NCBI GenBank assembly: GCA_963580285.1
Contig: OY757019.1
Coordinates: forward strand, 64,252,587 to 64,316,586
From: Lucinisca nassula
Taxonomy: Eukaryota; Mollusca; Bivalvia; Lucinida; Lucinidae
Reading direction: 5' to 3'
Length of the DNA stretch: 64,000 nucleotides
Both the position numbers and the translations under genes were made by a program. The notes under the pieces were generated by a model. That model ran no database searches and was not told where the DNA came from. It saw only the letters and a list, made by a program, of their open reading frames with translations. This document shows, one piece after another, positions 1 to 64,000 of the stretch; position 1 is the first letter of the stretch; the number at the start of each line of letters is the position of its first letter.

Positions 1-2
1 GT

Positions 3-540
3 GGCCATCACAAAGTAGTGATTCTATATTATTGGAAGGGGAGATAACTAAAAAACCATGGCACCCAGAGTTGCAGTTCTTGTGCATGACACACTGTCTC
101 GGCCTTATGAACAACTGTGCCAGGTATCATCAATATATCTCAAAGGGTATTGGAGTTATGGACATCACAAAGTAGTCATCATATTTTATTGGAAGGGGAG
201 ATAACCATGGCAACCAGAGTTGTGGTTCTTGTGCATGACTCGCTGTCTCAGCCTTGTACACAACTGTGCCAGGTACCAGCAATATATCTCAAAGGGTATT
301 GGAGTTATGGCCATCACAAAGTAGTCATCATATTTTATTAAAAGGGGTGATTACTAAAGAAATGGCATCCAGAGTTCTGGTTCTTGCACATGACACGCCG
401 TCTCAGCCTTGTGAACAATTGTGCCAAGAACCATCAATGAATCTCAAAGGGTATAGGAGTTATGGCCATCACAAGGTTGCGTCGACGGACGGACGCCAGG
501 CTGATCGCTATATCCCGCGAACCTATTCGGTCGGGGGATA
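3..540. repeat. ~150-bp tandem repeat, 3 copies plus tail
   Basis: Three units begin at about 3, 160 and 309, each opening with a GGCCATCAC-type start and closing with CAAAGGGTATTGGAGTTAT; a fourth unit starts at 464 and is cut after about 15 bases. Units are 149-157 bp and slightly diverged. From about 478 the sequence changes to a GACGGACGGACGCCAGGC segment that ends in GGTCGGGGGATAAAA, a terminal segment style I associate with dispersed molluscan repeats. Short open frames here follow the repeat and I do not regard them as genes. Confidence 0.8.
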
Positions 541-565
541 AAAAGCTACAGAAAGAAAAGAATAT

Positions 566-1602
566 ATGAGAGTTTATATGCAGAAACGAAGGCAAGACTC
601 TAACTTCAAAGGAAAAGACAAAGAGTATACACTAAACTCAATGCAGAGTGCAAGACAGGCTGAAGAATATCGAAAAGAGGATAAAGAATATTCAATAAAA
701 TCTAAGCAGAGTGCTAGACAATGTGAAAAATATCGAAAAAAGGATAAAGAATATACACTAAAATCAATGCAGAGTGATAGACAGTCTGAAGAACATCGAA
801 AAAAGGATAAAGAATATACACTAAAATCAGTGCAGAGTGCTAGACAGTCTGAAGAATATCGAAAAAAAAGGATAAAGAATATTCAATAAAATCTAAGACG
901 AGTGCTAGACAATCTGAAGAATATAAAAAAAAGGATAAAGAATACACTAAAATCAATGAAGAGTGCTAAACAGTCTGAAGAATATCGAAAAAAAAGGATA
1001 AAGAATATACACTAATATCAATGCAGAGTGCTAGACAGTCTGAAGAATATCGTAAAAAGGATAAAGAATATTCAATAAAATCTAAGCAGAGTGCTAGACA
1101 ATCTGAAGAATATCGAAAAAAAAGGATAAAGAATATACACTAAAATCAATGCAGAGTGCTAGACAGTCTGAAGAATATCGAGAGTGCTAGACAATCCGAA
1201 GAATGCCGGAAAAGAGACAAAGCTATGACAAAGGCATGTATGAGAAGGACTAGATTAAATGATGAATACAAAAAATGGGGAAGGGAAAAGAAACGAGAAT
1301 CTCGAGAATGCCTTGAATTAAAAAAAAAGATATTGCAATACAAAATCTATCAAAGAGGAAGGCGAGATCAGATCCATACAAATTAGAACAAGAAAGGGTC
1401 GCAAAACAACAGTAGAGACTAAATGAAAAAAAAAATAAAAACAAGAAAGCTGAAAACGTTATAGACAGTAAAAGAAAAGCTACCAAGCGTAAAGATCCAT
1501 CTTTTTCACAAGTTTAAAACACAAAGCGCAGAAAATGTGGTAGTGATATTGATGTTTGTATTGAAAAGTTTCACAAGAATATATCAGTTGGACCTGTCTA
1601 TA
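566..1602 (+). pseudogene. Helitron protein N-terminal repeat region
   Basis: The translation contains at least eight copies of a 21-residue, 63-bp charged repeat of the form SARQSEEYRKKDKEYTLKSMQ. The reading frame is lost and regained several times at runs of A (for example near 870-890 and 985-1000). After about 1240 it becomes a Lys/Arg-rich stretch and then FHKNISVGPVYI, which runs straight into the mariner insertion and continues after it as CSSCQQTW at 2,901. This charged repeat region at the N terminus is usual for Helitron proteins of molluscs and other invertebrates. Homopolymer slippage explains most breaks. Confidence 0.7.
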
Positions 1603-1604
1603 TA

Positions 1605-2898
1605 CGAGGGTAGGCTGAAAAGTTCTGAGCCTGACCAAGATCAAATGGTTTGTCCATGCTGAAAGTACCTTATTTTTCAACATAGTCTCCCTTCTTGCCC
1701 ACACACTTCCTCCAGCGATGCTGGAGTCCTTGGATCCCAGTGGTATAGAAGGTCTCATCTTGGTCCCTGAAAAACTCCTCCACAGCAGCTATCACCTCCT
1801 CGTCTGACCGATAATGCTGCCCAGCCAAGTGCTTTTTCAGGTTTGGAAACAAGAAATAACCTGATGGAGCTAGATCAGGTGAATACGGAGGGTGATCAAC
1901 AAGTGTGAAGCCACAGTCATGCACAGCAGCCATTGCGACAACCGATTTATGAGCAGGCGCATTGTCCTGATGGAAAAAGACCCATTTTGTCAATTTTCCG
2001 GGTCGTTTAGCCTTAGTTGCTTTTCGCAATTATTTTAGCAGATCTGCATAATACTCCCATTAATTGTTCTGCCCTTTTGAAGGTAATCTATGAATATTAT
2101 ACCCTTGGCATCCAAGAACACTGATGCCATCACCTTCCCTGCAGAGGAGACGACCTTTGCCTTCTTTGGAGGGGGTGAGCCAGGGTGCTTCCAATGCATG
2201 GATTGTCTTTTGGTCTCTGGCTCCAAGTGATGAACCCAACACTCATCCTGAGTGACAAAACGGTCAAGAAAACCATCTTGGTCTGCTTCAAAAATAGTCA
2301 AGTTGGCTTGTGACAGGTTCAGTCTGGTTAACTTTTAGTCAGGCGTCAAAAGCCGTGGCACCCATCTGGCGGAAACCTTCGACTTTCCTAATTCACTGTG
2401 AAGAATGTTGTCTACTCGTTCACTGGGGATGCCAACAGTGTTAGCTAACTGATTCACAGTTAAACGCCTGTCATCCATCACGACCCTGTTCACTTGGCTG
2501 ATGGTTTCCTCAGTTGTTGCCGTTGTGGGTCGTCCACACCGGTCATCATCTTCAAGGCTGTCCTTGTCCATCTTAAAATTTGCTGCCCACCTTTTCACGG
2601 TTGCATACGAAGGAGCATCATCCCCTAATGTAGCAACCATATCGGCATGAATGTCCTTAGGAGCTAACCCCTTTTTATGGAGGTACTTGATGACACCACG
2701 ATGCCAGATTTTGTCCATTTTCTCAAAAACGTGCTAGTATCAATTTTCAAAGTCTAGAATTTCTACGTTATTGTAGGTAAACTTGAACGCATTTGAGTCA
2801 AATCAAGTAATAAAGGTTTTGATTTAATGAATACAAAATTTCATGGCTGTTCGATGCCTGCTTCTTGGTCAGGCTCAGAACTTTTCAGCCTACCCTCG
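1605..2898 (-). mobile_element. mariner element with TIRs and TA target duplication
   Basis: The element is 1,294 bp. It is bounded by inverted repeats of about 35 bp: CGAGGGTAGGCTGAAAAGTT at the left and its complement at the right, continuing through the CTGAGCCTGACCAAG segment. TA dinucleotides at 1603-1604 and 2899-2900 are the target duplication. Removing the element with one TA restores an open reading frame of the host Helitron (VYI followed by CSSCQQTW), so the insertion is exact and younger than the Helitron. The transposase inside is on the minus strand and broken. Confidence 0.95.
1670..2718 (-). pseudogene. mariner transposase (broken)
   Basis: This would encode a cut-and-paste DNA transposase of the mariner DDD group. 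Starting at 2718, residues 1-127 carry the helix-turn-helix DNA-binding region. A TAA at 2337-2335 interrupts the frame, which then continues (2301-2035) with the first catalytic Asp in VTQDECWVHH. A one-base frameshift and another stop follow near 2035-2045. The last part (2029-1670) holds HQDNAPAH with the second Asp and then PPYSPDLAPSGYFLF. In mariner proteins the third catalytic Asp lies 34 residues after the second, at the position that is Gly in LAPSGY here. The copy is therefore inactive by stops, frameshift and probably loss of a catalytic residue. Confidence 0.9.
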
Positions 2899-2940
2899 TA
2901 TGTAGTAGTTGTCAACAGACATGGTTTGAAGAGACTGCAT

Positions 2941-3467
2941 CAAAGTAGAAGTAAAACAAAGATCAGGAATTGATACAATTAACTTACTCCACCCATAAAA
3001 GACACCAAAGGGAAAGAAATACAAACATTAAGCGACCAGACTATAATGGAAACCTAAACAAAGGAAGGCCATAAGGACAGTTACTTTCCCACAAAATGGC
3101 CATATGGCCATCCAAAACCAAAAGACACAAGTGATACACACAGTAAGTAACAAACAACAACATAAATAAATCGCCACAGTAGAGCCGCCTTGGAACGGTC
3201 AGTGGAAGATTTCCACTGGGGGGCTTAAATCGATTTTACGTGGCCACAATCCTCGCCCTTACTTCCGTCGCGATTTAGACAAATAATTTGTTCAGTCCGC
3301 ATGAAGGCCTCCTAACTCATCAGTGCAACATCTCCGTGAACACAAAAATCAAAGAACCACAGAGGTGAGACAACGGTGAGGACTCGACAGCAAGAAACCA
3401 CTGAAATGCTGGAGCAAAAGAAAACCAACAGTTAGACTCCGATGAGCCCGACCAGAGACAGAGCAAA
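2941..3467 (-). repeat. Penelope-linked dispersed repeat, copy 1
   Basis: About 525 bp, closely matching 9,551-10,069 and, for its first ~400 bp, 13,124-13,530, where it adjoins Penelope-like reverse transcriptase sequence on the minus strand. Shared landmarks are ACAAAGATCAGGAATTGATA, CCACTGGGGGGCTTAAATCG and ACTCATCAGTG. The minus strand contains CTGATGAG followed at a distance by GGACTGAAC, similar to a hammerhead ribozyme core (CTGATGA...GAAAC) but not canonical. I take it as a Penelope-like terminal repeat or truncated 3' end. It is inserted in the Helitron coding region: coding sequence stops near 2,940 and resumes near 3,470. Confidence 0.7.
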
Positions 3468-4420
3468 AAAAAAGCTAAAACTTTTATTTCTAAAGATAAG
3501 GAAAAGTACTTATTAGGGATGAAATCAGTCAATGAAGAAGAATGGATATGCTGTACATGCAAAGACAATATTAAGTGTGGCAAAGTTCCAAAATTGTCTA
3601 TTGGAAACGGAATGAAGTGGCCACCAAAACCAAAAGAATTGGAGCTATTTCAACTTGAGGAACGCCTTTTGCTATATGTTTACCGTTCATGCAGATGAGA
3701 GAACTATCTAGAGGTCGCCAGTTATCAGTAAAAGGAGATGTTGTTAATGTACATGTTGACATTCAAAAAGTTGTAAATGCTTTACGTAGACCGTTTGACG
3801 AAAATGTTACAGTTGCAGTGAAATTAAAGATGCCATTTAAGTCATATGTTTTCTCAGAAAATGTTCGACCATATCATGTGCTTTGTGCTTTGCATTGGCT
3901 AATGAGTGGTGGTGAATTGTACAAAAATGCAAATGTTGAAAGAGACCAGCAGTGGTTAAAGAGAATCACAGATCAGGATATTCCATGTAATCAGAACCAA
4001 GCTGAGGTTATACATAATTTTTTGAGGTGTGTACAAAAGAATGTTCAAAGTATGATATTGTTGATTTTGACGGTGTTGTTAATGAAATGTGTGACAATTG
4101 TCCAAACGATCAGTTAGAAGAACATGATGATATTTCAAATCATAACACACCTCATGTGGAAGAACTGTATGATTCAGATGCAGAAGAAATCGCACAAGAA
4201 AATGTGGGAAATATTGACACTCTATTGGATGATGCAGATCTTGAAAACAGAATCTCTACATTCACATTTGCTCCTGGAGAAGGTCAAAGGCCGCTCAGTA
4301 TATTTCAAGATAAAGATTCAGAATATTTTTGTTTTCCAACCATATTTTGTGGGCAGACGCGCATAGATAATGATGAAAGAAAATTGCCTGAACATTAAAG
4401 TGATATTGCTAAATGGGAAT
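3468..4420 (+). pseudogene. Helentron Cys-rich and DUF6570-like region
   Basis: The translation runs through a CxxC pair (EEWICCTCKDN, 3,540s), then NGMKWPPKPKELELFQLEER, MQMRELSRGRQLSVKGDVVN and VVNALRRPFDENVTVAVKLK, and on into a region ending near LHWLMSGGELYKNANV. This block is characteristic of the part of Helitron proteins just upstream of Rep. The frame changes near 3,680 and again near 4,040-4,090. The product would be part of the Rep-helicase polyprotein. Confidence 0.75.
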
Positions 4421-5230
4421 TGAGAAGCCAGGATAGGCCTGCTGCTAACAGTGTACCTAATATATTTTTAAACTGCAAAAAAATACAAATGAAGCAACTG
4501 AACGATAAAGCAAACCTTGCTGTTAGAAGGTGTCAAACGGGAACAAATAATGTTACTGCTGTATAAGCAAGAAACTCAGAGTGTATTGACAGTATTGTAA
4601 AAAATTATGAAGATTACTATTTGTTTAAACAGCTAAGAAATTCTCCAGCATATTTAGAATCTAGAAAAAAGATGTTTATGCTATGATTCGTCAGTTGGGT
4701 TTGCCAACTTGGTTTATGCCAATGTCCTCAGCTGATACAAGATGGATTGAGCTTTTGAAAATGTTCGCTACCTAAAATAAAAATTTCAACTACACTGATG
4801 ATGAAATGGAAAACTTGGCTTGGGAACAAAAGATAAAACTTATTCAATCGGATCCAGTCACTTGTTCTAGATATTTCGAGCATAGAGTTAAAGAATTCAT
4901 CAACACAATTCTAAAGAGTGAGCACGAACCTCTTGGAAAAGTTGTTGATTACTTTTTAGAGTGGAATTTGATTGTATGGGTACAGAATGCACCAAAATTC
5001 AATGTGGATTCGGATGTAGAGTTGGCTGCTTATGTGGATCAGTATTTAAATGTTCTATAGATAATCCACATTTTCGTCATTTAATAGAACTTCAAATTCA
5101 CAAACATTCTTGAACATGTAGAAAACGAGAAGATAAAATCTGTCGATTTGGTTATCCTTTGCCACCTCTTTCCAAAACTATGGTCTTACAGCCTCTAGAA
5201 ACTGAAAAAGACAAGTTTTATAAATTGTAC

Positions 5231-5308
5231 CAAGACTTACGTGTCTTTTATGGGTGGAGGAAGTTAATTGTATCAATTCCTGATCTTTGTTTTACTTCTA
5301 CTTTACAG
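5231..5308 (+). repeat. Short fragment of the Penelope-linked repeat inside Rep
   Basis: The segment from GTCTTTTATGGGTGGAGG to TACTTCTACTTTACAG is the reverse complement of the starting ~70 bp of the dispersed repeats at 2,941, 9,548 and 13,124. It lies between KLYQDLR and KTMNSKKDGY and adds 66 nt (22 codons) with no stop. It ends in a polypyrimidine-AG sequence resembling a 3' splice site. It is either a severely 5'-truncated insertion or a domesticated intron-like piece. Confidence 0.6.
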
Positions 5309-5643
5309 AAAACAATGAACAGTAAGAAAGATGGATATGATATGTCTTATGAGGAGTTTCTTACAAGTGTTGTCCGAATGAGTGAGGAAGAATATATTAA
5401 TGTATCAGAAGTTCTTTAAACTCTTCAAAAGTGTTTTTGAAAAGAAATCCAAGTGAGATCCCTGTAAATTTGTACAATGATAGTGTGTTAAAAGCTTGGA
5501 AGGCAAACATTGATATACAATTTGTGTTAGATCCATGTGCTTGTACAATGTATATAGTTTCATATATTAGTAAATCTCAAAGAGGGATGAGTAGTTAGTT
5601 GTATGCAGCAGCAAAAGAAGCGAGGAGTGGCAATATGGATCTC

Positions 5644-5761
5644 AAAAGACCAATTTAGGGGAAGGGTCGTAACTAATGTTGAGAGAACTTGTGACCCAAC
5701 CCCATTGCACACATATATATGCAATAGTTGCAATAAAATATGTTTATACAAAAGACCAATT
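5644..5761. mobile_element. 94-bp insertion with 12-bp target site duplication
   Basis: AAAAGACCAATT occurs at 5644-5655 and again at 5750-5761. The coding sequence on either side joins perfectly at this motif (the KRPI codons occur twice). The 94 bp between them contain TATATATGCAATAG and an AATAAAATATG stretch near the 3' end. A long target duplication and an AT-rich 3' end suggest LINE-mediated insertion of a short RNA copy. The inserted family is not identified. Confidence 0.75.
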
Positions 5762-6343
5762 AGACATATTGGAAATGTGTTTTCAAACATTGTAGAAGTA
5801 AGTGCACAAGAGGCAGTTTATTTGGTACTGCAGGTGCCATTGACTAAAAGTTCAAGGAGTGTTGTCTTCATAAATACGTCGCTTCCAACCCAGAGAGTAC
5901 AGTTACTGAAACCAAAGTCAGTACTTGATGAATTGCCGACAGACTCGACAGATATAACGTCTGGCAATGAAATTAAAAGATACTCGAAGCGTCCCAAACC
6001 ATTGGAAAAGTATTGCTTAGCCGATTATATGTCTGAGTTAGAAGTCATTTACCCGGATGGACATATTGATAGTAGAGATAAGTGGGAGCACGATTCTGAG
6101 AAAGATGCAAAAGTGTCAGATGAAGAATGCTTTGGTGATGGTGAAACTATTTTAACTTTAAAGAACGGCATAAAAATCAAACGATGTCGTAATTCTAAAA
6201 TAATAAGGTATGTGAGATTCAATCGCAAAACAGATGAAGAGAACTATTATAGAGAGAAACTTCTACTTTTCACCCATGGAGAAATGAAGAGACTGACTTA
6301 CTTAGAACTTTTAGAACATATAAAGAACACTATGAGTCTATGA

Positions 6344-7975
6344 AGCATGTGATAGGTCATAAATGTTCCACTTACGAACATTATGCTGAAGAGTTGGAAT
6401 TAGCAAGAGATTTAGGCAGAAATCGAATATGATGCATTCGATGATATTGATCCAAGTACACAAGTTGAAGGTGATGATGCTGAAATGGAACTCTGAAGAG
6501 TTTATATATTGTAATCCTGATAGAATTGAGCATAGAGACTATGATATAGGGACTGAAATTGGATGTTACGTTTCTGCACCTCAAATTGATGTGAATGACA
6601 ATTTTCTTTCAGATATTGATTACAGAAAGCTCCTGCAGTGTTTAAATAGCAAACAAAAACAGTTTTACTATCATGTGATTCACTGGATTAAAACAAAAGA
6701 TGCCCCCTTATATGTATTTCTTTCTGGTGGAGCTGGTGTTGGAAAAAGTCTAGTTATTCGAGCATTGTATCAGACTTTGTTTAGAATATTAAATCTGAAA
6801 GAAGGAGATGATGCGGATCACACAAGGGTTCTTCTGTGTGCATTTACAGGAAAAGCAGCGTCTGAATACCTTTAGATCAAAATACTGTGATTTGTCAGTT
6901 GTGATTATTGATGAAATTTAAATGGTTAGTAATTCTATGTTGAATTATATTGATCAGAGACTTCAAGCATTGAAAGGAACAAGAACGCCTTTTGGTGGTG
7001 TTAGCATTATTGCTGTTGGTGATCTTTATCAGTTGAAACCTGTGAGTGGTGATTGGATATTTAATGACATGAAACATGATGCAGCTGCTTTATCACGAAA
7101 TCTCTGGAAAGACTTATTTACCATGTTTGAGATAACAGAAATTATAAGACAGAAAGATGACCTTGAATTTGCAGAATTGTAAAACAGATTAAGGTCCGGT
7201 GCCTTGACTGCTGAAGACAAGACTAGGTATAAGCAGTGTGAAGTAACCAAAAAACGATATTGAGTATCAAAAAATGCGCCTCACCTCTTTGCAGAAAACA
7301 TGCATGTTTTTAATGATGAAATTATAAGAAATATGGCAACAGAAAAGGTTGAAATACCATGCATGGATACACATGTCTCACCTAAGTTATCTAAAGAAAA
7401 GATAGACTGTGTACTCAAGAACCTAAAGATTGTAACAGATTCAAACCAAACAGCAAATTTACATTGCTCCTTAACAGTTGTTGTTGACATGATTTATGAT
7501 TTAAAAATAAACATAAAAACAGAAGATGGACTAGCAAATGGAGCATCATGTGTAGTTAAGTTTATTGAGTATAAACTACAAACTACACGACGTCCAAGCA
7601 CAATTTGGGTCCAGTTTGATGACAAAAAGCAGGAATGGAAACAAGAATCAAATACAAAAACAGGGGACTGTATCATAGCAATATTGATGAAAATTGGACA
7701 GCATTTTTTTATGTCAACAGGTCATTTACTCACAACAGAAAGACCTTTCAGAGAGTTCAATTCCCTTTGCAACCTTCTGCAAGGCGTTCAGCACATAGAG
7801 CACAACGTAGTACCCCTGAAAGAGTTGTCATTGACTTATCACAACGAAAAACCCGCAAAGTTCCACATTTACACTATGTTGCACTCAGCAGGGTAAGGTC
7901 AATTGAAAAGCTTCAGATCTTTAACTTCAATGAGAAAGCATTACAAGTTGATGATCAGGTTAAGACAGAAATGCA
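6344..7975 (+). pseudogene. Helitron PIF1-like helicase region
   Basis: Walker A is seen in VFLSGGAGVGKSLVIRALYQ (about 6,716-6,775), followed by CAFTGKAASEYL, a DEI-type Walker B remnant near 6,910, AVGDLYQLKPVSG (7,014-7,050) and the C-terminal HYVALSRVRSIEKLQIFNFN (about 7,875-7,935). These are ordered motifs of superfamily 1B PIF1 helicases, which unwind DNA during Helitron rolling-circle transposition. The gene is broken by frameshifts near 6,424, 6,870, 7,260 and 7,670 and by a TAA at about 6,918. Confidence 0.85.
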
Positions 7976-8039
7976 GCGATTGCATGAAACAGCAGTGCTT
8001 CAGCTGTGTGATACATCTTTAGAATTGATAGATCCAGTT

Positions 8040-8800
8040 TCACATTTCAAAGTTGCTTTCAATAATTGTAGATCCTTGAATCTTCATTTTGATGATGTTA
8101 GACATGACAAAAATCTGTTGTCAACCCACATATTTGGATTAGCAGAAACACGACTACACCAGCCTGATAATGATAGTGATTAAGTAATAGAAGGCTATTG
8201 TTTGATAAGAAATGACCAAATTGGATACAATACACATTTCAGTACTGGTCATGAACAGACTCAATAAAACGAGTCTGCTATTTTCGTTTATTTTGTGTAT
8301 TCTTTGCTTCCAAGGGATCCAACTATTCAGAACTTATTGCAAAAGACATCCTTATGGATTAGCAGTTTATGCCAAAGATGATATCATTATAAAACAGAAC
8401 AGAAAGTATAGTTCAGATACATTAGAATTTATTATGATAACTGCCAGGCATGTCTCGATTGAAAGTCAGATTGTATTTTTGTATAAGTCACCTCAAATGT
8501 CAGACAGTAATCTTCTTTCTTGTCTGAACAAAGAACTTATTCCATATTTGACCCCCATCAAAGCCATTGATGATAATTGGAGATTTCAATATGTTTTGCT
8601 GAAACACAGCATTGTAAAGAAATTAAGTGATACGTTTTCATGCAAAATGCTTATAAATTAATGTACCACAGATCATATGACAACGCTTGATTTGATATTT
8701 TCTAATGTTGATTTTTCGTATTTTTATGGTGCAGTTGGAACATGTGAAACATACTGGTCAGATCACAAAATAGTCTGTTTGCACATGAAATCCACATAGT
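8040..8800 (+). pseudogene. C-terminal endonuclease/exonuclease/phosphatase-type domain
   Basis: After the helicase the frame continues into FKVAFNNCRSLNLHFDDVRH, then IFGLAETRLHQPDND (8,130-8,175), IVFLYKSPQMSDSNLLSCLN (8,470-8,530), TTLDLIFSN (8,680-8,705) and WSDHKIVCL (8,758-8,785). The E of the GLAETRL motif and the terminal SDH are characteristic of the EEP (AP endonuclease-like) fold. Such a domain fused behind a Helitron helicase marks Helentrons. The histidine-rich metal/phosphate motifs of the middle part are poorly preserved, with several frame breaks. Confidence 0.7.
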
Positions 8801-9091
8801 TGAAGACTTTTCACCTGCATAGTTTTAAAGGCTTAAAACCAGCCTCTCAAATTAAGGTTGTTTATTTTTTTTTTTTTTTTTTTGGTGGAGGGTGAAATTG
8901 CAACAGAGGAATCTATTGGTCAAATCTTAAGTACCACACTTTTTGCATAACAACTTGGAAATCATGTCAGGTGTTTTTATGCTACTTTTCAATGCACCCA
9001 CCCACCACATAAAATGCTGTATTTACCTTTTTAAAGGTAGTTGGTGGTTTTGCAAGATTTGGGTGGCCACCACTTACAGATATCAGGAAAT

Positions 9092-9533
9092 GAGCCGGCC
9101 CCCGCCCATAGAGGCTTGAAGAATTATATAGGCTGCATGATGCTTCCACGCAGAGCTGAATCCGGCACGCACACTAGTACTGGTAAACCGCTTAGAGGAT
9201 CTAAGCCTGTCCAGGAACCGCGGTGTATGGCGGACCGCCCATGCTAATAAACCCTATGGGTTTCATTGGGCGACAGGGCTTGCGATGTCATTTCATCTCA
9301 ATGTCGGGTAAAAGTCCCACAAAATTGGAAGCAACGTCTCCAAAATGACATTTAGTTAAAGTGTTGACGGGGACGTCCATGCTAATAAAACCTATTGGTT
9401 TCATTGGGCGACAGGGCTTGAGATGTCATTTCATCTCAATGTCGTGTAAAAGTCCCATAAAATTAGAAGCAACGTCTCCAAAATGACCTGTACAGTGTTG
9501 GCGGGGACGTTAAACCTCAAATCAAACAAAATC
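9092..9533 (+). repeat. SINE-like family D, copy with duplicated 3' half
   Basis: The copy starts with GGCCCCCGCCCATAGAGGCT and ends with TTAAACCTCAAATCAAACAA, like more than a dozen copies elsewhere in the window. The 3' half, from CCATGCTAATAAA to GACGGGGACG, occurs twice in tandem (about 9,238-9,373 and 9,375-9,515). No clear A/B boxes of a tRNA head are visible. Other copies have 10-14-bp target duplications, so the family moves by retroposition. Confidence 0.8.
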
Positions 9534-9547
9534 AGGAAATTAGCACC

Positions 9548-10069
9548 CCTGTAAAGTAGAAGTAAAACAAAGATCAGGAATTGATACAATTAACTTACTC
9601 CATCCATAAAGACACCAAAGGGAAAGAAATACAAACACCAAGCGACCAGACCATAATGGAAACCCAAACAAAGGAAGGCCATATGGACAGCCACTCTCCC
9701 ACAAAATGGCCATATGGCCATCCAAAATTAAAAGACACAAGTGATACACACAGCAAGCAACAAACAATAACACAAATAAATCGCCACAGAAGAGCCGCCC
9801 TGGAACGGTCAGTGGAAGATTTCCACCGGGGGGCTTAAATCGATTTTACGTGGCCACAATCCTCGCCCTTACTTCCGTCGCGATTTAGACAAATAATTTG
9901 TTCAGTCCGCATGAAGGCCTCCTAACTCATCAGTGCAACATCTCCGTGAACACAGAAATCAAAGAACCACAGAGGTGAGACAACGGTGAGGACTCGACAG
10001 CAAGAAACCACTGAAATGCTGGAGCAAAAGAAAACCAACTCCGATGAGCCCGACCAGAGACAGAGCATC
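9548..10069 (-). repeat. Penelope-linked dispersed repeat, copy 2
   Basis: Matches copy 1 (2,941-3,467) through essentially its full length, including the block with GATTTCCACCGGGGGGCTTA and the terminal GACCAGAGACAGAGCA. It directly follows the SINE-like copy. No coding content. Confidence 0.75.
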
Positions 10070-11285
10070 AGTCACCAACCAACATTATCTCTTTAATTTT
10101 CAATAAGCCTTTACGTTGGAGCCGTCATAGAATCTGAGGCCTGACCCACCGGCATGCAATTAAAGAGGGAAGCAAAGTTGCCAACCGTGATTGGGTTAAC
10201 TACCATGCATGCAGTCTGTCGTATAATATCCATGTTGTACCCAATCTTATATAGAGAAAAGTGGAGTTTACAGGGCTATCCTTTTTTTTTCTATACATAT
10301 TTTTCCATTTTCTCGCTCAAAACATAGACTGTGGGTACTCTAAGAACTGTCTCAGTGACGTGTTTCTCACAATGATCTATGTTTGAAGCAGAAATAAGAA
10401 AAATATGTACATTTTCATTTCAAAAATGGCATTTGTCTATCATGACTGAAAGCATTACATATATGGATGTATTATTCTAATGGAATACGTCCTCTTTTTC
10501 CATTCGGAAGTGAGAAATAGGATACCTTCGAAAAACCAATATGGAAAAATGATTTTCTACATACTTGCAAGATCAGGACTCGTATTGATGACCAAGAGAA
10601 TAAGGTGATGCATCTGCTTTCTATGCATAGAAATGACTCGCATTAGTTTTAGCTGTTCTTTATTTTGGGCACCTAAAGATACCCTTTTGGCACATATCAT
10701 GACATTCAATTCTACACATGTTTGTGTGTCTAAGTTTATGCCTTATTATAATTATGCCCACTGTAACAGAATTAATTCTTTGTGCGTTTAAGATAGATGT
10801 AACAACCAAGATGTTTTTGATATAAAGGTAACTTAATCTATAATATCAGCCTTATACATCAGTGTGACTGATATAGTCAAAGATATAGTCTGGGTAAGAC
10901 TAAGCAGACTTTGGTCTTTCTTTTTTGACATGGAAGCAGCTATTTCTGATCATTAGTGTTTCTTATGTAAATTTTGCCATACCATGCAATACTGTTGTTA
11001 ACCACTGTGTCGAAAGGAAATCATAGCTACAGTTATTGATTTCTTTGTCAAATTATGACTACATCATGAACAAAGACTAATTGCATGGATTCAAGAAGTC
11101 TTACTATTCAAAACTTATTTGTGTATACTCTACATCTTGCCCTTCAAGATTTCATCCTGAACAACTGGTTCAACTGATGTACAAGTATATTGACCACCCT
11201 GGATCTATGAAGACATTTATATCAATCTGATAAACAAACTTTCTGCACAGTTCTTTTTTTCTAAACATCACTAATGATTTTCTGG
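10070..11285. other. No gene seen; AT-rich unique-looking sequence
   Basis: No long open frame, RNA gene or clear repeat is visible. Around 10,315-10,400 there is a degenerate copy of a hairpin-forming sequence (ACATAGACTGTGGGTACTC ... GAAGCAGAAATAAGAAAAA) that recurs near 31,180, 46,090 and 52,650. Confidence 0.5.
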
Positions 11286-12060
11286 TACACAAGTGAGCGA
11301 TATAGGGCCATCATGGCCCTCTTGTTTTTATTTGATCCTCAACAAATTTGTAGGTAATAAGGACAATAATAAAATCTTGGACAAATTTGAATATGGGTCA
11401 TATCAGATTGACCATGTGAGAGTTACTTGCCCTATAGGCTCCATGAGACTTATAATGGGGAAAATGTTGTCCGGGCATTAAACACTTTACTTTTGATCAG
11501 ATCTTCAATAAACTTGTAGATAATGAGAACAACCTTAAAATCTTGGCTGATTTCAAATTTGGGGCTGATCGGATTGTTCCTGTGTGAGTTGCTTGCCCTT
11601 TCATCACCCATGGACTTATATGGGGGGAAATGTTGTCACGGCGATAGCGACTTAATTTTTGATCTGATCCTCATTAAACTTGTAGGTAATAAGGGCAGCC
11701 ATTAAATCTTTGATGAGTTCGAATTGGGGGCAGATCGGATTCTTCACATGAGTTACCTGCCCTTTTGTATTGCATAGACACACAATGGGGAAAATGTTGT
11801 CTGGGTGTCTTTATTTTTTATCTGATCCTCATTAAACTGGTAGGTAATGTGGACAGCCATAAAATCTTGGAATAATTCGATTTGGGGGCAGATTGGATTA
11901 TTCCCATGAGAGTTACTTGCCCATTCATGTCCCTTAGACGTATAATGGGGAAAACGTTGTCCGGGTTATAGCGACCTTAGTTTTGATCTGATCCTCATTA
12001 AACTTGTAGGTAATGAGGACAGCCTTAAAATCTTGGAAGGGTTGACTATTGAGCAGAGCG
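11286..12060. repeat. ~170-bp satellite A, about 4-5 copies
   Basis: Units share GATCCTCAATAAACTTGTAG, AAAATCTTGG, GATCGGATTGTTCCC, AGAGTTACTTGCCC and AATGGGGAAAATGTTGTCCG. Copies start at about 11,333, 11,502, 11,666, 11,825 and 11,985, each diverged by substitutions and small indels. Minor open frames do not persist from unit to unit. Confidence 0.8.
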
Positions 12061-12079
12061 AATTGTTTACATGAGAGTT

Positions 12080-13123
12080 ACTTGTTAGCTCACCTGAGCT
12101 CCAAGTTCTCAAGGTGAACTTTTGTGATCGGTCTTTGTCCTTCGTCCGTGCTTCCGTATTCAACATTTGCTTTAAATGACTTCTTCAAAACTGTTGGACA
12201 GATTTTGAAATAATTTCACAGGAATGTTTCTTTGGTGACCCTCTCCCAAAAAAGCTCAAACAGTTCCGGTCGAGTGAACAACATGAGCGCCAGAGCTAAA
12301 AATAGAAAAAAAAACCTTTAAATGACCAACTCCTTAAACCAGTTGATGGATTTTGAAATTATGACACAGGAATGTTCCCTGGGTGACCCTCTACCAAAAT
12401 TGCTCAAACCGCTCCGCTCGGATGAACAAGATGAGCGCTAGAGCTTAAACATAGAAAAAAAAACATTTAAATGACTTCTTCTAAACGAGTGGATGGATTT
12501 AGAAAATATTTCACAAAAAAAAAAAAATAATAATAAATGACTTCTCCTTAACCAGTGGATGGATTTTGAAATTATGTCACAGGAATGTTCCTTGGGTGAC
12601 CTCTACCAAAATTGCTCAAACCGTTACACTCAGGTGAACAAGATGGCTGCCAGAGCTAAAAATAGAAAGATATTTAAATGACCACCTTCTACTAGTGGAT
12701 GGATTTTGAAAATATTTCACAGGAATGTTCCTCGGGTGACCCTCTATCAAAATTCCTCAAACTGTTCTGCTCGGATACACAAGATGGCCGCCAGAGCTAA
12801 AAATAGAAAAAAACCTTTAAACAGCTTCATAACCTTAACCAGTGGATGTATTTTAAAATTGTTTCACAGGAATGTTCCTTGGGTGACCCTTGACCAAAAT
12901 TGCTCAAACTGTTCCACTCGGGTGAACAAGATGGCCACCAGAGCTAAAAATAGAAAAAAATCCTTAAACGACTTTTTTTTTCCTTAACGAGTAGATGGAT
13001 TTAGAAAATGTTCCACAGGAATGTTCCTTGGGCGACCCTCTACCAAAATTGCTCTATCGACTTTTTCTCCGAACCAGTGGATGGATTTCGAAATTATTCC
13101 ACAGAAATGTGCCTTGTGCCTGT
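12080..13123. repeat. ~150-bp satellite B, left block
   Basis: Repeats of the pattern AGTGGATGGATTTTGAAA, TTCACAGGAATGTTCC, TTGGGTGACCCTCTACC, AAAATTGCTCAAAC and AGATGGCCGCCAGAGC. It opens with a leader carrying TTAGCTCACCTGAGCTCC. At least seven units precede a Penelope insertion; the array resumes at about 14,855. The sequence style is common in molluscan genomes. Confidence 0.8.
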
Positions 13124-13540
13124 ACCAAAGTAGAGGTGAGAGAAAGTTCAGGAATCGATGCGATTAACTTACTCCACCCATCAAAGACACCAAAGGGAAA
13201 GAAACACAAACATGAAGCGACCAGACCAAAAATGGAAACCTAAACAAAGGAAGGCCATAAGGACAGTTACTTTCCCACAAAATGACCAAATGGCCATCCA
13301 AAATAAAAAGACACAAGTGATACACACAGTAAGTAACAAACAACACCATAAATAAACCGCCACAGAAGAACCGCCTTGGAACGGTCAGTGGAAAGAATTC
13401 CACTGGGGGGCTTAAATCGATTTTACATGGCCATAATCCTCGCCCTTACCTCTGTCGCGGTATACACTAATTTTGTTTAGTCCGCATGAAGGCTTCCTAA
13501 CTCATCAGTGTGACATTTCCGAGAACATACAAATCAAAAC

Positions 13541-13985
13541 CTACAGAGATGAAACATGAACAATGGGAAGCGACAACATGAAGTCTCTTTCATAACAATA
13601 CAAGAACAGATCAGCCACAAGAGGTGCGCAATTCTTACCCATCGGAATACCCACAATTTGTCTAAATAACTTGGTACCGAATCTAATATAAATATTGTCA
13701 AGTAGAAAGGTGAGGGCATCACACACTTTCTGACATGACCAAAGTGTGTAATTCTTATGCTCTTGAGAAGTGAAAAATGCATTTCTGACATTACATGCAA
13801 GACAGAGAGAATCTTCTCTGTGAAAAGCCCATTCAATTAAATCATTAAGCTTTTCTTTTATAAGATTATGTGAAAGTGTAGTGTAAAGAGTGGAAACACT
13901 TGAAGCACGAAAACGTCTGGTTTTCAATTTATTTAAAACCTCATTCGAATTTTTATAGACTAAAACAGATTTCTTCCTGATCTTT
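13541..13985 (-). pseudogene. Penelope-like reverse transcriptase fragment
   Basis: Visible motifs are VSTLYTTLSHNLIKEKL, YTLWSCQKVCDALTFLLDNI and FRQIVGIPMGKNCAPLVADL followed by FLYCYERDFM. The IPMG-CAPL-ADLFL signature is typical of Penelope-like element reverse transcriptases. Coding similarity ends abruptly at 13,541, where the terminal repeat begins, so the catalytic FADD-type motif is not present. Upstream (13,930-14,130) the frame is broken. Confidence 0.8.
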
Positions 13986-14134
13986 CAAAGTCTTTATCAC
14001 AATATTTAATCACATGCGTTTTAATAGCAGTAAGACAGGAAGTTAATAATTTAGAAAGTTCAGTGGTAATGCAAGAGCTAGAATTTGCAAGAAACCGTGC
14101 TTTGTAAGGTCTTTATGAAGTTTTGGTAACCATT

Positions 14135-14845
14135 ATAGCGCAGGAAGCTTGTCTTGGCCTTCTGTAACACACACAGCAAACTTGGTGGCTGAATGACAAA
14201 TATGTTCATCTACTATAGCTCTCTCTTCAGCTAAAGGCTGAGAATTCATAGGCCGTAGTACCACCAAGCTCCTGCTTAAGCGTGTTAACATAGTGGAGCC
14301 GTCACACAACGACGGCCTTGTCTGTAGGGGCCAAAACAAACTTCTTATGAAATTCTTGAATACCTAGTTTAAGATGACGTAAAGACGTCTTAGGCTTAGG
14401 AGGTAATAAGTTAGTATTTTTAGAATAGAAAGAATTGCGTTTATTCACTAGTTTTAAAATGCTGAGTTTCCAGTCCTTAAGGGCTTTATGCTCTACATAC
14501 TCTCGCTTACACCACCGATTACCGAATTCATTGAAGGCAGCAGCGATTTCATCTCTACATTTACTGTAATCAATTTTAGAAGGACACCGATATTTCGGTC
14601 CTTTAGAAATTATATTCCTTATCCTAGAATCAGGAATAATTTTCAAATTGCCAGTAATTACATGGCCAGCAGCAGGATTGCAATACACTGAGTTTTTACA
14701 ATCACGTGAATCAGGAATATTAGTATCAATATCAAGATCTGAAACAAGTTTATTGAAATTAAAAATAATAGATCTAACAGGTTTGTTATATTTATAGCAA
14801 ATTATAGGTGTTTCAGTATTTTGAAAATAAGCAGGAATGGAAGAA
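14135..14845 (-). pseudogene. Penelope-like protein N-terminal region
   Basis: Minus-strand coding runs from about 14,845 to 14,302. It includes FGNRWCKREYVEHKALKDW and HLKLGIQEFHKKFVLAPTDK, a Lys/Asp-rich segment ending in a DKA motif, which is the usual lead-in to the Penelope reverse transcriptase. A frameshift near 14,305 moves it to another frame, where ELGGTTAYEF-like and EERAIVDEHI segments appear (14,290-14,190). The first ~15 residues of the open frame belong to the satellite. Nonfunctional. Confidence 0.7.
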
Positions 14846-14853
14846 AGCAGTTG

Positions 14854-15285
14854 CTCAAACCAGTCCGCTCGGGTGAACAAGATGGCCACCGGAGCTAAAA
14901 ATAGACAAAACCTTTAAACGACTTCTCTTCCTGATTTTGAAAATATATTTCACAGGAATGTTCCTTGGGGCACCTCTACCAAAATTGCTCGGGTGAACAA
15001 GATGGCCACCAGAGCTAAAAATAGAAAAAAAAATTAAAATAATTATCTTCCTTTACCAGTGGATGGATTTTGAAATTATTTCACAGGAATGTTCCTTTGG
15101 TGGCCCTCTACCAAAATTGCTCAAACAGTTCCGCTGGGAAGAACAAGATGGCCGCCAGAGCTAAAAATAGAAAAACCTTTTAACACAAACAGCTTCCTCT
15201 CCTTCACCAGTGGATGGATTTTGAAATGATATACAGGAAAAATTGCATGGATGACCCTCTACTAAAATTGCTCAACCCACTCTGC
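14854..15285. repeat. ~150-bp satellite B, right block
   Basis: Continuation of the satellite around the Penelope fragment, about three units with the same GGATGGATTTTGAAA, CACAGGAATGTTCC and AGATGGCCGCCAGAGC landmarks. It ends at ACCCACTC, where the first, truncated unit of the Polinton-end array begins. Confidence 0.75.
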
Positions 15286-15471
15286 GCGGGGACAACCTCA
15301 CGGCGTATCGGCCATTTTGGATGACCTTTGCCACGTCTCTTTTGTTTGGTGAAGGCACTAAACAAAAGGTCAACCCAGCTGCTCCGTGACCTCGGAATAA
15401 AAATCCGTCTCTATTGTTCGTAGAAGGCACTAAAAATTGAAAACAAAAGCCTGATCCCTATATGTGAATAC

Positions 15472-15905
15472 ATGTTTTCACAAGCAAGCAATGACTTGTT
15501 TCAAACGGAAAATTACGATTGGATGATTAAAACGCTGCTATTTGATTGGCTGATGAAATCTTTGACAATTCGGTTCTTTTCCATAGGGTTTGTCATTCGC
15601 TCTTCGAACTTCAAAATGAAACCAACCTTTAAACTTTCTACCCACACGGTAGAAAACACTTAGATGTTTACAATGAATACGCTTCAGTCTTTTTTAACGT
15701 GGATAAAATGTATGAATGTGTTGAAGCCTGCCTCCAAGAACCGGATACTGTAAAACAGATTGGAAAAAGAACTGAAGTAACAAAACGTTTCAATTTTGAC
15801 ATTGGAATTGTAGGCTATACGAATGAACCTAGCAACAAGATAAAAGCGATCTTTACGAGGACTAAGAAAATATGTTTTGTGATAACCGCTTATCCCATTG
15901 CTTAA
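15472..15905 (+). pseudogene. Unit 1 copy of the 144-aa Polinton ORF (frameshifted)
   Basis: Same protein as the intact copy at 17,083, but the A5 run after the GTAG near 15,650 is A4. The frame stops after HTVENT (15,663), and the second half is open only from its own ATG at 15,699. A first missense difference is LTIRF versus LKIRF. Confidence 0.85.
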
Positions 15906-15970
15906 GTGGTCAGTCGACATGTTTGGACACGATTTTCAGTTAAACGGTTATTCAGAGAGACACTAAAAAT

Positions 15971-16250
15971 AGTATTGGCGTCGGTTGGGCCCCACGGACT
16001 GCGCATGCGCGGGGATGACGTCACGACGCGTCGGCGCGGCAGCCATATTGGATGACCTCGGAATAACTTTGGCGCCACGGACTGCGCATGCGCGGGGACG
16101 ACCTCACGGCGTATCGGCCATTTTGGATGACCTTTGCCACGTCTCTATTGTTTGGTGAAGGCACTAAACAAAAGGTCAACCCAGCTGCTCCGTGACCTCG
16201 GAATAAAAATCCGTCTCTATTGTTCGTAGAAGGCATTAAAAATTGAAAAA
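15971..16250 (+). repeat. Polinton left terminal inverted repeat (outer copy)
   Basis: Begins AGTATTGGCGTCGGTTGGG and includes two CACGGACTGCGCATGCGCGG blocks and GGTCAACCCAGCTGCTCC. It is the inverted counterpart of the right end at 33,033-33,394. The 5'-AG terminus is usual for Polintons. Confidence 0.9.
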
Positions 16251-16276
16251 AAAGCCTGATCCCTATATGTGAATAC

Positions 16277-16710
16277 ATGTTTTCACAAGCAAGCAATGAC
16301 TTGTTTCAAACGGTAAATTACGATTGGATGATTAAAACGCTGCTATTTAATTGGCTGATGAAATCTTTGAAAATTCGGTTCTTTTCCATAGGGTTTGTCA
16401 TTCGCTCTTCGAACTTCAAAATGAAACCAACCTTTAAACTTTCTACCCACACGGTAGAAAACACTTAGATGTTTACAATGAATACGCTTCAGTCTTTTTA
16501 AACGTGGATAAAATGTATGAATGTGTTGAAGCCTGCCTCCAAGAACCGGATACTGTAAAACAGATTGGAAAAAGAACTGAAGTAACAAAACGTTTCAATT
16601 TTGACATTGGAATTGTAGGATATACGAATGAACCTAGCAACAAGATAAAAGCGATCATTACGAGGACTAAGAAAATATGTTTTGTGATAACCGCTTATCC
16701 CATTGCTTAA
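16277..16710 (+). pseudogene. Unit 2 copy of the 144-aa Polinton ORF (frameshifted)
   Basis: Carries the same one-base deletion in the A run as unit 1. The N-terminal half is open from 16,277 to 16,468 and the second half from 16,504 to 16,710. It has private changes such as FNWLMK for FDWLMK. Sharing the deletion suggests units 1 and 2 derive from one another. Confidence 0.85.
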
Positions 16711-16775
16711 GTGGTCAGTCGACATGTTTGGACACGATTTTCAGTTAAACGGTTATTCAGAGAGACACTAAAAAT

Positions 16776-17060
16776 AGTATTGGCGTCGGTTGGGCCCCAC
16801 GGACTGCGCATGCGCGGGGATGACGTCACGACGCGTCGGCGCGGCAGCCATATTGGATGACCTCGAAATAACTTTGGCACCACGGACTGCGCATGCGCGG
16901 GGACAACCTCACGGCGTATCGGCCATTTTGGATGACCTTTGCCACGTCTCTTTTGTTTGGTGAAGGCACTAAACAAAAGGTCAACCCAGCTGCTCCGTGA
17001 CCTCGGAATAAAAATCCGTCTCTATTGTTCGTAGAAGGCACTAAAAATTGAAAACAAAAG
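16776..17060 (+). repeat. Polinton left terminal inverted repeat (inner copy)
   Basis: Second full copy of the terminus, nearly identical to 15,971-16,250, starting with AGTATTGGCG. It ends near TTGAAAACAAAAG. It is directly continuous with the intact 144-aa gene and the rest of the element, so it is the true structural left end of the 16.6-kb core element. Confidence 0.9.
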
Positions 17061-17082
17061 CCTGATCCCTATATGTGAATAC

Positions 17083-17517
17083 ATGTTTTCACAAGCAAGC
17101 AATGACTTGTTTCAAACGGAAAATTACGATTGGATGATTAAAACGCTGCTATTTGATTGGCTGATGAAATCTTTGAAAATTCGGTTCTTTTCCATAGGGT
17201 TTGTCATTCGCTCTTCGAACTTCAAAATGAAACTAACCTTTAAACTTTCTACCCACACGGTAGAAAAACACTTAGATGTTTACAATGAATACGCTTCAGT
17301 CTTTTTTAACGTGGATAAAATGTATGAATGTGTTGAAGCCTGCCTCCAAGAACCGGATACTGTAAAACAGACTGGAAAAAGAACTGAAGTTACAAAACGT
17401 TTCAATTTTGACATTGGAATTGTAGGATATACGAATGAACCTAGCAACAAGATAAAAGCGATCTTTACGAGGACTAAGAAAATATGTTTTGTGATAACCG
17501 CTTATCCCATTGCTTAA
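17083..17517 (+). CDS. Unknown 144-aa Polinton protein (intact copy)
   Basis: A complete reading frame in unit 3, first gene inside the left terminus. I do not recognise the family. The N-terminal half is basic and aromatic (DWMIKTLLFDWLMKSLKIRF). The second half has two cysteines in YECVEACLQEPD, then an apparent beta-rich segment, FNFDIGIVGYTNEPSNKIKA, and ends in ICFVITAYPIA. There is no signal peptide. A short C-terminal beta-hairpin ending in an AYP-type motif reminds me loosely of small nuclease folds, but that is only an impression. Its two outward copies are frameshifted at the same A run. Position beside the terminus may mean an early gene. Confidence 0.7.
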   Translation: MFSQASNDLFQTENYDWMIKTLLFDWLMKSLKIRFFSIGFVIRSSNFKMKLTFKLSTHTVEKHLDVYNEYASVFFNVDKMYECVEACLQEPDTVKQTGKRTEVTKRFNFDIGIVGYTNEPSNKIKAIFTRTKKICFVITAYPIA

Positions 17518-17609
17518 GTGGTCAGTCGACATGTTTGGACACGATTTTCAGTTAAACGGTTATTCAGAGAGACACTAAAAATAACAGCCAATCCGAATTG
17601 ACTCATCAC

Positions 17610-17641
17610 TATAAAAGTAATTGCCTCATTCGTTTTCAGTC
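17610..17641 (+). promoter_or_regulatory. TATA box and initiator of the PC4-like gene
   Basis: TATAAAAG at 17610-17617 is followed by TCAGTC at 17636-17641, an arthropod/metazoan-style initiator. The distance from the first T of TATA to the initiator A (17638) is 28 bp, the standard polymerase II spacing. The ATG of the PC4-like gene lies 33 bp further on, at 17671. A CCAAT sequence occurs at about 17,588. Confidence 0.75.
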
Positions 17642-17670
17642 ATATAGGTTCGGACATTCAGACAGAAAAC

Positions 17671-18162
17671 ATGTCACACTTCAGATGCAGGTTCACTCTC
17701 GGTAACGATCGGTACGTGGAAGTTAACGAATGGAAGGGGCAACTACGTGTTGATCTGAGAGAATGGAAAGACGATAAACCGACGAAGAAGGGTATCTGTC
17801 TCACATTGATGCGATGGAAGAATTGGGTCGATTACTTAGAATACATGGATCAGGCACTAGCAGAGAAGAAATCCTACAGTTCTCACTTAGGAGGTAACTT
17901 CTATTGTACGATCGCGGAAGGCGGCGTGTGTGTTGATATAAGGCAGTATTGGAAACCCCAGGAGGATGTGGTACCCACGAAAAAGGGACTGTGCTTGAGA
18001 CCTTTGGAATATAAACGCTTAAAAGAACTGTTGTCAGAGATAGGAAACGCTTTACCCGAACTGGACGCAGTGGTACCTTGTTTTCTACAGAGTGATCACA
18101 TGAACCAACTGGGAGCGTTACAGTGTTCTGAATGTAACCCCAACGATTTTAACAATTGGTGA
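17671..18162 (+). CDS. Double PC4-like ssDNA-binding transcriptional coactivator
   Basis: The 163-aa protein holds two copies of the PC4/SUB1 C-terminal domain. Domain 1 (residues ~8-60) has RYVEVNEWKG, VDLREW, KKGICLTLMRW and a terminal D-A-L helix. Domain 2 (~70-125) has VCVDIRQYW, PTKKGLCLRPLEY and LLSEIGNALPEL. The pattern of beta strands with a basic KKG turn followed by an amphipathic helix matches PC4, which normally works as a dimer that binds melted promoter or single-stranded DNA and stimulates polymerase II initiation. Here the two domains are fused, so one chain might imitate the dimer. A C-terminal CSEC pair follows. The gene is intact and has its own TATA-Inr promoter. Roles in replication as an ssDNA-binding protein are equally possible. 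Confidence 0.8.
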   Translation: MSHFRCRFTLGNDRYVEVNEWKGQLRVDLREWKDDKPTKKGICLTLMRWKNWVDYLEYMDQALAEKKSYSSHLGGNFYCTIAEGGVCVDIRQYWKPQEDVVPTKKGLCLRPLEYKRLKELLSEIGNALPELDAVVPCFLQSDHMNQLGALQCSECNPNDFNNW

Positions 18163-18180
18163 TAAGTTATTGTATGAACA

Positions 18181-18339
18181 ATGGTTGGATTTGTGTGTAT
18201 GACATTGGCGATATTTGACGAGTTGTGTTGGTGGTTAAGATGCCATCAATTGCGAAGAGAAGCCAGAGAGGCTTCAGAACGGTGGATAGAAATATTTGAA
18301 AGACAACAACAAGAACATTTATATAGCGTTATATTGTAA
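18181..18339 (+). CDS. Small 52-aa ORF
   Basis: ATG at 18181 to TAA at 18337-18339 in the gap between the PC4-like gene and integrase. The product starts with a hydrophobic/aromatic stretch (MVGFVCMTLAIFDELCWWL) and continues as an amphipathic, charged helix-like segment with EASERWIEIFERQQQE. Short hydrophobic peptides are common in Polintons, but no family is recognised. There is no independent proof of expression. Confidence 0.4.
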   Translation: MVGFVCMTLAIFDELCWWLRCHQLRREAREASERWIEIFERQQQEHLYSVIL

Positions 18340-18405
18340 ATTGTATTGCTATTGTAAACTTGTTTGTAAGAATGTTTATATTTCTTTACATGTTTATAAT
18401 TAAAT

Positions 18406-19530
18406 ATGTCCGACTGGAAACAGTACTTGTCTTCCTTGTACTTTAATTCCAAGTCCCCGGCTAGCTATCTTGGTCCTGAAAAATTGTATCAGTTTGTTAA
18501 AACTGAAGGCAAATATAAAATTGGGAGGTATAGAGTCCGAAAATGGTTACAAGACCAAGAGTCTTATTCCCTAACCAAAGGCGCTAGACGTAAATATACT
18601 AAATCGAGGGTCATTGTGGCGGGCATTGACAGCCAGTGGGATGTGGATCTCATGGACATGGTAGATCTAGCCAAACAGAATGACGGTTATCAATATGTAG
18701 TGGTCGCCATAGATATTTTTTCCCGCTTTGCCCACTGTCAGCCTGTCAAAAGTAAAAAGGGGAAGGACGTTGTGGACGCATTGAAACGTCTGTTAAGCGG
18801 TCATCGCAAGCCAAACATGGTCCGGTCTGACTTAGGAATGGAATTTAGAAGTGTGGAAACCAATAAATACTTTAAACAACAAGGCATTTACCACTTTTAC
18901 GCATTAAACACAGAGACAAAAGCAAATTATAGCGAACGCCTTATCAAGACTTTAAAGCACAAGCTGTTTAGATACATGATGAAACACAGAACGCAGCGCT
19001 ACATAGATGCCCTTCAAGACATCGTATACAGCTATAAATATACCCGACATCGAAGTCTTGGAAAAGCACCTGCATCCATCAACAAGGACAACGAAGGGGA
19101 AAGTAGACTACAGCAATATTTTCTGAGACAAAAGGGCATCAAATCGAAGAAGAGGTCCTCGAAAAACACTTTGCACCGATACAAGTTTAAACTAGGTCAA
19201 ACGGTTCGTCTGTCCCACGTGAGAAGCTTGTTCGACAGAGAGTACTCACAAAAATGGACTGGAGAAATATTTAAAGTCAAAACCCGTTTCAGAAGAGATG
19301 GTATACCTGTCTATACTCTCGCGTCCTGGGATGAGGAAAGCGTAAACGGGACATTTTATGAACCGGAAATGCAGGCCGTCCTTGTCGATGCCTCAACGGA
19401 ATATCACATTCAAGCGATATTAAAGAAGCGTGTGCGAAAGAAAAGAAAAGAAGTGTTAGTAAGATGGTTACACTGGCCCAAAAAATATGACAGCTGGATA
19501 CCAGAAGAAGACGTCAAGGACTACTCCTAG
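18406..19530 (+). CDS. INT: Polinton integrase (DDE, with chromodomain)
   Basis: A 374-aa intact retroviral-type integrase that would insert the element's DNA ends into the genome. The catalytic triad is visible: D81 in WDVDLMDM, D142 in VRSDLGMEF and E177 in NYSERLIKTLK, with 34 residues between the last two (DD35E). An SH3-like region follows (RSLFDREYSQKWTGEIFKV). A C-terminal chromodomain (about residues 330-374) is seen in EVLVRWLHWPKKYDSWIPEE; such chromodomains usually direct Polinton and chromovirus integration to marked chromatin. The N terminus is short, without a clear HHCC zinc finger in what I can see. Start at 18406 follows an AT-rich leader. Confidence 0.93.
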   Translation: MSDWKQYLSSLYFNSKSPASYLGPEKLYQFVKTEGKYKIGRYRVRKWLQDQESYSLTKGARRKYTKSRVIVAGIDSQWDVDLMDMVDLAKQNDGYQYVVVAIDIFSRFAHCQPVKSKKGKDVVDALKRLLSGHRKPNMVRSDLGMEFRSVETNKYFKQQGIYHFYALNTETKANYSERLIKTLKHKLFRYMMKHRTQRYIDALQDIVYSYKYTRHRSLGKAPASINKDNEGESRLQQYFLRQKGIKSKKRSSKNTLHRYKFKLGQTVRLSHVRSLFDREYSQKWTGEIFKVKTRFRRDGIPVYTLASWDEESVNGTFYEPEMQAVLVDASTEYHIQAILKKRVRKKRKEVLVRWLHWPKKYDSWIPEEDVKDYS

Positions 19531-19633
19531 ACCAATCAGAAGCCTGACCGATCAGAGAATCAAATCACGTGACTCTTGTTACAATATATATGTAGGACCA
19601 ATCGTTAGACCCGTCATTATTGAAGATTACACC
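19531..19633 (+). promoter_or_regulatory. Likely promoter of the TBP-like gene
   Basis: The 103-bp gap between integrase and the TBP-like gene contains ACCAATCAGA (CCAAT, 19,530s), a CACGTG E-box at 19566-19571, ATATATAT at 19584-19591 and another ACCAATC at about 19,597. The E-box sequence is the same core as the array near 30.5 kb. The assignment is inference from motif clustering. Confidence 0.45.
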
Positions 19634-20148
19634 ATGAAGATTACAAATGTCGTTTATAGCGCTCATTTGTGCAGATCTATCGACTTGAGAGACCTATGTC
19701 GGCGTCTATGTAACGCCCGGTACGACCCCAATACGTTTCCCGGACTTATATGGCAACACAGAAATATTGGTGGTAACTGCTTGGTGTTTCCCAACGGCGT
19801 GATTAATTGTAACGATAGTGCTTCCAATGCAGATGAAGGATATCAGAGGTTACGAAGGTATGCCAGACAACTTCAGAAAATGGGGTTACCAGTCCAGCTC
19901 AGAAAAGTCAAGATGGTGACAGCGTCCGCGAGCCATTCTCTAAGTGATGTTCTTAACATAAAGATGTTTGCCAAAGAAAGAAGAGGTGTGTACGAACCAG
20001 AGCTGTTTCCCGCCCTTAATTTTAAAATCTTTGCTGTTTTCATACGGGTAAAGTGGTGATCACCGGTATAAAAGGTTCTCGCCAAATCGATAGTGTGGTC
20101 TTTCCAACCCTTATAGAACTGGAGCTCTATACGCGTAAGAAGCGGTAA
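19634..20148 (+). pseudogene. TATA-binding protein (TBP) homologue, frameshifted
   Basis: Starting at ATG 19634, residues 1-134 align by eye with the conserved saddle core of eukaryotic TBP. First repeat: ITNVVYSAHL, IDLRDL, RNARYDPNTF-type block (NARYDPNTF, 27-35), LVFPNG (50-55), then an RRYARQLQKMGLP helix. Second repeat: VKMVTASASHSL and VYEPELFPAL (119-128). Three of the four phenylalanines that intercalate into the TATA minor groove (equivalents of human F193, F210 and F284) are F35, F52 and F125. Near 20,030-20,040 a deletion of a few codons shifts the frame; the rest (about 20,041-20,148) is open one frame over, with HTGKVVITGIKG and a C-terminal basic tail, ending at TAA 20146-20148. 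The intact ancestor would be ~175 aa, the TBP core with no N-terminal extension. In the cell it would bind TATA promoters for polymerase II. Confidence 0.82.
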
Positions 20149-20167
20149 CGCAAGCACATATTTAACC

Positions 20168-20506
20168 ATGGAGCATTCCAAAGTCTACCAGTGTGTTCAC
20201 TTTCTGACGACGTTGAAGAACGCCACCCCTTCTGTCCGTAAAACGCTGTTAAAAAACCTAACTACACAGCAATTGTTATCCATCATAGAAGTGGCCAAGA
20301 GACTGAGCAACGGAACCATCAATCCTCTAAGAAGGGATGCTCAACTTTTTCAGAGAAGACGGTTGATGCTAAGAACATTGACATCCCGTGGAATCAGTGT
20401 AAGAAGAAAAAAAGCTTTGGTGAACAGACATTCCTCGATTATACCGCTAATGTTGAAAAGTGTGTACCTGATTCAGAGTATCTTGGACGAAATCAGAGAA
20501 CAATAA
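20168..20506 (+). CDS. Small basic Polinton protein, paralogue 1
   Basis: An intact 112-aa basic protein with VRKTLLKNLTTQQLLSIIEV followed by an Arg-rich segment (RRDAQLFQRRRLMLRTL), RRKKALVNRH and a C-terminal hydrophobic helix. Clearly paralogous to the minus-strand gene at 23,326-23,649: both have xRKTLL..(I/L)T..QL..I.E(I/V)A near residue 25-45, an Arg/Lys-rich middle and a hydrophobic end. The family recurs in animal Polintons, but I cannot name a function; a basic DNA-condensing or capsid-linked role is plausible. It overlaps the next gene by one base (TAATG). Confidence 0.7.
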   Translation: MEHSKVYQCVHFLTTLKNATPSVRKTLLKNLTTQQLLSIIEVAKRLSNGTINPLRRDAQLFQRRRLMLRTLTSRGISVRRKKALVNRHSSIIPLMLKSVYLIQSILDEIREQ

Positions 20507-20945
20507 TGACAGACTTTTACGTCTACCTCAGCAGCAAAGACTCTTCAGAATTGCGTAAGAACAATAACCCATCAGATTTTTGGATTCAGTTTAACAAGAC
20601 TTATACTTTAGACGGTGGCTGGGTGTGCGCTCTCAAACAGATTTCGTTGACGTGTAATTTTACTCCCAGAGCCAAACGACTGTATCTCTGCTGCGATATT
20701 GTGGAAGAGTCATACGTAAGAAACAAAACTGTACCCATTTTAAGAAATATCGAGATCGAACCCGATACAAAAAGCTCAAAACTGACACGTTCGAAGACTC
20801 CGTCTATATACCCGTGAACGTGACGAAGTTGTCTGCCATCAGACTGTATCTACTGGGGGAAAATCTTCAACCCATAACCTTCGAGTCCAACGACCTGCAT
20901 TGTGTGCTGCATTTTAAACAAAATGGGATCTATCGAAGTGTTTGA
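20506..20945 (+). pseudogene. Penton-like minor capsid protein, frameshifted
   Basis: The N-terminal part from ATG 20506 has MTDFYVYLSSKDSSELRKNN and FNKTYTLDGGWVCALKQISL, the single-jelly-roll opening typical of Polinton minor capsid (penton) proteins, which occupy capsid vertices. Between about 20,745 and 20,765 the frame shifts by one. The remaining C-terminal strands are open in the new frame (for example YIPVNVTKLSAIRLYL and LHCVLHFKQNG) and end at TGA 20943-20945, inside the next gene. Full length would be about 146 aa. The break makes the gene nonfunctional in this copy. Confidence 0.78.
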
Positions 20946-21315
20946 CAAGAAACTGCTAAAATGGGTGCCCTATGTCCCAGACTACGAGGCATGGTGCCAA
21001 CACTTCAAAGACTTGAGCGAGGGTTTCGTTCAACCCGATTACAAGGGGCGTTATATCGTCGGTAGTGGTAGAAGAAACCGACTTCTAAAAGAAATGGAAG
21101 ATCAAATGCAAAAAGAAATAGAAATGCAGGAAAAGCAAAAACCCTTGGTGAAATTGGTCACTCCCGTGGCTCAAGCGGTCGAAATGGCTAAATCGGAAAT
21201 TGAGCGAGACCGTAAGAAGGAAGGTGGCGGAAAGCGTAAGAAGAAGTCAAGTGTCAGTAAACCACTACCAAAACGATTAAAACGGTACGCTTACAATCCG
21301 GAAGATCAGGTTTAA
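20923..21315 (+). CDS. 130-aa Lys-rich protein between penton and capsid genes
   Basis: ATG at 20923 overlaps the end of the penton frame by 23 bases; an upstream GTG in the same frame is unlikely to be used. The N-terminal half contains LLKWVPYVPDYEAWCQHF and YIVGSGRR. The middle is a predicted Lys/Glu-rich coiled helix (EMEDQMQKEIEMQEKQKP). The end is strongly basic (KRKKKSSVSKPLPKRLKR). Placement between minor and major capsid genes suggests a capsid-associated or DNA-binding structural protein. Family not recognised. MCP starts 4 bases later. Confidence 0.65.
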   Translation: MGSIEVFDKKLLKWVPYVPDYEAWCQHFKDLSEGFVQPDYKGRYIVGSGRRNRLLKEMEDQMQKEIEMQEKQKPLVKLVTPVAQAVEMAKSEIERDRKKEGGGKRKKKSSVSKPLPKRLKRYAYNPEDQV

Positions 21316-21318
21316 ATC

Positions 21319-22575
21319 ATGGATACATATCATCAAAAACGTTTAAATATTTTCGAAATGCCACCATCAGACCCAGCGTTTCAGTCGAGGGAATGGATCG
21401 AGTATCGACCGTCAAATCAAGTTACTTCGTCATCAGTGATAGACTTTAACATTGCTTCACAGTCTTCCGCTTACATAGACCTCAAAAATAGCTTGTTAAA
21501 CGTAAAATTACGATTGACAGATGCTCAAGGGACCCCTCTACAGGAGGACCTCGTCGCTGGACTAATAAACCTACCCTTACACACCATATTTAGACATGTG
21601 GACGTGACCTTTCAGCAGACGCCGTTGTCAAACATTGGCACAAATTATCCGTATAAAAGTTACATCGATACCATTTTGAAAACAAACAAGGGCACACAGG
21701 AAAATATATTATCCAGTCAGCTGTTTTACAAAGATACGGGCGATAACCCAGACTCAGCAGATGCGTTGACGGGACCTAACAGCGGACTTTTTGATAGATA
21801 CATGGCTACCAAAGGAGGAAAAATTGTTGACTTGGAAGGGCCTTTATTTCTTGACATGTTCCAACAGTCGAGATTAATGATTAATAGAGTAGGTATAGGA
21901 ATCAAACTATGGCCGAGTCTGGACGCATTCAGACTAATGTCGGACAGTTTGAATGCTAGTGAGAAGGTACAGATTGTCGATGTACGATTCAAACTCTGCG
22001 TACAACGTTTAAACGGGGCTGTTTTAGTTGCTCACGAGAAACTCATACAGAACCAACCAGCCTTATATCCCTATATAAGATCAGAGGTTAAAATAGCCTC
22101 CATAGCTTCTGGACAGTACGGATTCAGTGCAGATGACATATTTCAAGGATTGGTTCCCACCAAACTTGTGGTAGGACTGGTGTCTAGCGCCGCTTATACG
22201 GGGGACTACACAAAAAACCCGCTTAACTTTCAACCGTACGATTGTAGTTCAGTGGGTCTTTACGTCGACGGCCAGTCATACCCCTCTCAGCCTTTACAAC
22301 CGAATTATAGTGCTGATCAGTTTGTGGACTGCTACAGAACGCTATCGCATTTCAGGAAAGATATCAATGTGAGCAGAGAAGATTTCAAGTACGGATTCTG
22401 TCTCTATGTCCTGGATGTTGATCCTTTCTATGCGTTCAATACAAAGAGGAAAGGGCATTGTAGGTTAGAACTCAAGTTTGCCAATCCTTTACCAGAGAGC
22501 GTCACCTTGGTTATGTACGCATCCTTTCCAGAAGTTCTTCAGATTGACCAGTCTAGGTCAGTATATCTAAAATGA
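21319..22575 (+). CDS. MCP: Major capsid protein (double jelly-roll)
   Basis: An intact 418-aa protein with the features of Polinton/adenovirus-lineage double-jelly-roll capsid proteins. These include a strand pattern beginning FNIASQSSAYIDLKNSLLNV, then INLPLHTIFRHVDVTFQQTP, NYPYKSYIDTILKTNKGTQE, and later NRVGIGIKLWPSLDAFRL, HEKLIQNQPALYPYIRSEVK and FCLYVLDVDPFYAF. It would trimerise to build the capsid shell. Length is near that of Polinton homologues. Start is the ATG just after the previous stop. The stop region (ATGAATAA) overlaps the protease start by 4 bases. Its integrity contrasts with the broken genes on each side. Confidence 0.9.
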   Translation: MDTYHQKRLNIFEMPPSDPAFQSREWIEYRPSNQVTSSSVIDFNIASQSSAYIDLKNSLLNVKLRLTDAQGTPLQEDLVAGLINLPLHTIFRHVDVTFQQTPLSNIGTNYPYKSYIDTILKTNKGTQENILSSQLFYKDTGDNPDSADALTGPNSGLFDRYMATKGGKIVDLEGPLFLDMFQQSRLMINRVGIGIKLWPSLDAFRLMSDSLNASEKVQIVDVRFKLCVQRLNGAVLVAHEKLIQNQPALYPYIRSEVKIASIASGQYGFSADDIFQGLVPTKLVVGLVSSAAYTGDYTKNPLNFQPYDCSSVGLYVDGQSYPSQPLQPNYSADQFVDCYRTLSHFRKDINVSREDFKYGFCLYVLDVDPFYAFNTKRKGHCRLELKFANPLPESVTLVMYASFPEVLQIDQSRSVYLK

Positions 22576-22998
22576 ATAATTTTGAACTTGAAAGGATATT
22601 GAGAGGTTATCCCGTCAGTGTTTGTGCGGCTGATACTATCAGAAGGAATAAGATTTGTGATCGCAAATACGGATACGATAGCTGGACCCGGAAAGCACTG
22701 GGTGGCCTTCTATTTTACAGACAGAGGACCAGACGAGTTCTTCGATTCTCTGGGCAATACGCCGGAATACTACAATGTGGGTTTCGAACGTGTACTACAG
22801 AAACATTACTTGACAATCTGCAACCGTTTACAAGACTTTGGATCTGATAGGTGTGGACTGTACTGTATATATTATGTAATGGGTCGATATGCGGGGATGT
22901 CATTGAAGGACATTGTGAGGGTGTTCAGCGTGAGAGATCTAGAGATGAATGATAGATTTGTGAGAACTTTTGTAAATACAACACAACAATTTATATAG
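22572..22998 (+). pseudogene. PRO: Adenain-like cysteine protease, frameshifted
   Basis: Capsid maturation protease of the Ulp1/adenain clan. The start at 22572 (overlapping the capsid stop) reads MNNFELERILRGYPVSVCAA. A frameshift at about 22,640-22,655 moves coding to the next frame, which contains the catalytic His in GPGKHWVAFYF, the Asp in EFFDSLGNTP and the Cys in GSDRCGLYCIYY, and runs to TAG at about 22,998. Total length would be about 140 aa. All three catalytic residues are present; only the frame is broken. Confidence 0.85.
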
Positions 22999-23020
22999 CT
23001 GTACATGTATTTATTTGTCG

Positions 23021-23027
23021 AATAAAA
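23021..23027 (+). terminator. Poly(A) signal of the plus-strand gene block
   Basis: AATAAA lies about 25 bp after the protease stop, in the ~60-bp gap where plus- and minus-strand gene blocks converge. The minus strand in the same gap has AT-rich sequence with AATAATG but no perfect hexamer. Confidence 0.5.
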
Positions 23028-23056
23028 TACAAAACATTATTTTGTCTTTCTTGTTT

Positions 23057-23326
23057 TTAAAATGATATCCAGTCTATGAATCTATCAGTGTCTGTGTGAG
23101 AATCACGTTTTCCTGGAGGTGTTGGTGTCACAGTACGCGTATGCCGATTCCCTGGAGACAGTGGTGTCACAACTGCTTTACTCTTTATCTTCCTACTGGG
23201 CTTCTGCATTATACTTGTTTCCCTCGCCCGTTTCATCGATGGCTTCTCACTATGAGACTTGTGAAGGCTAGTCCTTGCTTGCATTCGTTGATATTTGTCA
23301 AAGGGAACGAGTACTAGTTTTTCCAT
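23057..23326 (-). CDS. 89-aa basic Polinton protein
   Basis: The ATG at 23326-23324 overlaps the upstream stop (TGATG), so I prefer it to an upstream in-frame ATG. The product begins MEKLVLVPFDKYQRMQ, a pattern that recurs in small animal Polinton proteins. It continues as a Lys/Arg/Pro-rich unstructured tail with two TP.SPG/TPPGKR-type repeats and ends DRFIDWISF. Function unknown; last gene of the minus block. Confidence 0.55.
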   Translation of the reverse strand: MEKLVLVPFDKYQRMQARTSLHKSHSEKPSMKRARETSIMQKPSRKIKSKAVVTPLSPGNRHTRTVTPTPPGKRDSHTDTDRFIDWISF

Positions 23327-23649
23327 CAATCGAGTACAGCTTTCAAGTAAGGAATGGCTATTTTTAAAAGGATGTACACAAATCGCTGATTCTCCCAAAT
23401 GACCTTTGTCTTGTGATGATAACCCAGTGCTCTGTCTCCCAAAAGATGCAATAGTCGTCTCTCACGTTTAAGCGACCTTTTCTCCACTTTAGTTAACTGT
23501 ATCTTGAATTTGACAATGTTGTGAGCTATCTCACTTATCGCTCTCAGTTGATGTCTGGTGATCGTTTGTAGCAATGTCTTCCTCTGAGCGGGCGTGGTTT
23601 GTACGAACAGCAATAGAAAATGACGTTCTTGTACCAGTAACTGAACCAT
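23326..23649 (-). CDS. Small basic Polinton protein, paralogue 2
   Basis: A 107-aa protein containing QRKTLLQTITRHQLRAISEI, KVEKRSLKRERRLLHLLGD and a hydrophobic C-terminal helix. It is related to the plus-strand 112-aa gene at 20,168, although they lie in opposite gene blocks. It sits 29 bp downstream of the ATPase and overlaps the following gene by one base, so the block looks like a compact polycistronic or closely packed set. Function unknown. Confidence 0.7.
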   Translation of the reverse strand: MVQLLVQERHFLLLFVQTTPAQRKTLLQTITRHQLRAISEIAHNIVKFKIQLTKVEKRSLKRERRLLHLLGDRALGYHHKTKVIWENQRFVYILLKIAIPYLKAVLD

Positions 23650-23678
23650 GGTTACTCTTACAGGTTTCAGTCTCGTTC

Positions 23679-24335
23679 TTACGTCAGTCTGTAAATCACG
23701 GGGTCTTCACCAGGGAAAATACGGGTCCTAAGACGGTATCTGGTTGCGGCATGAGGGCTCAAATCTACCAAGAAATATCCGTATTTCTCGTGACTCAGCG
23801 CGTCCTCGTAGGCTTTTAAAAATCCTTTTGATTTCCCGGGATACAACTGACGTCCAAGTATTGACACTTGTGATACGTCACGCAAATTTTTCATGAGCAC
23901 CATGTACCACGTATTCAGAGCTATGGTTCTTGCATGTTTTCCTCCTGGGTATAAGTTCTGGGTGATCAAGATTACACTCACGCATGTGTGATGAGTCCCT
24001 TGGGTGAATAAGAGTTCCATGTCTTTGTTGCGCATAACTTCGTGCATCAGATCATCGATGATAATGAGTTTATGCTTTTTATCTCTGGTAAGTTCGTCTA
24101 TTTCTTCGGTAGTTGGTAGTCCCTGTTGGCTGTAAAAATTTGGTATAGTTTCTTCCATGGTGTCATAGAGATCTTGGTGTATGCCGTAACAGTATAATAT
24201 GTGGGTAGGCGGGTCTCGGAGGTACATGGACTGTACATTTTTCAGAAATTTGTACACCCATTGCGTTTTACCGCTTCCGGTTTGACCACTGATACACACA
24301 CTAGAACAAGGTTCAAAAGGTAGTGTACAATTCAT
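23679..24335 (-). CDS. ATP: DNA packaging ATPase (FtsK/HerA-like)
   Basis: An intact 218-aa ATPase. Walker A GQTGSGKT is at residues 17-24, Walker B LIIIDD at 90-95, with a sensor-type ILITQNLY segment at about 131-138. This family pumps DNA into capsids in Polintons, virophages and adenovirus-like relatives. The start codon is embedded in ATGA with the stop of the preceding membrane-protein gene. The strongly conserved frame suggests it decayed little since insertion. Confidence 0.92.
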   Translation of the reverse strand: MNCTLPFEPCSSVCISGQTGSGKTQWVYKFLKNVQSMYLRDPPTHILYCYGIHQDLYDTMEETIPNFYSQQGLPTTEEIDELTRDKKHKLIIIDDLMHEVMRNKDMELLFTQGTHHTCVSVILITQNLYPGGKHARTIALNTWYMVLMKNLRDVSQVSILGRQLYPGKSKGFLKAYEDALSHEKYGYFLVDLSPHAATRYRLRTRIFPGEDPVIYRLT

Positions 24336-24605
24336 TTCTTTAACTTTGGGTTGGGAAGTGCGTAGCCTATTTAGCTACTCAGGAGACTGATCCAAAGTTC
24401 TGTGGAACCGTTTTGGAGAGATAGGTTCACAATGGAGGTAATGATTATAATGTAGACGATGATCATCTGACAAAAGTAGACAATTTCGGCTTGGGGGACT
24501 CGAGTTCCCAGTAAATGCCACTTATCTCCGCTAATACGACTTTCTTCGTCTGGTACCCTAAAAAAATGCTTCCCTTTCGGGTTCATGAGACTCGGTAGGA
24601 TTCAT
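24333..24605 (-). pseudogene. Polinton membrane protein, disrupted
   Basis: A short protein with one clear hydrophobic segment (VYFCQMIIVYIIIITSIVNL) followed by TELWISLLSS and, after an in-frame TAA at 24373-24371, IGYALPNPKLKK ending at TGA that overlaps the ATPase ATG. An upstream ATG (24,605) is in another frame, separated by a frameshift in a T run near 24,565, so a later ATG at 24586 opens the remaining frame. This one- or two-helix protein next to the ATPase is a regular Polinton component; it may act in assembly or entry. Confidence 0.65.
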
Positions 24606-24714
24606 ATTCTTACGTAGGAATGAAAAAGACAAAGTAAACAAGGTATTCTTACAAACTTTATTTTATTGACTCAAACAGCAATGGCAAACAAATACTGAAA
24701 CAGAAATATAAAAC

Positions 24715-25315
24715 ATAAGAAAAGACACGTACAAAAATCAAAACGGCAATGACAAAAAAAAATGAAAATGCTATGTACAAGAATTGAAAAACTAATGTCG
24801 TGTTTTTAAAACGTGAGGTACAAAAATGAAAACGTGGTCTATGGGAAATTACACGTAAATGTACAAAAATCGAAACAGCCATGACAAAAAAAATGAAAAT
24901 GCTATGTACAAAAATTGAAAAACTAAAGTCGTGTTTTTGAAATGTGAGGTACAAAAATGAAAACGTGGTCTAAGGGAAAATACACGTAAATGTACAAAAA
25001 TCGAAACAGCCATGACAAAAAAATGAAAATGCTATGTACAAAAATTGAAAAACTAAAGTCGTGTTTTTGAAATGTGAGGTACAAAAATGAAAACGTGGTC
25101 TAAGGGAAAATACACGTAAATGTACAAAAATCGAAACAGCCATGACAAAAAATGAAAATGCTATGTACAAAAATTGAAAAACTAAAGTCGTGTTTTTGAA
25201 ATGTGAGGTACAAAAATGAAAACGTGGTCTATGGGAAAATACACGTAAATGTACAAAAATCGATACAGCAATGACAAAAAAAATGAAAATGCTCATACCA
25301 AAAACTGAAACACCT
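24715..25315. repeat. 127-bp tandem repeat built of three ~42-bp subunits
   Basis: About 4.5 copies. Each unit contains three subunits starting GTACAAAAAT, followed by CGAAACAGCC, TGAAAAACTAAAGTCG or GAAAACGTGG. It lies between the end of the polymerase gene and the membrane-protein gene. AATAAAATAAAG on the minus strand near 24,655-24,668 could end polymerase transcripts just after the array. Open frames across it only reflect the repeat. Confidence 0.85.
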
Positions 25316-25360
25316 CTCACACCTTTTTTTAACACCTACCGCAAAAACTCGACTCAACAT

Positions 25361-28300
25361 TTAATATCCATAAGGCACTGTATCATAGTTATCTATTTTT
25401 CTACGCTTCGTATAAACCATCTGATACGTTTTCTTTTCTTCTCGATTTATAAGTTTTCGTTTTCTCTTATCTCTACATATTTTGCTTGGATTGGTTACCG
25501 TGATGTTTGTGCAACTTTTTGGATTGGTTACAATGTCTTCGACGCTTTCAAAATTGATGAGTTGACTGTTCGTATAGTTTAAAGTGAATCCCCTAACCTT
25601 ACAAGTTTCTTTATTTGTGTTTGTTTTGTAAGCTCATCCGTGAGTTCGCCCAGGTAGTCACCCAATGGAGGGTCATACTGTCCCGGACGACTCACGTATA
25701 TCACGCTGTCCGTGTCATAATACAAGACACGCCTGTCTAACTCTTCGAGCACGCTGTACAGTTTCAGTCTTGCCCAGCATGTAGTGAATGTAGCTAAATA
25801 AATGTTGGTTTTGTTATCTTCGGGTTGACAATCTTGTTTATAAATCCATTCAATTTGAATCATGTCATTTAAAAGTATGTGAAAATTCAGAGGTTGTTTC
25901 GTTGGATCGGAAAACAATTGGAAGAACATGTTGGCTTCCGTTTCGTGAAAGAACTCTGTCTGTCGCATGTTGAGCCGTTGGCCAAAACTTGCCCCAAAAG
26001 CTGTTTAAGCATAATTTGGCCAGGGCTCGCAAACCTGGGTTCTTTGCGATATTTCCTCGGTCCAACGATACACCCTCCTTCTCGAAATATTGCTGAATGT
26101 ATTGATTCATATCCGTTTCATTTTCGATCCAGTCCGGGGGACCACTCGCCCCTTGCTTAAACTTTAAAAACGTGTTTATATATTTGGCGAATAGCCCCCC
26201 TTCTCTAGTCTTGGGGTCATATTGAGTCGTTTCCTCCCAGTGGTATACCTCGTAAATTTTTTTCAGGCTATATCCTAATCTTAGAGCAGTTTGAATCTCA
26301 GGGGTACACCAGGTGCCTGTCAACTCTCTTTCCTCTTCAGAGCACGTGCAAGGGTTTTGATTTTCGGTATCCGCACAGGTTTTGCATAGGGGGAATTTCA
26401 ATTTACCATTTGATCTGTAGGGAAGGACTGGATGATACAGTCATCTTGGAGGTAGAATTTTTATTTTTGCGATGCCAAAATAGTCATGTATATTTCCAAA
26501 CTCTTTAGTGATAATGATGGGGTGACCTACGGGATACCGACAATACTTGTTCACCCAGGGATAGAGACTAGTAAAATCGACGTATCTGATTTGCTCCTGT
26601 TCTGAAGTTTGGTAATAGAGTTGACTCGCATTGGTGCGACCCCCGAAGAAACTCTCTCTAGGATCTAGCCTGTCCATTAGATCTAACTGTAGGGTAAATT
26701 GTTTAAGCTCAGAGTTTTGATTTCGTAGCTTTTTAAACTCATGGTCCCAAATACAAACGTAATTCATGCCTAATTGTTCTATGTATGCTTTCTTTTTCAT
26801 GGTTAATGCGTATAATTCCTTTAAAGATTGGTTTGTGAGTGGATGGTACGTGTCTTCGCGGTTATCGGAGAAACAATCAGGGCAACCGTGAAAGATGCAA
26901 CCATGGTACTCGTATGCCGTGTTTGTTTCTTCGCAATAACCGTCCAGTTTGTAACGTGTGCCCGGTAAAGACTTTTCGCCTGTATTCAAAGCGTGCTGAA
27001 TGTGTGTGTTACTGACACGTGCCATCCATTCTAACCACTGAATTGAAACCTTGCTGTACTGATCATTGTAACCGCTGGGAGGGATTTTTGCGATAGGTGT
27101 ACGCACAAACTCTCTTTCGCTTACTCTCTCACTTGTGATGTCGGATTCGTGGACCCATTTGTTGTCTTTGAAAATGTAACATTTTTCATCGACGATTTTG
27201 GCGGGCACCCAATCGTCACGGTCTTCAAACTTTACCCGCCATTCTTCTTCGATGAACTTTGTTCTAAACACGCTCATGCACACGGACGCTATGGTGACTG
27301 AATCAAATGGATCCACGGCCCCAAACCACTTTCTCTCTTTCTTATTCTTATCATTGATCACTTCTTTTTGAACACCTGTAGCACTCATCAACAACTCTCT
27401 AAATTTCAAACACGATTGCCTTAAAATGTCTACATCACTTCTACAATATTCTAACATTTCTTTTCAAAAATCAAAATCTTCATCCTTTCTCGCACTCAAC
27501 CATTGCAATAATTCTTCTCTCTCTTCATCTCCCATAAAATTGTGACCATAAAATTTAGCTTCAGGGTAGGGTCCCACATAATTTTGATTTTCTCTCGTAT
27601 TAAAATAATGGGGGAACCATCCCTTTTTGAGCTCTTCAAGTCCAAAAGCTTTAGGTAGTTGCGATCATTTCATAGGTAAGAAGTTGAGACTGTCAATCAC
27701 TTTGATATGTAAATTTCGCTCGACTGTCATATACATTATTTTTGAACCGTTATAGATGATTTTGTCGGGGCGTAGGGACTGGTCAATAAGGTACTCTAAA
27801 AGAAAATAGCCATCATATCCTTTCATGTTATGAGCTACAACTTTAAAATGTTTATGTTGGTCGTTAAATAGCCATGCTCCAATTTTTTCGGCGGTATCCG
27901 CTCCTTCAAAAGTGACTTCTCTAAAACCGCATTTGCCGGGACAAGGACCATCGTCTTCGTTGTCCCACAAACCGGTATTGTCACAATCTTCGCAGCGGGT
28001 ACCGCACGCCTTACATACAGATTTAGGGGTCAGGGGCTTATCAATGCATTTGGGACAAACGGAATGCGCTACGACAAAGTTAGGACGATACGTAGCCTTA
28101 CCACACCATGAAGTTTTACAATGTTGACATTTAGAACAAGATTTACATACCTGTTGAGTTTGACAGTCCTTACAATTATCCTTTTTCAAAGGTTTATATT
28201 TTTCCATACATTCAGCAATTTCATCCTGACTACATTCAAAATCAAAATAGATAAATTTAGGAATAAAGTCCTCTTTAGCTTGTTTAGTTCTCAGGTAACA

Positions 28301-29077
28301 TTGGTGATCATCCATAACATATTTTTCGCAAGATTTACATAAGTATTCACCACACTCGTGTTCCTCTGTTTTTCGTTTGTCTTTTCTCATTACTTTATAG
28401 CATTTAGTACACTTCCACCATTTTTCGCACTGTGATGGACCGCTTCGTTTCCCCTTAAATTTTCCATTTTTATGTACCGGAACTTGTTTGTGTTTCTTAT
28501 AGCATAATTCAGATCGACAGTCCATATTGCAGTCCTGGCATTTTACTGGAGTCTCTGTTTTTGGACAATGATCCTTTTTACATACGATACACGAAGTGTC
28601 GCACTGGTGCCTTTCTCGATGATCGTAATGAAAAAGGCATTTTTCGCAAAAGTATATAGCGCTGAAGAAGCCGGTGATAGTGGTAATAGCGTGAAAGTGG
28701 TCGTCGTCGACTAGATACACGTAAATACACGGTCGTTCGTCGGTACTAGGACTTGTAATAAACTTGTTACCTAGTCTGGCACTGACCACCATCACGCGGA
28801 CTCCCAAGGCTTCTTCAAACGCCTCCACATCATTTAAACTCGCCGGTCTGTCCATCGCTACTCCCGCTAACTGGCTGATGGCTGTTGCTAATTGTCGCTG
28901 TTCGTCCCTCGTTTTCGTACGGAGCTTTTTGAAATAACTTTCCGGTACTTTCTGATGTTCCAAAATAAGTTGTAAGTTGCTTTTATTTCCCCTGGTTTGG
29001 GCTATTTTTTTGCCATTCTTCTGGTGTACATCTTTGGAGTTTTGCCCAACTGACACCGATCGCTCTCGCCATACAAA
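25361..29077 (-). pseudogene. POLB: Family B DNA polymerase, main part (broken)
   Basis: A protein-primed type DNA polymerase for replication of the element. Reading on the minus strand from the joint at ~29,077: MARAIGVSWAKLQRCTPEEW, Cys-rich zinc clusters (about 28,660-28,000), exonuclease motif I FIYFDFECSQ (~28,250), exo II VVAHNMKGYDGYFLLEY (~27,830), exo III EYCRSDVDIL (~27,450), polymerase motif A DFTSLYPWVN (~26,570), motif B KLCLNSFWGKF (~25,990) and motif C YYDTDSVIYV (~25,700). Breaks: a frameshift near 29,040-29,000, in-frame TGA codons at 27667-27665, 27466-27464 and 26443-26441, a one-base insertion in a T run at ~25,990, and a deletion with frameshift at ~25,600 after DYLGELTDEL. 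The C-terminal part resumes at TCKVRGFTLN and ends at TAA 25363-25361. Confidence 0.88.
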
Positions 29078-29460
29078 TAAAATTTAAAAAAAGAGTTCCT
29101 TTAAGAGCAATGAAAATATTCATAAGAAAGAAGATGGGTCATACTACGTAGTTTCGGCTAATAAAGCCTCATCAGTGACCCTGTAATGATCCGGCAACGA
29201 AAGCCAGAGGAAGCATACTGCAATTTAGCGAATTTCGAATAAGCAGTCGATTCAAAGACTGATATAAATAAAAAAATGAGGTCCAAATAATTAAAAACCT
29301 GTCTAGAATTCTAAACTAATAATTTATTTCTGATTTCTCAGAATATTCACGCTGATCTCAAAGGACCAAAAGTAAAATATAAACTGCACTATGGTTGATG
29401 TACGGGGAGACGTTTTACGGCCGCCACACGGCACAACACCAGCTGCAGTGCAGCTGCAAA
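29078..29460 (-). mobile_element. ~380-bp insertion in the polymerase gene, Penelope/retrozyme-like
   Basis: On the minus strand the polymerase coding sequence reads up to a Leu-Cys codon pair at ~29,457, is interrupted, and resumes with the next codons at ~29,073. CAAA occurs at both joints (29074-29077 and 29457-29460), a possible 4-bp target duplication. The insert carries a hammerhead ribozyme (29,181-29,136), the segment CTTCCTCTGGCTTTCGTTGC upstream of it and an A/T-rich end. Hammerheads with very short stem III are a hallmark of Penelope-like terminal repeats and of retrozymes, so I assign it there. Confidence 0.75.
29136..29181 (-). ncRNA. Hammerhead ribozyme (type I, short stem III)
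   Basis: On the minus strand the order is stem I GGGTCA, core CTGATGA, stem II GGCT-loop-AGCC, core GAAA, stem III around CTACGTAG, cleavage triplet GTA, stem I partner TGACCC. Stem I is 6 perfect pairs, stem II 4 pairs. Stem III is the palindrome CTACGTAG, which gives only 2-3 pairs alone but could pair between two molecules. All invariant core bases are present. Predicted self-cleavage is after the A of GTA (plus coordinate ~29,142). Confidence 0.88.
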
Positions 29461-30355
29461 GTTGGTCTTCATTCTCAGTTGTCACTATAGATGCCTTCAA
29501 TTGTAAAGAATTATTTTTTCCTTTTATCATGGTGATTCTGCGTCGAGGTCCTTCACTGCCTTTGGGTAAATCTATAGTTCCAATTGTAATGTCAAAACTT
29601 TCGTCAATAGCGAGATTTTGATTGCTGTTAAGGACTTTCTCGATGGTCTCCATCACTTTCTGCGCGTCCAGTTGGTCCCAGGCCTGCAGGGGTACAACGA
29701 TAGGGTCGTGTAAACCTTCGTGATGAATCACGACCCTTCCCAAGTCGTTTCCCGCCAAATTGCCACGGGCTTCGTTCAAAACATCGTTGAACATATGATG
29801 GAGCCCATCTCGTATGTCTTGTAACCGTTCCCCGTTGTGCTGCTCGCTAATTTTTATCTGGTAGGTGCGGTCCACGGCCGCATTTTTGGCGTACGTTCTT
29901 TCCGACTTTTTTCTCATGTTGTACTGGAGTGGTGGGGTATCGGGTCGTCGTGACGGTCCCGGTTGAGGTTCTTCCCCTCCGCCTGTCTGTGGTAAAGGCG
30001 GGTTCCAGTCCCCATCCTCGACACAAGCATTAGCCGTTTCTTCCATCTCGTCATCAAATAGAATAGCCTTGGTCGACTCTTCGACCTCTTCCTGTTCTCG
30101 AACGTATTCCAGGGCCAGATCTAAGTCGTCTTCTCTCGACTGTATATGAATAGTTGGCCCTCCTAGATGTTCAAGTATCGTATCTAGTTCTTCTCTGACA
30201 AAGACATCTCCGTACTCTTGGTTTCGTAACTGGAACAAACGAAGTCGCACCCCCGGGGAATCCTGTATCCCCCACGTCGCTGCAAAATTCATTAAGGCGT
30301 CGGCGTCAGTAAACGTGTTCACCATACTCTCGAACTGTGCTGTGATATTTTCCAT
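29457..30355 (-). pseudogene. POLB: DNA polymerase N-terminal extension
   Basis: ATG at 30355 begins about 300 residues of the polymerase precursor: an acidic linker (EEVEESTKAILFDDEMEE), a Pro-rich stretch, then KISEQHNGERLQDIRDGLHH, GNDLGRVVIHHEGLHDP and DESFDITIGTIDLPKG, ending ENEDQLC at the insertion site. This extension precedes the polymerase domain in animal Polintons; by analogy with protein-primed polymerases it may hold the terminal protein. The frame seems open for another ~40 codons inside the insertion, but these are not polymerase sequence. Confidence 0.8.
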
Positions 30356-30399
30356 GTTGTCGTTGCAAATTCAATATTGAGAATGAATTATTTTCTTTG

Positions 30400-30420
30400 C
30401 GCTCGTTCTTATATACTTTT
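30400..30420 (-). promoter_or_regulatory. TATA box of the polymerase gene
   Basis: TATATAAG on the minus strand (plus 30,408-30,415) lies about 53 bp before the ATG at 30355, in an otherwise ordinary leader. Spacing predicts initiation near 30,380. It is immediately preceded (plus 30,455-30,720) by the E-box-like array. Confidence 0.65.
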
Positions 30421-30454
30421 GGAAATCTCGTTCTTACGTTTGATTGGATTATTA

Positions 30455-30720
30455 AAATAGCATTTCGGGTTGTCACGTGATCGCGTCACGTGATCGCGTC
30501 ACGTGATCGATTTTCTAGTTAGCCAGAATAATTTTGTAAAAAATAGCCTTTCGGGTTATCACGTTATCGCGTCACGTGATCGCGTCATGTGATCGATTAA
30601 ACAGAATATGTTTGTAAAATTAACACTTCGGGTTGTCACGTTATCGCGTCACGTGATCACGTCGTGTAATCGATTTTCTAGTTAGCAAGAATGGGTTTGT
30701 AAAAATAAGATTTCGAACTC
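30455..30720. promoter_or_regulatory. E-box-like array upstream of polymerase
   Basis: Three ~80-bp units, each starting TTTCGGGTT and carrying three 13-bp boxes of form TCACGTGATCGCG, then an AT-rich spacer with TTTGTAAA. Of nine boxes, five have a perfect palindromic CACGTG; the others differ by one or two bases. CACGTG is the binding site of bHLH-type factors (USF, MITF/TFE, Myc/Max). Repeated boxes beside the polymerase promoter suit an enhancer or a replication-origin-like element. A single CACGTG also precedes the TBP-like gene. Confidence 0.7.
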
Positions 30721-30756
30721 GTCAAAATCTCTGTATAATTATAGCCAAATATAGGT

Positions 30757-31053
30757 TTTAATTGATTTGAGGTTTAACGTCCCCGTCAACACTGTAAAGG
30801 TCATTTTGGAGACGTTGCTTCCAATTTTGTGGGACTTTTACCCGACATTGAGATGAAATGACATCTCAAGCCCTGTCGCCCAATGAAACCGAAAGGGTTT
30901 ATTAGCATGGACGGTCCGCCTCGCACCGCGGTTCCTGGACAGGCTTAGATCCTCTTAGCGGTTTACCAGTACTAGTGTGCGGGCCGGATTCAGCTCTGCG
31001 TGGAAGCATCATGCAGCCCATATATTTCTTCAAGCCCCTATGGGCGGGGGCCG
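30757..31053 (-). repeat. SINE-like family D inserted in the Polinton
   Basis: A full ~297-bp copy in reverse orientation, flanked by AGCCAAATATAGGT at 30743-30756 and 31054-31067, a perfect 14-bp target duplication. It begins (plus strand) TTAATTGATTTGAGGTTTAA and ends GCCCCTATGGGCGGGGGCC. Inserted after the Polinton. Confidence 0.92.
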
Positions 31054-31067
31054 AGCCAAATATAGGT

Positions 31068-31380
31068 CCAATCTCATACATTTGATGTTTCATTGTTTGC
31101 ATTACGATAACATACCCGTTCGACATTTTTCATATCTCCAAATATGGCGACATTTTTATGAAAAACCATATTTTTTTATATTGCAAACATAGGTTGTGGG
31201 TACTCGTTAGAACCGCCTCTTTGTGGTCTTGGAGCAGAAATAAGAAAAATTGTGAACACCCAGATTTCTCCGTAAAAAGTGGGGATTTAGTGGGGTGACC
31301 ACGTGATGCGATCGGTGAGTTCATCACCAATACTTAGAATACCTTTCAATTTCGAGTCATTCTATAGGGAGTTAAAAGCG
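31068..31380. repeat. Hairpin-forming dispersed repeat fragment
   Basis: Contains ACATAGGTTGTGGGTACTCG TTAGAACCGCCTC and GAGCAGAAATAAGAAAAA, also found near 10,315, 46,090-46,220 and 52,650-52,980. At 46.1 kb the same sequence forms a long hairpin; here only one arm is clear. AAAAAGTGGGGATTTAGTGG near 31,280 corresponds to AAAGTGGGGTTCATTTC at 46.2 kb. Probably a foldback/MITE remnant. Confidence 0.55.
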
Positions 31381-31394
31381 ATTTAACGCATTTT

Positions 31395-31720
31395 GGTCAC
31401 GGTCCGATGATTTCATCTCCTTTAAACGATTCGTTTGATACCCAGATCACCCAAATCGGTTCAGGCATAAGGGAAATAAAGCCATTTAAAGATTACCCAA
31501 AGGGAGATAATCTGAACCGTCAGAGGAGATAATTCCGCCACGGTCCGATGATTGCGTCGCGTAGGTCTCCTTTAGACAATTCGTTTGATACCCAGACCAC
31601 CCAAATCGGTTCAGGCATAAGGGAAATAGAGTCATTTAAAGCGTACCAAAAGGGAGATAATTTGAACAACCAAGGGATATAATTAGGCCACAGTTGAATG
31701 TTTTTATCGTGTAGGTCTCC
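31395..31720. repeat. ~150-bp direct repeat, 2-3 copies
   Basis: CACGGTCCGATGATT occurs at about 31,397 and 31,538, each followed by CGTTTGATACCCAGA and AAATCGGTTCAGGCATAAGG and by GGGAGATAAT. A third, diverged start is near 31,690 (GGCCACAGTTGAATG...GTAGGTCTCCTTTAGACGA). It lies in the right arm of the Polinton. Confidence 0.75.
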
Positions 31721-31724
31721 TTTA

Positions 31725-31951
31725 GACGAGTCCAAACACGATCCCCTTCGGATAAAAACTAAGGCCGTTTGGTTTCGCAAACATTGTAGATCCGGATCAG
31801 ACGCCACACAACATCTGATCAATGTGTAAACTATTCGCTTACAGTTCAGGGTATAGTCTTCCCTAACTTGATTTATGTCAAGAACATCATTTAGAGAACG
31901 GTCCAATAAACCCTGAACAGACACAATTAAATTTGTAGTGTCATGACACAT
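31725..31951 (-). CDS. Possible short Polinton gene of unknown function
   Basis: Minus-strand reading frame from ATG 31951. The first ~75 residues (MCHDTTNLIVSVQGLLDRSL, later TLIRCCVASDPDLQCLRNQT) look like ordinary protein, after which the frame enters the 150-bp repeats and continues to 31,520 without meaning. No family recognised, no promoter seen. It may be a fragment of a right-arm gene whose end was replaced by repeats, or a chance frame. Confidence 0.3.
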
Positions 31952-32033
31952 TTAAACGTGAATAAGCCAGCTTATTAAGCCAATCTTGATTATTGTTTTG
32001 GGGTTTACGGGTTAGACTGATGCGAAAAGCGTA

Positions 32034-32640
32034 TGAGACCGCGTTTATACGCGGGCTGATCGGTCATATATTGTCGCTAAAGTTTTACTTTTATAGGTTT
32101 TTTCGTTCGCTGGTCCAATACTCGTATCGCAGCAATAAAAAGTCAATATACCGTGAATGAACCTTAAAGCGCTGATCACCACTAGCAGATGACATTTTTT
32201 CTTTGTTTGGGTTCAGCAGTCCTGATAAGGGCAGGTGATTCGCGTTAAACATGAACCCTTGAGTGAGTGAGTGTTTCAGTCCCACCAACAAAGATGCAAC
32301 CTGGAAATTAAGAAATAGAACGATTTTCCGTGTTAAGCGGACTGGCCGAGGTCATCCAGGTATGTTCATTTTCAAATTTTAGTACCCCTTCTGATCCTTA
32401 GTTTTGTGATGAGACCGCGTTTATACGCGGGCTGATCGGTCATATATTGTCGCTAAAGTTTTACTTTTATAGGTTTTTTTCGGTCGCCGGCCCAATACTC
32501 GTATCGCAGCAATAAAAAGTCAATATACCGCGAATGAACCTTAAAGCACTAATCACCACTGGCAGATGACATTTTTTCTTTGTTTGGGTTCAGCAGTCCT
32601 GCTAATGGCAGGTGTTTCCGTGTTAAGCGGACTGGCGCAT
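32034..32640. repeat. ~200-bp segment duplicated at 377-bp spacing
   Basis: The block starting GAGACCGCGTTTATACGCGG and continuing through GGTCATATATTGTCGC, CAATACTCGTATCGCAGC and CTTTGTTTGGGTTCAGCAG occurs at ~32,034-32,235 and ~32,411-32,612 with a few substitutions. TTTCCGTGTTAAGCGGACTG also occurs twice (32,323 and 32,615). The opening contains the palindrome CCGCGTTTATACGCGG. A SINE remnant (GAGTGAGTGAGTGTTTCAG) lies between the copies. Confidence 0.8.
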
Positions 32641-32800
32641 TTCAGGCTAAAATCCATTATCAGATGATATTTTCGCAAGTTGGTTTTGAAAGACAAATAC
32701 ACCTATTCAAACATGTTTACGACAAAAATATAGAAAAAAATCTGATAAAAATGATCGATAGCTCAAATAACGACACAGTCCTTGTCACATTTTTGTATAA

Positions 32801-32878
<78 letters not shown>
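32801..32878. repeat. (GA)n microsatellite
   Basis: About 38 uninterrupted GA dinucleotides. Open frames on both strands through it code only Arg-Glu or Ser-Leu repeats and are not genes. Confidence 0.97.
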
Positions 32879-32882
<4 letters not shown>

Positions 32883-32892
32883 TGCATCTTTT

Positions 32893-33030
32893 TAGCCCCC
32901 CGCCCCTCGGGGCTTGAAGAAATAGATGCTTCCACGAATCGCGCACTGGAAAACCGCTTAGCCCAGGTAAAGCGGTGCGAATCGGCCCTTCCATAAACCC
33001 TATTGGCAGGGCTTGTCGTTTCACCTCGAC
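32893..33030 (+). repeat. SINE-like family D fragment
   Basis: Diverged, internally deleted copy with CCCCGCCCCTCGGGGCTTGA AGAAATAGATGCTTCCACG, AAAACCGCTTAG and ATAAACCCTATTGGCAGGG, abutting the right Polinton terminus. Confidence 0.7.
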
Positions 33031-33032
33031 CT

Positions 33033-33394
33033 TTTGTTTTCAATTTATAGTGCCTTCTACGAACAATAGACACGGATTTTTATTCCGAGGTCATGGAGCA
33101 GCTGGGTTGGCCTTTTGTTTAAATTTTAGTGCCTTCACCAAACAATAGAAATGGATTTTTATTCCGAGGTCACGGAGCAGCTGGGTTGACCTTTTGTTTA
33201 GTGCCTTCACCAAACAATAGAGACGTGGCAAAGGTCATCCAAAATGGCCGATACGCCGTGAGGTCGTGCCCGCGCATGCGCAGTCCGTGGCGCCAAAGTT
33301 ATTCCGAGGTCATCCAATATGGCTGCCGCGCCGACGCGTCGTGACGTCATCCCCGCGCATTCGCAGTCCGTGGGACCCAACCGACGCCAATACT
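33033..33394 (-). repeat. Polinton right terminal inverted repeat
   Basis: Inverted counterpart of 16,776-17,060, ending CCGACGCCAATACT at 33,394. It is about 77 bp longer because the block from ATTTTTATTCCGAGGTCA to CACCAAACAATAG is tandemly duplicated (about 33,078-33,230). Two CGCGCATGCGCAGTCCGTGG-type blocks are present as in the left terminus. Confidence 0.92.
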
Positions 33395-33665
33395 AGTACT
33401 GAATTACATTTGGGCAAAGCCTGCTCTCCTTGCAGCAGGTAACGGTAGATGGTGAGTGTTGATATTTCTTCTGTTTCTACACTTCCATTCACTCTGTCCC
33501 TCACTTTCATCTCCTCTGCTCTCTCTTTTATCCCTTTCCCCCCTTTCACTTGGAGAAGACAAAATGATCATCAAGGGTTGACCTGTCGTTTAACTCAAAA
33601 CAATCGATGAATCAATTCTATTTTCTTCGTCGAATTTTTTAACCCTCACAAAATGTCTAGATAAC
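33395..33665. repeat. Dispersed repeat shared with 59,310-59,850
   Basis: Contains TCCTTGCAGCAGGTAACGGT, TGTTGATATTTCTTCTGTTT, GGTTGACCTGTCGTTTAACT and AACAATCGATGAATCA, all also present at 59,310-59,850, where a family D SINE interrupts the copy. This is the uninterrupted version. Confidence 0.75.
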
Positions 33666-33778
33666 TGCTTGATCTACGACTGGCATTGATACCATAATAA
33701 TTATTCCTCATAAATCAACTTTCCTCAGTACTTTCAGTACTTTGATTTCGAGTTGTATTTCACGAAGTAAATCAATCA

Positions 33779-33945
33779 AGTGTGAGTGAGTGAGTGTTTC
33801 AGTTTTACGTCCCACAACAGCTAAAGTCATACGGAGACGGGACCTCGGTTTAAAGACTCATCCGAAAGTCTGGAGAAGCCCGGGATCGAACCTGCGACCC
33901 CTGGTTTAGAAGGCGAGTAGCGTAACCACTCGACCACGGAGGCTT
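33779..33945 (-). repeat. tRNA-derived SINE, family A
   Basis: On the minus strand it starts GCCTCCGTGGTCGAGTGGTT (A-box like), has GGTTCGATCCC (B box), and continues GGCTTCTCCAGACTTTCGGA to GTGGGACGTAAAACTGAAAC, ending in ACTCACTCAC repeats. A second copy on the plus strand is at 52,987. The tRNA-like head lacks a matching acceptor stem, so it is a SINE and not a tRNA gene. Confidence 0.88.
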
Positions 33946-34008
33946 CTATCAATCAAGTGTGCTTGTGGTCTGTATGAAAGTGATATGGCATTTTTTTCTT
34001 TTATTTAG

Positions 34009-34204
34009 GAATATTATTAACCGTTCCTTAAAAAGCGGTTATAAAGCGGTTGGTGAAGAGAAAGGCAGTTTTAAAACATTGCAGAACTTGTCTCGATCGT
34101 ACCTCGAACGCAGGCAGAAAGAGACCTCATATCCTACCAACATGGTCAATTTTACAAAACATGCCATTGTTCATCTGAAATCAAATTGCGTGTCAAACAA
34201 GTAA
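34009..34204 (+). other. Possible host exon, unidentified
   Basis: An open frame of about 64 residues (RNIINRSLKSGYKAVGEEKG, later HAIVHLKSNCVSNK) begins right after a polypyrimidine-AG 3' splice site (TTTTTTTCTTTTATTTAG, to 34,008). It ends at CAAGTAATT, which is either a stop (TAA 34202-34204) or a splice donor at 34,201. Family not recognised; could be a 3'-terminal exon or a processed fragment. Another acceptor-like tract ends at 34,334. Confidence 0.3.
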
Positions 34205-34530
34205 TTTAAAAGCTTAACATGGTTCTGTCTTTTCTGACAAATTTTCCACCAGCATAAAACTTGTGCGAGTGAGCAGCTCGCCACATTCAGCCTTCGCTGT
34301 TCATAAAAGTTTTTTTTTTTTTTAACCATTGCAGTTAGAGGCGCACCGACGTTGCGATTTCGCTCCTCGCCGGGTCCGTTAGTATGTTTCTACGTACATT
34401 GTCCTCCTTTCAATGGTTTGAGACGGACAGCTAACAATGAAACTCTTACCTATTTAGAGCGACAACGGTTTCAGCAAACTTGCCCATATTTGCTGATTCT
34501 ATAAATCCGCAGAACCCTGCACAACCTTTA

Positions 34531-36396
34531 ATGCCCCAAGTGATGACACCAAGTGTTGTTCAACCTCAGGTACCTCAAGGTATGACACCAAATATGGGGT
34601 TTATACCACAAAAAATATCACATAATACTATGACGTTGCCAACTTATACCTGTCAACACCCAAATGTGGGTTCATTGACTTCACTACAAACAGTGTCTAC
34701 ACCATCTTTAATAGACATTAAACCTAAAACTTCACAACAAATTGTGATTGATAAAATTACAACAGTTATTCCAAAAGCTGCAATATATCCCCCTACAAGT
34801 GCAGCAAATCAATACCAAACTAATCAAATTAAAAATGACACTACTGTTTCGACAGACTCAAATAATTCACAAGTTTTATCTTCGGCGAAAGCGGGTGACA
34901 GGGGTAATACACAAACTGCTAATACAATCAATTTGACTACCATTGCATGTACAAATAGTACACCCACAGCTTATGCATCTCAACCAGTTGCAAATATGGA
35001 AATAGTGAATGATCGAGGTCGATCTAGAACAAGAAATCTGTCAAAAACTGCTAGTCGGAGTAGAAGTAAGTCTCCCGCGCCTCCGAGACTCCAGTTATTT
35101 TCTGGGGATCCCGAAGGCTTATCATGGTCATCTTTTATAATGAAGTTTGACCGTGCGGGAATAAGACGTGGTTGGTCTGAAGACAAAAAAATAAACAGAT
35201 TATATGACTGTTTGACAGACAAGGCTCTTGAATATGCAAGTAAATCTGAGAATAAAGAAAATTTCTCAAAGTTAAAACAAGAATTAGCCTTAAGATTTGA
35301 TTCCAAAGAAGAACCTATAGCCGCTAGACAACGTCTTCATCTTGCGAGACAAAATGAAGATGAAACACTTGAAACTTTCCTCCAGCGCATACTCCAAATT
35401 GCGATGGATGGATATAAGGATGAAACATCTACTATATGGCAACAGTTGGCCACAGATGCATTTTTACGTGGATGCAGACACAAAGATGCAGCCATGATTG
35501 TAATGAATGAAGGCCCAAAATCAGTGCATGAAGCGTGTAAACGCATCAAAACAATTATTGCTAACAAAAAGGCTATTTCAAGTGGGAAAGTAACTTTCCA
35601 GGAAAAGGCTTTTTCTTTTCAAGAGGAAACGAGGGTTTCTAATATTGAAAAGGTAGATGATTTAGTTCATTTGATAAAGACCACACCCAGTTTTTATAGA
35701 TCTCCCTCTAATTCTCCAGCTCGGTACCCATCTGGCTCACAGAACCAAAATTGGCCCAGGCAAAGGTCTCCAGATGTATACCGAGGTGGGTCCCCTCATG
35801 GCAGACAGTCATATGGTTATAGGAATTCGCCATCAAGACAAGAAATGCCTTATAGAGGTGATAGAACATTCAATTACTCCAATAGAAGTCCTAATAGAGT
35901 GAACGGTGGAAGCAACTATACTATGGGTGATAGGTATCACCGAGGCTATAGTCCTCCATCAGGTCCTGCATACGCACCCATTCCTTCAAATAGAGTGAAC
36001 GGTGGCAGTAATTATACTATGGGTGATAGGTATCACCGAGGCTATAGTCCTCCACCAGGTTCTGCATACACACCTATTTCTCCAAATCAGTATCCTCCGA
36101 GATACCCATCTCAGCAGTATGTATATGATGGATATCCATCATCTGATACTGTTGGAAATAGAGACTACAGACGAGACCATTTGTCTCAAGGGTATCGAGA
36201 GGGAAATAAACAGAGCTTTAACATTAAATCACAAAATCGAGATTCGGTTGCGGGAGTTGATAGGTCATATCTATCGAATACGCCTAGAAGCCCCGAGGCT
36301 TTTGTTCGGTCCGTATATGGTCAAGATTTTGGATCTCAAGATATCCAGGAGGATTTAAACAAGGACGGACTAGGTCCAAGGGCGACGGAAGCCTAG
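34531..36396 (+). CDS. gag: gag polyprotein
   Basis: The first ATG is 34531; the frame is open back to 34,441 without ATG, so a non-ATG or spliced start is possible. The N-terminal ~200 residues are Thr/Asn/Gln-rich and disordered, followed by an SR-type basic stretch (RSRTRNLSKTASRSRSKSP). A retrotransposon gag/capsid domain follows (RLQLFSGDPEGLSWSSFIMK through FLRGCRHKDAAMIVMNEGPK). The C terminus is Tyr/Arg/Pro-rich and contains a 35-residue direct duplication (NRVNGGSNYTMGDRYHRGYS twice, 35,895-36,070). No CCHC zinc knuckle is seen; the Arg/Gly/Tyr-rich tail may bind RNA instead. Ends at TAG 36394-36396. Confidence 0.85.
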   Translation: MPQVMTPSVVQPQVPQGMTPNMGFIPQKISHNTMTLPTYTCQHPNVGSLTSLQTVSTPSLIDIKPKTSQQIVIDKITTVIPKAAIYPPTSAANQYQTNQIKNDTTVSTDSNNSQVLSSAKAGDRGNTQTANTINLTTIACTNSTPTAYASQPVANMEIVNDRGRSRTRNLSKTASRSRSKSPAPPRLQLFSGDPEGLSWSSFIMKFDRAGIRRGWSEDKKINRLYDCLTDKALEYASKSENKENFSKLKQELALRFDSKEEPIAARQRLHLARQNEDETLETFLQRILQIAMDGYKDETSTIWQQLATDAFLRGCRHKDAAMIVMNEGPKSVHEACKRIKTIIANKKAISSGKVTFQEKAFSFQEETRVSNIEKVDDLVHLIKTTPSFYRSPSNSPARYPSGSQNQNWPRQRSPDVYRGGSPHGRQSYGYRNSPSRQEMPYRGDRTFNYSNRSPNRVNGGSNYTMGDRYHRGYSPPSGPAYAPIPSNRVNGGSNYTMGDRYHRGYSPPPGSAYTPISPNQYPPRYPSQQYVYDGYPSSDTVGNRDYRRDHLSQGYREGNKQSFNIKSQNRDSVAGVDRSYLSNTPRSPEAFVRSVYGQDFGSQDIQEDLNKDGLGPRATEA

Positions 36397-36400
36397 CCCG
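36354..36400 (+). promoter_or_regulatory. -1 programmed frameshift site at gag/pol overlap
   Basis: TTTAAAC occupies 36354-36360 in the gag frame as T TTA AAC, a classic slippery heptamer. The pol frame is -1 relative to gag and is open from here through the protease with no stop. After a 9-nt spacer comes CTAGG (36370-36374), which can pair with CCTAG (36392-36396), and GGG (36380-36382) in its loop can pair with CCC (36397-36399), giving a possible H-type pseudoknot. The gag stop is 34 nt downstream of the heptamer. Confidence 0.8.
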
Positions 36401-38948
36401 ATCAGAGTCAAGTCGCCATTGTGAGGTCCTTGAGGTATCCCTACCAAGTCAAAGAAATTTAACTACATCGGTGAAAACTCTTTTAAATGGAAAACCAATT
36501 TCAGCAATCCTAGATACAGCTGCCATGGTGACACTGGTTAGGGATGACTATTTAACCTGTATGAATAATTCTGAGCAGCTGGGTCCTGTTTGTGTTCTGA
36601 CAGGGATTGGCGCAGATCCGGTGCAGGGTCGGATTGTGCATAATGTGCCAATCACTGTCGGATCCCAAACTTTCTTGCATACAGTCTGTGCAGCCCCAGT
36701 AAAGGATACTTGTCTGTTAGGTCTTGATTTTTTGATGGCCACTGCCAGTGTCCTTGATCTTGGAAATGAGTCATTGACAATTGGGGAGGATGTTATTCCT
36801 GTTAGTGTTACCGTGACCCCTGACTATCAGATTTCCAAGGTCACTGTCGTGAGACGTACAGTGATCCAGCCCAATTCTGTAGGCTTCATTAAAGCTGAAT
36901 TAGATACCCCTATTGAGGGATCCTATATTGTTGAATGTCCTATGCAAAATGCTCTGTCGTCTCGGGTATACGGCAAGGGTAAACATATTACCTTAAAGGT
37001 AGTCAATGATTCAGATACATATATAACATACAAAAAGGGAAAGAAAATAGGGCATGCCGAACCGGCTGTGGAAATTTCACCACATATTGAACAGGCTAAG
37101 GTTTTTCAGTGTAATAATGGGAATAGCGATGAAATGCAGCCACAGGAGCCAATGGCAGATGCGAAATGTGACATGCCTTCTCATGTCAAACAAATGTATT
37201 TTGACAATATTTCTGGCCTGTCTGATGAGCAAAAATCTAAATTTAAAAACCTGGTTTCTGATTATGCTGACATTTTTTCAAAAGACGATTTTGATTTGGG
37301 TTGTTTAAATTCTGGAGTGGAACATAAAATCCAAACATTTGATGAAGTTCCTATAAATGAAAAATTTCGGAGAACACCACTTCAGTTTCAAAAACAAGAA
37401 CAAGATTACATTGAAAAACTATTAAAGCAAGGTGTTATAGAACATTCCGTGTCTGAATGGTCGGCAGCCCCCGTTCTGGTCCGAAAGAAAACAGGAGAAC
37501 TTAAATATTGTATAGACTATCGTGCCCTCAATGCAAAAACCTATAAGGATAATTACTCTTTACCTTTGATTGAGGATTGTCTTGATTCTTTGTATGGTAA
37601 ATGTGTGTTTTGTGTTCTGGACCTGTCGAGTGGTTACTATCAGATTCGCCTGGAGGGCAGCTCCATGCACAAAACTTCATTTAGCACACGTTTTGGTAGC
37701 TTTCAATGGTCACGTTTGCGCATGGGGCTCTGCACTGCGCCAGCCACATTTCAGCGGGCCATGCAACTCGTACTCCGGGGCTTGACCTGGCAGGAGGTCA
37801 TAGTTTACCTGGATGATGTAATTGTCCTTGTAACAGATTTCAATGACACATTGTTGGCATTAGAAAAGGTTTTCACTCGCTTCCGTGAGCATAACTTGAA
37901 ACTAAAACCCAGGAAATGCCACTTCTTTAAAGAACAAGTGGAGTTTCTTGGTAAATTGGTTAGTGGAAACGGTGTATCAATATCCCCGGACAAGTTAGAT
38001 GCTGTGAAAGAATGGCCCATTCCAACAAATGTAAGAGAACTTCAATCCTTCCTTGGTTTTATGAACTACCATAGGAATCATATTCAGAATTTTGCCCAGG
38101 TCTCAGCTGACCTTCATACTCTTATAACTGTAGAATCTTTCATTTGGAATGACAAGCAACAGTCATGTTTTGATAAGCTGAAAGAATTGGCAATATCAGC
38201 CCCAATGCTTTCTCATCCGTCACCTGACGGATTGTTTGTAATGGATTGTGATGCCAGTGATCGTCAGATCGGCGCAGCTTTATATCAGTTTCAGGAAGGT
38301 ATCTTAAAGCCCAACTGCTTTGCCAGTCATGTTCTTTTAAAACAGCATAGAAACTATTGTACTACCCGGAAGGAATTATTGGCTGTAGTAAAGTTCTGCC
38401 GTCAGTTCCGACACTATTTGCTGAGCCGATTCTTCTTAATTCGCTCAGATCATAATTCCCTAGTTTGGCTGACCCGTTTCAAACATTTGGAGGGACAATT
38501 AGCACGGTTTCTCGAGGAACTGTCCCAGTATAATTTCAAACTGATTCATAGAAAAGGGGTAGACCATTTGAACGCCGATGCCCTCAGTCGCATTAGTGAT
38601 CCTTTAGAGGAATGTGACTGTTACAGGGCTGGACAGAATCTGTGTGATCTCCCCTGTGGAGGTTGCCATTATTGTACGCGGGTACATAAGCAGTGGGCTC
38701 GTTTTAATGAGGACGTTGATGATGTTGTCCCTTTGGCAGTGCGTAGTGTGGACGCCATGGTGGTTGACCATACGCCAATTATGTCTTGTACACACTCAAA
38801 CTGGGTAGATAGCCTTTCTTCCTTCGAGCTAAGAAGGGCTCAGATTGATGATCCGAACATAGGCATTGTCATGAATTGGTTAGAACACTCTTACGAGCCT
38901 ACCACTCGTGAACTCAAGCTCACTGATACCGAAACCAGAGCTATCTAG
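36361..38948 (+). CDS. pol: pol: protease, reverse transcriptase, RNase H
   Basis: Read by -1 frameshift from gag. Aspartic protease active site is ILDTAAMVTLV (~36,510-36,540), with Ala where Gly is commonest. Reverse transcriptase motifs include LKYCIDYRALN, FCVLDLSSGYYQIRL, SRLRMGLCTAPATFQRAM and the catalytic VIVYLDDVIV (~37,797-37,826). RNase H has MDCDASDRQIGAAL, TRKELLAVV, IRSDHNSLVWL and HLNADALSRI. The connector ends LTDTETRAI at a TAG (38946-38948). Coding continues in the +1 frame as integrase. One extra base here therefore separates polymerase from integrase; I regard it as an inactivating mutation, though a regulated break cannot be excluded. Confidence 0.9.
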
Positions 38949-40455
38949 GGATTATTTGAAACTACGGGATGGAGTTTTGTACTATTCCTGGGCAAACCTT
39001 GAAGGCCGCTCTGATTGCTTTGTCGTTCCTACGGAACTCCGGCCTAGAGTCTTATATCATTCTCATGACTCAAAAGGTTCGGGTGGACATCTTGGCCAAA
39101 AGAAAACTTTAGATAAGTTGAAACAGAGATTTTATTGGTATGGTATGTCCAGGGATAGTGACATATATATCAAACAGTGTTCGACCTGTAACAAGAACAA
39201 AAAGGGGAATCGGACACCCAGGAGTGCTCTTGAGAGCTTTCATGCTGGATATCCCATGGAACGTGTCCATTTGGATATCCTTGGTCCTATAAATCCAAGG
39301 AGCTCTGCTTATGTTCTGGTCATGGTGGACCAATTCACAAAATGGGTTGAACTTGCACCTTTACCAGCCCAAAATGCAGAATTGACAGCAATGGCATTTT
39401 TGAAACATTTTATTGTTACTTTTGGTTGTCCATTAGAAGTACATACAGATCAAGGTAGAAACTTCGAAAGTGATCTGTTCCTTGCTTTTTGTAAGGTACT
39501 AGAAATTACAAAAACCAGGACTACCCCATATCATCCATCTGGGAACGGCCAGGTAGAGGTTTTTAACCGTGTCATTCTGCAAATGATTCGATCATACGTC
39601 TCCCGGGGTGTAAAGGACTGGGATGAGCACCTTCCCCTTATTGCTTTGACCCTACATTCCATGAAAAACAGGTCAACAGGTTTTTCTGCCAATATGCTTA
39701 TGTTGGGGAGAGAAGTTCTGCAACCAATAGATCTGATTTTGGGTATTATAAAACCCACTCCCCAGGACCCTCCAACTTGGGTCCACAATCTGACCCGTAA
39801 TCTCTCAAAAGTTCACCAATTGGCCAGAGAGAAGATTGGTAATACTCAGCTGCGCCAGAAGAGAGATTACGATTTAAGGGTATTTGAAAGGTCCTATAAG
39901 GAAGGAGATGTGGTCTATTTACGAGACTCATCAACCCAAATAGGGATAAGTTCAAAGATGAGACCACCTTGGATTGGTCCATATTTAATTATAAGGGCTC
40001 AGCCTCCGGTCTATACTCTCCAGGGAAAACGTCGTGTGCAATTTGTTCACCATGACCGGATAAAACCTTGTAACGACTCCTCTTATCCTTTACGGTTGCA
40101 GAGAAAGAGACATGTCTTACTTAATATAGCACCTTTGGGTGATGAGGAGGATCAGGACATGGAGTCTAAGGAACCAATTCAGGAGGACTCCCCTAGTATT
40201 GGTTTGTTTGATCCAGATCAAACACTCCCATATATGTTGGGTAGTGATTCAGATATGACATTGCCTTATATGTTTGGTGAACCATATTTAGCCCCAAATT
40301 CTGAAGATAATGGTGTCAGTGATACTGACAGCCCCACAGATGTAACACTGGGCGACTCTGACTCTGATTCTGGCGAGGTTTTAGTCACACCGTCAGGACC
40401 ACAGACTACTAGAACAGGTAGGAAAATAAATTTGCCTGCCAGATACAGGGATTAG
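38949..40455 (+). CDS. pol: pol: integrase (frame-shifted downstream part)
   Basis: Homologous sequence begins about 38,940 with DYLKLRDGVLYYSW; the first ATG of the open frame (38908) lies in the overlap. The zinc-binding HHCC module is HDSKGSGGHLGQKK...CSTCNKNKKG. The catalytic core has HLDILGPI (D), VHTDQGRNFESD (D) and SGNGQVEVFNRV (E), a complete DDE set. A C-terminal SH3-like region (SYKEGDVVYLRDSS, WIGPYLIIRAQPPVYTL) and an acidic tail follow. No chromodomain is seen, unlike the Polinton integrase. Stop at about 40,455. Confidence 0.9.
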
Positions 40456-40523
40456 GGGCCAGATTGTTCGGCTGTTCATGGACGGATAGTCTTGTCCCAT
40501 TCTCCCTGTGTTCGGACTGAAAA

Positions 40524-41075
40524 GTGACATCAGTTTGAGTGGCGTTTCACAATAGTTCTTTGTGCCTGTGTGGACGTCATCCATTCTGGTGACATGCATT
40601 TTCATGTTTTCTTGAGTGACATCAGTTTGAGTGGCGTTTCACAATAGTTCTTTGTACCTGTGTGGACGTCATCCATTCTGATGACATGCATTTTCATGTT
40701 TTCTTGAGTGACATCAGTTTGAGTGGCGTTTCACAATAGTTCTTTGTACCTGTGTGGACGTCATCCATTCTGGTGACATGCATTTTCATGTTTTCTTGAG
40801 TGACATCAGTTTGAGTGGCGTTTCACAATAGTTCTTTGTACCTGTGTGGGCGTCATCCATTCTGGTGACATGCATTTTCATGTTTTCTTGAGCGGCATCA
40901 GTTTGAGTGGCGTTTCACAATAGTTCTTTGTACCTGTGTGGACGTCATCCATTCTGGTGACATCCATTTTCATGTTTTTTGGAGTAGCATCGGTTTTGTT
41001 GATGCGGCGCAGTAGTGCTTTGCAGCTGTGTGAGCATCATATATTCTGATGTCAAAATTTCATATTTTTATGATT
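40524..41075. repeat. 92-bp minisatellite, 5-6 copies
   Basis: Units start GTGACATCAGTTTGAGTGGC and contain CACAATAGTTCTTTGTACC and TCATCCATTCTGGTGACATG. They begin at 40,524, 40,616, 40,708, 40,800 and 40,892, nearly identical, with a diverged sixth near 40,984. It begins about 70 bp after the pol stop. Confidence 0.95.
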
Positions 41076-41349
41076 CATCTCAAAGATATGGGGTTTGGTC
41101 TGGGACTGGTCCATGCTAGTACTTTGAAACTGAGGGATTTGTCCCTGATCAGGTTCCATGGGTCTACATTTCATGCTGTCATATGCATATCATCATCATA
41201 CCTATCTTGGCAACTGTCGTGGTAAAAGCCCTGAAATGCCAGGTTTTTGTCAATTTAGGTTTCTGTCATTTTTAAGGATGCAAACATTATATGGCCAATG
41301 ATGGCTATTAAGTTCTGTTGGCTGTTCCAATAAAAGGGCAGCTGAAGTT

Positions 41350-41690
41350 CAAATTATTATAAGTGATAAATGCACTCCGGTCGGTTGTTGTGTGTATAAA
41401 ATGTATTAACTGACAATGCACTCCGGTCAGTTGTCGTGTGGATAAAATGTATTGACTGACAGTGCACTCTGGTCAGTTGTCGTGTGGATAAAATGTATTG
41501 ACTGACAGTGCACTCTGGTCGGTTGTCGACTTGTCGTGTGGATAAAATGTAGTGACTGATAATGCACTCTAGTCGGTTGTCATGTGGATAAAATATGTTG
41601 ACTGACAATGCATTCTAGTCAGTTGTCATGTAGATAAAATATATATTGACTGACGGTGCACTCTAGTCGGTTGTCATGCGGATAGTGTTC
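41350..41690. repeat. ~58-bp minisatellite, ~6 copies
   Basis: Units contain TGACTGACAGTGCACTCTGG TCGGTTGTC and GTGGATAAAATGTATTG. Copies are more diverged than the 92-bp array. It lies between the retroelement pol and the TatD-like gene. Confidence 0.9.
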
Positions 41691-41952
41691 TTGTTGACAG
41701 TGCTGTTTTGTCAATTTTTATGTTGATGAAATATTTTGGCATTGTCCTATTTGAAATGTTCATTTAAGTAGCCTCATACGAGGCCATGATTCGGTAGAGA
41801 ATAAAAACCATATGTATGACCATGATTGGTCTAGCCGATGTACTATATTTATACAGTCATGGGTTGGACCGGTATGATCAGATATATGCATACATATATA
41901 TGCATGTGCCTGTCTGAATGGTGGACTCAAAGATACGTTTTTTTGTATATGA

Positions 41953-43377
41953 ATGGCTTTTGATACGCCCAGTTATTCATATCGTTCTAGGATGCCACCA
42001 AAATCTAACAGAGCAAGAAGTCGTTTCTACGACCATTGTCAGGTCTGCGGGGCATACTCTCCCCATGTTCATAAGCACATGCTAAGGGCCCATTTACCTT
42101 GGTATCTGGACCCTCCCACTTCATGCGTAGACTGCCATATGTCAACGGGAAAGGGGAGTGAGTGCCAGAAGGTGCATGGTCGGCACCAGGTTTTCGGTGG
42201 GGAATATCTGCTGCAGGCCTGGTTTCTGCTGATGAACGGGTTATTCCTGTTCATCAGTCAGGAACTTGGCCTGGGGTCCCCCATTGAGTTGCTGGGCTGT
42301 GCTGCAATTCAGGGGCTGGCTCCCTCTACCGTTAAGTTCTCGGAGGAAGAATATTTCTTCCTCAGAGAGTACGACCAGAGAGCTGGGTTGGAGCCACTTC
42401 AACCTGGTGAGTACATGGTGATTCCCCCTAAACGACTCATTTGCCTGATACACCCTGAAACAATGTCTCGACTCACCTCCCACCTCAACTCTCAGGCAAT
42501 GGCTACGCCTCGGAATTACGCCAGGTATTCTTTGGCTAATGGTTCCGATCCGCAATTAGGGCATCCTGTGGTGAAGAGGGGCATCACTGATACCCATTTT
42601 CACCTGGATAGCTACTTTGGTCGTCAAAACCATTCATTGTCAGACCTGGAGTACTCGGAATCTCTCCCTATACGTATTCCTTTTGCTGTGGCAAACTATG
42701 TGTTCCCTAAAAAGTGGCATCTTCTATCTGATCATGTGGGGGCTGACCAGAGGTTAAGAATAACCTTAGGGGTCCACCCACACATGATCTCAAATAATCA
42801 AGTTGACCAGCTATATGGCAGACTGAAGAGTTTGTTGGATGCACATCCAGAGGCCGTTGGAGTCGGCGAGGTTGGCTTGGACCTGACCACACAGTGTAGA
42901 CATGGCTGTCATAACCCGAAATACTGTTATGATCAAAAGGTCCAGGGACAGCGTGGATTCCTTCGACTGGCTTTTCAGCTTGCTAAAGAAACAAATAAAG
43001 TACTGGTATTGCATATACGAGATAGTGGTACTGGTGAAGCTGCTGAGGAGGTTCTAAAGATCCTCACAGAAATGGACATGCTTCGACACCCAATTCACCG
43101 CCATTGTTTTGTTGGGAAGGAGAAGGAGAATATTCAGTGGTATACTTCTTTACCCAACTGTTACTTTAGTATTTCCCCTGTGACTGTTGATGACCCGGTA
43201 ACACAGGATTTCTCGAAGCGTATTTTGCTTGAGTCGGACGCTGGATATTTAGGCAAATTCCCCTGGGCTGTCCATAAAGTAGCAAATGATGCTGCAAGAT
43301 CATTGAACATGACTGTTACAGAGTTAGTGTGGAAGTGCAATAATAATGCAGCCAGGTTGTACAACTTGCCCTGGTAA
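41953..43377 (+). CDS. Zinc-finger TatD-like metal-dependent hydrolase
   Basis: A 474-aa intact single-exon frame. Residues ~28-75 hold cysteine/histidine pairs (HCQVCGAYSPHVHKHMLRAH, then CVDCHMS), apparently two zinc-binding motifs. The second half is a TatD-family TIM-barrel: ITDTHFHLD (HxH), VGVGEVGLDL (Glu), LVLHIRDSG (His), HRHCFVG (His) and LLESDAGYL (Asp), i.e. all metal ligands. TatD proteins are Mg-dependent 3'-5' exonucleases or deoxyribonucleases. The length and added zinc fingers resemble TATDN2-like proteins that I recall as multi-copy in invertebrates. It lies 1.5 kb after a gypsy pol; no intron signals. Whether it is a host gene, a retrocopy or retroelement cargo cannot be decided from this window. 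Confidence 0.85.
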   Translation: MAFDTPSYSYRSRMPPKSNRARSRFYDHCQVCGAYSPHVHKHMLRAHLPWYLDPPTSCVDCHMSTGKGSECQKVHGRHQVFGGEYLLQAWFLLMNGLFLFISQELGLGSPIELLGCAAIQGLAPSTVKFSEEEYFFLREYDQRAGLEPLQPGEYMVIPPKRLICLIHPETMSRLTSHLNSQAMATPRNYARYSLANGSDPQLGHPVVKRGITDTHFHLDSYFGRQNHSLSDLEYSESLPIRIPFAVANYVFPKKWHLLSDHVGADQRLRITLGVHPHMISNNQVDQLYGRLKSLLDAHPEAVGVGEVGLDLTTQCRHGCHNPKYCYDQKVQGQRGFLRLAFQLAKETNKVLVLHIRDSGTGEAAEEVLKILTEMDMLRHPIHRHCFVGKEKENIQWYTSLPNCYFSISPVTVDDPVTQDFSKRILLESDAGYLGKFPWAVHKVANDAARSLNMTVTELVWKCNNNAARLYNLPW

Positions 43378-44925
43378 TTTCACGCTATTCATGATATAGC
43401 CACTGTTAAACCCTATTTGGTATTATGCAGCCAGTTCGCGGAAGACTTGACATGTTTGATTGTTTATTTTTGGGATTCGGATTCAGTCAGTCTTCATTTT
43501 ACATTGAATACACATCGCGTTAGTTTGCAATGACTCTAAAAACCTCTAAAATATTGTAAGTGTGGCTTGTTACTTGAAAGGAAAATGAGGTATGTTGAGG
43601 GAAAACTAGCTCGTTAAGACTCGCTACCCTGGCATGGATTATATAACTGTTTGTTAAGCTAACTCCTTCATTTATTTCTGTTACAGTTCTGAAATCTAAA
43701 TAACAGTAAGTGATACTTGTAAATTGCCACTGTAGTGGTTTGGAGCTGCACCCTCCTTGTATGAGCATGTTTTATTATTCACTATGAAATGCGCATGCTA
43801 TATATATAATGTTTGTAACATAGGGGAGCAATGTCATTTTGTGTTATCTTTATAATTGTCTGACCAATTTGGTGCCGGAGGCCCAAAACGGGTAGTCTGA
43901 TCAGGATCTACACTGTTTGCAATCTGGTTGCAATCTACACTCTTCCTTATAGGTCAATTACCATTGTGGATTCTGGCATCGCCTGGGCCATGTGTTGAAT
44001 GCCAGATTCTGCATTGGAAAGGCAAGTGGTCTTTTCTTCAGGTACTCCAGTGTTCGCTAACCTTTGATGAATAATCGGGTTCATATGAATATTAAAAGTG
44101 GAAAAATATCATTCATCTTATTCGTACATGAACAAAATGGTGTAAAGCATGTGCATGGTAGTGGCTCTTAAGAGAATGCTATTTCTAGCTTTAAAGTAGT
44201 CTTTCAAGTTTTATATTTAGTCAATATCTTGACTATACTATTGGTCGTTTTCTACACTTTGTTCTAGTATAGGCCACGAGTGGTTGCAGCTTATTTTTTC
44301 TGTCCAAAGGTCTCGAGTCTTCAGGTCTTACACTGATATATTTTTTCAGCAATACACATTGTATTATATTTTGCTTGTAAGTGTGAGCTGAATTCTCATA
44401 TGGCCTATGGCATGAAGTGGCTATATTCATTATTTGTATCATAGGATTCAGGGAAGTTCCTATGTCTGAGGAACAGCTTTTCGACTGTGTAGAATTTTGT
44501 GTATATATATGTATAGGTACTGCAGTAAAATATTACAGATGGATTGTCACTGGACTATCAAGCTTTAGAAATATTCATGTCATTTGGGAAAGGTTCGTTC
44601 TCTGGGAGTTGGGAGTGTTCCGGAGAACTGGAACTTATTAGGACATTTCCTCTTGGTCCAGACTGGTTGCTTCCGGTTAGCTGAGTTCCATCAGTGATCC
44701 CCATATGTTGAGTTTCGGTGATGGATTTCGGTTGGCATATATATATGCATGAAATAAACCCTGTTTCGGGAAGTTATGGTTGGTCAGAGGTAATCCAAGT
44801 CCAGTGGCGGTGCATCTTATTTTGTGCGTACTAATTAGGATGTTGTAAATGTTAAGGGAATATTCTCTGTTTGATGCTACATGTATTATGTTCTCTGGTG
44901 GTGGTTTTCGTGCTATTCATTTAGT
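43378..44925. other. No gene seen after TatD; possible poly(A) site
   Basis: AT-rich, no clear coding. AATAAA at 44753-44758 could end a long TatD transcript. TATATATGCATG sequences occur here (~44,740) and upstream of the gene (~41,890). No terminal repeat was recognised. Confidence 0.4.
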
Positions 44926-45072
44926 CTGACTATCTGTTAATCCTAAGGTATTCCACATCTCTATATGATCACACAGAAGCTGACTATTTGTTAATCCTAA
45001 GGTATTCCGTATCTCTATATGATCACACAGAAGCTGACTATTTGTTAATCTTAAGGTATTCCATATTTCTCA
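44926..45072. repeat. 54-bp tandem repeat, 2.7 copies
   Basis: Units start CTGACTATTTGTTAATCC at 44,926, 44,980 and 45,034 and contain AAGGTATTCC and CTATATGATCACACAGAAG. Confidence 0.9.
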
Positions 45073-45150
45073 CGCTGGTCAATACATACGCACAGGCTGC
45101 GTAGCGGTCGTATAGGCTTCGTATTTTGGACGCACAGGCTTCGATGAAAA

Positions 45151-45177
45151 ATGGCGGTTGACAGTTCGTCGCTGCAG
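45151..45177 (+). other. Possible first coding exon of a host gene
   Basis: ATGGCGGTTGACAGTTCGTC GCTGCAG is followed at 45,178 by GTAAGAAA, a consensus splice donor, and preceded by AAAA (acceptable Kozak context). It would encode MAVDSSSLQ. No downstream exon could be linked with certainty. Confidence 0.25.
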
Positions 45178-45179
45178 GT

Positions 45180-46085
45180 AAGAAACTGTTTTTACGTTAA
45201 TCTAACTGTTGTATAGCGTTGCACAATACTGACATCTGCCTTACGGACCACTTTATTAATGTGCAGCTTCGTCTGTTGCAAGAAAAAGTTTGAAAAACGG
45301 AATATGGAAAAATAGACCCCAAAAGAAATTTGGCATTTAACACAGATTCACCTGTATTTTCACTTCGGTCCGGTCGTCCTATGTAACTACACGTTTTTGG
45401 CCAGTGTTCTGGCCGATATATTGTGAATGACGATAATGAAATCTAAAAGCGAATATGTAACTTTCGTCACATCTTTTGCGAAAAAGAAAAATATTGATAT
45501 TTCGATACAACGCACGTAGCTTCGTTACCGATTACAACGCAGAGGCTGCGAACTAAAATTTGAAAGCCCTGTATTATGTAGAATAATAGCGAATAATATT
45601 AAATTAATATCGAGAAATCAATCAACCAGCGTTAGCTGGTGATGCTAAAGGCATCCTGTATCATTTATACAGAATACATTTTCAGTCTCAGCTATGCAAA
45701 TACTACATTTTGTTTCAAATGCACAAAATCTATCAAGTTACAATTATTTACACTACCGTTGATAATCTTGGTAAGTCTTCGTCAAATCTGTTAAGTATTT
45801 AGCCAAATATTATTTGCACTGTATAAATTTCTGTCGTGTATTTTTATTACAACGCACGTGGCTCAAGTCAACGTGTTAGAAGTTTGCGTCATTAAAAGTG
45901 GCCATCTCACCCACTGAAGCCAGTATGAATTTGATACATACTGGCTTGATAAGTTTTCAAATGCTCCTATGTTATGCTACATAATGTTTTGCCATTATGA
46001 TAACACACATAGCGACACAGTGCATTTTTACATCTCATAAATGGCTACTTGTTAGATTAAAATCCGTGATTCTTTTCTTACTTAT
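45180..46085. other. No gene seen
   Basis: AT-rich sequence without long open frames, RNA genes or recognisable repeats; possibly intronic if the candidate exons are real. Confidence 0.4.
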
Positions 46086-46087
46086 AC

Positions 46088-46510
46088 CGCAAACATATGT
46101 TGTGACTCGTTAGAACCGCCTCATTGACGATGTTCTAACGAGTACCCACAACCTATGTTTTGGAGAAGTAATAAGAAAAACAATGTATACCCCGTTAACC
46201 CCAGTTTTCTCTATATAAAGTGGGGTTCATTTCACGGACTTGTTCACGTGATGCCCATTTTTTTCCTTGTCTTATACATCTTCTGTACTCCATAAATCAA
46301 TTTTCTAATTCTACTTACGAGTCAGTGTCGTCAGATATAACATAATACGGAGAAATCGAGAATTCCTTTTTTTTTTGTTGTTTCCTTTTTCGTGACTTTC
46401 AATGTAGACAGTGACGTCACCACGTTTTTTTTTTTTTTTTTTTTGTTTGCTATGAACAGAGCAGAATTTACTCTATCAAGTCCGTGAAATGAACCCCACT
46501 TTATAACGAG
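46088..46510. repeat. Foldback sequence with two nested inverted repeats
   Basis: A hairpin (46,088-46,165) has arms AAACATATGTTGTG..ACTCGTTAGAAC and GTTCTAACGAGT..CACAACCTATGTTT. Then AAGTGGGGTTCATTTCACGG ACTTG at ~46,220-46,245 is repeated inverted as CAAGTCCGTGAAATGAACCC CACTT at ~46,479-46,503, flanking T-rich filler. Related single arms occur near 10.3, 31.2 and 52.7 kb, so this is probably a MITE-type foldback. Confidence 0.75.
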
Positions 46511-46575
46511 CATAGCGGCGGCTGCCGAAGGCAGCCGTCGACGTCCGCCGAAGGCGGGCGTCGAGCGAGCTCGTA
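46511..46575. repeat. GC-rich double hairpin
   Basis: GGCTGCCGAAGGCAGCC and GTCCGCCGAAGGCGGGC are two adjacent near-perfect short hairpins with GAA-type loops, in an AT-rich setting, followed by TCGAGCGAGCTCG, another palindrome. Both share the CCGAAGG apex. Confidence 0.8.
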
Positions 46576-46998
46576 TCTAGGTAACGCGTATCATCACAAG
46601 ACACAATCTATGCAAGAAAGTTTGCTTGCGCCCAAGAACTGGCTAAAACCGGTTTTCAGGTTTCCATGTATTCCATTCAAACCATGTAATAAGTCGGGAA
46701 CCAGAGCCTCAAAAATCTTATGTAACCCGTATCTCTCACCGGTTGAATAGTGTATCGCAAGGCTGATTGGTGATTCGGTTAGTTCCAATAGCTAAAAAAT
46801 CAACATTGGCGTATCAGTCAATTAATACATTTTTCTTATTTATGTGTTGGCATAAATTTGTACATTTTGTATTTATTTTTGTTGTTATTATTTATGAATA
46901 AATTATTGTGACGTCACGAGGTCGAGTCATGACTTTGGTAATGTTCTAAGCCGCCATATTTATTTCTGTCGTTTCGTACTGGAAGCACTCGAAAAACA

Positions 46999-47031
46999 AT
47001 GAATCTGATGATTAAATCGGGCAATCTACAC
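46999..47031 (+). other. Possible coding exon with strong splice donor
   Basis: ATG at 46999 opens 11 codons (MNLMIKSGNLH) that end at CAC|GTAAGTGA, a strong 5' splice site at 47,032. AACA precedes the ATG. This could be an alternative first exon; the following partner is unknown. Confidence 0.25.
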
Positions 47032-47232
47032 GTAAGTGATCTTCAGGCTCAGAGGTGTGATTTTTTTCTATATATTGACCCAGCGAACGCGGCCCATGCA
47101 ACAACTTGGGAAGTTCAAGCTCATTGTAGGGACATCTCGACCCCTTGTCCTTGACAAACAACAACAATAATTCTTGGTCTTTTCGCCCCGCCCATCAGGG
47201 AGCGTGGTGCTCCCATCAAGCGGAACTCGGAA

Positions 47233-47660
47233 TCAGGAGCGTGATAGCTCAGTGGTTAGTGCACTTGCCTCTGATGCTAGAGGTCCCGGGTTCGATCCCC
47301 GGCACCGGCGATAAAATTTCGGTAACTGAACACGCTCCATTGGCATCATTTGCAGTGTATTCAACCTGGAGTGTATGTAATATACACCTGCGGTAATGGT
47401 CAAAGGTGACCGACGCAGTATCAGAAGATAGATAGCAGGGATAAATGTCATAAAGTGCACCGTCCTTCGGATGGGGACGTTAACTGGAGGCCCCCTGTGC
47501 AGGGAGAACCATCCCCTGTGCAGGTTAAAGATCCCTATCGTAATTACATGATTACTCTGTAGGCTTTCATCCTGCAAAACCTGGAGTGTATGTAATATAC
47601 ACCTGCGGTAACGGTCAAATGTGACCGACGCAGTATCAGTAGATAGATAGACAGAATTGT
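47233..47660 (+). repeat. tRNA-derived SINE, family B, with repeated tail
   Basis: The head GTGATAGCTCAGTGGTTAGT (A box) and GGTTCGATCCC (B box) is tRNA-like, but the ends do not pair as an acceptor stem. The body includes CACCGTCCTTCGGATGGGGA and CCCCTGTGCAGG. The segment CCTGGAGTGTATGTAATATA CACCTGCGGTAA occurs twice (47,368 and 47,580). A minus-strand relative is at 52,325-52,572. Confidence 0.85.
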
Positions 47661-47867
47661 TATTGGTGACACGTCAAATAACATTCATACACCAGAACTG
47701 AAACCGAGGAGACTTGAATTCTGCCATAGGGAACTGGAGACCACTCCCAGGAAAAATGATTGGTAGGGCTTGAGATGTCATTTCATCTTAAGTTAATGTC
47801 TATCTATCTATTTATACTGCAGCAACCCCATTAAGAGGACTATCGTGCAGGTAAATTTTGTTTGTTT

Positions 47868-48152
47868 GTTTGATTTGAGGTTTAACGTACCCGTCAACAC
47901 TGTAAAGATCATTTTGGAGACGTTGCTTCCAATTTTGTGGGACTTTTACCCGACATTGGGATGAAATGACATCTCAAGCCCTGTCGCCCAATGAAACCAA
48001 TAGGGTTTATTAGCATGGACGGTCCGCCTCACGCCTCAGTTCCTGGACAGGCTTAGATCCTCTAAGAGGTTTACAAGTACTAGTGTGTGGGCTGGATTCA
48101 GCTCTGCAGGGAAGCATCATGCAGCCCATATATTTCTTCAAGCCCCTTTTGT
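47868..48152 (-). repeat. SINE-like family D copy
   Basis: Nearly full-length reverse-orientation copy, from TTTGATTTGAGGTTTAACGT to CATATATTTCTTCAAGCCCC. TTTTGTTTG on both sides is a possible target duplication. Confidence 0.88.
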
Positions 48153-48318
48153 TTGCAATGGACTTTAACCGCCAAGTCAACACATTTTGTACCGAATGGA
48201 ATCTTCCTCCTTATATATAGCACGAGTCTATTTCAAAGTTTAGGGGTATCAGGTGTTTTCTTCAAAATCTATTTGGAACTGCCTGAATGTTTTGCAAACA
48301 ATGTAGGCCCGGACAATT

Positions 48319-48602
48319 TTTTTGTTTGTTTGATTTGAGGTTTAAAGTCCCCATCAACACTGTAAAGGTCATTTTGGAGATACTGCTTCCAATTTTGTGG
48401 GACTTTTACCCGACATTGAGATGGTTATGATATCTGCAGCCCAATGAAACCAATAGAGTTTATAAGCATGGACTCTCACCACTTTGCCTGGGCAGGCTTA
48501 GATCCTCTAAGTGGTTTACCAGCACTTGTGTTCGGGTTGGTTTCAGCTCTGCGTGGAAGCATCATACAGCCCATCTACGTCAAGCCCCGATGGATGGGGT
48601 CC
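48319..48602 (-). repeat. SINE-like family D copy
   Basis: Reverse-orientation, more diverged copy from TTTGATTTGAGGTTTAAAGT to CAAGCCCCGATGGATGGGG. Confidence 0.85.
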
Positions 48603-49437
48603 TGATGAGACACTGTGTTCTGCGGCATCTGACCTAGGCCTGACAGGCTGTATTATTTGGCAAGTACCTGTTTTGGGGTTTACAACCACGCACCCAGCAA
48701 GTTAGCAATACGGTATATCCCGTCGGTTCATTAAAGAGCAGATACGTCAAAAAACACTGACACGCTACACCGGAATTGGTGTTAGAAGTGTCAACTATGT
48801 CAAAGTAACTGTAATCAAAACTTAACATCACCATCCAATACCGGTTAACCCACAGGAGAGGGCGGAGCTAAGCGACTGTCAAAAATCTCAGATTACGCCA
48901 CGGGTCATGTAAAAATCAATCACCAATTAGCGTATTTGATTTCAGTGGAGAATGTTCGCTGTGAGGGGCTTGGCAAGCAATGGAGACTCAGATCAGGCGC
49001 CACAGAACGCGGTGTTTGAACAGGGTCTACACCGTTTACATAGAAAGTGGAATTTAGGGCTTGAACGAAAGTTTGGATCTCAGTCCGGGACTATTTTCCC
49101 AGCCTACACTCGGTGGCAGTCGGGGACGCTTCCCGTTTCAGCTGGTCGCCTTTGTCGTCCGCTCGCGACTGCGGACGACTGTCCGGTCTGATTACATACA
49201 TGTGCATACCTTTATCTATAATGGTCGAGTTTAGTCGTTTGCATCTCGCCTTGATTTAGTGTCGCTTATCACACAACAGCTTGTTGAGAACTGATAATTA
49301 CTATTGCCTAATATTTTAAACCCCCATGAAGGAATTAACCCACATTTTGCTTTCAACTTCTTTATACACAATGTATTTTTGACACAAATCCTTTAATTTA
49401 TCCTCCTTGTACAATTCCAATGCATACAGAAATGGTC

Positions 49438-49726
49438 GACCCCCGCCCATCGGGGCTGGAAGAAATAGACGGGCTGCCTGAGCCTACCACGCAAACTACA
49501 CGAGTACTGGTAAAGCGCTTAGAGGATCTAAGCCTGCCCATGCAAAGCGATGCGAGGCAGCCCACCCATATTTATAAACCCTATTGGTTTCATTGGGTGA
49601 TAGGGCTTGAGATGTCATTTCATCTCAATGACGGGTAAAAGTCCCACAAAATTGGAAGCAAGGTCTCCAAAATGACCTATACAGTGTTGAAGGGGACGTT
49701 AAACCTCAAATCAAACAAACAAACAG
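49438..49726 (+). repeat. SINE-like family D copy with target duplication
   Basis: Starts CCCCCGCCCATCGGGGCTGG and ends CCTCAAATCAAACAAACAAA. ACAGAAATGG flanks it on both sides (about 49,427 and 49,722), a 10-bp duplication. Confidence 0.88.
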
Positions 49727-50350
49727 AAATGGGCACAACAGGATGCTCAGTTATCAAGTGGCTTTAGTGTATATTTAACCCATAACAACCCCTACTTTTG
49801 CAAACAGAGATGAGGTCCTACACTGTTTGCCATGCAGCTTGTGAATAATGTTAAGAAATTTTAATGTTTGGCAGTCGGCAATGGCTGTGTCTAAATTTGT
49901 TTATTCAGCAGCATAAGGGTTAAGACTTATTTGTTTTTCAGGGTTTCTTCTCTTTTTTCCCGCCCTTTTTTTGGAAGGTTTCAACGTTTAAAAGGGTGGG
50001 ACCATAAAATCACGAAAAAGCACGCAAAAATCCGCCCAACTATTTTACTAACCGTCGAGTCGAGCAATTAAGTGACAAATATTTTTTTTCAGACTTTAAG
50101 TGGAATACATACACCTTCAGGGGAGGCAACTCTTTCAAGCGTATTTTAGTCTCCAATGTCAATAAGGGTCAACTCTTCCTTGAAGAGTAGACCCCTTTTT
50201 CGTGGGACAAAGCTTAAAGAACAGCAAACAGGAAGTTCAGAAAGTTGTCCCCTTTTGAAAAATGTGGAAAATTTGCCAAGTCATTCCCCTCAGATTTCAT
50301 GTGACAATAACAGACTTTAATTGACCAATAGTTCTGCTTTCCTGTTAGAT

Positions 50351-50562
50351 TGTTTGTTTACTTGATTTGAGGTTTAATATCCCCATTAACATTATTTAGG
50401 TCAGTTTGGGGACATTACTTCCAGTTTTGTGTGCAATTTTACCCGACATTTAGATAAAATGACATTCCAATCCCTGCCGCCCAGTGAAACCGATATGGTT
50501 TATATGCTCGGATGGTCCGACTCGCCAGGACAGGCTTTGGGAGTTTATGGCTAAAGTTACCA
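50351..50562 (-). repeat. Degenerate SINE-like family D copy
   Basis: Recognisable by TTGATTTGAGGTTTAATATC, CGACATTTAGATAAAATGAC and CAGTGAAACCGATATGG; the 5' part of the element is eroded. Confidence 0.75.
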
Positions 50563-51004
50563 GATATCTGAAGCGTTGCATGCATGCTGTGCCAGTATTA
50601 GCGGCTGTTGTGTTAGGCAGCACCATGAACATGTGTCATGTAAGGATCCGAAAGACTTTGGGGCTTGAACCATATGTAATTCGGGTCATTTCTCCGGTCA
50701 GTCACAATGGCGAACTTCCACATAAAAATTGTTTATTTAAAATTCAAACTAATACATCTGATAAAATAAACTTTAGTTATGATTAGTTTGGTTATTCTAT
50801 TTTTAAAGTTTAGTAACCAAAAATTGGTTTTATTTGCCAGTTTAACGCATTTTGTTATTTGTTGATGGTATGTATAATTGTGTTAGATAGGAAATCGCAA
50901 TATCGACGATTCTGTTCTTTTATCATAGTAATATGATCGCTTTCTTTAATTATGTCCCGACTTTTTCTCAACAATCAAATTACCGATAATCCAAGTGTGT
51001 GTAC

Positions 51005-51311
51005 ATTTGCCCCCGCCCATAGGTGCTTGAAGAAATATATGGGTTGCATGATGCTTCCACGCAGAGGTGAATCCGGCCCGGACACTAGTACTGGTAAACC
51101 GCTTAGAGGATCTAAGCCTGTCTGGGAACCGAGGTGCGAGGCGGTCCGCCTCCCATGCTAATAAACCCTATTGGTTTCATTGGGCGACAGGGCTTGAGAT
51201 GTCATTTCATCTCAATGTCGGGTAAAAGTCCCACAAAATTGGAAGCAACGTCTCCAAAATAACCTTTACAGTGTTGACGGGGACGTTAAACCCCAAATCA
51301 AACAAACAAAA
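51005..51311 (+). repeat. SINE-like family D copy with target duplication
   Basis: Full copy from GCCCCCGCCCATAGGTGCTT to CCCCAAATCAAACAAACAAA. CCAAG(T)GTGTGTACA occurs on both sides (50,990s and 51,312-51,326), a target duplication with one base difference. Confidence 0.88.
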
Positions 51312-51612
51312 CCAAGGTGTGTACAAAAATTCGGGAAGCAAAACATTCAATAAGTGTTAATCAGCCACATGCTTGATTTGTCACAGCACACCCGAGTGTC
51401 GCAAGATGGACGCCGGATTCGGCATTTCCCATCATTGATGCTCAATAAAGTTATGCTCAGTAAAGTTCAGTTCCCAACACTGTGATTATAAGTAAGAAAT
51501 TGGACCACCCTGCACATCTTCATAGTCTCGTAGTTGATACGAACCATAAAAACACACCTATTTAATTTTGACCCCTACCACTCAACGTTGGAACTTCCTA
51601 CTGTTTCTGTGA

Positions 51613-51925
51613 GTAGCCCCGCTCATCATGGCTTGCAGAAATAGACTGGGCTGCATGATGTTTCCACGCAGAGCAGACCGAACACGAGTACTGGTAAACA
51701 GCTTAGAGGTTCTGAGCCTGCCCAGGAAATGTGCGAGTCAGACCGTCCATGTATATAAACCCTACAGGTTTCATTGGGCGACAGGGCTTGAGATGTCATT
51801 TCATCTCAATGTCTGGTAAAAGTCCCACGAATTTGGAAGCGACGTCTCCAAAATGACATATATAGTGTTGCGGCCCCCGCCCATCGGGGCTTGAAGAAAT
51901 ACATGGGCTGCATGATGCGATGATA
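51613..51925 (+). repeat. SINE-like family D copy plus a second 5' fragment
   Basis: A copy lacking the last ~20 bp (51,613-51,872) runs directly into a new 5' end, CGGCCCCCGCCCATCGGGGC TTGAAGAAATACATGGG, at 51,873-51,920. Confidence 0.8.
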
Positions 51926-52324
51926 GTCAGCAATGGGTGTGGCTAAATTAATTTATTCAGCAGGATAAGGGTTGAGTCTCCAAAACGCGACTTATTAGTT
52001 TTTCTGGGTTTCTTCTTTTTTCCGCCCAATTTTTTTCCAGATAAGTTCAGAGTAACCACTAGATAGATGTGCAGGAAGATTTCAAAATGCAAAAATCCGC
52101 CCAAATCTTTTACGTATGACTTTTCAGTAACCGTCGATTCGGAGCAATTAAGTGACAAATATATATATATATATTTTTTATTTATTTATTTATTTATTTT
52201 CTGTCAACAGGGGCCAACTCTTAAAGGAAAGAATTTGCTCCTCTTCAATTCATTCTTTCCACTATTTCTATCTATTATCGGTCGAATGAACATTGGAGCG
52301 CTTTCAATTCTAGTGTGATCGGTC

Positions 52325-52572
52325 ATTGCCGATCCAGGTTTGCAGGATGAAAACATACACAGTAATATAGATCTTTAACCTGCACAGAATGTGCCTCCCT
52401 GCACGTGCAGGGGGTCCCAGTTAACGTCCCGATGCGGAGGACGATGCACTTTGTGGCATTCACCCGAAGCATGTTCGGACACCACAGTTTTATTACCGCT
52501 GCCGGGAATCAAACCGGGGGCCCCTAGCATCATAGGCAGGTGCACTATACAATTGAGCTACCACGTTTGATT
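52325..52572 (-). repeat. tRNA-derived SINE, family B
   Basis: Reverse orientation; the head end (plus 52,510-52,572) carries GGGAATCAAACCGGG (B box complement) and CAATTGAGCTACCACG (A box complement). The body has AACCTGCACAGAATGTGCC. Confidence 0.8.
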
Positions 52573-52639
52573 CAATGTCGAGTGCCGGCTCGGCCACTTT
52601 AATACATGTATATACAGGGGTTCATTCATTGTTCTTTCT

Positions 52640-52985
52640 TATTTCTGCTACAGCCTCGGGGTTTTAACGAGTATCCACAGTCTGTTTTGAGCAGAATATA
52701 TATTCGCCTGTGGGTACTGCTGGTTAGAACCGCCTCGAAGTTTTGTTTGTTTTGTTTGATTTGAGGTTTAACGTCCCCGTCAACGCTGTATAGGTCATTT
52801 TGGAGAAGTTGCTTCCAATTTTGTGGGACTTTTACCCAACATTTCGATAAAATGACATCTCAAGCTCTGTCGCCACCTAGAGGTTTTAACAAGTGTCCAC
52901 AATCTCTGTTTTGAGCAGACTATAGATTGTGGGTACTGCTGGTTAGAACCGCATCGAGGTTTTAACGAGTAACCACAATCTTCTT
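52640..52985. repeat. Hairpin-repeat fragments around a partial family D copy
   Basis: GAGTATCCACAGTCTGTTTTGAGC and CTGTGGGTACTGCTGGTTAG AACCGCCTCGA repeats (52,665-52,740 and 52,880-52,985) flank a reverse partial family D copy at 52,744-52,875. Confidence 0.7.
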
Positions 52986-52986
52986 T

Positions 52987-53175
52987 TAAGCAGTACAGAA
53001 GCCTCCGTGGTGTAGTGATTACGCTACTCGCCTTGTAAACCAGGGATCGCAGGATCGATCCCGAGCTTCTCCAGACTTTCGGGTGAGTCTTTAAACCGAG
53101 GTCCCGTCTCCGTATGACCTTAGCTGTTGGTGGGACGTATAACTCAAACACACTCACTCTCTCTCTCTCTCTCCC
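52987..53175 (+). repeat. tRNA-derived SINE, family A
   Basis: Begins GCCTCCGTGGTGTAGTGATT, with GGATCGATCCC as B box, CTTCTCCAGACTTTCGGG and GGTCCCGTCTCCGTATGACC, ending in a CACTCACTCTCTCT tail. Same family as the minus-strand copy at 33,779. Confidence 0.88.
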
Positions 53176-54110
53176 TCTCTTTTGAGCAGTAATAAAATCG
53201 ATTGCAACATAAACTGACAGCGCTATTGTCCCGCCCACGCTTAAAACGTTCAAAGACGGTTGTCAATCATCTCAAATACCAGTTCAGAAGCACGTGATGG
53301 AAAGTTCAACACGGTGCTACAAAGCTTTCGGCACGTATTTGATATTCGTCTCAAACAACATCAGAAGTGCGTCTGGGAGAAGAGCGATTGCTAACTTGCC
53401 GATTGCGTTGTTGTAAGATACAATATGGGTTAAAAGACCAATTTCTGTTTTTAGCTTTTAAATATACTAACCTTCTCTTTTCACACTGTACTTGTAAACC
53501 CAGTTCATCAACTCCTACACCCTTCAACACTTGGTTTGCCGGAACCCCTCTTATGTCCCTCTCTGAGGGGTTAAGACGTATTGGAAGAAAGAAAGAAAGC
53601 ACTGACTGGCTAAAAATGACCTAAATGCAATACAACTGCTGCAATTTTTTTAACCATTGCATGCAACTCTGTGTTGGGGGGGGGGGGGGGGGGGGGGTTA
53701 AATTAAGAAATGCAATTTATTTTCCTGCAGTTCATGGAAGTATGAACGCAGTGGGTCCTGCAAAGTAAATGAACCCCAAAGGAGTTCATGGGGTTCATGT
53801 AAACTTTGCTAGCGACCCACTGTTGTTCATACTGTCATGAAAAGCAGAAAAATAAAGCTTATTTTTTATATTTACATTATTTGCCCCTCATCACTGAGCG
53901 AAAAAATGCTTGTAGGGCAAACGTTTAAAGCTAAAAAACATTTACACGCTGTTTTTCTACAAAGAGCGGAGCAGAGTTGACATCATCAACGCCTGTAGAG
54001 AACAATGGTTTAAAATGACGTCACTAAAAATCATGTGACTCGATGTGTTCATGGAAGTATGAACTTAATTTTTTTCCTATAGGTCTACATTAGACTTTAC
54101 ACTGGAAATG
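53176..54110. other. No gene seen; 22-base G run
   Basis: A run of 22 G occurs at 53,676-53,697, likely a slippage tract. GTTCATGGAAGTATGAAC occurs at ~53,731 and 54,047, framing a ~330-bp segment. No coding evidence. Confidence 0.5.
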
Positions 54111-54111
54111 T

Positions 54112-54250
54112 TTGGGCGACAGGGCTTGAGAAGTCATTTCATCTCAATGTCGGGTAAAAGTCCCACAAAATTGGAAGCAACGTCTCCAAAATGACCTTTA
54201 CAGTGTTGACGGGGACATTAAACCTCAAATCAAACAAACAAACAAACACT
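54112..54250 (+). repeat. 3' half of SINE-like family D
   Basis: From TTGGGCGACAGGGCTTGAGA to CCTCAAATCAAACAAACAAA; a 5'-truncated copy. Confidence 0.85.
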
Positions 54251-54520
54251 GGAAATGTAAATATTCTTAAATGAACATCCCAGATCATGGAGTACACCTT
54301 CCGTTATTTTTTTAACCCGCACAACCTCGCGTTGATGGGGCGATGATGAAAAAGATAAACATTTGTGACTACCGGCGTGGATACGCACCGAACGTGTGGA
54401 AGAAGGGTAATCACACAATTCGCAGCATTATAAGATATAAGATTGAATTCCGCATATGTTAAATAAGATGCACTCAGGGGACACACAGTGTGTACCTTGT
54501 GCTGTTGCAATGGCTTACAG

Positions 54521-54588
54521 TTGGATATAGCATGGGTCTTGCTTGGAAACGCGACCAGCCTAAACAACTAGACAGCAGGGTTGTGCAG
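54521..54588 (+). other. Possible 68-nt host exon
   Basis: Bounded by GCAATGGCTTACAG (3' splice site) and GTGCAG|GTAACC (5' splice site). The one open frame reads GYSMGLAWKRDQPKQLDSRV. Unidentified. It may belong with the candidate exon at 62,122. Confidence 0.3.
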
Positions 54589-54754
54589 GTAACCGTTAAA
54601 ATTACAATTGCAGCTGTATTATGTACACATCAATCCAAGGGGTATCCCAATGTTTCCTTGGAGTTCCAACAGGTGTAAAATCATTTGTCCCCGTGTTCTC
54701 ACAGGTATATTGCCATGAATCTGCAGTGTACTTACAACTTTGCATTGAAACTCT

Positions 54755-54893
54755 GTTGGTTTCATTGGCTGATTGGGCGAGAGGAGCTGTCGTTTCATCT
54801 CAATGTCAGGTAAAAGTCCCACAAAATCCAAAATGACCTACAGGTATTCAGTGTTGAAGGGAATGTAGAACCTCAAATCAATGAAACAAAACT
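54755..54893 (+). repeat. 3' part of SINE-like family D, diverged
   Basis: TTTCATTGGCTGATTGGGCG through AACCTCAAATCAATGAAACA; internally deleted. Confidence 0.7.
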
Positions 54894-55389
54894 TTTTCAC
54901 TCTTTAGCTATACATTTACCAAATATTAACATATTGGTTCGTGGACTGTTGGGGACTATACAAGTTATGGTTTGTTGGGCACATGCACTGTTGCTAAAAT
55001 TACCATATGACAAGCTCTGAGTTATCCAATGTGGGATTGGGTAGCAGTGCTTATTTGCATAGTCATATAACAGGTCTGTCACTCATCACTCATGCACTCA
55101 TATTATGCTTGAGCCAGAATGCACCTCTGCTAACAGCACTACCTCTGTTATGCAGATTAAAACTTTAGGTGGTTGTCAACATATCCTGCTTAATGAATTG
55201 TATCATTTGACATGTCACCAGCAACAATTCTGATTCTGATAGAACTGACCCAACCCCAGAATGCCACCAGAACCTGACAGGATACCCTGGGGATTGTATA
55301 TCACTCCAGTTATGTGGTATCTGCAGCTGTTCATTACATACACTCCAGATTTGCAGCAATGTGGATGATGCCTATAGAGTGATCATGTA

Positions 55390-55545
55390 ATATATTTCTG
55401 TAGAGATCTTTGATATGGGTCGTGCACAGGGGGTTTCCAGTAAAAGTGGCATTCATTCCTGAACTGATGCCTGTGAAACATGTTCGGATATTGAAATTAA
55501 TAGCCCTGCCAAGGATCAAACTCATCACCTATACACCATCAGTAC
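55390..55545 (-). repeat. Degenerate family B SINE
   Basis: Shares GTGCACAGGGGGTTTCCAGT, GAAACATGTTCGGA and AGGATCAAACTCATCACC with the family B copy at 52,325-52,572, in the same orientation. Confidence 0.5.
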
Positions 55546-55707
55546 CTACCATAGGAGTGTCTGTTTATGCACCTTCTGGCTTTTAAATGCCCTCTTAAAA
55601 TGCTTATTGTAACATACTGTAGCTGTAGGGACTGAGTGGTATCTGTATATATGCCCATATAAGCCATTAGCCAGACAACCTTATTACAGAAGGACCTGGG
55701 GGTTCAA

Positions 55708-56022
55708 ACCGGCCCTGATAGCTCATTTGGTAAAGTGACCGCGCCGGGGAACGGGAGGTCAAAGGTTCGATTGCGGGCCCCGACGTACCAAAGTCGTTAA
55801 AAATGGTACTAGCTGCTCCTCGCTTGGTACTCAGATTTACGGGGTAGAGCTAGGACTGGTCATCCCAGTGTCAGGATAATGTGAGTGGGTGTGGTATCAT
55901 GTAATGTGTCTGGGATATGAAACTTCAGTGAGGCAGCACTATAAAAGTGAGCATTGAGCTCCCTGTCGCAACCAGACACCATCGTGATATGACTGAAAAA
56001 TTGTTGAAAGCGACACACACAC
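55708..56022 (+). repeat. tRNA-derived SINE, family C, with 14-bp target duplication
   Basis: ACCTGGGGGTTCAA occurs at 55694-55707 and 56023-56036. The head GGCCCTGATAGCTCATTTGG (A box) and GGTTCGATTGC (B box) is tRNA-like. The body has GGGTAGAGCTAGGACTGGTC and TCAGTGAGGCAGCACTATAA, a sequence style widespread in molluscs. It ends in a (CA)n tail. Confidence 0.92.
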
Positions 56023-56146
56023 ACCTGGGGGTTCAAGTTAGAAGCGAAGTCATTGTGTTTGTTACTCATATGATTTATATACATGTACAACTATGTAGAA
56101 CTCATTGAAAACACTATCATGAGATGGGAGTTTGTGATCCCCAATT

Positions 56147-56183
56147 CCCCCCCCCCCCCCCCCCCCCCCCACACACACACACA
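56147..56183. repeat. C24 run and short (CA)n
   Basis: An uninterrupted run of about 24 C, followed by about six CA dinucleotides. Confidence 0.95.
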
Positions 56184-56399
56184 TTATTTCATTTATTTAT
56201 ATTAATAAAATTTGAAGCCAGTGCTCTTACTACATGTACATTTTGTAAGTATCACAGTGTGCCATACAGTCATCGCCACTAATACATGAACATGTACATA
56301 TTAAAGATAACTCGAAGGAAGAAAGCCTGTGTAATTTACTGCCTATCACTGCATTTACTATCCTATCACCTGCGAAGGAGTTACGGCTGTTTATTTTCT

Positions 56400-57345
56400 A
56401 AAAATTGTGCTATAAACCTTGTGATGCAAACTACTTCAACATTTCTTCACTGATTCAGCTGAAACTTTGCACGTGCTTTCCTTGTGAGGTGAAGGGGCGC
56501 CTAACACAATTTTCACGTTGATCCTATCGGCCCTTGATTTTCTGAAAAACGCGTTTGAAAACCTTGTGACGCAAACTACTTTTCTTCACCGTTTGAGCTG
56601 AAACTTTGCACATGCATTCCTTGTGAGGTAAAGGGATGCTTAACACAATTTTCAAGTTGATCCTATCATCTCGGAGGAGTAACGGCCCTTGATTTTCTGA
56701 AAAACGCGTTCTTAAGCCTTGTGGTGCAAACTACTTCCACATTCCTTTGACTTTTTTGTTAGATTTTTGCATATGCATTTGCAATGATATGTAGATGTGC
56801 CTAACACAAAATTCATTCTGCTCGGATGAAGCGTTTTGGAGTTATGGCCCTTGATTTTCTAAAAAATGCGCTAATAATATTGTGACACAAACTACCTCCA
56901 CATTTCTTCACAGATTGAGCTGAAACTTTGCACATGCTTACCTTGTGAGGTGAAGTGGTGCCAAACGCAATTTTTAAGTTGATCCTTTCACATGCAACGA
57001 AGTTATGGCCCTTGTTTTTCTGAAAACCGCGTTTGAAAACCTTGTGATGCGAACAACTTCCACATTTCTTCACCGATTGAGCTGAAACATTGCACATGCA
57101 TTCCTTGTGAGGTAAAGGGGTACCTAACACAATTTTCACGTCGATTCTATCATCTGCTAAGGAGTTACTGCCCTTTATTTTCTGAAAAACGCATTATTAA
57201 ACCTTGTGTCTCGAACTACTTCCACATTTCTTTGTCAATTTGTTAAATTTTTGCATATGCATTTGCGATGATATATATGTAGATGTGCCTAACAGAAAAT
57301 TCATTCTGCTCGGATGAAGCATTTTAGAGTTATGTCCCTTGTTTC
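56400..57345. repeat. ~155-bp satellite, 6 copies
   Basis: Units carry CCTTGTGATGCAAACTACTT, ACATTTCTTCAC, GAGCTGAAACTTTGCACATG, CCTTGTGAGGTGAAG, CCTAACACAATTTTCA and CCCTTGATTTTCTGAAAAA. They begin at about 56,419, 56,562, 56,716, 56,877, 57,042 and 57,205. Two unit types differ in the middle (a TTTTTGTTAGATTTTTGCATA variant recurs in units 3 and 6). Confidence 0.88.
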
Positions 57346-57653
57346 CCCCTCAAATTGGCTCCCATGGGTGCATTGCTCACTTATAGTGACGGCTCTTGTT
57401 GGTTATAAAATTCTCATTCTATCATAACAGCCTATATGAGTTTTGTGATCAACGAACATCACGAAAACATGCCTGTATAATTCTGTACACGCATGATAAC
57501 ATCCAGTAAGCTTTCATAGCAATCAAATGATCATCAGTGCTGTCATTGTGATCGATAATCAATTAGTAATCACTGAACATATTGAAGATTTGGTCATATT
57601 TTTACCTCTTGCCATAACATCTTTCTTATCATGTGTTATACATTAGGCGACGG

Positions 57654-57775
57654 CTACTGACAACCGGTTGTCACCAGCCTGTGAGGTTACAGACAACTGG
57701 TTGTCACCAGCCTGTGAGGCTGCTGACAACCGGCTGTCACTAGCCTGTGAGGCTGCTGACAACCAGCTGTATAAA
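57654..57775. repeat. 33-bp minisatellite, 3.5 copies (left arm)
   Basis: CTGACAACCGGTTGTCACCAGCCTGTGAGG-type units at 33-bp spacing (CAACCGG/CAACTGG starts at 57,661, 57,694, 57,727 and 57,760). Each unit contains the palindrome GACAACCGGTTGTC. The inverted version is at 61,404-61,490. Confidence 0.9.
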
Positions 57776-59310
57776 CCTGAATTTAATAGTTTTTGAAAGT
57801 TGATTTTTTAAATCAAGTTTCTTTGTCATTACATTTCTACTTCCGGTACTGGACCACATTGCCCCACTTCCGCTGTTCGTTCGCTGCATAAAATAGTCCA
57901 AATGAACTCTTGAAAGTTAATTTTGCAGGCCGGCTCCGCATGGAACGTCTTTCAAAATATTTCAGTTTTTGAGACTTTATACGGATTGAATATAAATTGG
58001 CACAGAAAGACGAATTCTGAAAAGAAAACAGTACTCTGGAACTATTTTCCTACGCGCTTTTCGGTGATATTTATGAGGGAGTTCGACCATCTACCAGACC
58101 ATGGTAGCGGAAGTCAAATTGTGCACGTTCTTCCCATGATTTCCATGTTTTTTCACCGGTGTGATCGAACGACGTCTGATAGATGTTTTGTTGACTGGTA
58201 CACAGACCCCCTATTTCTTGAATAGAAGCAGTCAATTCCCGGACATTAGTGTTCGCACCTTTCGCCGACATCTTTGTTACGTATGGTGTGACGTATCTAC
58301 CAGAGTAACCCACGCTTTAGTCTGGTTCGACCAGAGTGACGTCACGACACTTCCGCCATGCTAGCAGACCGCTACCAGACTGAGTTCGCTCACACTTTGG
58401 TTAACCACTGGTTAACCATGGTTAACCACTGTTCGTGATCGAACTACCTCTATGTTTTACTCTTTCATCCCTGAGTTTCTAAACAGGACTCTTCTCGCTT
58501 TAAATATATTCTTATAGAAAAGGATTTCTGATTAGTTCACTGACAGGATGGCAAACAGTTTACATGTAGATTCTGGCGAGACGTTCTAGCTACATGCCGT
58601 CTTATCAGAATCTTCAAGGTTTGCATAGATACAGTGTATTTCTACTCGGCGTCTGCACCGGTCTACAGGGTTAAAAGAGATAGCTTATCACAACCCTTTA
58701 CTGACCTACAATTCGCCTGCTTTCGAGAGCTCTAATATTACAAAACACGTGTTCCATACTTTAGCAAATATGAAGACACCGTTCAGAAGCAACATTCTGT
58801 GGCATCTAATCTTGTGGCATCTAATCTATCTTAACTGTTTCCAAATGTCACAGTATTGAAACAATTGACATTTATGGGTCAATGTTTTTAGGACCCCGTA
58901 CAGGTGGGAATAAACGTATTTTAATTCACCTTGGGTAAACGCGGCGTCTGACCAGTTATAATGTTAAATCAAATGGATTAAAAATGATCTTTTTTGTCAA
59001 GCTATTCTCCTTTTTATGTCCCGACGCCCGAAGGAACATAGCTCCAAGCGTCTGCACAACGTATGTGCATCGTCGTAACAATGCGGCGTTGATGCGACGT
59101 TGCTAAGACATCATGTGCCCGCTAGGAGAACTTCTCTGTAAGATTATTAGCAGACATGTACTGAGCTAATTTAGAAATTTATGGTTGGACCATGAAAAAA
59201 TTGGCAGGCACGTTTTTCTTTCTTTCTTCCGTATTTTCTTCGCGGGGGTAGTTGAGTGAGGCAATGGCGATGTGTATCTTGTGTCACTGGGGAGTCCGTC
59301 TTATATTGAC
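57776..59310. other. No gene seen
   Basis: Mixed-composition sequence with no persuasive coding or RNA gene. GGTTAACCA palindromes cluster at 58,397-58,427. Confidence 0.45.
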
Positions 59311-59850
59311 TTACAGTTGAACAACACCTGCTGTCCTTGCAGCAGGTAACGGTAGAGTGAGGGAGTGTTGATATTTCTTCTGTTTCTACACTTCCATTCA
59401 TTTTCCTCTTTCTCCTCTGTCCCTCACTTTCGTCTTCTCTACAACGGCCCTGCCCATCGGGGCTTGAAGAAATATATGGGCTGCATGATGCTTCCACGCA
59501 GAGCTGAAACCGACCCGCACACGAGTACTGGTAAACTGCTTAGAGGATCTAAGCCTGCCCAGACAAAGCGGGGCGAGTCGGCCCGTCCATGCTTATGAAC
59601 CCTATTGGTTTCATTGGGCGGCAGGGCTTGAGATGTCATTTCATCTCAATGTCAGGTAAAAGTCCCACAAATTGGAAGCAACATCTCCAAAATGACCTTT
59701 ACAGTGTGGACGGGGACGTAAAATCTCAAATCAAACAAACATATCATCTCTACTGTCTCTTCTATCTCTTTTCCCCAAAATGATCCACTAGGGTTGACCT
59801 GTCGTTAAACTCAAAACAATCGATGAATCATTTTTTCTTTGTCGAAGTTT
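59310..59850. repeat. Dispersed repeat interrupted by a family D SINE
   Basis: Matches 33,395-33,665 on both sides of the SINE (TCCTTGCAGCAGGTAACGGT before; GGTTGACCTGTCGTTAAACT and AACAATCGATGAATCA after). Confidence 0.75.
59447..59745 (+). repeat. SINE-like family D copy (nested)
   Basis: Full copy from GGCCCTGCCCATCGGGGCTT to AATCTCAAATCAAACAAACA, inserted in the dispersed repeat. TCTCTAC on both sides may be a short target duplication. Confidence 0.88.
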
Positions 59851-59907
59851 TTAACCCACTTGGACCTTGTCAAATCAGAACCAGAATCAGAATTGTTACT
59901 GGTGACG

Positions 59908-60245
59908 TCTCCAAAATGACCTTTACAGTGTTGACGGGGATGTTAAACCTCAAATCAAACAAAACTGTCACCAGGCAAAGTGATATATGTCAGACCGACC
60001 ATGCATTATAGCCTTCAGTTCCAGTTCTGTTGTGTATTCCTTGCTTCCAAAGGATAACCCTTTTATAGAACATATTTCATATCAATCCTACATTGGTTTC
60101 ACTGGGCGGCTGGGCTTGAGATGTCATTTCATCTCAATGTGGGGTAAAAGTCTTACAAAAAAAAATGATGAACAAACTTCTCCAATTTAATGACCTAAAT
60201 AGTGTTGATGAGGACTTAAAAACCTTTATTTAAATAAACAAAACT
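59908..60245 (+). repeat. Two 3' fragments of SINE-like family D
   Basis: One fragment at 59,908-59,965 (GACGTCTCCAAAATGACCTT through ACCTCAAATCAAACAAAA) and a diverged one at 60,090-60,245 (TGGTTTCACTGGGCGGCTGG onward). Confidence 0.75.
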
Positions 60246-60249
60246 GTTA

Positions 60250-61400
60250 CAGAAATAGATCAATGATTAGGACTCACTAGCATGAAATAAGTGAAATGCT
60301 GGAGCAAAAGAAAATCTACAGTTTCACTCTGGTGGCCTTATTTGAACTGGAGATGTGGGGCATACCCCTGGTGACCCACAGTCAGTATTACTGAATGTGT
60401 CTTATCTTAAGAATATACATGGTTTAGGGGCAGGGATCTGAACGGTTTCTGAGATACATGCATTAACAATAGTTACTGTGGACCCTTTTTGACAAAATTT
60501 TCGGCTAGTTTTTCCATGCCTTTGAAGCTGGAGTGGGTGGGGCATACCACCTGAGGAAGCCCTTTAGGTGTCAGTGACTGTGTCTTATCATAAGACAGAA
60601 TTGATTTTTTCTTTTGATTTTGTGGCCCTTTCAAGATAATTTCACTCATATAGAGCTGATCGTTAATCAGAGGTGGGCGAAAACAGGTGTACCTGGAGAA
60701 AAACCACCTGACCTTCTGTTGCAGAACTTGGCATCTGACATATGACCTGTACCTAGGCTTGAACCACAGCGATGAGAGACCTATTGATTACAGAGCATAT
60801 ATTAAAGAAACAATATCATATATGGTTTGTAATGGGGGTCTGAATGGTTTCTAAGGGGGCATTCCCCTGGGTCCTGAGATTTCTTTTCGAGTAACAGGGT
60901 GGTCAAATATTTGACTGAGCCCATTAATCAGTATTGCAGATAATATAATGAAACAGTCTTAAGTCAAAGTTCAGAACCATTTTTTCAGCCTACACTCAGA
61001 TATAAACAATCCACCACTGGCCACCAGTGCTTTCATTTGTTAGATATTTTGCAGACTCGAACTTCGAAACAAACTGATAGCTACACATACTGGTATAGTT
61101 TGATTAACTGTTGGTTTTTATGGTTACTGGCAAATATGTATGTACTTTTCCATCCAAAACTTTGTTTGACACAAGAGACCATTCAGAAATAATTGTCAGA
61201 CAAACAAAAACCACAGTAAACTGTTGCAAACTGAAGACCATATCCTTCAGAACATGAAGTATTTTTTCCACATCTCAGGGTTTGAACCTGTTCTAAATCA
61301 GCTAGTATCAGCCGCAGTTTGTGATAGGATAGCAAATATAACTTAAATGTCTATTTTCAAATCATATCAAATAAAACCTTATCATTGTAAACAAGTTTTA
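60250..61400. other. No gene seen
   Basis: AT-rich sequence without persuasive coding. TGGGGCATACC(C/A)CCTG segments recur near 60,356 and 60,538, a short degenerate duplication. Confidence 0.4.
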
Positions 61401-61403
61401 TAT

Positions 61404-61490
61404 CAGCTGGTTGTCAGCAGCCTCACAGGCTGGTGACAACTGGTTGTCAGCAGCCTCACAAGCTGGTTACAACCGGTTGTCAGCAGCCAG
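61404..61490. repeat. 33-bp minisatellite, inverted (right arm)
   Basis: CAGCTGGTTGTCAGCAGCCT CACAGGCT and following units are the reverse complement of the array at 57,654-57,775; two and a half units. Confidence 0.9.
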
Positions 61491-61787
61491 TTCCTATACA
61501 TTACTGCGTGAATTAGGACAGACAGGCCTGATCAAACAGTGTAGACCCAGAATGCATTGTCTCTTCAGGATCTGCACTGTTTGCCACTTATCCAGCCATT
61601 TTAGATACAAATTGGGTTGTAAATTATACTTATCGAACAATCAATTACTACTAAATATGGTAATCAGTTTAGGGGAATCTATTGATCGATTAATCGATTA
61701 TTGGTGTCAGCCTTAGTAAAACTGGGGTTTACAGGGGTATACATAAATTTTCTAATTGCTGTCTGCACAGACCATCTAGTTATCCTT

Positions 61788-62062
61788 TGTTTGTTTGATT
61801 TAAGGTTTAACATCCTCGCAAACACTATTTAGGTCATTTTGGAGATGTTGCTTCCAGTTTTGGTGGGAATTTTACCCGACATTGAGATGAGATGACACCT
61901 CAAACCCTGCTGCCCAATTAAACCAATAGGATTTATATGCATGGATGGTCTGACTAGCACCACTTTGCCTGAGCAGGCTTACTGAACCCTCTATGCAGTT
62001 TACAAGTACTCCTGTGCGGTTGGTTTCAGATGGATGTTGGGGTGGGGGGATTGGGGTCTAGT
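61788..62062 (-). repeat. SINE-like family D copy, diverged
   Basis: From TTGTTTGATTTAAGGTTTAA to the G-rich segment at ~62,050; it carries GAGATGAGATGACACCTCAA and CCCAATTAAACCAATAGG. Confidence 0.8.
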
Positions 62063-62121
62063 TATCCTTTATAAATGGAACTGAGGACTTCAGCAAATGC
62101 AAACAAATTTGATTTTTCTAG

Positions 62122-62276
62122 TCGATAAACCCCAGACAGTTTTTTGTGGTGCAGCTGCAATGATAATGTTTTGCTTTGATATGTTCTCTGGAAGTGATGT
62201 GCTTTTCCAAACATGTATCCTCCATATGTGGAATGAACACCAGGAATTGGCAGCAACTACCACCAACGGTGACAAG
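62122..62276 (+). other. Candidate host exon, 155 nt
   Basis: A 3' splice site (TTTGATTTTTCTAG, to 62,121) and a consensus donor (GACAAG|GTGAGC at 62,277) enclose a fully open frame that reads DKPQTVFCGAAAMIMFCFDM and then FSGSDVLFQTCILHMWNEHQ. The composition is protein-like with a hydrophobic helix. The exon would begin two bases into a codon and end in phase 0. Family not recognised. This is the best evidence for a plus-strand host gene in the window. Confidence 0.45.
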
Positions 62277-62279
62277 GTG

Positions 62280-62905
62280 AGCTTTTGGGATCACTTTTTG
62301 TCTGCGTACATGCGTAAACTTTTGCTTCAAACGACATCTCCTCCTAAACCACTGATCGGATTTTGACCAAACCTCACAGGAATGATTCATAGGTAGGCTG
62401 GTTTCAAAGTTGTTCAAATGGTTCCAGCCACAAGAGCTAAATATATATTTTTTTTGTACTGAAAACTTAAACCCAGGTCTTCGATATTTGGTATGAAGCT
62501 TCATCTAGTGAACCTCTACCAAGATTGTTCAAATTATAGCCCTGGGACCAAAAATGCCCCCGCCCCGGGAGCCTTTGGTTTTACATAGGCTTATATAGGG
62601 AAAATCTTTGTCTCTGAAACCGCTAGGTGCAGGTCTTTCATATTTGGTGTGAAGCTTCATCTAGTGGACCTCTATCAAGATTGTTAAAATGATTGCCCTA
62701 GGGCCAAAAATGCCCCCACCCTCGGGCCCTTTGATTTATCATAGGCTTATATAGGGAAAAATATTTAAATTAAAAATCTTCTCTGAAACCACAAGGCCCA
62801 GGTATTTGATATTTGGTATAAAGCTTCATCTACAGAACCTCTACCAAGATTGTTCAAGTTATAGCCCAGAGGCCAAAATTGTCCTCGCCCTGAGGCCTTT
62901 TGGTT
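62280..62905. repeat. ~165-bp satellite, 3 copies, with a satellite-B-like leader
   Basis: The leader (62,280-62,450) resembles satellite B (ACCACTGATCGGATTTTGAC, CTCACAGGAATG). Three units follow at about 62,470, 62,630 and 62,800, sharing TTTGGTATGAAGCTTCATCT, ACCTCTACCAAGATTGTTCA and ATAGGCTTATATAGGGAAAA. Confidence 0.82.
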
Positions 62906-64000
62906 TTATGCAACAGTCATTTGTAACCACTGCCCCCATCCCACCTACAGGGATAGCGGGAAACAATAACTTTTCACTTTTCACAGCCCTACACGTACAC
63001 AGTGCATGGGGGGAGGGGACCTGTAGAAGGTCACAATACATGTAGTTCATTCCACTGGGGGTATATTTGCATAATATCAAAACCCCCACATTAACCCGGC
63101 ACTGCAGGGGAACATTGGGGGTAACTATTCTCTTTCCCCTGCCTATCCCAGTAGGTGGTGGTGTGTGTGTGTGGGGGTGTTACAAATGACTAGGCTAGTG
63201 CATTATAAAGACTTATATAAGGAAAATCTCCTGTCTGGAGATCTTCTGCGTAAAAGGAGATCATAGGCAACGATAAAATGCCTTATAGATATGGGCAACT
63301 TAAAAAAAATGCAGCAAAAGTGTGACAATGGGGGTCAAATTTCAAACCAGATATATCATGATGGTTTTATCTTTTTTTTTGGACCATTGAACATCAAATG
63401 AAGTGTTTAAAAGGCAAAACCCATGAGTTTTTTTTTTAATTATTATTTTCACCATTTTTCATTACATTTTTTGCAATTCCTCAGTAATCATTAGACTTGA
63501 TACTTCACCAAGATTTGAAAGAAAATGTCATTTTTTTCTTCTGTAACTTTTAGTGGGTACACATATCCACCATTCTGGCCAATTTTTTCTCACTTAGTTC
63601 CACTTGAATATTTTTTTAGGGATTTTTTGCAATATTAGAGCCATATTTTTTCAAAACACACCTAATTAAGATTTTTCACAAGAAAAGTAGGCAAGATATT
63701 TAAGAAAAATCTTATTCTTAGCAATATTAGAGGCATTTCAAAAACAAATTTAAAATTTCATTTGATTGTGATAAATATTTATGATTTTAGGTGGCTTTCA
63801 AAAACATGTATATTTTCTATAAAAATGTTACACTTGTGACAGTTTCAGCACTGCTGTAGAATGCCTAAATTTTTCATTTCTGATCAAATACGTGTTACAT
63901 TTTACATATTTTGGTAATGAAAGGAAACAAAGATACGTCTCAGAAAGTAAGTCTCCAACTTCAACGGTACTTTTAAATAAAAAATTATAGAACAGACTAT
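62906..64000. other. No gene seen
   Basis: AT-rich sequence with several T runs and a short (GT)n near 63,160. No persuasive coding or repeat family. Confidence 0.4.

Follow-up and report, generated by a model that had tools for sequence, protein, structure and literature searches.

A conserved TATA-binding-protein gene of bivalve Polintons, usually linked to a tandem PC4 gene, may serve the elements' own promoters

A gene for a homologue of the TATA-binding protein (TBP), found in a Polinton of the lucinid clam Lucinisca nassula, is almost certainly a conserved, selected gene of bivalve Polintons, and its product probably (with a probability of roughly 0.6) acts as a dedicated initiation factor that serves the element's own promoters via host RNA polymerase II. 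The gene was studied in a window of 64,000 nucleotides (contig OY757019.1 of assembly GCA_963580285.1), in which all positions given here are counted (Table 1). The evidence is all at the level of sequence: the protein is homologous to TBP, has its predicted fold and keeps some contact positions while others are changed; the gene lies within the element, recurs in relatives, is under purifying selection and has a PC4 neighbour; and motifs resembling promoter elements recur.

The first frame of the window gene (19634–20059) matched PF00352 in two stretches within its first 136 residues (E = 2.3e-18; 66.3 bits against a cut-off of 22.9), covering both repeats, and also matched solved TBPs (best E = 4.5e-16). 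Chance similarity was ruled out by the PF00352 matches of this frame piece and of its relatives (27 of the 27 aligned). A sequence-only reading of the same DNA had proposed a two-repeat TBP, and its particulars held up: NARYDPNTF and YEPELFPAL lie where it had placed them, three of the four intercalating phenylalanines (the equivalents of Phe197, Phe214 and Phe288) are present in the first frame, and the copy carries a single frameshift, which it had put near 20,035. The second frame (CCFHTGKVVITG..., with its stop at 20146–20148) supplies the last strand–helix part, including the fourth kinking position; this 35-residue piece had no Pfam match on its own, and its identity therefore rests on comparison with whole relatives. 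The two frames were analysed separately throughout and never joined.

The element around the gene is a Polinton whose window copy has disrupted reading frames for TBP, X2 and the polymerase. Inverted terminal repeats (283 nt, 94% complementary) enclose the TBP gene, the integrase, the capsid-side genes and the polymerase, bearing out the earlier placement of the gene within a Polinton, between integrase and capsid block. PF03175 was matched by three of the four polymerase pieces, two of them above the cut-off (best E = 1.3e-12); the capsid candidate had no Pfam match, and a PHROGs search returned nothing for six of six proteins. X1 and its paralogue on the other strand encode small basic proteins with 28% identity (E = 3e-11). 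As to a 6-bp target-site duplication, the flanks (aaaaat and agtact) differ, but three tandem units make up the left end, the outermost of them truncated: these units, of ~805 bp, span 15283–17570, include the left terminal repeat and hold a short open frame each. Directly outside the element, a long open frame (34441–36396) looks gag-like by eye.

Table 1 Features of the Polinton and its promoter-like motifs in the window.
Feature	Positions	Strand	Basis or remark
Left inverted terminal repeat	16775..17057	+	Innermost of three tandem units
TATAAAAG	17610..17617	+	Upstream of PC4 start
Tandem PC4 (p15 coactivator) protein, 163 aa	17671..18162	+	PF02229, E 3.9e-21, two stretches
Polinton integrase, rve + chromodomain	18412..19530	+	PF00665 1.2e-10, PF00385 4.7e-9
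TCACGTGA palindrome	19565..19572	+	69 nt before TBP start
TATATATG, TATA-like	19585..19592	+	Upstream of TBP
TBP homologue gene	19634..20148	+	Single frameshift ~20031-20046
Conserved small gene X1, basic protein	20168..20506	+	Paralogue of 23326-23706 (-)
Conserved gene X2	20509..20945	+	Apparently two frames in window copy
Conserved open frame X3	20881..21315	+	
Major capsid protein candidate	21319..22575	+	Place, length, conservation
Putative adenovirus-type cysteine protease	22603..22998	+	PF00770, E 4.7e-4, 20.3 bits, just under cut-off 21.3
A32-type packaging ATPase	23679..24374	-	PF04665, 5.9e-5, 23.1 bits vs cut-off 22.8
Type B DNA polymerase in pieces (interrupted frame)	25865..29083	-	PF03175
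TATATAAG	30408..30415	-	Between array and leftward start codon (30355)
Array, five exact TCACGTGA sites	30473..30656	.	Upstream of leftward gene 29324-30355
Right inverted terminal repeat	33113..33395	-	

To assess recurrence, we collected proteins matching the frame piece of the window TBP and obtained 113, at 48–89% identity, 59 of them 172–176 residues long; the named animal sources were Mercenaria, Pinctada and Crassostrea, and one relative lay within a Sedimenticola bin. Equal contig size was used as a stand-in for the same contig, comparing the 113 TBP relatives with the best 120 of 269 PC4 and the best 120 of 352 integrase relatives. Above 2.2 kb, 14 TBP–integrase pairs were found against 0.34 expected from shifted sizes (13 distinct sizes, with 2346 matched twice; seven below 10 kb); smaller contigs, below 2.2 kb, gave no clear excess. 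TBP and PC4 relatives shared three contig sizes (0.06 expected), and two sizes were common to the TBP, PC4 and integrase lists. The most identical integrase relative (96% over 82% of the query) came from a bin of Thiodiazotropha, bacteria that live in lucinid clams. Neither viral contigs (scanned with the TBP alignment, the capsid protein, the integrase and the integrase alignment) nor prokaryote contigs (scanned with the TBP alignment) yielded relatives.

When the 2.93-Gb assembly that holds the window was searched for TBP in six frames, with the best 150 of 333 candidates scored, 144 merged places were obtained outside one contig (C175) whose TBP, in separate exons, looks like the host's own. 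A same-strand PC4 gene lay 1–6 kb upstream at 118 of the 144 places (at 1.9–2.3 kb in 104; chance expectation 0.02) and within 6 kb in another arrangement at four; a listed capsid gene followed downstream at six of the 26 places without a listed PC4 gene upstream, so that 124 of the 144 had one or the other. Seen from the capsid side, a listed TBP gene lay upstream of 86 of 100 capsid-gene places (median spacing 1667). Because only the best candidates were scored (150 of 362 for PC4, 100 of 907 for the capsid gene), these counts are lower bounds, and an absent neighbour may only be unlisted. From 75 places hand-picked by score class among the 150 scored TBP matches, 40 stretches were fetched. 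Upstream of TBP in these, PC4 occurred 33 times and a same-strand integrase likewise 33 times; downstream, X1 occurred 39 times and the capsid gene 33 times. The gene stands before the same capsid-side genes in related Polintons, with an open frame of at least 165 codons in 27 of the 40 fetched copies. Neither of the two outcomes that the sequence-only reading had named as signs against it was found: PF00352 is matched strongly, and the gene, far from being absent from all related Polintons, recurs in many.

The gene nonetheless looks like a lineage gene, not a core Polinton gene, because one related fragment shows none behind its integrase. This fragment, found with the integrase alignment at the end of a Solemya velum symbiont assembly contig and probably host DNA joined to the bacterial contig, encodes most of a related integrase (query residues 51–371, 55% identity), followed by an ORF weakly matching PC4 (E = 0.039, under the cut-off) and then, by eye, by capsid-side homologues; the interval from integrase to capsid gene holds no TBP-like ORF.

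By identity to the window, the 40 stretches were assigned by hand to lineages A (22), B (7; the window's) and C (6), with five unassigned. Median identity within lineages was 98.6% for A, 97.1% for B and 87.3% for C (13 of 15 pairs measured), and 103 of the 231 lineage-A pairs reached at least 99% identity over 1.2 kb, near-identity pointing to recent amplification. TBP frames from different lineages can be aligned across 175 codons with no internal indel. Of the 40 loci, 27 entered the dN/dS analysis, giving 23 distinct frames (16 of A, 5 of B and 2 of C); the 13 others were excluded because the frame was broken or the expected start codon was missing. Ratios between lineages were low: 0.04–0.11 for A–B (71 defined of 80 pairs), 0.16–0.22 for B–C (10 of 10 pairs) and 0.07 in the sole unsaturated A–C pair (31 of 32 saturated), with 40 of the 122 between-lineage pairs saturated overall. 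Within lineages they were higher and noisy, with a median of 0.35 and a maximum of 1.44 in A (98 defined pairs; 22 further pairs with dS of 0) and 0.17–0.80 in B (10 pairs). Purifying constraint on the TBP is thus evident on the longer time scale, whereas ratios from the recent bursts are too noisy to show it either way. PC4 behaved similarly between A and B (dN ~0.13–0.14, dS ~2 or saturated; five pairs). PC4 and a same-strand integrase are missing upstream from one and the same set of seven stretches, namely L031 and all six of lineage C (L010, L011, L020, L035, L037 and L048), which have neither gene within 3 kb upstream. In lineage C the TBP and capsid-side genes thus stand without PC4 and integrase, by a different arrangement, insertions or decay, and the TBP frame is broken in four of its six stretches.

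The residues of 80 relatives of 160–220 aa (among the 113) were compared with those of cellular TBP, from which we take the presumed roles of the kinking phenylalanines and of the minor-groove floor. The four kinking phenylalanines are kept in 79, 79, 79 and 64 of the 80 (the fourth is His in 12) and the TFIIB-contact positions are kept as well, whereas four of the eight groove-floor positions are replaced in nearly all; Arg203 is Gln in 73 of the 80, and Lys249 is not kept. The saddle fold was found in predicted structures. By sequence and fold, the element protein is a TBP homologue, but one whose TATA specificity is doubtful. It shares with cellular TBPs (PF00352; human, plant and yeast cores) the two-repeat saddle, the kinking phenylalanines and the TFIIB contacts, but differs from them in its groove floor, in its identity to human TBP (median 33%), in the usual lack of an N-terminal extension and in being encoded by a mobile element.

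Many large DNA viruses bring their own RNA polymerase; none was found among the Pfam-scanned window ORFs. TBP-like proteins of such viruses, described for giant viruses, for an abalone asfa-like virus (a B263R homologue) and for poxviruses (VETF/VITF-3) (PMC12917281), have in common with the element protein a virus-encoded TBP fold, but the best viral match had only 22% identity (19% for the best named one) and fold matches were weaker than to cellular TBPs. An origin from a known giant-virus TBP was rejected, fold and identity being nearer to cellular TBP. With Polinton/Maverick elements and adintoviruses the window element shares the rve–chromodomain integrase, type B polymerase, A32-type ATPase and inverted repeats, and possibly an adenovirus-type protease (weakly matched), and it differs from them by its TBP and tandem PC4 genes. 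In the literature searched, mostly non-subscription papers, we found no report of either in Polinton/Maverick elements; neither was found by term in PMC11071296, PMC11071308, PMC12220804 and PMC10120064, and PMC10675990 mentions TBPs for mirusvirus-like elements.

The PC4 gene, 5′ of the integrase gene in the window and absent from the sequence-only reading, encodes a protein that matches human PC4 chains by profile (E = 1.1e-10), and its N-terminal unit, as a predicted model, matched 6ycs_A by Foldseek at 34% identity (TM by target 0.84); the best match of the whole chain was PURA (E = 4e-4, 13–19% identity). It differs from PC4/p15 (SUB1) in having two PC4 units per chain and a C-terminal C-x5-H-x8-C-x2-C stretch. 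Among the best 120 of its 269 relatives, 102 have at least 155 residues, and 82 of these 102 keep P-C-x5-H-x8-C-x2-C-N-P near the C-terminus, possibly a metal site.

Promoter-like motifs accompany both genes. In 35 of 41 stretches (the 40 fetched plus the window) the TBP start is preceded, at a distance of 69–79 nt, by the TCACGTGA palindrome, a site of the E-box kind, to which bHLH factors bind. These boxes represent all three lineages and are not independent because the copies are related; the palindrome was not found before TBP in L010 and L011, and elsewhere in 236 kb it occurred only five times. The window holds eight such sites (0.76 expected), six of them within the element. A clear TATA-like stretch before TBP was present, among the stretches compared, only in lineage B, and a TATA box common to all lineages was sought by eye and not seen. 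Upstream of PC4, lineage B has TATAAAAG and lineage A TATATATA.

As to what the gene is, two simpler accounts fare poorly. That it is a one-off host TBP retrocopy inserted into a Polinton would fit an intronless, broken window copy, but is refuted by its 113 relatives, by the 144 scored places with their 124 PC4 or capsid neighbours, and by its distance from human TBP, the host's own TBP exon being by eye that of an ordinary animal TBP. One Mercenaria record is named TATA-box-binding protein-like 1, as if automatic annotation had recognized host TBP-like 1 (TRF2), yet this identity is very improbable: the best of four references was human TBP (47) or plant TBP (25) for all 72 queries, median scores were 81 (human TBP) and 80 (plant TBP) bits against 59 for a provisional human TBPL1 sequence, and the relatives clustered together, separate from the four cellular references (support 100/99, with few references and long branches).

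As to what the protein does, a bivalve Polinton lineage probably took up a TBP core of cellular, eukaryote type and has since retained it as a gene without introns, usually of 172–176 codons, ahead of the capsid genes and, in most copies, directly after the integrase, with tandem PC4 before that. The protein would bind and kink DNA at the element's promoters and dock host TFIIB and TFIIA, thereby loading host polymerase II there, while the PC4 protein may help at melted promoter or replication DNA. That it binds DNA, prefers an altered target, contacts these partners and acts at promoters of the element is inferred from sequence, and the steering to those promoters is supported indirectly, by the kept TFIIB contacts, changed groove, purifying selection, linked PC4 and promoter-like motifs; the changed groove positions could also mean weak rather than altered binding. 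Further points against this reading are the His at the fourth kinking position in 12 of 80 relatives, the restriction of a clear TATA-like stretch before TBP to lineage B among the stretches compared, the lineage-C stretches with their missing upstream neighbours and mostly broken frames, the higher dN/dS within lineages and the Solemya-associated fragment. Kept TFIIB contacts with half of the groove floor changed are likewise expected of a decoy that competes with host TBP for TFIIB/TFIIA and dampens host transcription, a host take-over that we consider unlikely, as a pure decoy would not need the kinking phenylalanines and the TBP–PC4 pairing at 118 of 144 places fits an initiation module better. 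TBP bends DNA and PC4 binds single strands, which, together with the PC4 gene upstream in most scored places, speaks for an architectural or replicative role (bending at the terminal repeats, or acting with PC4 in replication or packaging); such a role would not need the kept TFIIB-contact positions, and we regard it as distinctly unlikely. The initiation-factor reading extends, at somewhat less than even odds, to a minimal polymerase II initiation kit, in which a TBP shifted off the host TATA box and a tandem PC4 would form a private promoter system in an animal nucleus.

The start of transcription in small DNA elements is usually attributed entirely to the host, and no general transcription factor is, to our knowledge, on record from a transposon, so that the element's TBP and PC4 would be the first. 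A conserved TBP, usually near a PC4 gene, suggests that these elements of clams and oysters might supply some of the machinery that starts their own genes. A Polinton TBP kept under purifying selection, mostly together with a PC4, would offer a natural test of separating TBP specificity from partner contacts, hints at how viruses may have come by TBP-like factors, and could account for some of the 'TATA-box-binding protein-like' records in bivalve genomes.
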